A stretch of DNA of 41,887 bases, from NCBI GenBank assembly GCA_029261355.1, contig JAJDBM010000044.1, positions 1 to 41,887 of the forward strand, read 5' to 3'. The notes under the pieces were generated by a model, which ran no database searches, was not told the DNA's origin, and saw nothing but the letters and a program-made list of their open reading frames with translations. Below are positions 1-41,887 of the stretch, one piece after another (position 1 is the first letter of the stretch; each line of letters opens with the position of its first letter). The DNA comes from Nitrospirales bacterium. GTDB lineage: Bacteria > Nitrospirota > Nitrospiria > Nitrospirales > UBA8639. The translations under genes were made by a program, and so were the position numbers.

Positions 1-19
1 GCGTATGAGCAGCAGATGG

Positions 20-306
20 CAACACTAGGGTGAGTGTCCACGGAAACGAGGGAAGTTCAGCAACACTAGGGTGAGTGTCCACGGAAACGAGGGAAGTTCA
101 GCAACACTAGGGTGAGTGTCCACGGAAACGAGGGAAGTTCAGCAACACTCGGGTGAGTGTCCACGGAAACGAGGGAAGTTCAGGCAACACTAGGGTGAGT
201 GTCCACGGAAACGAGGGAAGTTCAGCAACACTCGGGTGAGTGTCCACGGAAACGAGGGAAGTTCAGCAACACTCGGGTGAGTGTCCACGGAAACGAGGGA
301 AGTTCA
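20..306. repeat. 41-bp tandem repeat array, seven units
   Basis: Seven head-to-tail copies of a 41-bp unit start at 20, 61, 102, 143, 185, 226 and 267. The last copy lacks its final base, and one extra G sits at 184 between copies 4 and 5. The copies are almost identical; the main variation is CACTAGGG versus CACTCGGG. Each unit has a small dyad, ACACT...AGTGT. Because 41 is not a multiple of 3, the array is unlikely to encode a peptide repeat. Read on the minus strand, each unit carries TGAACT, CCC and GTGGACA in that order, which resembles the terminal inverted repeats of IS3-family elements. That link is inference. No spacers, so this is not a CRISPR array. Confidence 0.9.
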
Positions 307-774
307 CTAATTCTATCGCAGATCAGCTGGGTGTAGCTTGTTCGTGCCGATTCATTACTTTTTCCCACTCGAACAGCCATTTCTCATTACCTAATCTTCA
401 TGTCGACCTGTTCGGTTTTCAGAGAAAATAATGTCAAACTTCAGTTCTTTCCTTATAGTGTAACTACCGCTATTTGATCCTCCGGCACCCAAACAGGAAA
501 AAATAAACCCTTGAATACATTCACGTCTCCAAGGGATTATCAAACAGGTTGATACTTAGAAGCCGACGCTCTCTTACCGCCGGTCTTGGTAAAGATTCAC
601 TCATCCCTGCTTCACTTCACCTCGACTCCTCTCAAGCAACCTCAAAGAACGTACTATAGAGGTAAGAGAGAGCATTCACTTTCACGTTACGGACTTATGA
701 ATGTTGCTCTTTTAAAAGAGACTCGTGATGAGCACCTGGCTCATGACACATTCTAAACATACAGAAAGGACATC
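307..774. other. intergenic stretch, no gene seen
   Basis: No convincing coding frame is visible. A 10-bp perfect inverted repeat (CTCTCTTACC at 569-578, its complement at 661-670) flanks about 80 bp, and a 14-bp perfect palindrome (CTCTTTTAAAAGAG) lies at 707-720. Both could be parts of a degraded mobile element or regulatory sites of the following excisionase-like gene; neither role can be shown from sequence alone. Confidence 0.5.
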
Positions 775-1034
775 ATGACCAATCGTCACATCAAACCCCA
801 GTCAAACAGCATGCCGCGCCTGTCACCTGTGCGTGAACATCACCTCCTCAACATCAAGAAAGCGGCAGCCTATACTGCTTATCCGTCCACACCATTTACA
901 CGATGGTCTCTCAACGGCGAATTCCCTACGTCAAAGTCGGGCGATTGACAAAATTCGATCGAACGCTTCTGGACAAGTGGCTTCGTGACCATACGGTGCT
1001 TCCCATGCCCCGCATGGAGGTCCGAACGTCGTGA
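775..1034 (+). pseudogene. excisionase/MerR-type helix-turn-helix gene, frameshifted
   Basis: The frame opened by ATG at 775 reads ...HHLLNIKKAAAYT, the start of an excisionase-family (HTH_17) domain, then loses its sense near 875. Another frame carries on with TIYTMVSQRRIPYVKVGR followed by LTKFDRTLLDKWL and ends at the TGA at 1032-1034. Together they make the usual winged-helix pattern: LLxxKxAAxYL, then YxxVxxRxIPxxKxGRxxxF, then LDxWL. The frame change corresponds to one missing base (or two extra) around 865-885. Such proteins serve as excisionases or small regulators in integrative elements. A sequencing error could also explain the break. It lies inside the accessory DNA that ends at the broken tRNA-Pro. 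Confidence 0.7.
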
Positions 1035-1224
1035 ACAGAGTCGAGCATGGGGGGTCTCACCCGAGCGTCAGAAACTAGTGTTACATAGGTGTTAGAAAAA
1101 GAGCTAAAAGAGGATAAAACACGGGAAGAAACGGCTAACAGAAACAAGTAGTGAAAGGATGATTCATCAATAATAACAAGGGTTTTGTGAGTCTTATCAC
1201 TAACTTATACACCCCCCTCTCAGG

Positions 1225-1266
1225 TGCTCCCAAAGCAGGCGCGCTACCGGGCTGCGCTACGCCCCG
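1225..1266 (-). pseudogene. 5' half of a tRNA-Pro(UGG) gene, broken after the anticodon loop
   Basis: On the minus strand the sequence follows a bacterial tRNA-Pro: acceptor 5' strand CGGGGCG (1266-1260), TA, D stem GCGC/GCGC, a D loop, anticodon stem CCTGC, loop TTTGGGA with anticodon TGG (1234-1228), then GCA. After 1225 it departs from the tRNA: GCACC replaces the expected GCAGG, and there is no variable loop, T arm or 3' acceptor strand. The rdgB stop codon lies in the D loop, so the last rdgB codons are tRNA sequence. Integrases often recombine within tRNA genes, and the excisionase-like remnant and repeats lie just beyond the break, so a junction or deletion scar of an integrated element is the best explanation. 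Confidence 0.8.
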
Positions 1267-1894
1267 ACTGAATCCGTGGAATCCATTTATTTGTGAGTAG
1301 AACTTTGGCTTTCTGTAACGCTAACGCACGATGACTGATCGTATTCTTATAGTCAAGTGATACTTCAGCCAGCGTCTTCTCTAAATCAGGGAGAAGAAAC
1401 ACCGGATCATAGCCAAATCCCTCTGAACCTGAAGCTTTTTCTGTAATCTGTCCCTTCAACACCCCATCAACAACATCCACCTCACCAGCTGGATCGGCAA
1501 TGGCTACTACTGTAAGGAAATGTGCCTCGCGATGTCCAGGGGAAATACCAGTCATTTCTCGAAGCAGCTTTTGACAATTATCGTCATACGTGGCGTCTTC
1601 GCCGGCATATCGTGCCGCAAACACACCCGGCTGCCCATTTAAGGCCTGCACGTCCAATCCGGTATCGTCAGCAATGGTGACATAACCGGTATATTGTGCA
1701 ATCCCTTGTGCTTTCTTTATAGCATTTTCTTCACAGGTTGTTCCATCTTCTACGATAATGGGAGCCTGAGGAAAATCACTGAGCGTCAAAACTGAAACAG
1801 GGAGATCCGCGAGAAGGGCAAGAATCTCCTCACGTTTATGCTGATTGCCCGTGGCCAGGACAAGCACGTCTTCTCTTTGAGAGCGATCATTCAA
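1244..1894 (-). CDS. rdgB: XTP/dITP diphosphatase (HAM1/RdgB family)
   Basis: Hydrolyses non-canonical purine nucleoside triphosphates (dITP, XTP) to monophosphates plus pyrophosphate, cleaning the cytosolic nucleotide pool. The 216-aa protein has the family's motifs: [12 protein letters not shown] (residues 13-24), EEN (55-57), ADDTGLDV (75-82), then GFGYDP and SHRALAL near the C-terminus. The start is taken as TTG at 1894, overlapping the rph stop as TTGA, which implies translational coupling; a GTG lies at codon 10. The C-terminal tail, about 16 residues past the usual end, is encoded partly by the 5' half of tRNA-Pro, and the stop TAG falls in the tRNA D loop. Function is secure; the start is less so. 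Confidence 0.95.
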
Positions 1895-2628
1895 GCCAAT
1901 GGCCCTAGAAGTTCTTTTTGGATCGTAATCAGACGTTCAATTCCAAGCCATCCGGTCGACAGGAAGGCATCGAGGTCTTTTTTGTCAAATGGCGCCCCCT
2001 CCGCTGTTCCCTGAACTTCGACCAACTGACCTTGCCCTGTCATGACAAGATTCATATCAACATCAGCGACGGAGTCTTCATCATATGCGAGATCTATGAG
2101 AATGTCGTTTCCAATTTTCCCAATACTAATGGCCGCCAGATAATCGTTTAATGGTCTCCGTTTAATGAGCTGCTTTTCTTTGAGTTTTGTCATGGCATCA
2201 GCAAGGGCAATGAAAGAGCCGGTAATGGCTGCAGTTCGGGTCCCTCCATCAGCCTGAATGACATCACAATCAATCCACACTGTTCGCTCACCAAGGGCGG
2301 TCATATCTGTGACGGCCCGTAGGGCACGTCCAACCAGGCGTTGAATTTCCAAGGTTCGCCCACCCTGTTTTCCTCTATTGGCTTCTCGGGCCATGCGATC
2401 ATGGGTCGACCGAGGCAACATGCCATATTCTGCCGTCACCCAGCCTTTTCCCTTGTCTCGGAGAAAAGAGGGTACCTTTTCCTCAACTGAGGCATTACAA
2501 ATGACTTTGGTTTCTCCCATTTCAATCAACACGGATCCTTCAGCATACTTTGTAAATCCCCGTGTGATTTTCACAGGACGAATTTCATCCGCCTGCCGTC
2601 CGTCTGATCGTTTAGTCGTTGTGGTCAT
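1891..2628 (-). CDS. rph: ribonuclease PH
   Basis: Phosphorolytic 3'-5' exoribonuclease that trims tRNA 3' ends, using phosphate and releasing nucleoside diphosphates; a hexamer in the cytosol. The 245-aa length matches the family. Characteristic stretches are [12 protein letters not shown] at the N-terminus, [15 protein letters not shown], the [20 protein letters not shown] helix region and [18 protein letters not shown]. The open frame extends 20 codons upstream, but ATG at 2628 fits the family N-terminus and has AAGGA about ten bases before it. It is the first gene of an rph-rdgB unit, a frequent pairing in bacteria. Confidence 0.97.
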
Positions 2629-2712
2629 TCTTGAGATATCCTTTGTGAAAAGAAGACGGATTATAATGAGGGTTTGTTGAAAACACAAACGACCAGGAAG
2701 GTGACCAATCGA

Positions 2713-2887
2713 TCATTCGTCTGTCCTGGAAAGACGATCTTTGTTGATGTGACGCTGTCGCCGAGCGACGATAAATCGAACGCCGAGTAGGAGAAGGATC
2801 AAGATACTTATCCCCCACACAAAGGCATCTTCGTAGAGAAAAATATACGGCATAGTTGACTAATAATGCGAGGCAAATGCCCAACAT
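2713..2887 (-). pseudogene. small two-helix membrane protein, split by a frameshift in an A5/T5 run
   Basis: Two minus-strand frames join at a five-base homopolymer (plus-strand A5, 2839-2843). The upstream frame from ATG 2887 reads MLGICLALLVNYAVYF, one hydrophobic helix. Dropping one base of the run continues as LYEDAFVWGISILILLLLG and VRFIVARRQRHINKD, ending at TGA 2713-2715: a second helix with a basic tail. Unjoined, the second half could be a 46-aa protein from ATG 2853. No family is recognised and neither start has a clear ribosome binding site. Continuity of membrane character across the run suggests one gene with a real frameshift, slippage or a sequencing error. It lies between divergent serS and rph. 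Confidence 0.4.
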
Positions 2888-2976
2888 ATATAATGGAACA
2901 TACTGTGATCGTTGACTCCCATTTCAGCGAATGATAGATTCTCACCAAATGCCATACTCCCTAAGGATGAAGACTT

Positions 2977-4263
2977 ATGCATGACCCTCGTGTTTTAAAA
3001 GATCAACTGGCGACTTTGCAAGAACAATTAGGAACGCGAGGGAAAGACATTCCCTGGGACCAGATTCAAAAACTCACGGAACAACGGCGAGAACTCATCG
3101 CCCAAGTTGAAGACCTGAGACATCAGCTCAAGTTGGGATCAGAAGACGTCGCCAAACGCAAACGAGAGAAACTCCCAACCGATGAAGTGACGGCCAGACT
3201 TCGCGAACTGGGTGATCGCATTCAAACACTTGAAGAGCCCTTACGCAAACTAGAAGAAGAGTTGCACGGTCAAGCACTCCGAATTCCGAATACCCCCCAA
3301 TCTTCTGTCCCTCATGGAACCGATGCCTCTCAGAATGTCGAAGTTCGACGTTGGGGCACGCCTCCGTCGTTTGATTTCACTCCACGTTCACACGATGAAC
3401 TGGGAGAAGCACTTGGCATTTTCGATTTTGAGCGAGCCAGTAAATTAACAGGATCACGCTTTTCCCTCTCGATTGGGTTAGGCGCGAAGCTTGAACGAGC
3501 CTTAGCCAATTTCATGCTCGAACTCCATACACAAGAACATGGCTATACAGAAATCCTTCCGCCGTTCATCGTGAATCGTGCCGCAATGACGGGAACGGGG
3601 CAACTCCCAAAATTTGAAGATGATGCATTTCACTTAGCGAGCGAAGACTATTTTTTAATTCCGACTTCAGAAGTTCCTGTGACCAACATTTATCAAAATG
3701 AAATTCTCTCTGAAGAGGATTTACCGATTCGCTATGTCGCGCACACGCCCTGTTTTCGTCGAGAAGCCGGGTCATATGGCCAAGATACCAAGGGGCTCAT
3801 TCGCGTGCATCAATTTAATAAAGTAGAACTCGTGAATTTTACACATCCTGAACAGTCACAGGACGCGTTAGAGGCATTGACGATGGCAGCAGAAAAAGTG
3901 CTACAAGCGCTGAACCTCCCCTACCGTGTCATGGCACTCTGCACTGGCGATTTAGGTTTTTCTGCCGCAAAAACCTATGACCTTGAGGTCTGGGTTCCAT
4001 CCCAACAAACATATCGAGAAGTATCATCGTGTAGTAATTTTGAAGCGTTTCAAGCCAGACGTGCAGGGATTCGTTATCGTCCTAAGAAAGGCAAAGCGAC
4101 CCATCTTCACACCTTAAATGGATCAGCCCTGGCCATTGGCCGAACCGTCATGGCAATATTAGAAAATTATCAGCAAGCAGATGGATCTGTGAACATTCCT
4201 AATGCTCTTCGTTCCTATTTTTCAGAAACAGAACACATGATCACTCCATCCCCCAAAAAATAA
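2977..4263 (+). CDS. serS: seryl-tRNA synthetase
   Basis: Charges tRNA-Ser (and tRNA-Sec where present) with serine in the cytosol. The 428-aa length is that of class II SerRS. Residues 1-110 form the antiparallel coiled-coil arm that grips the tRNA-Ser long variable arm ([24 protein letters not shown]). The catalytic core holds motif 2 ([20 protein letters not shown]) and motif 3 ([19 protein letters not shown]). ATG at 2977 has AAGGA about ten bases upstream. It is divergent from rph, and tRNA-Ser(UGA), one of its substrates, lies about 650 bp downstream. Confidence 0.98.
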
Positions 4264-4290
4264 TAATCAATAACACGACACTGAATAATC

Positions 4291-4737
4291 ATGGATGATT
4301 CTCGATTGTCACCCTACGCCTGGGACTTACTGGTCGAACAAATATTTGGCGCGACTTACGCGTGGCCAACTCTACCGCACAAATTTTTCCTTTGGAATTC
4401 AAAGGGACTCTATATTGATTATCATTATATCAATCCCGTCTGTGGCCATTATTTTGGAGGAGACCGTTTACTCGGAAAAAAAATAACAACGGTCTTACCT
4501 CAACCAATGGCCAAAGGGGTACGGTTATCAGTATTCCAGACACTCGATTTACAAGTACCAATGGTTGATTACTATGAACTCATAATCAATAAACAATCCT
4601 GTCGAGTTCACGTCCGGTACTTACCCTTTGAAGACAAAGTACTGGGAGTCGTAAACGACTATCCCATACAACAAGAAGAAACCATATCCGACACCCTGCC
4701 CAAAACGCGTCGTACCAAAACTAAAAATCTAGCCTGA
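4291..4737 (+). CDS. small PAS-fold protein
   Basis: A 148-aa protein of unknown role. The stretch FFLWNSKGLYIDYHYINP ... LLGKKITTVLPQP ... YYELIINKQSCRVHVRYLP ... VLGVVNDYP follows the PAS sequence pattern: an entry strand, 'LLGKxxxxVLP', then two long strands ending like '(I/V)xxDIT'. No histidine kinase, GGDEF or other output domain follows; the last 25 residues are polar and basic (KTRRTKTK). A stand-alone sensory or scaffold PAS module is the likeliest reading. It begins 27 bp after serS with no visible ribosome binding site, so it may be co-transcribed. Specific ligand or partner cannot be inferred. Confidence 0.65.
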   Translation: MDDSRLSPYAWDLLVEQIFGATYAWPTLPHKFFLWNSKGLYIDYHYINPVCGHYFGGDRLLGKKITTVLPQPMAKGVRLSVFQTLDLQVPMVDYYELIINKQSCRVHVRYLPFEDKVLGVVNDYPIQQEETISDTLPKTRRTKTKNLA

Positions 4738-4830
4738 CCTTCCACTGTCTAAAAAAATCATTTTCCAACTGAGAAAATTCAAAAAATCATTTTTGTCAGT
4801 GATCACATCTTCAATCGATACCCGCATATT

Positions 4831-4859
4831 TTCATTCAAGACCACAAATCTCATATAAA
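4831..4859 (+). promoter_or_regulatory. candidate sigma-70 promoter for tRNA-Ser
   Basis: A -10-like TATAAA (4854-4859) lies 17 bp after TTCATT (4831-4836), about 50 bp before the tRNA. The -10 is good, the -35 weak. The 11-bp hairpin at 4872-4896 would be in the tRNA leader if this promoter is used. Confidence 0.35.
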
Positions 4860-4871
4860 ACGCCAGCATGC

Positions 4872-4896
4872 ATAGACAAATCTATGATTTGTCTAT
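4872..4896. repeat. perfect 11-bp inverted repeat in front of tRNA-Ser
   Basis: ATAGACAAATC, loop TAT, GATTTGTCTAT: eleven base pairs without mismatch, ending 12 bp before the tRNA 5' end. There is no T run after it, so it is a poor intrinsic terminator. It could be a leader hairpin removed by tRNA 5' processing, or a protein-binding dyad. Confidence 0.75.
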
Positions 4897-4908
4897 TAAT
4901 ATATGCGT

Positions 4909-4996
4909 GGAGGGGTGCTAGAGTGGACGAATAGGCCGGTCTTGAAAACCGGAGTTCTTCACGGGACCGTGGGTTCGAATCCCACCCCCTCCGCCA
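4909..4996 (+). tRNA. tRNA-Ser(UGA)
   Basis: A complete class II tRNA. Acceptor stem GGAGGGG (4909-4915) pairs with CCCCTCC (4986-4992), the discriminator base is G, and CCA is encoded. The anticodon arm is CCGGT-CTTGAAA-ACCGG with anticodon TGA. A long variable arm (CGGGACCGTG region) and the T arm GGGTTCGAATCCC follow, as required for tRNA-Ser. Confidence 0.98.
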
Positions 4997-5337
4997 GTAA
5001 AATCAATGGGTTACGTGCTCACATCCCTCCAACCATCAGACCTTCCCCCTGCGTGTAGCCATTCTTGCCGCCATTTTGAGTTCTGAAACAACTCTGACCA
5101 AGTCAGCTTCCTGGGTGAGTTGAGCCTCACGAGAGATTTATGCAGCAATCACCCCGAGAACCAGGATTGAGGCATACTATCTTCATCGCAACCAATTCCC
5201 CGGCTAAAACGAGTACTGTGCATATAACGGTGTAGAGACCTGAGCTGACCAAGAGAGGTCCCAGAATGAAACGAACACGAGTGATATACCGAGTCGTCTG
5301 ATCAATAATATCAAGTCTTAGTTTTGAATGGAAATTC
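4997..5337. other. intergenic stretch between tRNA-Ser and creA
   Basis: No confident gene. On the minus strand two short, non-joined frames look partly protein-like: a hydrophobic segment (RFILGPLLVSSGLYTVICTV) around 5180-5260, and ISREAQLTQEADLVRVV plus following residues around 5040-5125. Stops interrupt both. They may be remains of a decayed gene downstream of creA, or chance. Confidence 0.4.
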
Positions 5338-5805
5338 TTATGGACCCGGCCAGGGCATGATGGGGACTGTCGAGATCGAATTTTTTGGTGAACCTTCAAT
5401 GACTTTATCGCTATACACAAGATAAATTAGTGTATTGCGTTTCTTGTCAAAAAAACGCACGACTTGTAATTTCTTGAAAATCAACGATCGACTTTCCTTA
5501 AAGACCAGCTCCCCTTCTTCAAGCTCAACAGGCAGACGAACAGGGCCAACCTGACGGCAGGCAATAGACGCATCCGAGCTATCCTCGGCTAATCCGACCA
5601 TCCCTTTCAATCCACCTTTCCTTGATCGACTCAGATGACATGTGACTCCCTCAATCTTTGGGTCATCAAATGCTTCAATGACGATTTTATGGTCTGGGCC
5701 AAGGAAATTAAATTTCGTGTCCACACTTCCAATTTCCTCTGCGTGACTAGTGGGAACCAGTAGGGTCAATAGGAAGAATGCTGGAATAAGTAAATTGGTG
5801 CTCAT
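5338..5805 (-). CDS. creA: CreA family periplasmic protein
   Basis: The 155-aa product matches CreA closely: [92 protein letters not shown] are all family signatures. A signal peptide covers residues 1-22 with cleavage after SHA, so the protein is exported to the periplasm. CreA is conserved in Gram-negative bacteria but its function is not known. ATG at 5805 has GAGAGG about nine bases upstream. It is monocistronic here; the E. coli creBCD neighbours are absent. Confidence 0.93.
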
Positions 5806-6241
5806 GAAAAATACCTCTCAATTAACCGAAAAACGTTCATTCAAAATTCGAAAGAAACCTACGACATTCATAATATACCTAGAGTTATTTGTTGGTGATA
5901 GTCAAGAGAAGTCTAGCTCCTACCTAAACTAATAATTCATTGTCCCCTATTGGCCTTTCATGAAAAACCATGATGCTGAGAGAGAAGATTCCCGCGGTGC
6001 TTTTTGTATTCGTCTATTTGGTGACCATTCCCTTTTTATTGACAATCTGGCATGACATTCAATGAATTTCAAACAAAAGGTTCTACATGTTTTGTCACAT
6101 TCTTCCTAGATGCTGGCGTTCTTACATCAATGTAGTATTTCATGCCCTTGAATGAATCAAGGAAATGAGAATTGAGCCGAAAAAGGAGGGAACAGGCGAT
6201 TCTCACAATATGTCTATTTGAATACTAAGGGAGGTCGAGCG
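5806..6241. other. divergent intergenic region
   Basis: This 436-bp gap separates creA (minus) from the small plus-strand gene at 6242. A TTGACA at 6039-6044 could be the -35 of a plus-strand promoter, but no good -10 lies at 16-18 bp. No gene is seen. Confidence 0.4.
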
Positions 6242-6505
6242 ATGAATGTTACAGGGATAGAACAAGCACAGGGTCCACTGAGCCAAGTGGCAAATTCTCT
6301 ATCGTCCGCCAACAAACCGTCAAGTGCGGTTCAACGGACGGAAGATAAAGGAGAAAATTCAAAGAGCCCACTGCAAACAGGGCCACAAGATCAACAAGGC
6401 GTGAAGGTAGAAATCTCTCGAGCCGCTCAAGCCCTTTCAGAGTCTCAATTCTCCTCAGGACAAGGATCTCAACAACAACCCGACTCTCCGTTAGATAAAC
6501 GATAG
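6242..6505 (+). CDS. small disordered protein, unknown
   Basis: An 87-aa protein rich in Ser, Gln, Asn and Pro, without Cys or Trp and probably disordered. ATG at 6242 is chosen because GGGAGG lies eight bases upstream; the frame could open earlier at a TTG. The segment VKVEISRAAQALSES resembles the linker of FlgM and of other flagellar-associated proteins, where 'VxLSxxAQAL' is common, but no FlgM C-terminal helices follow. A flagellar or surface-regulatory role is only a guess. A 14-bp stem-loop closes the transcription unit. Confidence 0.6.
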   Translation: MNVTGIEQAQGPLSQVANSLSSANKPSSAVQRTEDKGENSKSPLQTGPQDQQGVKVEISRAAQALSESQFSSGQGSQQQPDSPLDKR

Positions 6506-6535
6506 GTCAGAGACACCGCCTGATGACATTCTGCC

Positions 6536-6581
6536 CTTGAGGGAAGTAGAGCACATGAGTAATCTGCCTACTTTCCTCAAG
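6536..6581. terminator. 14-bp stem-loop between convergent genes
   Basis: CTTGAGGGAAGTAG (6536-6549) pairs with CTACTTTCCTCAAG (6568-6581) over 14 positions with one G-U pair and an 18-nt loop. It stands between the small gene at 6242 (+) and the J-domain gene (-). There is no U tract, so it may act as a bidirectional stop or mRNA-end stabiliser. Confidence 0.5.
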
Positions 6582-6642
6582 CGACACAGCCGACTCTCGA
6601 TACTGGACGTTCTATCCTGACAGGGAAACCTAGGAGTCATGG

Positions 6643-7308
6643 TCATCGTCTGACGTAAAACATTTCACAGGCACGTCGATATCCGTCGACCCACCCTTCA
6701 TCATAAAATTTTTCAAGTTGCTTGCGTAACGCATCGGACTCTTTGTCATCATTCCCTCGGCACACACCTTGAGAGAGAAGCATTTGATGTGCAACCTCGA
6801 CTAAGTGTTCCCGACGTTGAATGAGATCATCTGAAACTAATGTCTGGATCACTTCCTTGGCACGGCCAATGACGAATGCCTCTTGAAATGTGTCGTATCC
6901 TTGCTTCTCCACCACTCGCGTTCGAATAATTGCCAATTCTTTCATAATTCGCTCTTGGTCTTTAATTAATGTGAGAAACACATCTCGTTGTGCTTCATCA
7001 TGTAAGGTCTCCTCCATGGCCTTAAAGGCCACGCCTGGATCTGGGGTTTCTTCTGGCTGGGTTCCAAATCCATCAACCTGTTGTCGATATCCTCCAAATC
7101 GTAATCGGTCATAGGCTTTTCGACTGTCTGTATCATTCAAAACTTCATATGCAGCATTAATTTCACGAATCTTCACCTCGGCTTCAGGTTTGCCTTGATT
7201 GGTATCTGGATGATACTTGAGAGCCAACCTACGATAGGATTTTTTAATTTGATCATCAGATGAGTCTGGCTCAACCTCAAGGACTGCATAATAATCAAGA
7301 CGTGCCAT
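6643..7308 (-). CDS. J-domain (DnaJ-like) co-chaperone
   Basis: A 221-aa protein with a canonical J domain at residues 4-68: DYYAVLEVEPDSSDDQIKKS, the HPD motif at 33-35 and the helix IV region AYEVLNDTDSRKAYD. It should stimulate a DnaK-type Hsp70 ATPase. There is no Gly/Phe-rich linker, no CxxCxGxG zinc domain and no DnaJ C-terminal domain, so it is not DnaJ itself. Residues 85-221 are mostly charged helix of unknown family and may define a client. ATG at 7308 has GGAG nine bases upstream. Confidence 0.88.
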   Translation of the reverse strand: MARLDYYAVLEVEPDSSDDQIKKSYRRLALKYHPDTNQGKPEAEVKIREINAAYEVLNDTDSRKAYDRLRFGGYRQQVDGFGTQPEETPDPGVAFKAMEETLHDEAQRDVFLTLIKDQERIMKELAIIRTRVVEKQGYDTFQEAFVIGRAKEVIQTLVSDDLIQRREHLVEVAHQMLLSQGVCRGNDDKESDALRKQLEKFYDEGWVDGYRRACEMFYVRR

Positions 7309-7467
7309 TTACAATCTCCAAAGACGTATCAATCAATTCATGATCAAACATGTATTTCATTTTCGGTGAATAAGGGCACCACTTCGTTTAATGTAAAGAC
7401 AACCACTCTCATTACCATGACAGGATTTGAAGGAAAGTGGATTGGCGAAGAGAGACTAACCTGAGAG

Positions 7468-7665
7468 TTATTGAGTTCGTCGCGTGAGAGGGGGACGACC
7501 TGGGCCACCGGGATGCCACGGTCTATTTCCATTTTGTTCTCGCATGTTCGTCCGACGTTTGCGTAAATGATGGGCGCAAAACCAGCCACTAATTGCTTTG
7601 CGAGGACAATAGATACAAAGCCCTGCAGCCTTGTGTCGTTGTTGATAGCGTTCTTGGCGTGTCAT
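7468..7665 (-). CDS. small Cys/His-rich putative zinc-binding protein
   Basis: A 65-aa basic protein starting MTRQERYQQRHKAAGLCIYC. It has CxxC (GLCIYC) followed by a second metal-ligand pair in WFCAHH, spaced as in small treble-clef or zinc-ribbon proteins found widely in phages and bacteria ('GLCxxCGxxA...xxCxxH'). The Arg- and Pro-rich tail could bind nucleic acid. The frame opens earlier at ATG 7701, giving 77 aa; the shorter start is chosen by the look of related proteins, but neither start has a strong ribosome binding site. Function unknown. Confidence 0.6.
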   Translation of the reverse strand: MTRQERYQQRHKAAGLCIYCPRKAISGWFCAHHLRKRRTNMREQNGNRPWHPGGPGRPPLTRRTQ

Positions 7666-7852
7666 ATCTATAATCATGATACTCAATACTATGAAATGCA
7701 TTCAACTTCTTCATAATTTCAATAACTCACGAAACTATACCTAGGTGTACTCCATTGAACAGGATTAATCAACTCCATTGTTTTCAATAAAGAAATTCCA
7801 TGTACCTCATAGATTACTTTACATTTACAAGGGTTAAAAACAGCTTAGACAA

Positions 7853-8368
7853 ATGAAAACTTTCACAGTCATGGGCCGAATCTTAATACTTATGCAGGTC
7901 TTTGTTTTCTTCTTTACAGAACTCTCTCTCTCCTATTTAATCCCTCAAGCCTCAAATGCGCCCGTAGCGACTCTTCATGAAATTGAGAGAACATCAGTCA
8001 TGGCACATGTCGACTATTCTGAAGGAAGACATGAAGATGTCTCTCTTAAGGAACTCCTCAACTTTCCCTTGAACTTCCATAACAAAACGGTACGAATTCG
8101 GGGGACGGTCGCACAACCAGAAATGCACCTCACAGAGACAAAACTTTTTTTCAAATTTGTTTTTCTTTTAAAAGACCAAGACAAGTCCATTGTGGTGTTT
8201 GGCCAACATGATCGCACGCAAGGTAGTAGCCCGCTAGCTATGGGCAATAAGGTTGAGGTCATCGGTATATTCTGGAAAAATCGCATCGACCATAATGTTC
8301 ACTTTAAAAATAACCTTGAGGCGATTACCATTCACCCCTACCCATCATTGGTCCCAAGCAAAACCTAA
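7853..8368 (+). CDS. exported OB-fold-like protein, unknown
   Basis: A 171-aa protein with an N-terminal hydrophobic segment (residues 8-30, MGRILILMQVFVFFFTELSL) that is a signal peptide or anchor. The rest, from about residue 62, reads like an OB-fold module: LKELLNFPLNFHNKTVRIRG ... LFFKFVFLLKDQDKSIVVFG ... MGNKVEVIGIFWKN. Similar exported domains occur in cytochrome c maturation CcmE-like and 'nucleic acid binding OB' proteins, but no CcmE haem-binding histidine motif is present. It ends 31 bp from the convergent glycosyltransferase gene. Function not assigned. Confidence 0.65.
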   Translation: MKTFTVMGRILILMQVFVFFFTELSLSYLIPQASNAPVATLHEIERTSVMAHVDYSEGRHEDVSLKELLNFPLNFHNKTVRIRGTVAQPEMHLTETKLFFKFVFLLKDQDKSIVVFGQHDRTQGSSPLAMGNKVEVIGIFWKNRIDHNVHFKNNLEAITIHPYPSLVPSKT

Positions 8369-8399
8369 TCCTCGGTTATTCAACATCTCACATCTTGAA

Positions 8400-9485
8400 T
8401 CACTCAAAGAATTCCAATAAATGTTCCACCGCTTCGTGGGTTCCTTCAGCTGGCATCGCCGTGTCTGGCGATGGCAATACCTGCACCTCTTCCAATGCCT
8501 GCAACCACTGACCCGCCTGAAATTCATCCAGGGATAACTCCTTAGCGCGTCCATACTGATGAATAAAATCAACAAGTGGCTGCTCATCAGCAAAATTGTA
8601 CCGTCTGACATAGACAACAGGCAGATGTAATCGAACCGCTTCAACAATGGTCGCATAGCCTGGCTTCGTGAGCAGCACATCGGCCTCGGCTAGTATTTGA
8701 CGAAACGGAAGATCAAGAGAATGAGTAGAAACAAGACGCGTATACCCCTCCACATTAATTTCCCCACTAATCAAGAAGACAAAGCCCTTCAAGCCTTCAA
8801 GTTGTTCAAGCGGGAGTGAGGAAACCGGGATACCACCAAAAGCAATCAGAACAAGACGTTCATGTGGCTCTAATTTCAGACGATCTCGTAGAACGCCTCG
8901 TGAACGGACTGGTGGCAAGAGGATGGGACCAACATCGGTGACCAGAGGAAACGCTGGCATGACAATACCTGGGAAAGGTCGGAGTAACATCCGTACACCC
9001 CAATAAGCTTGACGAATATGCTCCACAATCATTCGCTGCTGAGCACAACCATCAGAAATGTATTCTTCTAGTATTTGGTCCCAAGACAATGATGCAAGGG
9101 CCACTGTCGGACAGCCAGCATTGACTCCAGACGCAATACCTAAGTGAGAAATATTGGATAACACGATGGTGGGCCGAGCAAACCGAATGGCATGGACTTC
9201 TTCTCGCATACGACGATCCCAACTCAGATGAAATTCTCTATAGGCTTGCCACGTTCCGGGGATATCAATATGTAGAGGATTCTCTTGAATACATCCAATG
9301 TCTTGCTGCGATAGGAGGTACTCCCAGGGTACCTCGAGTGTCTCTTGAAAAAAAATTTGTGGAACAGTTGTTCGTAAGATGACCCGAAGATCGGAAACAC
9401 ATTTCCCTAATTCATTCAGAACAGGAACAAGTTGAGCCGCATGCCCAAACCCATGCCCTGAAATAGAGACCCAAACTAAAGGCAT
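8400..9485 (-). CDS. GT-B fold glycosyltransferase-like protein (MurG/GT1-like)
   Basis: A 361-aa protein with the twin Rossmann layout of GT-B enzymes. The N-terminus WVSISGHGFGHAAQLVPVLN is the glycine-rich acceptor-side loop seen in MurG and in 'predicted glycosyltransferase' proteins. The C-terminal half has VLIAFGGIPVSSLPL (the nucleotide-side strand and loop), then ADVLLTKPGYATIVEAVRLHLPVVYVRR, the 'KPGxxTxxEA' donor-binding motif. Donor and acceptor cannot be read from sequence. It is similar to the glycosyltransferase-like N-terminal module of some sugar kinases. GAGGGA precedes the ATG. No surrounding polysaccharide cluster is present. Confidence 0.8.
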   Translation of the reverse strand: MPLVWVSISGHGFGHAAQLVPVLNELGKCVSDLRVILRTTVPQIFFQETLEVPWEYLLSQQDIGCIQENPLHIDIPGTWQAYREFHLSWDRRMREEVHAIRFARPTIVLSNISHLGIASGVNAGCPTVALASLSWDQILEEYISDGCAQQRMIVEHIRQAYWGVRMLLRPFPGIVMPAFPLVTDVGPILLPPVRSRGVLRDRLKLEPHERLVLIAFGGIPVSSLPLEQLEGLKGFVFLISGEINVEGYTRLVSTHSLDLPFRQILAEADVLLTKPGYATIVEAVRLHLPVVYVRRYNFADEQPLVDFIHQYGRAKELSLDEFQAGQWLQALEEVQVLPSPDTAMPAEGTHEAVEHLLEFFE

Positions 9486-9600
9486 CGATCCCTCACCCCT
9501 CCATCACGACTTCGTGAAGAATATTCTTCTTTCATCCCAAATACCTCTTGCACCTTTTCGTGACTTGTTATTTGTTCAAGCGCCTCTCTAAAATGAGCCC

Positions 9601-10116
9601 ATGAGGCCCCAAGAAAGAATGACGCGAAGCAGGACTAGGCAACAATGGCTAAACAATGCAGCCTGGTTACTCATATTGGTCTTCTACAGCCCAGGCCTCA
9701 CTACCGGATGTTCCAAATCTTCAAGACATGACACTTCATCAGTACAGAAGAGTCAATCGGCAACTTCAGCATCTCACTCTAAGGTTGAACGACACCTTTT
9801 ACAAACAATTGCCGATGCGGAACATTTAGGCAAAGGTAATCCATTACTCCTGAGCAGCCTCTACAGCCTGGCATCGTATTATCGTTCTCAACAACAATAC
9901 ACGAAGGCTGAAACACAATATCAAAAAGCGTTAGCACTCAAAGAAGAACTGAGTGGTCCTCATCACCCTGATATTGTGATGATTTTAAATCGGTACGCTG
10001 ACCTCCTTCGTGAGGCCAAACGATTTACTGAAGCAAAGCAATTAGATTCTCGCGCAGATGCAATTTCACGAAAGTCTAAAATTCCCCTACCAACCAAAGC
10101 ATTACCCCAATCCTGA
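9601..10116 (+). CDS. TPR lipoprotein
   Basis: A 171-aa exported protein. The hydrophobic segment AWLLILVFYSPGLTTGC ends in a lipobox (LTTG-C, Cys near residue 37), so it should be lipidated. After a Ser/Thr-rich linker come two tetratricopeptide repeats of the 42-residue kinesin-light-chain type (LLSSLYSLASYYRSQQQYTK ... AETQYQKALALKEELSGPHHPDI ... RYADLLREAKRFTEAKQLDSRA). These are protein-interaction modules. The same TPR subtype occurs in the large caspase-like protein at the right end of the window. Start may be ATG 9601 or ATG 9619; the second has AAGAAAG directly upstream. Confidence 0.75.
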   Translation: MRPQERMTRSRTRQQWLNNAAWLLILVFYSPGLTTGCSKSSRHDTSSVQKSQSATSASHSKVERHLLQTIADAEHLGKGNPLLLSSLYSLASYYRSQQQYTKAETQYQKALALKEELSGPHHPDIVMILNRYADLLREAKRFTEAKQLDSRADAISRKSKIPLPTKALPQS

Positions 10117-10322
10117 CTACAAATTTTTCCACTCTACCTCCTAGGACATTATCCTCCTAGAACAATAGGTACATTTTGCCGGTAAGTTTTTCTCGTAGTC
10201 TAAGTTCCTGCACGTTAGGGCAAATTGCTAGCTGCTCTGTGACAAACTTGTCTAAGAGGAAATGGCATAGAACTTGATGAATACCTGTGCATGATCAACA
10301 ATAAACCTATGGTGGAAATACT

Positions 10323-10613
10323 GTGAAGAAAAAAGTCGACACCCCCTTAACAAAAACGTCAGCTAAAAGAAAATCGATCAAAGTGACACGTGCGGCATCG
10401 CCTCCGACGCCCCGTACAAAATCAGCGCACCCACGATGTTCCAGGTGTGGGTCACGAACGGTCCACCTAGAACAGCTTCAACAAGAACTTTTAGCCACGC
10501 TCAGCTTACATTGCTTAATATGTGGGCATCATGCGTTTCTTGGTAAACCAGTTGTTCGACTCATACGTCGCCCAGAAATTCCTAGCAATGTGTCCCTCAA
10601 AAATATTCAGTAA
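10323..10613 (+). CDS. small zinc-ribbon protein
   Basis: A 96-aa basic protein, GTG start at 10323 with GGTGGA nine bases upstream. The first 35 residues are Lys/Thr/Pro-rich and likely disordered. Then comes a four-cysteine zinc ribbon: CSRCG (about residues 39-43) and CLICG (about 64-68), 'CxxC-x21-CxxC'. This could bind DNA, RNA or a protein partner. No family beyond zinc ribbon is recognised. A 7-bp stem-loop lies just after the gene. Confidence 0.65.
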   Translation: MKKKVDTPLTKTSAKRKSIKVTRAASPPTPRTKSAHPRCSRCGSRTVHLEQLQQELLATLSLHCLICGHHAFLGKPVVRLIRRPEIPSNVSLKNIQ

Positions 10614-10644
10614 GCGTAAGAACCAATAACTCGCCTCACCATCA

Positions 10645-10662
10645 TTCCTCCGTCTGGAGGAA
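10645..10662. terminator. stem-loop between convergent genes
   Basis: TTCCTCC-GTCT-GGAGGAA, a perfect 7-bp stem with a tetraloop, lies in the 63-bp gap between the zinc-ribbon gene (+) and the FNR-like gene (-). A strict U run is missing, so it is an imperfect bidirectional terminator. Confidence 0.55.
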
Positions 10663-10676
10663 CTTAAACTAAAAAG

Positions 10677-11579
10677 TTACCAGACCTCTCCACGAAAGCT
10701 AAGGGGGTTGATTCCTTCTTGCTGAAGGCCTTTCTGCAACTGATTCCGGGCAGTTGTATTTCCACAAAATCGAACATGTCGTTGATGAATGTCTGGGCAT
10801 ACTGAAAGAAGAGGCCTGACATCAATTACCTCATGCCCTTCGGATGTAGACTGTGTTCTTATGATTCGACCAGTAGTGAAGTCCCAATCCTTTGGCCAAC
10901 TTTTCGTGAGTACGGGGTGATAATAAAAATTTTCTGGAAATTCGCATTGCATGGCGAGAAGTTCTTCATGTGCCATCAATTGCTGCTCATGCTGCACGCT
11001 CACAATCAACGTCACACATGCTCCAGGATTTACACTGGTACGGCCAAATTTCAGATGCTTCATATACCGGAGGCAAGCGAGAAACGGCGTAATTCCTGTA
11101 GATAACGCTAAGGCCACGACCCGCATCTGTCCCCACTCACCATCTGGTTCTAGACGCAAATTATTATGTTGACATTGCCTGCAATTCTCATAAATTTGTA
11201 AGGCTGAATGACTGTCATTCCACTGCACACGAATATCTATTGGGTGCCCTGTTTTCAGCCAAGCCAGCACATCATCTGATTGCCACCACACCGACGTATC
11301 AGATTTATCGGTGTGGGTATTATTGATGATCGTTTCGAGAACATGCGCTGACTCAATAATCATATTTGAACGAGTGTACATTCGCCGCCGCCACTTTTCA
11401 GTTCGTGCCCCCCAAGGTTTGGCGAGAAAGGCGGTACCTGGACGCATCGTATCTAAGACGGGATACCAAACGTTTTCTATTTTCCACTGCGAGGGCAAGG
11501 ACAATTCAACAATTCTTACCTCACCTGGATCAACCGTCGTCACGTTTGAAATCTGGGCAGGAACGAGTAACTCTGACAT
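10677..11579 (-). CDS. ferredoxin-NADP reductase superfamily oxidoreductase
   Basis: A 300-aa flavoprotein-like sequence. The C-terminal NAD(P)-binding half is clear: VVALALSTGITPFLACLRYM (GTGITPF-type pyrophosphate loop, here STGITPF) and VRFCGNTTARNQLQKGLQQEGI, matching the 'CGxxxMxxxxxxxLxxxG' ending of FNR-type reductases. The N-terminal FAD barrel is divergent: MYTRSNMIIES stands where 'RxYSxxS' is expected. There is no 2Fe-2S domain in this chain. It may move electrons between NAD(P)H and a ferredoxin or serve a specific oxygenase; no partner gene is adjacent. GGGAG lies ten bases before ATG. Confidence 0.75.
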   Translation of the reverse strand: MSELLVPAQISNVTTVDPGEVRIVELSLPSQWKIENVWYPVLDTMRPGTAFLAKPWGARTEKWRRRMYTRSNMIIESAHVLETIINNTHTDKSDTSVWWQSDDVLAWLKTGHPIDIRVQWNDSHSALQIYENCRQCQHNNLRLEPDGEWGQMRVVALALSTGITPFLACLRYMKHLKFGRTSVNPGACVTLIVSVQHEQQLMAHEELLAMQCEFPENFYYHPVLTKSWPKDWDFTTGRIIRTQSTSEGHEVIDVRPLLSVCPDIHQRHVRFCGNTTARNQLQKGLQQEGINPLSFRGEVW

Positions 11580-11728
11580 TTAAAGAAAACTCCCTTATCA
11601 GAAAAAAACTATTTCAACCTCACTCTGCTTTCCACTATACTAGTCTTACAAATCAGAAAAAAGAGTGACGACTCACTATTTGATTCCACCTCTTCTGCCT
11701 ATATTGTCTAAGCTACCATCATACCGAG

Positions 11729-11920
11729 ATGCATAAAGAACCAGATCATAAAGCAGACACCGAGGCTGCCCAAGAGGCAGCCAAACAGCTTCCTGATATA
11801 CGGCAAGAAAAGGTACAAGATATTCAGGATGCTCTTGCTGCTGGTCAATATCATGTTTCAAGTGAAGACCTTGCGGATCATCTTATTCAAGATGTCATTT
11901 CAAATACCCCCGATGAATAA
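11729..11920 (+). CDS. flgM: short FlgM-like anti-sigma-28 factor
   Basis: A 63-aa protein whose residues 22-58 follow the C-terminal sigma-28-binding part of FlgM: DIRQEKVQDIQDALAAGQYHV and SSEDLADHLIQDV correspond to 'xxREEKVxxLrxAIxxGxYxV' and 'xxxxIAxkLl'. The usual 30-40-residue disordered N-terminus with 'VxLS' is missing, so it is shorter than typical FlgM (about 90-100 aa). FlgM holds FliA until hook completion and is then exported; without the N-terminal export part this one may not be secreted. No flagellar genes are next to it. The gene symbol is provisional. Confidence 0.6.
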   Translation: MHKEPDHKADTEAAQEAAKQLPDIRQEKVQDIQDALAAGQYHVSSEDLADHLIQDVISNTPDE

Positions 11921-12238
11921 AGTGCCCTCCCTTTTTTCTGTAACCCCTGAAATGGGTATCTCAAGCGTCAGACGCCTCACGTCCTTCTAAATATCTTTTC
12001 TTTAGATTTCCCCCTCAAGTAACCGAAAAGTGAATTGATCGGCTTGCCTCGAACATAGTATCGACAAGATGATTGGGTCCAATGACTGCGGCCTAACTAG
12101 GTCGCCTTGCATTTCACATATTTTAGAGTTGCACATGTTCGATCAACGTGAGCTCCCATCTACTAACTTGAGAGGCTATACGTTTTTTAACTGACCCGAA
12201 GCCTTTGAGGTTCAACCTATTCCTTGCCTTCTTTGCTG
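11921..12238. other. intergenic stretch
   Basis: No gene or strong regulatory element was seen. A T6 run near 11934 follows the FlgM-like gene without a proper stem. Confidence 0.4.
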
Positions 12239-12349
12239 ATGAAGACCATCATTACTCACCACTCCCATGAATATCTCTCTATTCGTCAAGTTAGACGCAC
12301 AGAGGTATTAGCCGTAACCACCTCATTACTCGCTTACGGAATACAGTAA
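12239..12349 (+). CDS. candidate 36-aa leader ORF before the PilZ gene
   Basis: ATG at 12239 opens a 36-codon frame (MKTIITHHSHEYLSIRQVRR ...) whose TAA ends two bases before the ATG of the PilZ-domain gene. That gene has no visible ribosome binding site, so translation could be coupled through this ORF. The leader itself also lacks a clear Shine-Dalgarno sequence and resembles no known protein. Confidence 0.2.
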   Translation: MKTIITHHSHEYLSIRQVRRTEVLAVTTSLLAYGIQ

Positions 12350-12351
12350 TC

Positions 12352-13014
12352 ATGAGTTCTCCAACAAGAACATTTCTGTCTTCGACCTCCAATACACTCT
12401 GGCTCACGATTCCAACTGAACCAACGTCCATTATTATTCGTTCACAACTCCTTGGTCTGGGACCAGACCATTCTTTACTCTGCGTGCTACCCCAAGAATT
12501 GAACTTTCCCACCTTGAGACCTGGAACTCTCTGTAAAGGTCGCTCATTATTGGATGGCGAGACCTATCAATTTGAGACCACCATTCAAGATGTTGCTCCA
12601 TCCACACAAACCCTACGCCTCCACCCACCTGAAGAAATTACTCGGGAAGCCGAGAGAGTCTATCCTCGACTCACGGTCAATATTTCCGGAACCGTACGAC
12701 CGCTGAGTGATCATTCGAAAGTCCTAGCCGTTCTCCCGGTATCAATTAGTGACTTATGTCCAAGTGGTTGCCAGTTGACCGCACAGGCCAATGCCTGGCC
12801 AACAGTCTCCACAGTACAGGTTCTGCTGACCTGTCAACTTCCTGAGTCATCTCATAATTCAAAATTTCATGGAAAGATTGAATGGATTGACCCTTCAAAC
12901 GCTTTACACCTTGGAATTCAGTTTCGATTTGACTCGGAGACAAATGTCGCCCGCCAAGATCTCCTTCGCTGGTTTACCTCGCAACGCGCCCAAATCATTA
13001 ATACCATCGCGTAG
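12352..13014 (+). CDS. PilZ-domain protein, YcgR-like (c-di-GMP receptor)
   Basis: A 220-aa protein with two modules: an N-terminal YcgR-type beta domain (residues 1-95, 'GTLCKGRSLLDGETYQFETT') and a C-terminal PilZ domain. The PilZ c-di-GMP motifs are RVYPR (RxxxR, about residues 101-105) and DLCPSG in place of the usual DxSxxG, with Cys where Ser is common. WIDPSNALHLGIQF closes the barrel. YcgR proteins slow flagella when c-di-GMP rises. Together with the FlgM-like gene upstream this suggests a motility link. Start by frame; no ribosome binding site. Confidence 0.8.
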   Translation: MSSPTRTFLSSTSNTLWLTIPTEPTSIIIRSQLLGLGPDHSLLCVLPQELNFPTLRPGTLCKGRSLLDGETYQFETTIQDVAPSTQTLRLHPPEEITREAERVYPRLTVNISGTVRPLSDHSKVLAVLPVSISDLCPSGCQLTAQANAWPTVSTVQVLLTCQLPESSHNSKFHGKIEWIDPSNALHLGIQFRFDSETNVARQDLLRWFTSQRAQIINTIA

Positions 13015-13265
13015 ATACCCTCATTTCCTCGATCAATCTGAGGGTCGGCTCCGTCGTCCCTTTCACAATATTCCCTGAATCGATCATTACTTGCGAATAG
13101 AGAAATGGTAAATTACAATACAACACCCAACAAACTACGTAGCAAGTCTTAGGATAACGGTCCTAAAGCTTTCAACACATATCGCCATAGAAATTGCCAC
13201 GAATATGATTTATCCATACATTTTTTTATAAGCCTTTATCATCATCTAGAGTTAGGATTCCCGCT

Positions 13266-14342
13266 ATGACTGAACAAATTGACAATCGTAACATCATTGA
13301 GATTGGCACCTTGATGACACCACGCCAAGTCAAACACAAGCTTCCCTTAGCAGATTCAGCTCGGTCACTGGTTCGAGAGACTCGACATGCCATTCAATCC
13401 ATACTCAATGGACAAGACCGCCATCGCCTTCTCGTGATTGTTGGACCATGCTCTATCCATGACCCTCAAGCTGCCTATGACTACGCCGAACGGCTGAAGA
13501 TTGTGGCTGAAAAAACTCGTGAACATCTCGTCATTGTCATGCGGACATATTTTGAAAAACCCCGCACAACCGTTGGCTGGAAAGGGTTAATTAATGACCC
13601 CCGTCTTGATACGAGTTGTGACATTGATGCTGGATTTCAATTAGCCAGAGAGATCCTCTTAAAGATCAATGGAATGGGAATCCCCTGCGGAACGGAATTT
13701 CTTGATCCTGTCACTCCGCAATACATCTCTGATTTAATCAGTTGGTCTGCTATTGGCGCACGGACCACTGAGAGCCAGACCCACCGTGAAATGGCCAGTG
13801 GCCTATCGATGCCAGTGGGTTTTAAAAACGGAACAGATGGTGGTCTAGTGGTCGCACAAAATGCCATGATTGCTGCCAGGCACCCACAAAGTTTTATTGG
13901 AATTAATGTCGATGCGGTTACTTCGATCATCAAAACCAACGGGAACCCAGATCGACACATTGTCTTGCGTGGTGGCGGTGGAAAGGTCAACTATCAATCT
14001 GCTGACGTGGCACGTGCCGTCGCCGTACTCGAAAAAGAAAACATCAGCCGTCCAGTCATGGTGGATTGCTCGCACGGCAATTCAGAAAAAGACCACACTC
14101 GGCAGTCTAAGGTTGCACGCTCTGTCCTCAAACAAATCTGTGATGGACAAGAGGCTATTATGGGCTTATTGATGGAAAGCCACATTCATGCAGGCAATCA
14201 AAAATGGGAAAAAGGCAAGAAATTAGAATATGGGGTCTCGATTACCGATGCCTGCTTGGGTTGGGAGGAAACTGAAACCCTTCTTTACGAATTACAAGAT
14301 GGACTGACTCAAGCGTCACATAAAAAAACAGTATCGTTGTAA
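13266..14342 (+). CDS. aroG: 3-deoxy-7-phosphoheptulonate (DAHP) synthase, class I
   Basis: Condenses phosphoenolpyruvate with erythrose 4-phosphate, the first step of the shikimate pathway, in the cytosol. The 358-aa protein has the AroFGH-type signatures: LLVIVGPCSIHDPQAAYDYA, MRTYFEKPRTTVGWKGL, NDPRLD, GTEFLDP, IGARTTESQTHREMASGLS, GFKNGTDG and MVDCSHGNSEKDH, with the metal ligands Cys, His, Glu and Asp in place. Isozyme specificity (Phe, Tyr or Trp feedback) cannot be told. TTAGGA precedes ATG. The gene stands alone, not in an aromatic operon. Confidence 0.97.
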   Translation: MTEQIDNRNIIEIGTLMTPRQVKHKLPLADSARSLVRETRHAIQSILNGQDRHRLLVIVGPCSIHDPQAAYDYAERLKIVAEKTREHLVIVMRTYFEKPRTTVGWKGLINDPRLDTSCDIDAGFQLAREILLKINGMGIPCGTEFLDPVTPQYISDLISWSAIGARTTESQTHREMASGLSMPVGFKNGTDGGLVVAQNAMIAARHPQSFIGINVDAVTSIIKTNGNPDRHIVLRGGGGKVNYQSADVARAVAVLEKENISRPVMVDCSHGNSEKDHTRQSKVARSVLKQICDGQEAIMGLLMESHIHAGNQKWEKGKKLEYGVSITDACLGWEETETLLYELQDGLTQASHKKTVSL

Positions 14343-14571
14343 TCCATTGCCTTCAAATGTTCAGTTCTCACCGCCTCACATCTTCAATCTAAATCACGTG
14401 AGGAGCACAACAGAAATGCGACAATCGGTCATATTTCTGAATGAACGCTACTGATTGCCCAAAAATATTTTTTCGTTTACCCTGAAATGGTCCTAGGGGA
14501 AAAATCCACACAGCGCTCAACTTACTTGCGTCACGAAAAATCAAAGTGATTGGTTTTTTTGGAAATGATAA

Positions 14572-15054
14572 CTACTTCACTGATGAAGAATCGACCACCT
14601 GCTCAAAGGTCGAGGGTGACGAGTCCGATGCATCTTCGTGTGTATGACAACCGAGACAATGACAAAGACGACGATTCCAAAACCCAGCAAATGCAATAAG
14701 AGAAGCGCCAATCACATCCAAAGCAATTTCCCCAAAACTACTTGGCACCATCCAAATATGCGCGAGAACTAACAAAAGTAGCCCAAAAGCCGTAATGTAG
14801 GCAGGTCGAATATCTCGATGTAACGGATATGTTGCGAGTAGGCCAAACCCTGCTAAAACGCTGATAACACCAACAAAAAACCATTCTGTCGTATCAGCCA
14901 AGAAACCACCTAAAAAGACATCCAACCCATCCCAAGAATGCGCAGCAATCACAGGGAGAGCTAACAGGGCTAAGGGGGTGAGGGCACAATGAACCGCACA
15001 GATTAAAGAGGCAATCGAGCCAGCTTTTGACAATGTTGGACCAAATGTTTTCAT
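14572..15054 (-). CDS. MerC-family membrane protein, coupled to zur
   Basis: About 160 aa with four transmembrane segments. The start region SIASLICAVHCALTPLALLALP has the CxxHC metal motif typical of MerC in TM1. The C-terminus adds a Cys/His patch, RLCHCLGCHTHED, facing the cytosol by topology. MerC moves Hg(II) in mercury operons, but chromosomal MerC-domain genes beside Fur-family regulators are common and thought to handle zinc. ATG 15054 starts four bases past the zur stop; a GTG at 15084 would overlap zur. The zur-merC order suggests a Zur-controlled zinc or related metal importer; substrate is inference. Confidence 0.75.
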   Translation of the reverse strand: MKTFGPTLSKAGSIASLICAVHCALTPLALLALPVIAAHSWDGLDVFLGGFLADTTEWFFVGVISVLAGFGLLATYPLHRDIRPAYITAFGLLLLVLAHIWMVPSSFGEIALDVIGASLIAFAGFWNRRLCHCLGCHTHEDASDSSPSTFEQVVDSSSVK

Positions 15055-15058
15055 AGGA

Positions 15059-15478
15059 TTATTGACATTTCGGACAAAGGCCACTGAATTCCAAAGTATG
15101 TTCGTTCACAATAAATTTGGTTTCTTTTTCAATGAAAGCAGTTATTTTTTTGAGAGGACACAATAACAAATCAGCAATTTTCCCACAGGTTTGACAACGA
15201 ATGTGGTGATGGTGCTCACGTCCATGTTGAATTTCAAATCGAGCTTGCCCTTCCTGATGGAGTTCTATCTGCGCAACCAGCCCAATGTCACGTAAGACCG
15301 TGAGGGTCCGATAAACCGTCACCAAATCAATGGAAACCTTATTTCGCTGTAATCGCTGATACAGCTCCGATGCGCTTAAAGGGTATTTCGTCCGTTCAAG
15401 AACATCTAAGACGGCACGACGAGTTCGAGTGAGGCGATGTCCTGCAGCTCGCAAGTCCTCGTTTATGGTGCTGTGCAT
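15059..15478 (-). CDS. zur: Fur-family regulator, probably Zur
   Basis: A 139-aa Fur-family repressor: winged-helix N-terminus (AGHRLTRTRRAVLDVLERTK, VTVYRTLTVLRDIGLV) and a metal domain with REHHHHIRCQTCGKI and GLCPKCQ, giving two CxxC pairs for structural zinc and a His cluster for the sensing site. ATG 15478 is preferred over an upstream in-frame start because AAAGG lies ten bases before it and the longer frame would run through the operator. The same TTGCAA-N5-TTGCAA element lies in front of this gene and of the znu operon, so I call it Zur with autoregulation. Fur or Mur is the alternative. Confidence 0.85.
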   Translation of the reverse strand: MHSTINEDLRAAGHRLTRTRRAVLDVLERTKYPLSASELYQRLQRNKVSIDLVTVYRTLTVLRDIGLVAQIELHQEGQARFEIQHGREHHHHIRCQTCGKIADLLLCPLKKITAFIEKETKFIVNEHTLEFSGLCPKCQ

Positions 15479-15493
15479 AAGATTGCCTTTCTC

Positions 15494-15516
15494 TAATTGC
15501 AAGTCTATTGCAATTA
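15494..15516. promoter_or_regulatory. candidate Zur operator before zur
   Basis: A 23-bp dyad: TAATTGCAA, spacer GTCTA, TTGCAATTA, with 9-bp arms that pair perfectly. It ends 16 bp upstream of the zur ATG and overlaps the probable promoter (TTGACT on the minus strand at 15540-15535). Its core TTGCAA-N5-TTGCAA recurs at 22520-22536. Confidence 0.7.
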
Positions 15517-15685
15517 CCAAACGCACAAGAAAAAGTCAAGAACCTGTATGATATCTAGAAGGATGTTGTGAGGAAAAACAACGCCTTACAGGAAATGAGC
15601 GATCGCTCCTCAAAGGCCACGTCTCTGCGTGAGGCCTGTGAATTCGAAGTAAGAAACGGATTGTACGTCTGCAAAAGAAGGAAGG

Positions 15686-16465
15686 TTAACGATGATGAGG
15701 GTTCAAGCTCATGGGCGCCTCAGGCGAGGTCGGTGAAGCAGATGAAAGAGGCTTGGACTTACCAGCTTTACTTGATCGAAATTTACTCTTCTTTAATGAG
15801 GCCTTCTCAGGTTTACTCTGCTTCGAATCACTCGACTCTAATTCCTTCCCAAGATGCAACAAAACCTGCTGTTGAGAAAGAGCCAGAGCCTTTAATTCTG
15901 AAATTTGTACATTGACTCGTGTTATTTCATTTTTCTGAGATGTGAGCTGATCATGCATCGCGTGAACTTCCCACAGCAGTTCATCTCGTTCCAATGTACT
16001 CGGAATAACATGAGCTTGCAATTCTGTTGTTGGCGCAATAGCCTTCACTTTAAAAGGTGAACGCAAATCTTTCTTTCTCAGCATTCCAAGCCAAAGGTTA
16101 TGAACATAAGAGTGAATCCCATGACTTGACCGAATAAATGCCTTCGAACTCCAGGACGCATTCTTCCTGAGAAACACAAAAACGTCACGTAGTGAAGAGA
16201 TCAGTACAGTCCCAGTTCCCACAAAAGTTCCACGACAGACCGTTGCCCATGCTTGGAGATATGTTCCTGCATGCGAAAAGCCTTCACGAATTACCTGAAT
16301 GCCTTTCCCTAATAATTCAATGCAGACAGATGATGACTCACCTCCAACTTGAATTCGTAACTGGACATTCTCTTGAGATATTTTAGTTTGCGACTTATCG
16401 CCATCCGTCGGAAGAATTTGAATGAGATTCATCGGCTGTTCTGTTTTCTTCCAACTCATGTTCAT
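15686..16465 (-). CDS. unknown basic protein with coiled-coil tail
   Basis: A 259-aa protein, not recognised. Residues 1-45 are polar; 46-115 mix amphipathic and hydrophobic stretches (GTYLQAWATVCRGTFVGTGT VLISSLRDVFVFLRK is read as two segments); residues 150-205 form a likely coiled coil (LERDELLWEVHAMHDQLTSQ onward); the last 50 residues are Lys/Ser/Pro-rich and disordered. GGAG lies eight bases before ATG 16465. It lies upstream of zur in the same direction, about 200 bp away, with no shared regulatory element visible. Surface- or DNA-associated roles are both possible. Confidence 0.6.
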   Translation of the reverse strand: MNMSWKKTEQPMNLIQILPTDGDKSQTKISQENVQLRIQVGGESSSVCIELLGKGIQVIREGFSHAGTYLQAWATVCRGTFVGTGTVLISSLRDVFVFLRKNASWSSKAFIRSSHGIHSYVHNLWLGMLRKKDLRSPFKVKAIAPTTELQAHVIPSTLERDELLWEVHAMHDQLTSQKNEITRVNVQISELKALALSQQQVLLHLGKELESSDSKQSKPEKASLKKSKFRSSKAGKSKPLSSASPTSPEAPMSLNPHHR

Positions 16466-16994
16466 GAGCTTTACTCCATTTTTGTAGTGAGAAGTATCAG
16501 GTATGGTTCAGCATCCACATTGTTACAAATAATTGTTGCAATACCCAGAAATACCATTAGCATTAGAACCATATTTCTAGGTGTCTCTATATTTATTACT
16601 CTTATTCTCCCCTAGTGTCAATGGACAATATCGAGTATGAACGGATAACAAAGTAAGTATTTTGTAGGTACAATTCAACGTGATCTATCCTCTTCAATGT
16701 TAATGTAAAGCTTTAACTAAAAGCATGAAGCCAAAAATTAAAGCCCTATCTCCATTGAATCAACATAGATGATGACCCTTCAGATTATAACAATCTAGTC
16801 ACTTTTGGAAACGCAAGTACGTGGAAAAGTGAATAATGATCAGTGAGGATAGCAAGGATTTAAAAATTCCGGTCTCTTTATGGAGTTCTTTCCCCAGAAA
16901 ACATTAGCAGTAAAACCATGACCATAACCTACGGGACATTACCTGATTTCTTTTGTCAATTCCCTCAATAAAGACACAGCCTCACTTATTAACC
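16466..16994. other. divergent intergenic region
   Basis: An AT-rich 529-bp gap between the unknown coiled-coil gene (-) and a lipoprotein gene (+). One half-site TTGCAA lies near 16536 but without a second copy at the operator spacing. No gene is seen. Confidence 0.4.
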
Positions 16995-17819
16995 ATGGAC
17001 ATAAACATGCGCCCCCTCAATTTTCCTTCTCTTCTTCCTGTGATTATTTTTAGTCTTTCAGCGTTTCTTCCTGGATGTCTTGCACTGCCTCAGATTGAAA
17101 CACCTATCCATCAGAGTTCAGAAGGGCAAATCATGCTTAAGACCTTCACACAACCAACTGATGAATCTTCCCACCCTACTGATGTCAGTCCTATCCTGAT
17201 ACACAAGGTCTTACACGGACTTCGAGTCCAGCAAGATAAGGGATTATTGGATTCATTATTGAACGGAGAAAGCCAAGCCCTCGAGGTATTCAATCAACAA
17301 GAAGTGCAATTCTTAACTCCTCATCTGCGGAATGCTCTTGCACAGTCCACCCCTGAGGAATACGTGTTCTTCCAAGTCACGAACAATAAAAATCCCATTC
17401 AAACAATTACAAGTGGGAGTCTCTACCGCTCAAACAATCATCTTCTACTGGGGTTACAGCAGTTCAAGGCCAATAAGCGCCGCACAACGTTATCGTCAAA
17501 GTCTAGCGTTTCCCCTTCTCGTATTCAACGGTGGTCATTACTCTTTTTACCAGAAGGTGCCGCATTTCAAAACCTGGATTCCACAAAGACCAATCCGATC
17601 CTTTCCAAAATAGGCAATGTAACGATAGACATCAATCTCCTTCTCAATATGTCTCATTCAAAAAAAGCTAGACCTGAAAAACAGCTATCGCCTCAGCCAA
17701 GGCCTCATAAGCAAGACAGGGAAAACATTCAGAATTTAGAAAAAGAGTTAGGAGACTTACAACAGCAGCTTGAGAAACAAAACCAAAAACTCAGGAAACT
17801 TGAACAGCGCTTAGAATAG
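16995..17819 (+). CDS. lipoprotein with C-terminal coiled coil, unknown
   Basis: A 274-aa protein starting at ATG 16995 (the frame opens earlier at a TTG that would spoil the signal peptide). MRPLNFPSLLPVIIFSLSAF followed by LPGC is a lipoprotein signal with Cys near residue 28. The middle reads as a mixed domain (VLHGLRVQQDKGLLDSLLNG; EEYVFFQVTNNKNPIQTITS; GSLYRSNNHLLLGLQQF), a pattern found in hypothetical lipoproteins of related bacteria. The last 35 residues are a coiled coil (LEKELGDLQQQLEKQNQKLR). It converges on znuB with a 38-bp gap. Function not known. Confidence 0.65.
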   Translation: MDINMRPLNFPSLLPVIIFSLSAFLPGCLALPQIETPIHQSSEGQIMLKTFTQPTDESSHPTDVSPILIHKVLHGLRVQQDKGLLDSLLNGESQALEVFNQQEVQFLTPHLRNALAQSTPEEYVFFQVTNNKNPIQTITSGSLYRSNNHLLLGLQQFKANKRRTTLSSKSSVSPSRIQRWSLLFLPEGAAFQNLDSTKTNPILSKIGNVTIDINLLLNMSHSKKARPEKQLSPQPRPHKQDRENIQNLEKELGDLQQQLEKQNQKLRKLEQRLE

Positions 17820-17857
17820 AGGAGAGATCCTAAAATCGATAGAGTGCCTCAAGTCCA

Positions 17858-18742
17858 TTATCGTGAGAAATCAGGATGAGGCGATCGATATTTTTCAATA
17901 GCCCACTGAATAATCGTCACTAACCCGAGTAACACACACCCCAACAATACATCTGTTGGCCCCGTTGGCCAATCCAGTTGAAACGAAACCAGAAACCCAC
18001 AAAAGGCCAACAGCATTCCGACTCCCGCCGAAAGAAGTGGGGCCATCCACATCCCGACATTCAGTCGCATAGCCACCATAGGCGGGAGTAGCAAAAATCC
18101 AAATGTCACCAAAGGACCAACAATCAACACTCCTAAGGAAATTGTCACACCCACAATCCAATAAAGTAATAGATCCCAAACCCATACATGCTTTCCCAAG
18201 GAAATAGCCAAATCCCGATCGACGGACACAAGCAAAAGTTCCCGTCGAAACCACCAGAGCAATGAAACGATACCGGCTAAACACGTCGATAAAAGAATAA
18301 TTTCTGAATCTGAGATAGCAATAATCTGTCCTTGAAAAACGCGAAGAGCACCAACTTCAGGAATTCTGTCTGATGCTAAGAGAAGTATTGTTACCGACCC
18401 AGCCAGGACATACAGCACCCCCAATCGTCCTTCTAGCACACCACGGCCATTTCGCTCCAGAGCAGCTAACACGATTAAGGTTCCAGTCGTAAGAACGGTT
18501 GATCCAAGGAATGCGAGTCCAAAGTCACTATGCGAGGTATCGGGATGAAATGTGGCATGCCAGAATATGGCTACGGCAATGCCGGCCGCGGACACTGAAG
18601 GTAACGTCACCCCAAGAAAAACCATGCGCCGCACATACATGAGTCCCCCCACAATTGGTAGAACCATGCCAGCTAAAAGCCCACCATACAATGAATTTCT
18701 CAATACATAGGAGGGATCTAAGATTTGAAGAAGTTCACTCAA
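17858..18742 (-). CDS. znuB: zinc ABC transporter permease (ZnuB-like)
   Basis: A 294-aa ABC-3 family permease with eight or so hydrophobic segments. Family landmarks are FLGVTLPSVSAAGIA near the N-terminus (the 'HAxxxGxA' region, here with SVSAAG), ISLGKHVWVWDLLLYWIVG and VIVGPLVTFGFLLLPPMVAMR ('GxLLVxALLxxPAA' equivalent). It forms the inner-membrane channel for metal delivered by the ZnuA-like protein. Its start overlaps the end of znuC by eight bases. It is the last gene of the five-gene operon. Zinc rather than manganese is inferred from the Zur-type operator. Confidence 0.88.
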   Translation of the reverse strand: MSELLQILDPSYVLRNSLYGGLLAGMVLPIVGGLMYVRRMVFLGVTLPSVSAAGIAVAIFWHATFHPDTSHSDFGLAFLGSTVLTTGTLIVLAALERNGRGVLEGRLGVLYVLAGSVTILLLASDRIPEVGALRVFQGQIIAISDSEIILLSTCLAGIVSLLWWFRRELLLVSVDRDLAISLGKHVWVWDLLLYWIVGVTISLGVLIVGPLVTFGFLLLPPMVAMRLNVGMWMAPLLSAGVGMLLAFCGFLVSFQLDWPTGPTDVLLGCVLLGLVTIIQWAIEKYRSPHPDFSR

Positions 18743-19466
18743 GGGCAGCCTCTTCCTCGAACGCCCTCCTAGCTCGGCTTATTGACACTGTCAGATTAAA
18801 CTGTTTTCGCCTTAGGCTGTGACCTTCAATGCTAAGGACCTCCTGAAGAACACCACCCAATGTTGGGAGGGCATGATCTGCCCAGATGATCGCAAGGTTT
18901 GCATTCATTTGTATTTTCGTGAACAACGCCAGCATTGTTTGAATTGATTGTTGATCAAGACTCGCTAACGGCTCGTCTAACAGCAAAATATCAGGATCAG
19001 ACGCGAGAGCTCGTGCAATCAGAACGCGTTGCTGTTGCCCTCCTGACAGAAGAGCGTAGGGTTCATATTGAAAGGACAACGCATCCATTTCGTTCATGCT
19101 CCAACTCACACGATCTCGGGCTTCCGAACCAAGCATTTGCCAGGGTCTCAGTGATCCATAGGTTCCCATTTCAACAACCTCTCGTGCCTTCAATGAAAAC
19201 AACCCATTCAGCAGAGCGCGCTGTGGAATATACCCCACTTTAGCCTGACTCCCATTCGGTTTTCTGGCAAGCTGAAAACTACCACGCAATAACGGAAGTA
19301 TTCCGGCAAGGGTTTTCAACAGGGTCGTTTTCCCTGAACCATTTTCTCCAACTAAGGCCATAGATGCCCCGGAATTAATAGTCAAAGAAATATCGTGCAG
19401 CACGGCTTTCTCCTTAAAGCCAATATGTGCGTTCTGAAGTGTGAGGAGTAGAGGCATAAGGGTCAA
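18735..19466 (-). CDS. znuC: zinc ABC transporter ATPase (ZnuC-like)
   Basis: A 243-aa ABC ATPase. Walker A is GENGSGKTT (about residues 40-48), the Q loop is near GYIPQRA, the signature is LSGGQQQR, Walker B is ILLLDEP, the D loop LASLDQ and the H loop IIWADHA. It powers the permease encoded next. GTP/ATP use is standard for the family. The last 30 residues add a basic tail (ISRARRAFEEEAALE). It overlaps znuA by four bases (ATGA) and znuB by eight, so all three are translated in step. Confidence 0.9.
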   Translation of the reverse strand: MTLMPLLLTLQNAHIGFKEKAVLHDISLTINSGASMALVGENGSGKTTLLKTLAGILPLLRGSFQLARKPNGSQAKVGYIPQRALLNGLFSLKAREVVEMGTYGSLRPWQMLGSEARDRVSWSMNEMDALSFQYEPYALLSGGQQQRVLIARALASDPDILLLDEPLASLDQQSIQTMLALFTKIQMNANLAIIWADHALPTLGGVLQEVLSIEGHSLRRKQFNLTVSISRARRAFEEEAALE

Positions 19467-20458
19467 TCGTTGGATTGATCGTTTCTTGACTGAACGGCTG
19501 CTAACAAAGACTCTAAATTGAAGGTAATAAGATCTTCATACGTTTGCACCCCTGGTGCGCCTCCAACCATAATCAGAAACTTGGCCACCCGTGCCCCCGT
19601 TTCTTCGGCCACCCAATTTGGAAGTTGTTCACTAAAATAGGGCTCTCGCAACACAAGCTGAATGTGCTCCCGTTTCATTTTCTCCACCAACTCCACGAGA
19701 TGACGCTGAGTTGGCTCAACCCCTGGCCTTATTTCAATATGCCCGGCTTCTTTCAACCCAAAGCGCTCAGCGAAGTAAATCGTATCCTGATGATAGGAAA
19801 TAAAAGACAATCCCTTCAGGGGAGCAGCAAGCTTTAACCACACCGTTAATTGGGCATCAATTTCATTCTCAAATTCCTTCAAATTCTCCTGAAAAATTCC
19901 TTTTCCACTTGGGTAGACTCGCTCGAGACCCTCAGCAATGGCTCCTGCCATTAACTTGGCGTTCACAGGATCCAAATTAAAATGTGGATTGCCTAAAGGA
20001 TGTAAATCACCATCACGCCGCGAGAGAACCTGAGGGATTTGCTTCGGGGACACCTTCACGGAAGAATCAATATACCCTGGATTTCCAGGAAGGATCCGTG
20101 GATTGCGAGCCACATCAATCAAAGCCCTCAACCACGCATGTTCGTTTTGAAGCCCCATCACCACAAGCACATCAGCTTGGTTTAATTTCGGAAGAAAGCT
20201 TGGCTTAATGGGTACACCATGGGGGTCTTCGAGCCCCTTAGCCAAACTTTGGACATCAACCAAATCCCCTCCTATTCTCATTGTGAAATTGGCCAAGTCA
20301 GGAATGGAAGTTACGACCTGGAGACGACCACCTTCCTCGATGGGTGGTCGTCCAGACATGCCAAGGTTAGCACACAGAACAAGGATCAGTAGCAGGCAAT
20401 AGACACATCCTCGTAAGGAGACCGATCGACCCCGATTAGTCTCTCTCAGTAAATCCAT
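19463..20458 (-). CDS. znuA: periplasmic zinc-binding protein (ZnuA-like)
   Basis: A 331-aa cluster A-I solute-binding protein. An N-terminal hydrophobic segment (VYCLLLILVLCANLGMSG) directs export. Metal-ligand regions of the family are visible: DPHGVPIKPS (first His), GNPHFNLDP (second His), ISYHQDTIYFAERFGL (third His), and a C-terminal acidic ligand near the end (QTYEDLI). Between them QADVLVVMGLQNEHAWL is typical. A long His/Asp loop, common in ZnuA, is lacking; the operon's His-rich protein may supply that role. GGGAG lies ten bases before ATG 20458. The gene overlaps the barrel gene upstream by 23 bases. Confidence 0.88.
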   Translation of the reverse strand: MDLLRETNRGRSVSLRGCVYCLLLILVLCANLGMSGRPPIEEGGRLQVVTSIPDLANFTMRIGGDLVDVQSLAKGLEDPHGVPIKPSFLPKLNQADVLVVMGLQNEHAWLRALIDVARNPRILPGNPGYIDSSVKVSPKQIPQVLSRRDGDLHPLGNPHFNLDPVNAKLMAGAIAEGLERVYPSGKGIFQENLKEFENEIDAQLTVWLKLAAPLKGLSFISYHQDTIYFAERFGLKEAGHIEIRPGVEPTQRHLVELVEKMKREHIQLVLREPYFSEQLPNWVAEETGARVAKFLIMVGGAPGVQTYEDLITFNLESLLAAVQSRNDQSND

Positions 20459-22028
20459 GTTGATGACTCCCTATGACGACCTGCCATTGAAATAATACTT
20501 GATTATTCGTTCCAAGCGAATTGCCATACTTCGAATGATTGTATTGTAAAGTAAATCGTTGGAACTCACTTGGATAAAATGTGAGATAAGGTGAAAACGT
20601 CAAAGCATCAGTACGGTTCCCTGACGAATTGACGGTCGTTCCGGCCAATCCCGTTTGAGGATTGGTCACTAAGGCTGGCTCACTGGGCAATTGGTGATAG
20701 TCAATTCGAACGCCCGGTCGCCATCGTTTACTATACCGATATTCTAAATAGGTATAGCCTCCCCATGATCCACTAGAAACCGTATTCCCGAACACATCTC
20801 GCCGCCCCTGCCCAAAATCGTAAATGATCTCCCCATGAAGAGAAAAACTTTGCCGCATCCCGCGTCCCAAGGGATACCAGCGGTAGTGAAAATCCATATT
20901 GAACACATGACGGTCGATCGGATCATCACTACTTACCCCTAACAACGCATCACCCATTGCCTCCGGCACACGTGACTGTGGGGTATAAAGACCAGAGAAC
21001 CCAACTTCAATATTATGATCATCATTCAAATCAACATAGGTCCGGATCGAACCAAAGATGACGCTTCCATGAATCACCTGTCGACGAAGACCCGCTAAAG
21101 GCCCTTCCCCCGGAAGACCAAAATTAAATCCATAGCCGGTATTGACTTGCAGATAAAAAGAGGCAGGAACGAGCCAAGTCACCTCAATTCCATCAGTTCG
21201 GTTGCCATTGCCAAAAATCTGAGCTAATGAAGGTGGCACATCGATTTGAGGAAGATCGTGCGCATGGCGTCGACCGAGAAATCCCCAATCTGAAAAGAAC
21301 CTCCCCCCTCGAACAGATAGGTTAAATGGGAGACTCGTGGATTGAATCGCCGCCTCTTCAATTTCAAAAAAGGCTTTTCCAAATTCCTCGGTTCCTCGCG
21401 AATTAATACCTTCGGCATGTCCGGAGGCAATGAGATAGGCCCGCGTGAAGGGATCGACTTCAGCTGAGGCAAAAAGTTCAATAGTTCGAAGGGCTGAAGA
21501 GAAACCCGCAGGCAGTCTATTCCCAACATCACCCCCCGTATCCGCACCATCAACACCTCCAAATCGCTGACGCCGTTGGGTGTAACCAAAGATTGTCTCC
21601 ACTACGAGTCCAATCGCTGGGTTAAAGCGATTAAGGAGTTTTTGCTGTTGAAGAATCGCCGATTCTCGTAACCCAGGAGGCTCATCAAGTTCGATGGGCA
21701 CAGCCATGGGCATACCGCCAGTGCGAGGATTCAAATCCTTAGGTTGAATCGTGGAATCCACTCCAGGCAATCGTTCTTCAAGAACACTCCGCTCCTTTGC
21801 CGCGAGATCCGATTGAGCAACTTGTACCCAAGATTGCTTGGAATGAGACGACTGGCGTTCTTTATCGTTAAAAACACTTTCTGCTTCAACTTGAGAAAGG
21901 ACTCTTTCCGTCCGTTGCCCGAACTCCTCTGCCCTTGCCCCCACGGAATCGTACATGACAATTAGTAAAATAACACTAAGTGCCACATGAGACGTAAGCC
22001 ATGAATGGCTCATTTTTTTTTGTAACAT
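20436..22028 (-). CDS. outer-membrane beta-barrel protein of the zinc operon
   Basis: A 530-aa protein with a signal peptide (HVALSVILLIVMYDSVGARA, cleaved near residue 33), about 90 residues of polar linker, then a barrel made of alternating strands: GYGFNFGLPG, VIHGSVIFGSIRTYVDLNDD, GGYTYLEYRYSKRWRPGVRI, and a final strand FQWQVVIGS close to the C-terminus. It resembles uncharacterised outer-membrane proteins found next to metal uptake genes. The 23-bp overlap with znuA and shared upstream operator put it in the zinc operon. I infer an outer-membrane entry pore or receptor for zinc; there is no TonB box or plug domain visible. The exact substrate is not shown. Confidence 0.75.
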   Translation of the reverse strand: MLQKKMSHSWLTSHVALSVILLIVMYDSVGARAEEFGQRTERVLSQVEAESVFNDKERQSSHSKQSWVQVAQSDLAAKERSVLEERLPGVDSTIQPKDLNPRTGGMPMAVPIELDEPPGLRESAILQQQKLLNRFNPAIGLVVETIFGYTQRRQRFGGVDGADTGGDVGNRLPAGFSSALRTIELFASAEVDPFTRAYLIASGHAEGINSRGTEEFGKAFFEIEEAAIQSTSLPFNLSVRGGRFFSDWGFLGRRHAHDLPQIDVPPSLAQIFGNGNRTDGIEVTWLVPASFYLQVNTGYGFNFGLPGEGPLAGLRRQVIHGSVIFGSIRTYVDLNDDHNIEVGFSGLYTPQSRVPEAMGDALLGVSSDDPIDRHVFNMDFHYRWYPLGRGMRQSFSLHGEIIYDFGQGRRDVFGNTVSSGSWGGYTYLEYRYSKRWRPGVRIDYHQLPSEPALVTNPQTGLAGTTVNSSGNRTDALTFSPYLTFYPSEFQRFTLQYNHSKYGNSLGTNNQVLFQWQVVIGSHQHGFTERD

Positions 22029-22146
22029 ATTCGTATCTTTCTTCTATAGCATGCCATGAAGATGCACGAGCACACGTGCACAGACTTCACGGTATAGCCG
22101 TCGCCAGCTAGATCATTAATGAATGTGTCGGAATAAACAGAAGGGA

Positions 22147-22476
22147 TTAAGAAAAAGGTGGGGGACGGGGGGACTGAACTGATGGAAAAAAGTAGGGAAT
22201 AAATACGGCATTCGATGCCATTTTCCTGGGAAGGTTATCAAGTGCCAACAAATCAGCCAACGGCTTTTCTAGAACGAATACTCCATTGGAATGCTGCTGG
22301 ACCCACTGACAGAGATCGAATTCAGAATGTTCGTGACCATCATGATCCACTTCCGCAAAAATATGATGAATCTCGAGTGTTCCTGCAAAAGGGAGCAGAC
22401 AGAAGAACAGGAGTCCCGTCAGAAGGACATACCTGCTAGCAGTGATTCTGGTGAAAAGATGAAAATGAGGGTTCAT
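22147..22476 (-). CDS. small His-rich exported protein, first gene of the zinc operon
   Basis: A 109-aa protein with a signal/anchor segment (YVLLTGLLFFCLLPFAG, residues 16-32). The mature region begins with a metal-ligand patch: IHHIFAEVDHDGHEHSEFDL (His 37, 38, 45, 48, 50; Asp/Glu between), then Cys 56 and His 62. The C-terminal 45 residues are hydrophobic and Pro-rich. Similar short His-rich exported proteins occur beside zinc, nickel or cobalt importers. It lies directly behind the candidate Zur operator, 118 bp upstream of the barrel gene. A periplasmic zinc buffer or chaperone is inferred. No clear ribosome binding site precedes ATG 22476. Confidence 0.7.
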   Translation of the reverse strand: MNPHFHLFTRITASRYVLLTGLLFFCLLPFAGTLEIHHIFAEVDHDGHEHSEFDLCQWVQQHSNGVFVLEKPLADLLALDNLPRKMASNAVFIPYFFPSVQSPRPPPFS

Positions 22477-22516
22477 ACAGGTGAAAACTTAGCAAAGGCT
22501 TGAAACTCTGTCAAGG

Positions 22517-22540
22517 TTATTGCAAATGCTTTGCAAATAA
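22517..22540. promoter_or_regulatory. candidate Zur operator before the zinc operon
   Basis: TTGCAA (22520-22525), spacer ATGCT, TTGCAA (22531-22536), with further A/T symmetry outside. It has the same core and spacing as the dyad upstream of zur. It lies 41 bp upstream of the His-rich gene's ATG, just ahead of a minus-strand TTGACA (22514-22509) that may be the -35 element. Confidence 0.7.
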
Positions 22541-22604
22541 ACTGAAGGACCATCAGTTATCGCGAAATTTAAAAACGAACCCACAAAAGAAGAAGATAGG
22601 CGGA

Positions 22605-23516
22605 CTAGAAATTACCCATGACACCACTCACCACCTTCAGGAGTTGATAAATGGTCGGGCCAAGAGTGGCAAAGAAAATCCCCGGTAAAAAACAAATGAT
22701 TAAGGGAAATACCAGCTTCACTGACAATCCCTGCGCGTGGAGCATCGCGGCTTCCTGACGACGATACCGCAATTCATTGGCTTGACGACGCAGCGTATGA
22801 GCAACATTTGAACCCAGTTGTTCACTTTGAAGTAATGAAGATACAAACAGAGAGATGGATGGGGTTGGAAGTCGAAGTGCGAGTCGTCGGAAGCAAACCA
22901 ATCGAGAAATTCCCAGAAATGTTTCTCGCTGAAATACTCGAAACTCCTTTGCTAACGTTCGATGCGGGGATTGTGAGCTGAGAATTTTCGCCAATGCCAA
23001 GTCAAAGTTCATTCCGGCTTCTGCCAAAGTAGCCAGAAGATCAAGGAAAAGAGGTAAATCATTCTCAACAGCTTGAATACGTCGATGTCGAATTTCTCGA
23101 ACAATAAAAATCGGACTCGCTCCAATCGCACAAAACAGGATCCAGGGAATGACATACCCAATAAAAACAAGGCCTCCTCCAGTTTTCCCAGGACCAACTG
23201 CTAGGAATTGTATGACTGCATCAGCAACTCCAAAATAATTGATCGCTGATAAAATACAGAGAGCAGTCCATGTTGAGACCACCATTGCACCAAGAAATAC
23301 CAACGTCGCAGACGATTGGCGAAAACCAGCACCAGCAAGCCAACGCCGAACGCGACTGCGACGTTCCCTTCTCCCTACTCCCTCACTCACCCTCGGCGTT
23401 TCAGAAAATTCACTGATCAACTTCACACTTTGATGGCGCCGATATAATGAAACCACCCCCAACAAACACGTGCATAGACTCAAGAGAAGAGTGATCACTG
23501 CCAAAACTTGAGACAT
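22605..23516 (-). CDS. tadC: Tad pilus platform protein TadC
   Basis: A 303-aa inner-membrane protein of the T2SSF/GspF family. Four hydrophobic segments: near residues 3-25, 70-95, 115-138 and 275-300. The conserved cytosolic region reads ENDLPLFLDLLATLAEAGMN FDLAL in two parts, then SSLLQSEQLGSNVAHTLRRQ, and RRQEAAMLHAQGLSVKLVFP LIICFLPG near the C-terminus, all typical of TadC. It partners TadB under the ATPase TadA to extrude Flp pilin. AAAGGA precedes ATG. Nine bases separate it from tadB. Confidence 0.9.
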   Translation of the reverse strand: MSQVLAVITLLLSLCTCLLGVVSLYRRHQSVKLISEFSETPRVSEGVGRRERRSRVRRWLAGAGFRQSSATLVFLGAMVVSTWTALCILSAINYFGVADAVIQFLAVGPGKTGGGLVFIGYVIPWILFCAIGASPIFIVREIRHRRIQAVENDLPLFLDLLATLAEAGMNFDLALAKILSSQSPHRTLAKEFRVFQRETFLGISRLVCFRRLALRLPTPSISLFVSSLLQSEQLGSNVAHTLRRQANELRYRRQEAAMLHAQGLSVKLVFPLIICFLPGIFFATLGPTIYQLLKVVSGVMGNF

Positions 23517-23525
23517 GGAAATCCT

Positions 23526-24386
23526 TTAAAATTTAATTTGGCTCAGTTTCGAAATCCAAGCAATCCCTATCGTTTGCGCAATGATAGCGAACGCACCCAA
23601 ATATGACCCGACGGGGGTTGTCAAGAACTCTTCCATCCCATCAGGATTGACATGCCACATCAAAAAGGCCAATCCATAGGTGATCAGTAAGATCGCTAAC
23701 ACAGATAATTGTGACTCAACGCTCTGCGTTCGAATTCGTCGCTCCAACTCCATACGACTCCTGACAACGGAACTCACATTCACCAAGGTATTGGCCAAAC
23801 TGCCTCCACTCCACCACTGCACAGAGAGAATTGAAGAGAATAATTGAAACGTTTCGAGAGGGATTTGCTTAGCCAATTGCTGGATAACAGTCGGAGGATC
23901 GTCACCTAGCCGAATCCGTCCCACGATATCTCGTAAATACGGCTGTAACGGAATGGCTGTTTCATGCATCGCCATTTCTAATGTTTTGGGCAATGCCATG
24001 CCGCTCTGGAGAAGGCCAACAATAAGGTCGATGGAGTCTGCAAGTTGTTGCTCAATCGCTTCTAGCTGACGCTTGATATACTGAGCTTCAATTAAATAAC
24101 TTACCACTCCAACGAGCAAGCATACCGCTAAGGCAACCGGGATTGGGACCTGTGCGAAGAGAAATATGAAAGCCATGACTCCGCCACTTAATATGAGGGG
24201 CAGGAAACGATGCCTTCGAGGAAATGTGACAATCTTTCGCTGCTGACGCTTCTCACGAAACGTGGTCATGCGGCCCTCTAGCCGTTTGAGGTGTCCTTTT
24301 CTGAGGTGAAGATCCCGCCAGGCATAACCGGCGACTGACGCCAATATTATAAATATGATGACGAGACTCGTTTCAGGCCACCGCAT
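23526..24386 (-). CDS. tadB: Tad pilus platform protein TadB
   Basis: About 286 aa with the T2SSF domain: QQLADSIDLIVGLLQSGMAL, SSILSVQWWSGGSLANTLVN and VESQLSVLAILLITYGLAFL are the family's conserved helices. Two hydrophobic segments precede (residues 5-25 and 62-100) and two close the protein. ATG 24386 is chosen; the frame opens at TTG 24404 inside tadA. It overlaps or abuts the tadA end, so translation is likely coupled. With TadC it forms the inner-membrane platform. Confidence 0.9.
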   Translation of the reverse strand: MRWPETSLVIIFIILASVAGYAWRDLHLRKGHLKRLEGRMTTFREKRQQRKIVTFPRRHRFLPLILSGGVMAFIFLFAQVPIPVALAVCLLVGVVSYLIEAQYIKRQLEAIEQQLADSIDLIVGLLQSGMALPKTLEMAMHETAIPLQPYLRDIVGRIRLGDDPPTVIQQLAKQIPLETFQLFSSILSVQWWSGGSLANTLVNVSSVVRSRMELERRIRTQSVESQLSVLAILLITYGLAFLMWHVNPDGMEEFLTTPVGSYLGAFAIIAQTIGIAWISKLSQIKF

Positions 24387-25824
24387 TGTGATTTCGTGCT
24401 TCAAAAAGATGAAAAGGCACGTCCAATCCTAAATCCTGAAATTCTAAAATCATTCGTGGAACAATCCCACTCGAACCAAAATACCCCTTCCCTCCCTGAT
24501 TTTGAAATCCAGGACGATGATAATGAAAGATATCCTGCATAAGAATCTTAGCCCCCTCTCGACCAACCACTTCAGATATTCGCTCGACTCGCCTCAGTCC
24601 ATCCTCAAATCGACGGACATGAACGACCAAATGGATCGCAGAGACGATTTGCTCTCGAATCGCAAATGAAGGCAAATCAGAACCAGCCATCATAACCATG
24701 GTTTCTAAACGCGACAGAGCATCGGGCGGCGAATTGGCATGAATCGTACTCATGCTCCCTTCATGGCCTGTGTTGAGAGCCTGCAACATATCAACCGATT
24801 CTTCACCACGAACTTCACCAACAATAATACGATCCGGACGCATTCGAAGTGTATTAATCAAGAGGTCACGAGTCGTGATTTTCCCTCGACCTTCCACATT
24901 CGCTGGTCTATTCTCTAAACGAACCACATGTTCCTGATCAAGCGCCAATTCCACCGTATCTTCTAACGTCACCACACGCTCATGAGACGGGATGGCTTCA
25001 GCAAGGGCACTTAAAACGGTGGATTTCCCCGCCCCAGTTCCACCTGATATCAGGATGTTTTTTTTAGCACGGACTGTAAGCTCGAGAAATGCAATCATTT
25101 CATGAGACAACACCTCCAACCTGACTAAATCCTGTTTTCGTATTCGATGTTGTCCAAACCGCCTGATAGACATCGTTGGTCCGTCAGTGGAGACTGGAGG
25201 AAGCGTGGCATTTACCCGGGTACCATCAATCAACCGTAAGTCAGCCATTGGCCAAGATGCATCAATTCGTCGCCCCATTTGCGATGCAATTCGTTCAATC
25301 ACTCTCGCAATATGCTCTCGATTTAAAAATCTGACCTCAGTCAATTCAAGCCGTCCAAAACGTTCCGCATAGACGTGCTCTGGACCATTGACCAGTATGT
25401 CTGTGACGGCAGGGTCTGCCAACAAAGGAGCTAAGGGACCTAAGCCAATCGTCTCTTCTGTTAATTCATCGGCAAGACGTCTCCGTTCGTCTTCATTGAG
25501 AGGGATATGCTCCTCGGAGAGCACTTGGGACGTAAATCTCTGTATGGCCTGCGACACCTCCTGCCCACTTCCTCCATAAAGATTTTGCTCACCAATTTCT
25601 AATAACATTCGCTCCTGAAGCATGCCCTTAATAGCAATATAGTCAGCTTGAGCCCCAGGTATCGCTCGTTTATCTTTATCAATTACCTCGATAAACATAT
25701 TAGATGACACACGATTACGAGCATGCCGCAATCGTGTGATGAGACCCGTAGTCAAGGGTCGATCCAAGCGTTCTCGAGAGAGATTCAACTTTACAGAGTG
25801 ATCATTCTGTACAGGTTTACCCAC
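24373..25824 (-). CDS. tadA: Tad pilus assembly ATPase TadA/CpaF
   Basis: Hexameric secretion ATPase of the type II/IV superfamily that drives Flp pilus polymerisation. Key motifs: [25 protein letters not shown] at the N-domain, Walker [17 protein letters not shown], the Asp box [12 protein letters not shown], Walker [18 protein letters not shown] and the His box [15 protein letters not shown] choose GTG 25824, which overlaps the tadZ stop as GTGGGTAA with a purine-rich GGGGGA upstream; the frame extends to TTG 25839. The last 50 residues ([18 protein letters not shown]) are the usual CpaF tail. Confidence 0.93.
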
Positions 25825-27049
25825 GCCACCATCCCCCAACCAGTTCAGTCACTTGTTGAAAAGATGAATCAGATGGTGATTTGCATAATTCCCCCTCTCC
25901 CAAAGTAGTGAGGCCCTCTATTTCTGAACAAAGATGTTGGAGACTTCGTAGAAACCCAAATCGATGTGAGCGACCAAGACTATAAGGTTCTCCAGAATTG
26001 GCAGCCGCGATTAATTTCTTTTCATATGGGAAAACATGATCAAATTGACGGAGTAAACGTTCTTCAATGTCAGATGGGCTCAGATTGCCAGTAAAGGATG
26101 GGTAGTTTTGATTGAGAACCAGACGTTGTTTTTCTTTTGGAATTCCCAAGTTTTGGAGAATAGGAAGTAATTTTGACGTCGCAATAACATTTGGTGCCGT
26201 ACCTTGCATGACGAGATACACAAGGTCTGAAAGGTCCAACACCGACAAGGCAATATTGTCGAGAATGGGAAACGTATCAATAATGACATAATCAAAAGCC
26301 CGACGAGCTAAATTGAGAATCCGATACATCGACTCTCCATCTACTTCTGCTCCCTCGACGGCATCACTGGGTGCGGCTAGTACATGCAAACCAGATTGAT
26401 GACCAATGGTTAATTGTCGAAGCATGGTTTCATCAAGACGACCCTTTTCCCGAACCGCATCAATTAATGACGTCGAAGACGTAATATCCAACATCACCGT
26501 ACAGACCCCAAATTGGACCGATGCATCAATCAACAACACCCGCCCAGGATGAGACGAAGCGAGTAAACTTGCCACGTTGACGGCTAAGGTGGATTTCCCG
26601 ACTCCACCTTTATTCCCCATGAACGAGACAATTTCCCCCAAAACTGACGGCTTGGCAGAACATGGGGACTCTAATCGATCAAGTAATTGCCTGAGTTCAG
26701 TGCTGGATAGGGGATGCCGTAGAAAATCATGAACATTTGAACGAATAGCTTCGATCACGACTGAACTTTCAGAATCGATCTGACCTGGTCGATACATGGC
26801 AGCCACGATAGTCTCAGGGTGCATCTGATGAATCTCTTGAGCAAATTGTTTAAGGCCATTAAAATCACTATCCATATCAACGCAAATAAGGTGAGGTTGG
26901 CGATTGACAGACAGCTCCCCAGCACGTCTGTAATCCGTGGCATAGGTAGTCACACAATGTCGACTTGTTATGCCTTGTAGGGCCGCCTCAAACTCCATTG
27001 GTAGCCCCTCATCCTCACCAACCACGACAATTTGCACATTCTTCTCCAT
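25817..27049 (-). CDS. tadZ: Tad pilus localisation ATPase TadZ/CpaE
   Basis: A 410-aa protein. Residues 1-125 form a degenerate receiver-like domain (VVVGEDEGLPMEFEAALQG; PHLICVDMDSDFNGLKQFAQ), and residues 135-400 a MinD/ParA-type ATPase with deviant Walker A FMGNKGGVGKSTLAVNVASL, FDYVIIDTFPILD as Walker B and LVLNQNYP. TadZ places the Tad apparatus at its cell pole or site. AGGAG lies seven bases before ATG. The 3' end overlaps tadA. Gene order Z-A-B-C is that of a Tad operon core. Confidence 0.9.
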   Translation of the reverse strand: MEKNVQIVVVGEDEGLPMEFEAALQGITSRHCVTTYATDYRRAGELSVNRQPHLICVDMDSDFNGLKQFAQEIHQMHPETIVAAMYRPGQIDSESSVVIEAIRSNVHDFLRHPLSSTELRQLLDRLESPCSAKPSVLGEIVSFMGNKGGVGKSTLAVNVASLLASSHPGRVLLIDASVQFGVCTVMLDITSSTSLIDAVREKGRLDETMLRQLTIGHQSGLHVLAAPSDAVEGAEVDGESMYRILNLARRAFDYVIIDTFPILDNIALSVLDLSDLVYLVMQGTAPNVIATSKLLPILQNLGIPKEKQRLVLNQNYPSFTGNLSPSDIEERLLRQFDHVFPYEKKLIAAANSGEPYSLGRSHRFGFLRSLQHLCSEIEGLTTLGEGELCKSPSDSSFQQVTELVGGWWRG

Positions 27050-27057
27050 ATTGGCTC

Positions 27058-27486
27058 CTATGAAATGATAATGGGAGAGAGCAAGATTCCCCGCACTCTT
27101 GGATTGATTGAGAAGATTTGAAAAAATGCTTCTTGTTTTAACTGTGAAAACTCTCTCGTCAGTTGCGTGGAGACATTAAAATCGGAAAAGCCTGTCTTTT
27201 TTATGACGGGGGATGTCTGGAAAAGCCTTCGATTAATATCCACATGTCCAAATCCAACAACAGACTCATCGATCCAGACCAGTTGAATGATTGCCTCATG
27301 GCCAGAGAGGTCAACCTCCGACTTCCTATGAGGCCTAGGACGGTGAAACCCATCTCCACGATAGCTCGCACCTTGACTCATCTGATCAAACCTCTGATCG
27401 TTCACATATATTTCACAATGCGAACCCAACATTCCAAAGGCTCTCAGTTCGACCAACAGGATGTCCGAAAATTCTTGTTTACGCAC
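27058..27486 (-). CDS. unknown protein upstream of tadZ
   Basis: A 142-aa frame with GTG start and normal amino-acid balance, ending eight bases before tadZ; the tadZ ribosome binding site overlaps its stop region. No family is recognised. It has no signal peptide or membrane segment, and does not look like TadE, RcpA or RcpC, which often precede tadZ. Reading: IYVNDQRFDQMSQGASYRG, EAIIQLVWIDESVVGFGHVD, NVSTQLTREFSQLKQEAFFQ. An opposite-strand frame of 109 codons over the same bases looks less protein-like. Likely the first gene of the tad operon. Confidence 0.5.
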   Translation of the reverse strand: MRKQEFSDILLVELRAFGMLGSHCEIYVNDQRFDQMSQGASYRGDGFHRPRPHRKSEVDLSGHEAIIQLVWIDESVVGFGHVDINRRLFQTSPVIKKTGFSDFNVSTQLTREFSQLKQEAFFQIFSINPRVRGILLSPIIIS

Positions 27487-27930
27487 TCATAGTAAGACTC
27501 CAGACATTGAGAAATGCTTGGGATTTGATAATCCCGCCAACTCTACTGACATAGCTTTGGGGCAACGGTCTACAGTGGCACCTATGGATGTCACATGCAT
27601 AAACTTCAATCTTTATGCCAAAGGAAACGCGTGAAGTTCACGTAAAAACAAACAGACGTAACTGCGCACAACCAACAAGAAGTAAACCCACCAGGCAAAT
27701 ATTACCTTCCGACTAGGCAAGGTTTGTCAGCGTAGAGAAATCTCCACTCCCCACACCAAAGAGTCGTTAAGATCAAGCAAGGAACAGAGGGGTCTCAAAA
27801 CTTGAGATTGATCGTCGCTCTAAACATTTACGGAGATTCATATACGAACCGAGAAAGAGTAGAGGAGCTATCGTTTCTAGATACATCGATTTGAGCCGTC
27901 CGTCATTCTGGACATGTGGAAGGTCTCTCC
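27487..27930. other. divergent intergenic region with small hairpins
   Basis: The gap holds several stem-loops: GGGATT-TGAT-AATCCC (27520-27535), GCATAAA-N8-TTTATGC (27597-27618) and CGTGAA-G-TTCACG near 27630. Together they could form a structured leader for the tad operon or its divergent neighbour. I could not fit them to a known riboswitch. No gene is seen. Confidence 0.4.
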
Positions 27931-28500
27931 ATGAATACTCCATTAGTGAAATGGGCGATACTTTTCATGATCATCGTATTAGCACAGCATTTTGTATTTA
28001 CACATGTGGCCTATGATGCGGTGAAAATTTTTGATATCAAACAGATCCTTTCCGCCCTGGACTTTACTCAAACAAAGGACCGTGGAACACATGAAATCAT
28101 TGAAGGAGAAATCAGTATTCCGCTTACGAAAAAACGTGGCGCATGGCTCGTTGAAATTGAATTCAATGATTTATATGAAGCCACATTAATTGTTGATACT
28201 GGAGCAAGCATCACCGCACTCTCCGAAGATCTCGCTTTTGACATAGGGCTCACTCCAGATCCTCGCTACGACCCCGCCTCCTTCAAAACGGCAAACGGAA
28301 ATACCCATGCGTGGCTGACACACATTCAGACGGTTCGCGTTGGTGAGGCATCCATGAAGAACCTCAGGGTCGCGATCATAGATTTCTCAAATCATTCCGC
28401 AGATAGCATCAGTGGATTATTAGGCCTCAACTTTCTTGATCAATTTGATTGGCGACTGGATCAAGAACATGAAACTCTGCTTCTTCAATCAAAGTCCTAG
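27931..28500 (+). CDS. membrane-anchored retropepsin-like aspartic protease
   Basis: A 189-aa protein with an N-terminal membrane segment (WAILFMIIVLAQHFVF, residues 8-23). The rest is a single retropepsin fold: LIVDTGASITALSEDLAFDI with the catalytic Asp 89 in DTGA, then VRVGEASMKNLRVAIIDF and SGLLGLNFLDQFDWRLD, the 'hydrophobic-Gly-Leu' flap-end motif of TIGR02281/gag-asp family proteases. It should be a homodimeric periplasmic protease; substrate unknown. ATG 27931 is chosen (GGAAGG nine bases upstream) over the earlier GTG 27916. Confidence 0.85.
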   Translation: MNTPLVKWAILFMIIVLAQHFVFTHVAYDAVKIFDIKQILSALDFTQTKDRGTHEIIEGEISIPLTKKRGAWLVEIEFNDLYEATLIVDTGASITALSEDLAFDIGLTPDPRYDPASFKTANGNTHAWLTHIQTVRVGEASMKNLRVAIIDFSNHSADSISGLLGLNFLDQFDWRLDQEHETLLLQSKS

Positions 28501-28704
28501 CCTAGACCACAGACTCAGATGCTCCCACCCCGCCTAGAAAACGTTTAAGGCCATTTCGCGTCATAATCCAGCATACATCTTCCAGATAGAAGCAAAAACA
28601 ACAATAAGAAGCCTGGGAACGGCGGAATTCTTGACAATTCTAGAAGACTCTATGGTAATAGTACTTGGAAGCTATTTATTCACAATTACCCATGAATACC
28701 CACT
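28501..28704. other. intergenic stretch
   Basis: Contains only a candidate promoter at 28631-28659 for the next gene. Confidence 0.4.
28631..28659 (+). promoter_or_regulatory. candidate sigma-70 promoter
   Basis: TTGACA (28631-28636), 17-bp spacer, GGTAAT (28654-28659), about 45 bp ahead of the GGCT-like gene. The -35 is perfect; the -10 matches at four of six bases. Confidence 0.5.
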
Positions 28705-29148
28705 ATGAAATTCTTCATATACTCAGACAATTTAAATCCTACCCAGTTGAAACGACGCGCTCCAGAACACAAATTTCTCTATAATGCCTACCTACAGGAT
28801 CACACCATCGAATTCAGCCGATGGTCATCTCAATGGCGTGGTGGATTAGCCACCATTACTCCGTCTCAAGGTGAGCGAGTGTGGGGTGTGGTAATTGAAA
28901 TAACAGAAGAAGATCTCAAAGAGTTAGATAAATTTGAAGGGGATCTGCCAGAAGGTGCCTTTCGACATTTAGAAGTCAATGTCGTGAGTGAAGACGAACA
29001 AAAAGAATTGGTAAACACCCATGTCGCCCATCCCATTGGAAAATTTAAGGCCAAAGACCATTACCTCGATTGGGTCATTGCCGGAGTACGGCATTGGAAA
29101 CTTCCAGATGAATGCTTAGAAATGTGGCAACTCTTCCGCCCCCAGTAA
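28705..29148 (+). CDS. gamma-glutamylcyclotransferase-like protein
   Basis: A 147-aa GGCT/AIG2-fold protein. It opens MKFFIYSDNLNPTQLKRRAP, the 'YGSNL' nucleotide- or substrate-loop with YSDNL in its place, followed by W-RGGLATITPS, VWGVVIEITEEDL and LDKFEG, where the Glu of 'DxxEG' is the general acid/base of the family. Members cyclise gamma-glutamyl amines to 5-oxoproline or act on related substrates. Which amide it acts on cannot be told. No good ribosome binding site; promoter proposed at 28631. Confidence 0.78.
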   Translation: MKFFIYSDNLNPTQLKRRAPEHKFLYNAYLQDHTIEFSRWSSQWRGGLATITPSQGERVWGVVIEITEEDLKELDKFEGDLPEGAFRHLEVNVVSEDEQKELVNTHVAHPIGKFKAKDHYLDWVIAGVRHWKLPDECLEMWQLFRPQ

Positions 29149-29254
29149 GACCTCTAATTCGCTACAACTTCCTTTGTCACAATTGCCTGAATTCAAACGG
29201 TGAGAAAACCACGACAATCATTAATGTACCAGATAAATCAAGGAGGACTTCTAC

Positions 29255-29581
29255 ATGCCAAAACCTAAATATCATATTCTAGTCTGCACAAATTCACGGC
29301 CACCCGGCCACCCCAAACCATCGTGTGGAGCATCTGGCTCCCAAAACCTTCTCATGGCTCTCAATATGGGATTGATTGAACGAGGCGTTCAACCTGGCGA
29401 AGTTCTGGTCACAGGCTCAACCTGCCTTGGCCCATGTGAACAAGGCCCAACGGTTGTCGTATACCCAGACGGCACCTGGTATTCGCAAGTGAAAGAAACC
29501 GATGTGGCCAAAATTCTTGATGAGCACATCAAGGGTGGTCAACCTGTGGCAGACCTGAAGCCTGATGCCGTCTGGGGATAA
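29255..29581 (+). CDS. thioredoxin-like 2Fe-2S ferredoxin
   Basis: A 108-aa ferredoxin of the thioredoxin-like family. The cluster ligands are Cys 11, Cys 24, Cys 57 and Cys 61: VCTNSRPPGH, PSCGASGSQNL and GSTCLGPCEQGPTVVVYPDG TWY are all family landmarks. It carries single electrons; partners are often hydrogenases, dehydrogenases or nitrogen-fixation enzymes, none of which is adjacent. AAGGAGG nine bases before ATG is the strongest ribosome binding site in the window. The stop lies 19 bases before moaB. Confidence 0.93.
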   Translation: MPKPKYHILVCTNSRPPGHPKPSCGASGSQNLLMALNMGLIERGVQPGEVLVTGSTCLGPCEQGPTVVVYPDGTWYSQVKETDVAKILDEHIKGGQPVADLKPDAVWG

Positions 29582-29600
29582 AACAAGAGTTTGTACCGCC

Positions 29601-30155
29601 ATGTCTGAACATACTCATACGTCAAGTCCAGCAGAGGGACAGCAACCGCGACCATCTCACCTTGAACATAAGGACCATGGACCGCAAGATATTGGGTGCA
29701 TGGTCATTACGTGTAGCGACACACGTACCCCAGAAACCGACACCAGTGGCCAACTGATTCAACAACTGCTTGATCAACGCCGTCATCGCCTTGCGGCTTA
29801 TCATCTTATTAAGGATGAACCAACAGAAATCCAGCAGCTACTCAAAGACGCTGCTGGGAATAAAGCTGTTGAGGTCGTATTGATTAACGGAGGAACAGGC
29901 ATTTCGAGGAGAGATGCCACATTCGAAGCCGTTGATGCACTTATTGAAAAACGACTCGATGGATTTGGCGAGATCTTTCGGTACCTGAGTTACAAAGAAA
30001 TTGGGTCACCAGCCATGCTGAGCCGAGCCACAGCTGGTCTCTATAAAGGAAAAGTTATTTTCTCAATTCCTGGGTCACGAGGGGCCGTCCAATTAGCTAT
30101 GGAAGAACTCATCCTCCCAGAAATAGGACATATTGTTGGAGAAATGAGAAAATAG
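29601..30155 (+). CDS. moaB: molybdenum cofactor biosynthesis protein MoaB/MogA family
   Basis: A 184-aa protein of the MoCF_biosynth fold. VITCSDTRTPETDTSGQLIQ is the N-terminal molybdopterin-binding strand, VVLINGGTGISRRDATFEAV the 'GGTGxxxRD' signature, and SIPGSRGAVQLAMEELILPE the 'PGxxxA' end. In the Moco pathway it adenylates or holds molybdopterin. Start ATG 29601 is chosen; the frame opens earlier inside the ferredoxin gene. The first 30 residues are His/Pro-rich and unusual. No other moa genes are near. Confidence 0.9.
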   Translation: MSEHTHTSSPAEGQQPRPSHLEHKDHGPQDIGCMVITCSDTRTPETDTSGQLIQQLLDQRRHRLAAYHLIKDEPTEIQQLLKDAAGNKAVEVVLINGGTGISRRDATFEAVDALIEKRLDGFGEIFRYLSYKEIGSPAMLSRATAGLYKGKVIFSIPGSRGAVQLAMEELILPEIGHIVGEMRK

Positions 30156-30187
30156 TACTAGAACATTGAAACCAACGCCTATCCCTG

Positions 30188-31120
30188 TCAGTAGAGCAGC
30201 TTCCCTTCTGCGACCATCACCACCTGCCCGCCAACTTTCACTGATTGGATCATATCATCATCAGAAAAAACATGAATGAGGATTCGCGAGGGTCGATCAA
30301 TTTCATACCCTTGCTCGGCAATAATATCTGTCGTTGGCCTCACCTCCACAACCCCGTTCTTCACTAAATACGCGCCAAGTGCCCCACTGGCACTTCCTGT
30401 TGCAGGGTCTTCATCAATGCCAATAGGCCTCGCAAACATTCGAGTATGGACCGTAGAGAAGTCTTCAACAGTCATCGTGCTATAGGGCATGATACCGTTG
30501 GCCCCAAAACGATGACAAATATCCACAATCGCACCATGCTCAGGAACGATAGACTTGACAGCAGTCAACGTTCGAAGGGGAACGATCATAACTGGGAGGC
30601 CCGTGGAGACAACTTCAATGGGAAACTGTTGCGAACAGATGGATGTATTCTTAATGCCTAGCGCTTGAGCAATATCAAAATGATCTTCGACTCGGTCAAT
30701 AGTTTCAATGAATTGGGGTTGAGGCTGTGACATGATAACTTGATCAATGACTCCACTGAGCACATAGAGTTCTGCCGAAAACACGCCAATATTACATTCA
30801 TATTGAACGCGTGTAATCGGCTCTTCCATTGTAAGATGATTGAGCATACCCAACACATAACATGTCCCCAAGACCGGATGACCTGCAAATGGAATCTCAT
30901 GCGTTGGAGTAAATATACGTAGCTTGAAATGCGCCTTTGACTCTGTCGGAGGTCGAACAAATACCGTCTCGGAAAGATTCATCTCTCGAGCGATCTTCTG
31001 AAACTCGCGGTTCGAAAGATCTGGAGCTTGAGGGAAAATGGCGACAGGGTTTCCGCCAAATGCGACATCGGTAAATACGTCAGCTTGATAAAAAGAAAGA
31101 GAGCGACTTGATTCGTCCAT
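30188..31120 (-). CDS. PhzF-family isomerase/epimerase
   Basis: A 310-aa protein of the PhzF (diaminopimelate epimerase-like) fold. Signatures: QADVFTDVAFGGNPVAIFP, MNLSETVFV with the catalytic Glu, IFTPTHEIPFAGHPVLGTCY, and DEDPATGSASGALGAYLV near the C-terminus. PhzF itself isomerises dihydro-hydroxyanthranilate in phenazine synthesis, but most relatives stand alone, as here, and have unknown substrates. It converges with moaB with 32 bp between. Start by family N-terminus; ribosome binding site weak. Confidence 0.9.
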   Translation of the reverse strand: MDESSRSLSFYQADVFTDVAFGGNPVAIFPQAPDLSNREFQKIAREMNLSETVFVRPPTESKAHFKLRIFTPTHEIPFAGHPVLGTCYVLGMLNHLTMEEPITRVQYECNIGVFSAELYVLSGVIDQVIMSQPQPQFIETIDRVEDHFDIAQALGIKNTSICSQQFPIEVVSTGLPVMIVPLRTLTAVKSIVPEHGAIVDICHRFGANGIMPYSTMTVEDFSTVHTRMFARPIGIDEDPATGSASGALGAYLVKNGVVEVRPTTDIIAEQGYEIDRPSRILIHVFSDDDMIQSVKVGGQVVMVAEGKLLY

Positions 31121-31204
31121 CTTGGACCAGGGGGAATTAAGTGAATACTAGGCCTCGGGGGTCAACATGCACATAGCATCGCCTGAGAGATGGTCACATC
31201 ACAA

Positions 31205-32443
31205 TTAGGCAGAAAGCGACAACGTTTCATAGGATTGTGCTACAGGATTTCTGACATAATCCTCAACAAAATTATTTAAACTCCCACTTCGATACAGACG
31301 AGTATTGGCAAATTTTGTATTAATCTTATGTAAAACCTTCACTTTGACTTTTGTCTTTTTGACAAACTCATCTAAGGTCACACCCGTAATATCAATTTGT
31401 CCACCCCGACCTGACTCCATAACAGACTTCGGAATATGAATGGTCTTTTCGTTGGTCAGACGTTTGGCAATATCTTCAAATGTTAGCAAAACGGTACAGT
31501 CGGAATCACCGCCAAGCATGGCATTGGGTACATACAAAAACTTCGCACGTTTTTTCCGAAAGATATTTAAAATTTTATAGACACTCCCCGCCATCACAAC
31601 GGAATCTTTCTTTTCGAGTTCAAGAGAATCAAATAGACTCACAATACGCTTTCTATTCAGAAAGGCTGTGACATAGGCCTCAGTATGTATCGTCGTCAGG
31701 TTTGGAAGTCCAGCATCATAGATGCGTTCAGCTTCGACTCCCAGATGTCGACGCCCTTGACGCATGAGATCCGACGTCGAGTCTTTCAACCCACGAACTG
31801 GGGTCAGACATCCCATCCATAACACACATTTCTGATTAATTTTTGAAATCGTTTCAGCATCTTTCGACATGGTATGCTCATCAAAAGAATAAAAGTTGGC
31901 AGACGAAACAGCAGGGCCATCCAAGACCTTCATGAGATGCTTAAAGGAAGGTGCATGGGGCATGAGTTGCTTCCGGTACTCGCCAAGTGTAATGACCGAT
32001 AATTCAAAGTTAATACGTCCAGGATATCGTTCGGCTAATTGATGAATCTTTGGGACATGGACAAATCCCACAGTAAAGAATTGAATTTTCTTATCCGTAT
32101 ATGTCAAAAAGTCCTCAACCCATTCCATTGCTTTGGGATGCAAAAAAAGGTCAGTCCATTCCATGTATTCATTCCCACCAAGACACCAATATTGTAAGGG
32201 ATTCGTAGTCTTCGTGTTGAGGTAATTCATAATGAAGTCCCAATCACCTTGAGTCGTCATTGGCGGCTCTAAGGTTTCACGATAGGAATGGTCAATTTCA
32301 TAGCAAAACTCACATTTCACTGGACAATTCTTCCCAAGGCTGATTGGAATTTTCCCTGAGTCCATTTCCCGCCGTAGGACTTCGCGATAGTCCTTTCCTT
32401 CAAGCACTTTGGTTTGTTCCAGCATTGGGATCGTTCGGTTCAT
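31205..32443 (-). CDS. radical SAM protein, unknown substrate
   Basis: A 412-aa radical SAM enzyme. The canonical CxxxCxxC is CPVKCEFC (Cys 40, 44, 47), followed by YEIDHSYRETLEPP. It has no SPASM or TRAM tail; further Cys residues occur at KCVLWMGC and GDSDC. The C-terminal third (AMLGGDSDCTVLLTFEDIAK) faintly resembles the DUF512-containing radical SAM proteins. It does not align with the two tandem enzymes next to it. AAAGG seven bases before ATG. Likely acts with the neighbouring radical SAM genes on one product. Confidence 0.85.
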   Translation of the reverse strand: MNRTIPMLEQTKVLEGKDYREVLRREMDSGKIPISLGKNCPVKCEFCYEIDHSYRETLEPPMTTQGDWDFIMNYLNTKTTNPLQYWCLGGNEYMEWTDLFLHPKAMEWVEDFLTYTDKKIQFFTVGFVHVPKIHQLAERYPGRINFELSVITLGEYRKQLMPHAPSFKHLMKVLDGPAVSSANFYSFDEHTMSKDAETISKINQKCVLWMGCLTPVRGLKDSTSDLMRQGRRHLGVEAERIYDAGLPNLTTIHTEAYVTAFLNRKRIVSLFDSLELEKKDSVVMAGSVYKILNIFRKKRAKFLYVPNAMLGGDSDCTVLLTFEDIAKRLTNEKTIHIPKSVMESGRGGQIDITGVTLDEFVKKTKVKVKVLHKINTKFANTRLYRSGSLNNFVEDYVRNPVAQSYETLSLSA

Positions 32444-32553
32444 CTCATTACCTTTACTCGTCCAACGTCATCCGTTGATAAGAATTGACAGTTCAGAAGT
32501 GAGTTTGACAGACTTTCGCATGGCCTTAACCATCTTGACCCTAGAGGATTCAC

Positions 32554-32787
32554 ATGAAGACCGATGTATTAGAAAAAGCCACAGCTCTCTTTGAACTACC
32601 AGAAGACTATGACATCGAAAGCCTCAGTGCACGTTACAAAAAATTGCTATATACCTGGCATCCGGCTCGCTATGCCAGCCTCACCAACAATCCTCGAAAG
32701 TACATGGAAATGTATAAAAAAGGCGAGACAAAAACAAAAGAGATACATGACCACTATAAGATCCTTCTCGAAAAACTGGAGAAATAA
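32554..32787 (+). CDS. small J-domain-like protein with HPA instead of HPD
   Basis: A 77-aa protein made almost wholly of a degenerate J domain: FELPEDYDIESLSARYKKLL (helices I-II), then WHPARYAS with His 36, Pro 37 and Ala 38 where canonical J domains have HPD, then KEIHDHYKILLEKLEK (helix IV-like). Loss of the Asp normally prevents Hsp70 stimulation, so it may act as an adaptor. GAGGA lies seven bases before ATG. It is encoded on the opposite strand between radical SAM genes. AlphaFold-type comparison would settle the fold. Confidence 0.7.
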   Translation: MKTDVLEKATALFELPEDYDIESLSARYKKLLYTWHPARYASLTNNPRKYMEMYKKGETKTKEIHDHYKILLEKLEK

Positions 32788-32885
32788 GGAGTCATTGAGG
32801 AAAAGAGTGAGATGAGAGAGAATGACGACACAGACAACCCATCGAAAGGGTGCCGCTTAAGGTTCTCCTCGTCTTATCACATCGC

Positions 32886-34853
32886 CTAGGGCGTTGCATG
32901 ACTGACCACACGGCTCATGCCAGCTTCCCCTTCTTTTTCAGACGACTCGACTTTTGCCATGGGCCAGGTAATGAGACCTTGTACGCCATCTGTCCGAGGA
33001 ACTTCTTGTCCGACTTTAGTCGCATAAATTTGTGGAAGATAATTTGAGCCATATTTCGAAATATACAAAAAGACATGTTCCCTGGCATTCACCCGAACGG
33101 CCCAGGGCTCAAAGTCATTTTTATAAAACTCTTCACACAGCTCCATGGCATCACGACAGCTAACCCCGGTAGAGTCATTCAACGTATAGTAATAATCTAA
33201 TGGCAAATCATACTCGTCTTGCTTGTGAATGGTAATCCCAAATTTCTCAGGATTACGTACCATTGGTGTGTGGCGGTAGGCCACAAAATAAAAAAGCTCG
33301 GTTGAGTGGATGAACCGTTTATTGTCAAGGAGAAATTGCCTGGTTTCCTCAGCTTCATCTCGAGATTCACCAGGAAATCCATAAAATGCCATCACATGAT
33401 TCCAGATTCCTGCCTTTGCCGCTTCTTTTAAGTTATTTTCAATGACACTTTTCTTGGCATGTTTATCCATGAGTTCAAGAACCCGCTCATTCGCTGACTC
33501 CATGCCATAGTAAAGAGTGCAACAACCTGCCTTTACGGCTTGCTTCCAAACTTCAGGATCTTGCAGTGATTCTTCAAAGCGAATGAGTGTCGTCCACTTT
33601 ATTCCGACTTCCTGCTCGATCAGCAATTGCGATACTTTTTTAAAGAGCGATGGAGGATAGGACTCGTCAGCAAATAGAAAATGCTCAGCTTGATATCTTT
33701 CTTTAAGGGCAGCGACCTCGCGAACCACATCAGCAGCCGGCTTACCACGATATTGATCAAAGTACCCTTGTCCGTGATCGCAAAATGTACATTTCCCCCA
33801 GTAACAGCCTCGCGTCGCTAAATACGGAAGGATACGGACAGGAACAAAGTACGTATCTAGAGGCAATCCCTCAAAATCAGGAAGGGGTAACGAGGTCGTT
33901 TTTTCAGTATAGACTTCTTCATTGACTTGAATTTTTTCACCATCCTGATACATTAAATTCGGAACGGCCTTCCACTCACGCTCACCAGCCAAGGCTTCCA
34001 ATAGCCACAGCAAGGCATGCTCACCTTCATACAGAATCGCTGAATCAAAGAGCGAGGTAAAAAATTCTTTTTGTTTCGGAATTTCTTCTTGAAGACGAGT
34101 AATCACATTTCCACCAACGGTCACGTGGATATGCGGAAATGCCGCTTTAATCATTTTACAGAAAGTTAATCCAGCCATCAGTTGCATCTGCGTGCCAATA
34201 GAAATACCCACAACTTCAGGCTGCTCCTTGCTCACAGCGGGGAGAACTAACTGCTGACAGACATCTCGGTAAACATTCACTTGCTCGTCATCGAGACAGG
34301 CAAACACTTCCTTGGCTACTCCAGATCTATACCCTAAATTACTTTCCATTGGATAGAAAACAAGAGACGCAGGATAGTAGGCGGCTGAGATATAATGCAT
34401 CACTTCCCTAAACACATTCAGCGCAGACTCTAACTTCTCGGCATCGTAGAAATCTTCACCGCGTGTCACAAACTTGGCATGCTCCACACGATCAACTAAA
34501 TCCATCACATCAACATCAGCCTTAGACTCTAAATACGCAAGTTGGGATTGTTCCTGTTCCGTGAGTCCTGGTCCAGACTGCTCCTTCCCTTTCAGAGCCT
34601 TTCGCTGTTGATCCATCCTGATATTCACCCAAATCAGGAACGTATCACTAAAGAACCAATCATACATTTCAATATTGATGTCTTTCTGAATCACTTCATG
34701 ACCATGTTCCCGGAGCACAGCTGTCAAACTGGGCAAAGCCAAATAGGGTGCGGTTGGCACCCATTCTGGCGGAAAGAGCAACATGGTCTTAAATTTCCTC
34801 TTAGACTCAGGAGGAAGAGCGGGTGTGTCGACATGTATTAAAGCAGATGACAT
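32886..34853 (-). CDS. B12-type radical SAM protein, copy 2
   Basis: A 655-aa protein. Residues 20-290 form a cobalamin-binding-like Rossmann region (LLFPPEWVPTAPYLALPSLT; VGISIGTQMQLMAGLTFCKM; HIHVTVGGNVITRL), with no DxHxxG motif. The radical SAM core follows with LATRGCYWGKCTFCDHG: the three Cys (350, 355, 358) are spaced Cx4Cx2C. HFLFADESYPPSLF, TLYYGMESANERVLELMDK and AFYGFPGESRDEAEETRQFL are further core motifs. About 50 residues shorter relatives are adjacent: copy 1 ends 24 bp upstream. AGGA eight bases before ATG. Substrate unknown; alkyl transfer or methylation is possible. Confidence 0.88.
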   Translation of the reverse strand: MSSALIHVDTPALPPESKRKFKTMLLFPPEWVPTAPYLALPSLTAVLREHGHEVIQKDINIEMYDWFFSDTFLIWVNIRMDQQRKALKGKEQSGPGLTEQEQSQLAYLESKADVDVMDLVDRVEHAKFVTRGEDFYDAEKLESALNVFREVMHYISAAYYPASLVFYPMESNLGYRSGVAKEVFACLDDEQVNVYRDVCQQLVLPAVSKEQPEVVGISIGTQMQLMAGLTFCKMIKAAFPHIHVTVGGNVITRLQEEIPKQKEFFTSLFDSAILYEGEHALLWLLEALAGEREWKAVPNLMYQDGEKIQVNEEVYTEKTTSLPLPDFEGLPLDTYFVPVRILPYLATRGCYWGKCTFCDHGQGYFDQYRGKPAADVVREVAALKERYQAEHFLFADESYPPSLFKKVSQLLIEQEVGIKWTTLIRFEESLQDPEVWKQAVKAGCCTLYYGMESANERVLELMDKHAKKSVIENNLKEAAKAGIWNHVMAFYGFPGESRDEAEETRQFLLDNKRFIHSTELFYFVAYRHTPMVRNPEKFGITIHKQDEYDLPLDYYYTLNDSTGVSCRDAMELCEEFYKNDFEPWAVRVNAREHVFLYISKYGSNYLPQIYATKVGQEVPRTDGVQGLITWPMAKVESSEKEGEAGMSRVVSHATP

Positions 34854-34876
34854 AGTGGCATTCCTGACATAATATT

Positions 34877-36775
34877 TTATGAGGCAGAGGCTAATGCTGA
34901 CTGACTGTCTTCTGAAGAAATCTTGAATTGCAAGGCCGGCAGCTTATTCGTTCCAAAATGGGACACATAGAGAAAAACATATTCTCGAATAAAGATCTTG
35001 AGGTCCCATCCTTCATAATGGTCTTGTTCAAATTCTTCAAATACGCGTTCAGCATCCTCAACACCCAAGCCCTCTTTCACCGTAAAGTAATAATCTAAGG
35101 CCAAATCCCATTCAGGGTTTTTATAAAAAGTCACTCCAAATTTCTCAGGGTTTTTGGCGACCGGTGTATGCTTACTCAAATCAAACGTACCAAAACCGAT
35201 TGAGTGGACATGCTCTTTATTGTCTTCTAATAATTGCGTTGACACCTTCGCATCTTCATAGCGTTCACCGGGAAATCCAAAAAATCCCATGATATGATTC
35301 CACACGCCATGTCGGGAAGAAAGCTCAAGGCTCCGTTGTATGACATCCCGAGTCGTCGCTTTATCCATTAATTGGAGCACGCGTTCACTCCCCGACTCAT
35401 ACCCCATGTGCAGATATTTACATCCTGCCTCTTGAGCCATTGACCACACTTCATCATCTAAAAGACTTTTTTCAAAACGAATATGTGTGGTCCAAGCAAT
35501 ATCCATGTTGTGTTCAACCAGCTTATTCGTGAGCTTTCTAAATAACGCAGGCGGATATGACTCATCAGTAAAATGAAAGTGACGAGTTTGATACTTTTCT
35601 TTTAGAAATGAGACTTCCTTAATAATATCCTGAACCTTTTTAGTCCGATATCCGGCGGTGTATCCTTCTCCATGATCACAGAACTCACAACGTCCCCAAT
35701 AGCATCCGCGTGTGGCTAAGTAAGGCAACACTCGATCAGGCACAAAGTACTTTTCAAGAGGCAATCCATCAAAATCAGGAGGAGGAAGGGCCGCCATGTT
35801 TTCAGAAGAGGTTGCGGTATTCACATGAATACCCGTCGAATCACGATAAAGCAGATTAGGAACCTGAGATAAATCACTCCCCGCACCAACCGCCTCAATA
35901 AGTTTCAAAAATGCTGTTTCTCCTTCATACACCACCGCACTATCAAAGAGGGAAAACAGATTAGAAGCTTCAGGTAACACATCTCGGAGTCTCGTGACGG
36001 TATTGCCGCCAATGGTGAGATGAATGTTGGGAAACTGCTGTTTAATCAACGCACAAAATGTCATCGACGAGAAGAGCTGCTGTTGAAGCACAATAGAAAT
36101 GCCAATAATATCAGGCTGCGCCTCGACAATGGCTGGCTTTAAAATATGCTCGAATACATCTCGATACACATTCACTTGCGAATCTTCGATGGCTTCAAGG
36201 ATTTCCGACGACATAAACACCTTATAGGACAAATCCGTTTCCATAGGTGGCATACAGATTCTGGCGGGTGAATAGACAAGTGAGATCGTTGTCGTCACCT
36301 CGCGAAAAGCGTTGATCGCCCATTCTAATTTTTCGATATCATACAAATCAGGACTTCGAACAATACGTTTGGCTTCTTCAGCTTTCTCAGCCAATTCCGT
36401 CATTCGACTGCGCGTACATTCACAGAGCGCCAATTGAAGATCAATTTCAGCTTCAGTGAGATCACGAGACCGTGACAGTTTTTTGAGGCGCTCCAATTGC
36501 TGCGGCACACGTTTTAAAACTCGCCGCAAAAAGTCAGCACTAAAATACCAGTCATACATTTCCAGATTGACATCTTTTTGTACCACTTCATGCCCCGCGG
36601 CACGAATAAATGCCGTGAGAGTGGGAAGACTCAAATACGGCTCAGAGGGGAACCAATCTGGCGGGAACACCAACATGACCTTGCTTTTATTCACTGGCAA
36701 GGATGTGCCAGACTGACGATTAGGCTGAATCAACTCAGGAGTAAGCAGCCCCCCTTTATTGTAATCAATCCTCAT
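34877..36775 (-). CDS. B12-type radical SAM protein, copy 1
   Basis: A 632-aa paralogue of the downstream gene, aligning end to end: MLVFPPDWFPSEPYLSLPTL versus LLFPPEWVPTAPYLALPSLT, VVQKDVNLEMYDWYFS, NIHLTIGGNTVTRLRD, CYWGRCEFCDHGEGY (Cys 358, 363, 366; again Cx4Cx2C), HFTDESYPPALF and MGYESGSERVLQLMDK. A tandem duplication is clear. The two differ most in the insert at residues 75-140 and at the C-terminus. AAGGA seven bases before ATG. First gene of the pair, with a free upstream region shared with the divergent 37105 gene. Confidence 0.88.
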   Translation of the reverse strand: MRIDYNKGGLLTPELIQPNRQSGTSLPVNKSKVMLVFPPDWFPSEPYLSLPTLTAFIRAAGHEVVQKDVNLEMYDWYFSADFLRRVLKRVPQQLERLKKLSRSRDLTEAEIDLQLALCECTRSRMTELAEKAEEAKRIVRSPDLYDIEKLEWAINAFREVTTTISLVYSPARICMPPMETDLSYKVFMSSEILEAIEDSQVNVYRDVFEHILKPAIVEAQPDIIGISIVLQQQLFSSMTFCALIKQQFPNIHLTIGGNTVTRLRDVLPEASNLFSLFDSAVVYEGETAFLKLIEAVGAGSDLSQVPNLLYRDSTGIHVNTATSSENMAALPPPDFDGLPLEKYFVPDRVLPYLATRGCYWGRCEFCDHGEGYTAGYRTKKVQDIIKEVSFLKEKYQTRHFHFTDESYPPALFRKLTNKLVEHNMDIAWTTHIRFEKSLLDDEVWSMAQEAGCKYLHMGYESGSERVLQLMDKATTRDVIQRSLELSSRHGVWNHIMGFFGFPGERYEDAKVSTQLLEDNKEHVHSIGFGTFDLSKHTPVAKNPEKFGVTFYKNPEWDLALDYYFTVKEGLGVEDAERVFEEFEQDHYEGWDLKIFIREYVFLYVSHFGTNKLPALQFKISSEDSQSALASAS

Positions 36776-36954
36776 ATAAATTCCTTATAGAACAGTAGGT
36801 TAAATTAAGATGAGTACCGGCCAACCCCTATAATTACTCCACTGAATCACGCGAGTATTCTCTCATTAGAAATTCTACTAAGAGGCCATTCTATTCCTTG
36901 CGAAAAACCATGGTCAAGGCCTGAAAATCTCTCCTAAAAAAAGCTGCGAATTTA

Positions 36955-36983
36955 TTGACAGAAAAATACGTATTCTATATAGT
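36955..36983 (+). promoter_or_regulatory. strong sigma-70 promoter
   Basis: TTGACA (36955-36960), exactly 17 bp, TATAGT (36978-36983). The -35 is perfect and the -10 differs by one base. It explains why the frame's first TTG (36955) is not a start codon. Transcript begins near 36990, leaving a leader of about 115 nt. Confidence 0.7.
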
Positions 36984-37104
36984 GAAAGATTCTGGCAACA
37001 AAAGGGTAAAGAGTATTTCCCGCTCTGAAGTTCTAACCGCAGACTTGATCGTTTCAACCCTCAACACATCCACTGAAATGGACCCTCACGCGAAGGATAC
37101 GACT

Positions 37105-37617
37105 ATGACCGATTACGTCACAAGCACATCAAGAAATTGGCTAGCTTATCACCTTGAATCACTCGTGAACTCTGGGGTTCTTCCAAGCTGGGAAGCACTT
37201 GAATATCTCACGAGCCACTTACTCGGCGATTCCCCAAATCAGCAGCTACATAATTCTAAGGCTCCCTATGAAGCCATTCAGCAATTATTGCATCGAGTGT
37301 ATCACCCCATGGTTGAAGCGTCATCCCGAACGGTCGACTTACCGGATGACGCCATGCTCCATATGTTTACAGATATTAGCCTCATCGGAAAGTCTGCAGT
37401 CTTAGTAGTGTACTTTCCAGGAAAGAATCAACCGCATCAACTCTTACTTCTTGATTCTGCTCCAGCATGGGATCTGGTCTTTGAGTCAGACACCGCATTT
37501 AATCAATGGGCAGAAGAACGATACCAATGGATTACACAAGCTCTTCAAAGCCTCATAAGTAAGACAGTCACGCAACCAACGACGTGCGATGTTCCCGCCC
37601 TCGTGAATATGTCCTAA
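37105..37617 (+). CDS. unknown 170-aa protein beside the radical SAM cluster
   Basis: Not recognised. ATG 37105 has AAGGAT eight bases upstream, and the promoter at 36955 lies in the longer frame, so the short form is preferred. The protein begins MTDYVTSTSRNWLAYHLESL and continues with amphipathic helices, then VLVVYFPGKNQPHQLLLLDS and FNQWAEERYQWITQALQSLI. It has no signal peptide, Cys-rich motif or membrane segment. Divergent from the radical SAM pair and possibly co-regulated. Confidence 0.6.
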   Translation: MTDYVTSTSRNWLAYHLESLVNSGVLPSWEALEYLTSHLLGDSPNQQLHNSKAPYEAIQQLLHRVYHPMVEASSRTVDLPDDAMLHMFTDISLIGKSAVLVVYFPGKNQPHQLLLLDSAPAWDLVFESDTAFNQWAEERYQWITQALQSLISKTVTQPTTCDVPALVNMS

Positions 37618-37659
37618 ATCAATCGCAGGCGCATCCACGACATTGACCTATATTGACGA

Positions 37660-37689
37660 GCCTTCTCAGTTCAAAATGAATGAGAAGGC
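37660..37689. terminator. stem-loop between convergent genes
   Basis: GCCTTCTCA (37660-37668) pairs with TGAGAAGGC (37681-37689) over nine bases, with three more pairs inside (TTC/GAA). It lies between the 37105 gene (+) and the metal-hydrolase-like gene (-). No U run follows. Confidence 0.55.
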
Positions 37690-37774
37690 ACATCAAGAAC
37701 GACCCGCAGGTACCCATGCCACGGCGTGTTTGGCTAGCGACTGAAAACCTTAGTAGGCACCGGCATACCCACCT

Positions 37775-38347
37775 TTAGACCCAGACCCACAAGACGTAGC
37801 CAAAAAACACCGCATACGTGACTCCAATAACGCCAACAAACCATTGCGTGACGCTATGTGGGGTTGATCGGAACACAAGACCTGCACAAACTAACACAGC
37901 CAAGATTTCTAACCCTGTGACAATGTGACCATAATGGGAAGGGTCCCAATATGAAACGGGGCTTTCAAAGCGCCAATTTGAAAACGGGAAAAAATGGCGA
38001 TGCGCATCATCATGATGGAGAGGTAAGTCACCGCAGACATGAAGGATCATACTGACAAAGAACAATTGCGCGGCCCGCGATTGTGTTTTCCAGGCCACAA
38101 AGAGACCGAGGGCAATAAAGGGGAGAGAATTAAAACAGTCAATGAAGTTTTGCCACGGTTCCAAATAATAGTCATGACTCCAAATGAGATATTCCGGCAC
38201 ACCGCGCACGACCTTTTCAATAAAATAAAAGAAAAACATCGGAGCATCAGGAAGAATCGCGCCAGCAAGAATGGCACCTTGATGACGTGGAATTTCCTTT
38301 CGCCCAAGGACAAAGAGATTCAGGATGACATGCGCCGGTGTGTTCAT
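37775..38347 (-). CDS. YdjM/DUF457-like membrane protein (putative metal-dependent hydrolase)
   Basis: A 190-aa inner-membrane protein with several hydrophobic segments. MNTPAHVILNLFVLGR is the usual start of this superfamily ('xxPxH'). Potential metal ligands are SHDYYLEPW and HVCGDLPLHHDDAHRHFFPF, a dense His/Asp cluster on one face. Relatives are annotated as membrane-bound metal-dependent hydrolases, but an activity is not proven for most. No partner genes. Confidence 0.72.
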   Translation of the reverse strand: MNTPAHVILNLFVLGRKEIPRHQGAILAGAILPDAPMFFFYFIEKVVRGVPEYLIWSHDYYLEPWQNFIDCFNSLPFIALGLFVAWKTQSRAAQLFFVSMILHVCGDLPLHHDDAHRHFFPFSNWRFESPVSYWDPSHYGHIVTGLEILAVLVCAGLVFRSTPHSVTQWFVGVIGVTYAVFFGYVLWVWV

Positions 38348-38444
38348 AACAATTCCAGGGTTGAGCTCATCGATCGAATCCCATTCCCTGATAGAATGAG
38401 AATAGTTCCACGCATCCTAGGAACTTTCAGGCAGGATGATCTTC

Positions 38445-38472
38445 TTGACAGAGGCGTTCAGAAGGCGATAAG
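38445..38472 (+). promoter_or_regulatory. candidate sigma-70 promoter
   Basis: TTGACA (38445-38450), 16-bp spacer, GATAAG (38467-38472), about 45 bp before the ATG of the small acidic protein. The -10 matches four of six. Confidence 0.45.
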
Positions 38473-38516
38473 GCTATCATATATGCCTAACGTACACACA
38501 CCATTGGAGTCTGAAT

Positions 38517-38732
38517 ATGCCAATTAATGCACTCAAAAAGGATACTGAGCGAGGAAATGGCCCACCGCCAACAACCTCTTCAAGTCTCAGTGGAGAGAAA
38601 GCTCAGACTGAAGAAGAAAAACACAAGGAATCTGAACTCGCGACGGTGGAAATGGAAGCCATGTGGGAATCTGAAGAAGTCGGTATTACCCGCTGGTCTG
38701 AAAGTGATGGCCAACGATATGGAGACAAATAA
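38517..38732 (+). CDS. small acidic protein, unknown
   Basis: A 71-aa hydrophilic protein rich in Glu and Ser (SGEKAQTEEEKHKESELATV; EAMWESEEVGITRWSESDGQ). GGAG lies seven bases before ATG 38517 and a promoter is visible upstream, which favours a real gene. Probably disordered; role unknown. It converges with the PagL-like gene. Confidence 0.5.
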   Translation: MPINALKKDTERGNGPPPTTSSSLSGEKAQTEEEKHKESELATVEMEAMWESEEVGITRWSESDGQRYGDK

Positions 38733-38787
38733 AGTCCGGCCGAATGCGTAAACAGGCAAGAATTAGGTTATGTGAAAATATGGCGGA

Positions 38788-39372
38788 TTAATAGCGATAC
38801 AAGGGGAACGAATCAAACTTGTAGCTTATCTCAAACAGATTCACATCAACCCCTCGATTTTTTGAACCCCAGATCCCTGCATCAGAAATATGATGAAATC
38901 GCCAACCTAACCCAACCCTATCTGTCACATCGTATGTCACCCCCACTTCTGCGACGATTTGAATCGGCCCACCGAGATCTTGGGACCCATAATGCTCTCG
39001 ACTCACGAAGGCCGCACCGACCCCGCCGTCTATCGTTAATCGCCATTCGGGCTTTCGGAAAAGAATCCCAGGCACGACGGTTGAGATAAACCCGGTATCA
39101 CCGGCCCCTCTCAAGAAACCCATCGATCCGTTTAATCGCCATCCAAATAACCAGCCAGAGTCAAACGTCGCCCCACCAGGAAGCCCGACCTGGGCAAAGA
39201 TATCAAATTGCGTAAAGTCTTCCTTTTCACTCGGTGGGATACGAATAATATTCGAGTTAAACCCTCCACGGAACCCGACTGAATTCAAGGTAATCTCTTT
39301 GCTAAGGCCCGTTGAGGGGAAAAGCGCCAAAGTACTTACCAACAAGAACAGACAGCTCAGAGTATATTTCAA
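38788..39372 (-). CDS. pagL: PagL-like lipid A 3-O-deacylase / acyloxyacyl hydrolase
   Basis: A 194-aa outer-membrane eight-stranded barrel with signal peptide (LSCLFLLVSTLALFPSTGLS). Strands GVGAAFVSREHYGS and GVTYDVTDRVGLGWRFHHIS lead to the catalytic region HHISDAGIWGSKNRGVDVN: His and Ser of 'HxS' are present, while Asp takes the position of the usual catalytic Glu in 'NxGxE'. PagL removes the 3-acyl chain of lipid A. The start is TTG 39372, backed by AAGGAGAT ten bases upstream. Gene symbol by family; activity unproven because of the Asp. Confidence 0.75.
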   Translation of the reverse strand: MKYTLSCLFLLVSTLALFPSTGLSKEITLNSVGFRGGFNSNIIRIPPSEKEDFTQFDIFAQVGLPGGATFDSGWLFGWRLNGSMGFLRGAGDTGFISTVVPGILFRKPEWRLTIDGGVGAAFVSREHYGSQDLGGPIQIVAEVGVTYDVTDRVGLGWRFHHISDAGIWGSKNRGVDVNLFEISYKFDSFPLYRY

Positions 39373-40051
39373 AATGTGATTATCTCCTTAGTATGTTGAT
39401 TCAATCAATAATATGGACGCTAAAACGATTCCAGGCATGACAAAAATATAATCAAAATCTGTGCCATTTACGCGAATCCATCTAAAAGGCGCACAATTCC
39501 TCTAACAGCCAATTGAAAGCAGAACCCAATCACGTTTTAGATGCAACAAGGATGTGTGTCCAGGGAATGGAAGTTAGAGAAATCCGGTAGGAATGAAACA
39601 ACGATCAGAAGAAATACACCACGATGCTGAAAAAACTATGTAGATGATGACACGTATCAGATTAACTCGCGAAACACTCCTGGAACACTGTTGTGATATG
39701 AAAATATAAAAAACCCTCAATAATAGTAAAAATCGTCGACCGTTAGAAAAACGACGTGCCTAGGCTAAAAATATAGACACCAGCGAACGCATATACGGTA
39801 TACCTCTGCCTATAAATGTAGCACATGAAGTAAGACTCTTCAAGATAATCATGAAATGAAATCAGGACAAAAGCATGATCATTTAATGAGGAAAGATGAC
39901 AGAAAAAATACAATGCGTTCCAATAATTGCTTAATTTTCTAGGACTTCCCTCTCACGTCTCCTACCCCTCCAGATTCCCACCATTGCCTTTTAAGCGCCA
40001 ATCACTATACTGATTCGTACGTACGTGAATGCTAACAAGAGAGAGCCACGG
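39373..40051. other. AT-rich intergenic region
   Basis: A 679-bp stretch richer in A and T than its neighbours. It contains no convincing gene. A short segment near 39553-39576 (GTGTGTCCAGGGAATGGAAG) recalls the left-end tandem repeat in part. The downstream promoter lies at 39984-40011. It may mark the edge of an acquired block that carries the caspase-like gene. Confidence 0.45.
39984..40011 (+). promoter_or_regulatory. candidate sigma-70 promoter of the caspase-like gene
   Basis: TTGCCT (39984-39989), 16 bp, TATACT (40006-40011), about 40 bp before ATG 40052. The -10 is good. Confidence 0.45.
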
Positions 40052-41887
40052 ATGGGTGAATCTCGAAAACCAAAACTAGTATGCAGAATTGCGAGCATGC
40101 TCATTCTCTGCTCCTGCCTTTTGTCAGCAGGCATTGAGCAACCGCTCACGCATGCCTCCACCACACTCATTCCAGAAAACGCTGATGGCCCGCTCCTGAT
40201 TTGGAAAGAAAAAGCCAAGTACTATCTGGTAATTGCCGTGGATCAAACGGGGGTACCGGGAACCCAACTACCCTTTACGCTGACCGATGGCGAACGAGTC
40301 GCCACACAATTCGAGGCCCTAGGCTATCTCCCCTTAGTTGAAAAACAACTCATCGGCCCCACCGCCACCAGACTTAAAGTTAATGCCGCCTTGAAACGCA
40401 TCAGGGATCTCCCGGAGTGGGCCTCCGTCATCGTCTACTACAGCGGCCATGGCGTGGCCAGCCCACATGATAAAGATGTCTCTCTCCAATTGGCAGGGCA
40501 AGATGACCTGGATTATGGGTTAGGATACAAGGTCGCTGACCTCATTGAATCGGCCAAAGACGACACCTACCTGGGAGAGCTCCATCTCATCATCGATGCC
40601 TGCTTTAGCGGTAAGGGAGCCTTCACTGGTGCCTTGACCCTCAAAGAGCTTGGGCCCAAAACCACCATTTTAACCTCAAGTTCAACCACACAGACCTCTT
40701 TCCCTATCACCTTACAAGACGGGACACAGTTGAGCGCGTTTACGCAGGCCTTGCTAGAGGCCTTAGATTCAAACTGGTCTCAAGCCGATGACAACGGCGA
40801 TGGCATCCTTCGTTTTGACGAAGTCAAAACCTATGCCTTTAATCAACTCAGGAAATGGCATAGGCAAGACCGCATCGCAGAACCAATGCAGCCGCAGTTG
40901 GTCGGCGGTCATCATGAGGAAGTCATCCTCGCCTATCAAAGGAATAAAGTTGAACGATGGCATTCCAGCTCACGAGAAGCCCTGACTCTGGTCGCGCTGG
41001 AACGTAGTTTAATTCCAGCCATGCCGACACATGCTTCAGACACATCCGAAAAACCAGAAATTTCGCAAGAAGCTCAACTCCTGGCTCAACAACTCACGCC
41101 CAGCAGTGACGACCCTTATGCCCAAGGCATCAAAGCGCAAGCGGAAGGCCGCTTGCAAGACGCAAAAATACTATTTGCCGAAGCAGAAGCACTGGAAGAA
41201 GAATCGAAAGAACAGCTAGCCAAAATTTATTTAGCACGCGGACGCAATGAAACCTATGCCGGGAACTACAAAGATGCCTTACCCTGGTATCAAAAACGAG
41301 TAGCGCTGAAACCCACAAAAGACCCCACCCTACTGGATGAGTTCGGACAAGCTTGGGATCGGGCTGGGAAATATGAAGACGCCTTGCCCTTTTATGCTGA
41401 CGCGTTGAGTATTCGTGAGAAAACCTTGGACCCCAATGACCCAGACCTGGCATTGAGCCTCAACAACCTAGCGGGCTTGCACGAGTCGCAAGGGAAGTAC
41501 GCCGAGGCTGAGCCCCTCTACCAGCGCGCCATCCAAATAAGAAAAACTGCTTTAGGGAAAGACCATCCTGCCCTTGGTACCAGCTTCAATGATTTGGCAT
41601 ATCTCTACCAATCCCAAGGGAAGTACGCCGAGGCTGAACCATTATTCAAGCGCACATTGGAGATATATGAAAAGACGCTTGGATCAACTCACGCGTGGGT
41701 GGGAACAGCCCTCAACAACCTAGCGAGTTTGTATACGATGCAAGGAAAGTACGCCGAGGCCGAGCCCCTCTTCCAGCGCGCCATCCGAATCGATGAAGTG
41801 GCCTTAGGGCCCGAACATCCCTCGGTCGCTATTCGCCTCAACAACCTGGCGGATTTGTTTCGAACGCAAGGAAAGTACGCCGAGGCC
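40052..41887 (+). CDS. exported caspase-like protease with EF-hand loop and TPRs (3' end beyond window)
   Basis: Open from ATG 40052 to the window edge: 612 codons, no stop. A signal segment (MLILCSCLLSAG, near residues 16-27) suggests export. The C14 caspase domain (about 55-240) has its catalytic His 133 in YYSGHG and Cys 184 in IIDACFSG. Residues 246-257, DDNGDGILRFDE, are a complete 12-residue EF-hand loop (D-x-N-x-D-G-x-L-x-x-x-E), so calcium could control it. A linker leads into helical repeats, then from about residue 445 KLC-type TPRs of 42 residues with repeated GKYAEAEPL. GAGAG eight bases before ATG; an in-frame GTG exists at 40025. TPR number is not known because the gene is cut. 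Confidence 0.88.
   Translation, partial: MGESRKPKLVCRIASMLILCSCLLSAGIEQPLTHASTTLIPENADGPLLIWKEKAKYYLVIAVDQTGVPGTQLPFTLTDGERVATQFEALGYLPLVEKQLIGPTATRLKVNAALKRIRDLPEWASVIVYYSGHGVASPHDKDVSLQLAGQDDLDYGLGYKVADLIESAKDDTYLGELHLIIDACFSGKGAFTGALTLKELGPKTTILTSSSTTQTSFPITLQDGTQLSAFTQALLEALDSNWSQADDNGDGILRFDEVKTYAFNQLRKWHRQDRIAEPMQPQLVGGHHEEVILAYQRNKVERWHSSSREALTLVALERSLIPAMPTHASDTSEKPEISQEAQLLAQQLTPSSDDPYAQGIKAQAEGRLQDAKILFAEAEALEEESKEQLAKIYLARGRNETYAGNYKDALPWYQKRVALKPTKDPTLLDEFGQAWDRAGKYEDALPFYADALSIREKTLDPNDPDLALSLNNLAGLHESQGKYAEAEPLYQRAIQIRKTALGKDHPALGTSFNDLAYLYQSQGKYAEAEPLFKRTLEIYEKTLGSTHAWVGTALNNLASLYTMQGKYAEAEPLFQRAIRIDEVALGPEHPSVAIRLNNLADLFRTQGKYAEA

Follow-up and report, generated by a model that had tools for sequence, protein, structure and literature searches.

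The window analyzed here is the whole of contig C44 of a Nitrospirales genome, 41,887 nucleotides long, and its right edge cuts through a gene that had been described as encoding a secreted, possibly calcium-gated caspase. The question raised by this locus is what such a protease would act on and in which compartment. The reading frame lies on the forward strand, begins at 40025 (GTG) or 40052 (ATG), and reaches 41887 with no stop at the right end; the ATG at 40052 is the position that matches the starts of orthologues in the alignment. The gene is open because contig C44 ends there, and the initial annotation had rightly attributed the missing entry in its list of frames to a gene that leaves the window. 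At its right end (41767–41887, forward strand) the window shares 121 bp exactly with the start of contig C47, which belongs to the same genome; such an overlap is typical of an assembly graph that was broken within repeats. By this identity the caspase gene runs on to position 328 of C47, giving a protein of about 680 amino acids, of which the first 612 codons lie at 40052–41887 and the last 68 codons plus the stop at C47:122–328. The full gene could thus be obtained, and the same overlap leads to the genes downstream of it.

The first part of the protein carries a predicted Sec signal peptide at 40052–40156 (forward strand), with a hydrophobic core and a predicted cleavage site after THA and before Ser. 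Hydrophobic cores and cleavage sites of the AxA type are found in the aligned relatives as well, in agreement with the secretion signal initially proposed from the sequence. The caspase fold follows at 40184–40948 (forward strand; model residues ~10–264), where Pfam reports PF00656 at 30.7 bits against a cut-off of 21.4. The predicted model of this domain (m31ce83156c3a, pLDDT 89.9) gave VIA Z scores of about 20 to both MALT1 and metacaspase-4, while searches of the PDB with the single sequence of the domain returned noise or weak metacaspase matches only. Both catalytic residues claimed at the outset are in place, His133 in the motif YYSGHG (40448–40450, forward strand) and Cys184 in the motif IDACFSG (40601–40603, forward strand), and the dyad is invariant in all seven aligned genes. 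These features identify the product, at the level of sequence, as a caspase-like peptidase of family C14, an orthocaspase. The Asp located two residues before the catalytic Cys, taken together with a conserved Lys of the partner protein described below, suggested a preference for a basic residue at P1.

The C-terminal part consists of an array of KLC-type TPRs beginning at 41066 and running through 41887 onto contig C47 (forward strand), recognized as TPR_12 and TPR_10 and as helices in the model. The TPR_12 match has an E value of 2.6e-70 and the array is 46% identical to the KLC1 TPRs across 187–190 residues in a model-based comparison, so that the earlier assignment to the KLC type holds. 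The combination was previously thought to be unusual. However, prokaryotic metacaspases frequently carry TPRs and probable signal peptides (PMC3501461), and the p20 fold, His–Cys dyad, TPRs, and N-terminal export segment of the window protein are all shared with proteins described in the excerpted metacaspase and orthocaspase literature (PMC3501461, PMC6426788). Unlike the cassette described here, this architecture is not tied to a gasdermin in those excerpts.

A 12-residue loop of the EF-hand type, DDNGDGILRFDE, connects two helices within the caspase fold at residues 246–257 (40787–40822, forward strand). In the predicted model it occupies residues 211–222, with a helix at 207–210, a bridge at 217–219, and a helix at 220–236, that is, the helix–loop–helix arrangement of an EF-hand. 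Since the MALT1 caspase domain aligns across model residues 10–264, the loop is located inside the caspase fold, in its p10-like half, and the domain order of caspase, EF-hand, and TPR that had been read from the sequence does not apply, as the loop is not a separate domain. The description of the loop as "textbook" was also slightly too strong: the calcium-type ligands at positions 1, 3, 5, and 12 and the Gly at position 6 are present, but position 9 holds an Arg, replaced by His in the paralogue, and the strict PROSITE pattern PS00018 therefore fails. The domain search called for at the outset recovered PF00656 and TPR_12, but Pfam reported no EF-hand domain for the window gene. The pattern D-x-[DNS]-x-[DNS]-G-x-[ILVM]-x3-[DE] appeared in 24 of 20,000 shuffles of the caspase domain. 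Positions 1, 3, 5, 6, 8, and 12 are kept in 7/7 aligned genes, down to about 38% identity, and are also kept in a C-terminal piece of the copy from genome G395 and in both copies held out from the definition of the features; loss of the loop in orthologues, which would have spoken against a calcium function, was not seen in these genes.

The loop recurs at about the same distance after the catalytic Cys in caspases fused to FGE-sulfatase-like domains, in others with different N-terminal parts, and in several further caspase groups of the phylum, and it is absent from about half of the sampled caspases. Among caspases from plasmids of other phyla it was found in none of five, and three more were missed by the search motif. 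The calcium-type loop is thus a recurrent option of bacterial caspases, and the idea of an EF-hand domain peculiar to this architecture was dropped. EF-hand motifs have been reported in seven archaeal orthocaspases, the only proteins for which the excerpted surveys mention them, whereas the caspase here is bacterial (PMC6426788). Calcium loops of the type Dx[DN]xDG, which share the ligand spacing of the window loop, are biased to periplasmic or secreted proteins, a bias that fits the predicted export; the word caspase is absent from that paper, while here the loop joins two caspase-fold helices (PMC3123361).

The gene directly after the caspase gene provides a candidate for its target. It is located at C47:325–1242 (forward strand), encodes 305 amino acids, and starts inside the caspase stop codon in an ATGA overlap. 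No convincing Pfam match was obtained for this protein, which was at first taken to be an unknown lipoprotein; this view was dropped after a weak PDB profile match to gasdermins, followed by matches from PADLOC, NCBIfam, and Foldseek. The PADLOC model PDLC02986 for bacterial gasdermin (bGSDM) matched with E 4.2e-20 and recovered all eight members tested. The NCBIfam model NF051890 (prok_gasdermin) matched over its whole length with E 1.7e-14, likewise in 8/8 members, with a score of 54 bits that lies below the curated cut-off of 100 bits. Foldseek comparison of the predicted structure with the PDB gave gasdermins of bacterial, mammalian, and fungal origin as all of the top 28 matches, the best being 7n51 (E 6.6e-12), to which 236 residues were aligned with a VIA Z of 18.1 and an rmsd of 3.9. 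The pLDDT of this model is only 73.5, and below 50 in the linker. In profile–profile comparison with canonical bGSDMs, an E value of 1.8e-5 and an hhalign probability of 78% were obtained, with Cys aligned to Cys. Collectively, the sequence profiles and the predicted fold identify the partner as a bacterial gasdermin. Gasdermins are the pore-formers of fiery cell death. The proposal to look beyond the right edge for a target gene was therefore rewarded with an overlapping gene for a probable functional partner, although a gasdermin as the likely target had not been foreseen. Because their scores fall far short of the cut-off of the NCBI gasdermin model, proteins of this kind are easily missed.

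Ten near-complete gasdermin copies were found in eight Nitrospirales genomes of four genera and two families (G000, G021, G024, G038, G016, and G395 with one each, G022 and G441 with two each), and the close relatives named in the search are the Nitrospirales MAGs NPIRA01, NPIRA04, and OFTM76. The two G441 copies were found only once the features had been fixed from the remaining eight, and were treated as held out; both show the loop, signal peptide, lipobox, and Lys. A lipobox precedes the Cys, after a hydrophobic stretch, in all ten: LIGC, LVGC, LFGC, MVGC, MVAC, VMGC, LIAC, and LLGC among the eight copies found first, and LLGC and LASC in the held-out pair. The Cys is followed by Asn or Asp and then by Pro. 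A stricter test combining lipobox, hydrophobicity, and charge was passed by seven of the first eight copies and by 3 of 81 control reading frames. The bGSDM family habitually lacks an export signal, in contrast to the lipoprotein signal peptide in every near-complete copy here.

In the profile comparison the lipobox Cys is matched to the N-terminal Cys of cytosolic bGSDMs, and residue 2 of the mature gasdermin falls on residue 3 of 7n51 in the structure alignment, so that a canonical bGSDM starts where the signal peptide of these proteins ends. In known bGSDMs the N-terminal Cys is palmitoylated (PMC9612521, PMC12547243, PMC9079055). The partner has a Cys at the equivalent place, with lipidation predicted, and the lipoprotein pathway would supply the lipid. 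Leaving the founding paper (Johnson et al. 2022) aside, the literature searched makes no mention of export of bGSDMs. Four strong-scoring bGSDM genes in other Nitrospirota (L153, L154, L155, and L156) have no signal peptide, and the one in L155 follows a frame of 1422 amino acids with a P-loop-like N-terminus. Weak gasdermin-like proteins with export signals are encoded at L157:6210–7085, L158:5072–6439, and L159:4914–6284, with no adjacent caspase; one has a Sec signal and two have a lipobox and long C-terminal extensions.

At the other end of the gasdermin, a linker of very low model confidence is followed by a conserved tail, DDxYAAPLxxxFxAVTF, and the alignment of the model to 7n51 extends to residue 266 of the latter. 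The family trait of a short C-terminal tail after a cleavable linker is thus present, with an inhibitory role predicted for it. A Lys lies 22–33 residues from the C-terminus in 7/7 full-length copies and at about the same place in both held-out copies (9/9 intact tails); in this genome it is mature residue 248, about 28 residues from the end. In known bGSDMs the cut falls behind a Leu or Arg roughly 20 residues before the C-terminal end (PMC9612521), and by analogy these gasdermins are probably cleaved after the conserved Lys.

Every near-complete gasdermin directly follows a caspase-TPR gene on the same strand, the two genes overlapping or lying up to 91 nt apart; the G016 contig contains just the TPR tail of the caspase, and in G395 the gasdermin lacks its C-terminal end. 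Both genes show dN/dS of about 0.1–0.2 and are under purifying selection. The window caspase shares 82% identity with its G024 counterpart, whereas the corresponding gasdermins share only 51%, and between G024 and the second copy of G022 the gasdermin dS is 0.28 against a caspase dS of 1.55. These discordant histories (L008, L027, L028, L029, and L030) suggest an exchange of partners, and caspase and gasdermin are therefore not a strictly co-evolving pair. In genome contigs, within the limited reach of the search patterns, relatives of the gasdermin were found in Nitrospirales only; none were found in plasmids or viral contigs, and a search of plasmids for canonical bGSDMs gave no match.

Collectively, these results make it quite probable that the window gene encodes the protease of a bacterial gasdermin system working outside the cytoplasm. 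We know of no bacterial gasdermin that works there, and the export signals on both partners, together with the use of the Cys position as a lipoprotein anchor, are what appears new from the sequences. In the proposed mechanism, the caspase-TPR protein would reach the periplasm by Sec export, while the gasdermin would be exported as a lipoprotein, with the N-terminal Cys tethering it to a membrane on the periplasmic leaflet. The inner membrane would be the likelier site, given the Asn or Asp at position +2, which favors inner-membrane retention under the E. coli rule. The C-terminal tail would hold the gasdermin inactive until the TPR array meets a trigger or partner, upon which the caspase would cut the linker, probably after Lys248 (mature numbering), and the freed core would oligomerize into pores and kill the cell. 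The calcium loop may brace the p10-like half of the caspase and would favor activity only after export, since the cytosol contains little calcium and the outside much. Extracytoplasmic calcium usually suffices to keep a loop of this kind occupied, and a structural or export-linked lock is therefore at least as likely as a calcium gate. Somewhat less firmly, we favor the fuller view that the locus is a complete pyroptosis-like periplasmic module, in which a gasdermin anchored by its lipobox Cys, which takes the place of the palmitoylated Cys of cytosolic bGSDMs, is opened by an exported calcium-loop caspase that senses envelope events through its TPRs.

Some of the sequences could also be read as an ordinary cytosolic bGSDM, with unused hydrophobic N-termini, translation from near the Cys, and S-palmitoylation of this Cys in the cytosol. 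Canonical bGSDMs of the phylum start with MC, and in L027, L028, and L031, out of the first eight genes, an in-frame ATG 2–6 codons before the Cys might yield a leaderless product. However, L008, L044, and L043 lack an ATG within 20 codons of the Cys; the closest alternative starts are GTG or TTG in L008 and L043, and L044 has none. In every copy the upstream stretch is an open, hydrophobic frame that leads into a lipobox, the ATG of L008 shares bases with the caspase stop in the manner of translationally coupled genes, and the protease itself has a predicted export signal, which together render a cytosolic system unlikely.

The conserved loop and TPRs would equally suit a calcium-gated periplasmic protease that acts on various partners and merely has an unrelated gasdermin for a neighbor, and G015 contains a caspase-TPR relative with no adjacent gasdermin, in a region partly masked by N-runs. 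Such independence is very unlikely in view of the same-strand, overlapping or closely spaced genes, the presence of the caspase ahead of each near-complete gasdermin in four genera and two families, and the known occurrence of caspases beside bGSDMs (PMC9612521, PMC9079055). It is also improbable that the gasdermin, exposed at the surface or released, targets other cells (predators, competitors, vesicles), with the caspase as its processing enzyme. Both proteins have export signals and the swapping of partners among loci is reminiscent of conflict systems, but genes for secretion or surface display were not recognized next to the locus, and the +2 residues point to inner-membrane retention, under a rule that may not hold in this phylum.

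Compared to the bGSDM–caspase systems of Runella, Bradyrhizobium, Vitiosangium, and Lysobacter (Johnson et al. 2022, as described in PMC9612521, PMC9079055, and PMC12547243), the periplasmic system proposed here shares the gasdermin fold, the short C-terminal tail, the Cys at the start of the fold, and the adjacent caspase-like protease. It differs in the export signals on both proteins, in a Cys that belongs to a lipobox behind a signal peptide of 20–30 residues, in a likely P1 of Lys instead of Leu or Arg, and in a caspase with a calcium loop and KLC-type TPRs. These features suggest that these Nitrospirales, relatives of nitrite oxidizers, operate a gasdermin-based death switch beyond the cytoplasm. 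If so, bacterial gasdermin killing could be both triggered and executed there, with direct sensing of phage adsorption, envelope damage, or predators as a possibility. A reason for the lipid on the Cys, namely a tether near the membrane, would then be at hand, together with a natural test of this idea.

Several further observations were made at these loci. In the genome of the window, a second, complete caspase-loop-TPR gene lies at C47:1264–3210 (forward strand; L008), 21 nt after the gasdermin gene, so that two proteases flank one gasdermin; its caspase domain is 54% identical to that of the window protein. The G395 caspase (L043:7190–9301) has an in-frame stop just before the calcium loop, and one G022 caspase, the second gene (L028:5538–7980), has a frameshift in the TPRs; these may be sequencing errors or decay. 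Gasdermin remnants are present in G238 and G455, the former (L045:7851–8102) being a piece of 83 amino acids beside a transposase-like gene. Downstream of the cassette, a nucleotidyltransferase-like frame with a weak AbiEii match (E 0.003) is located at C47:5382–5933 (L008).
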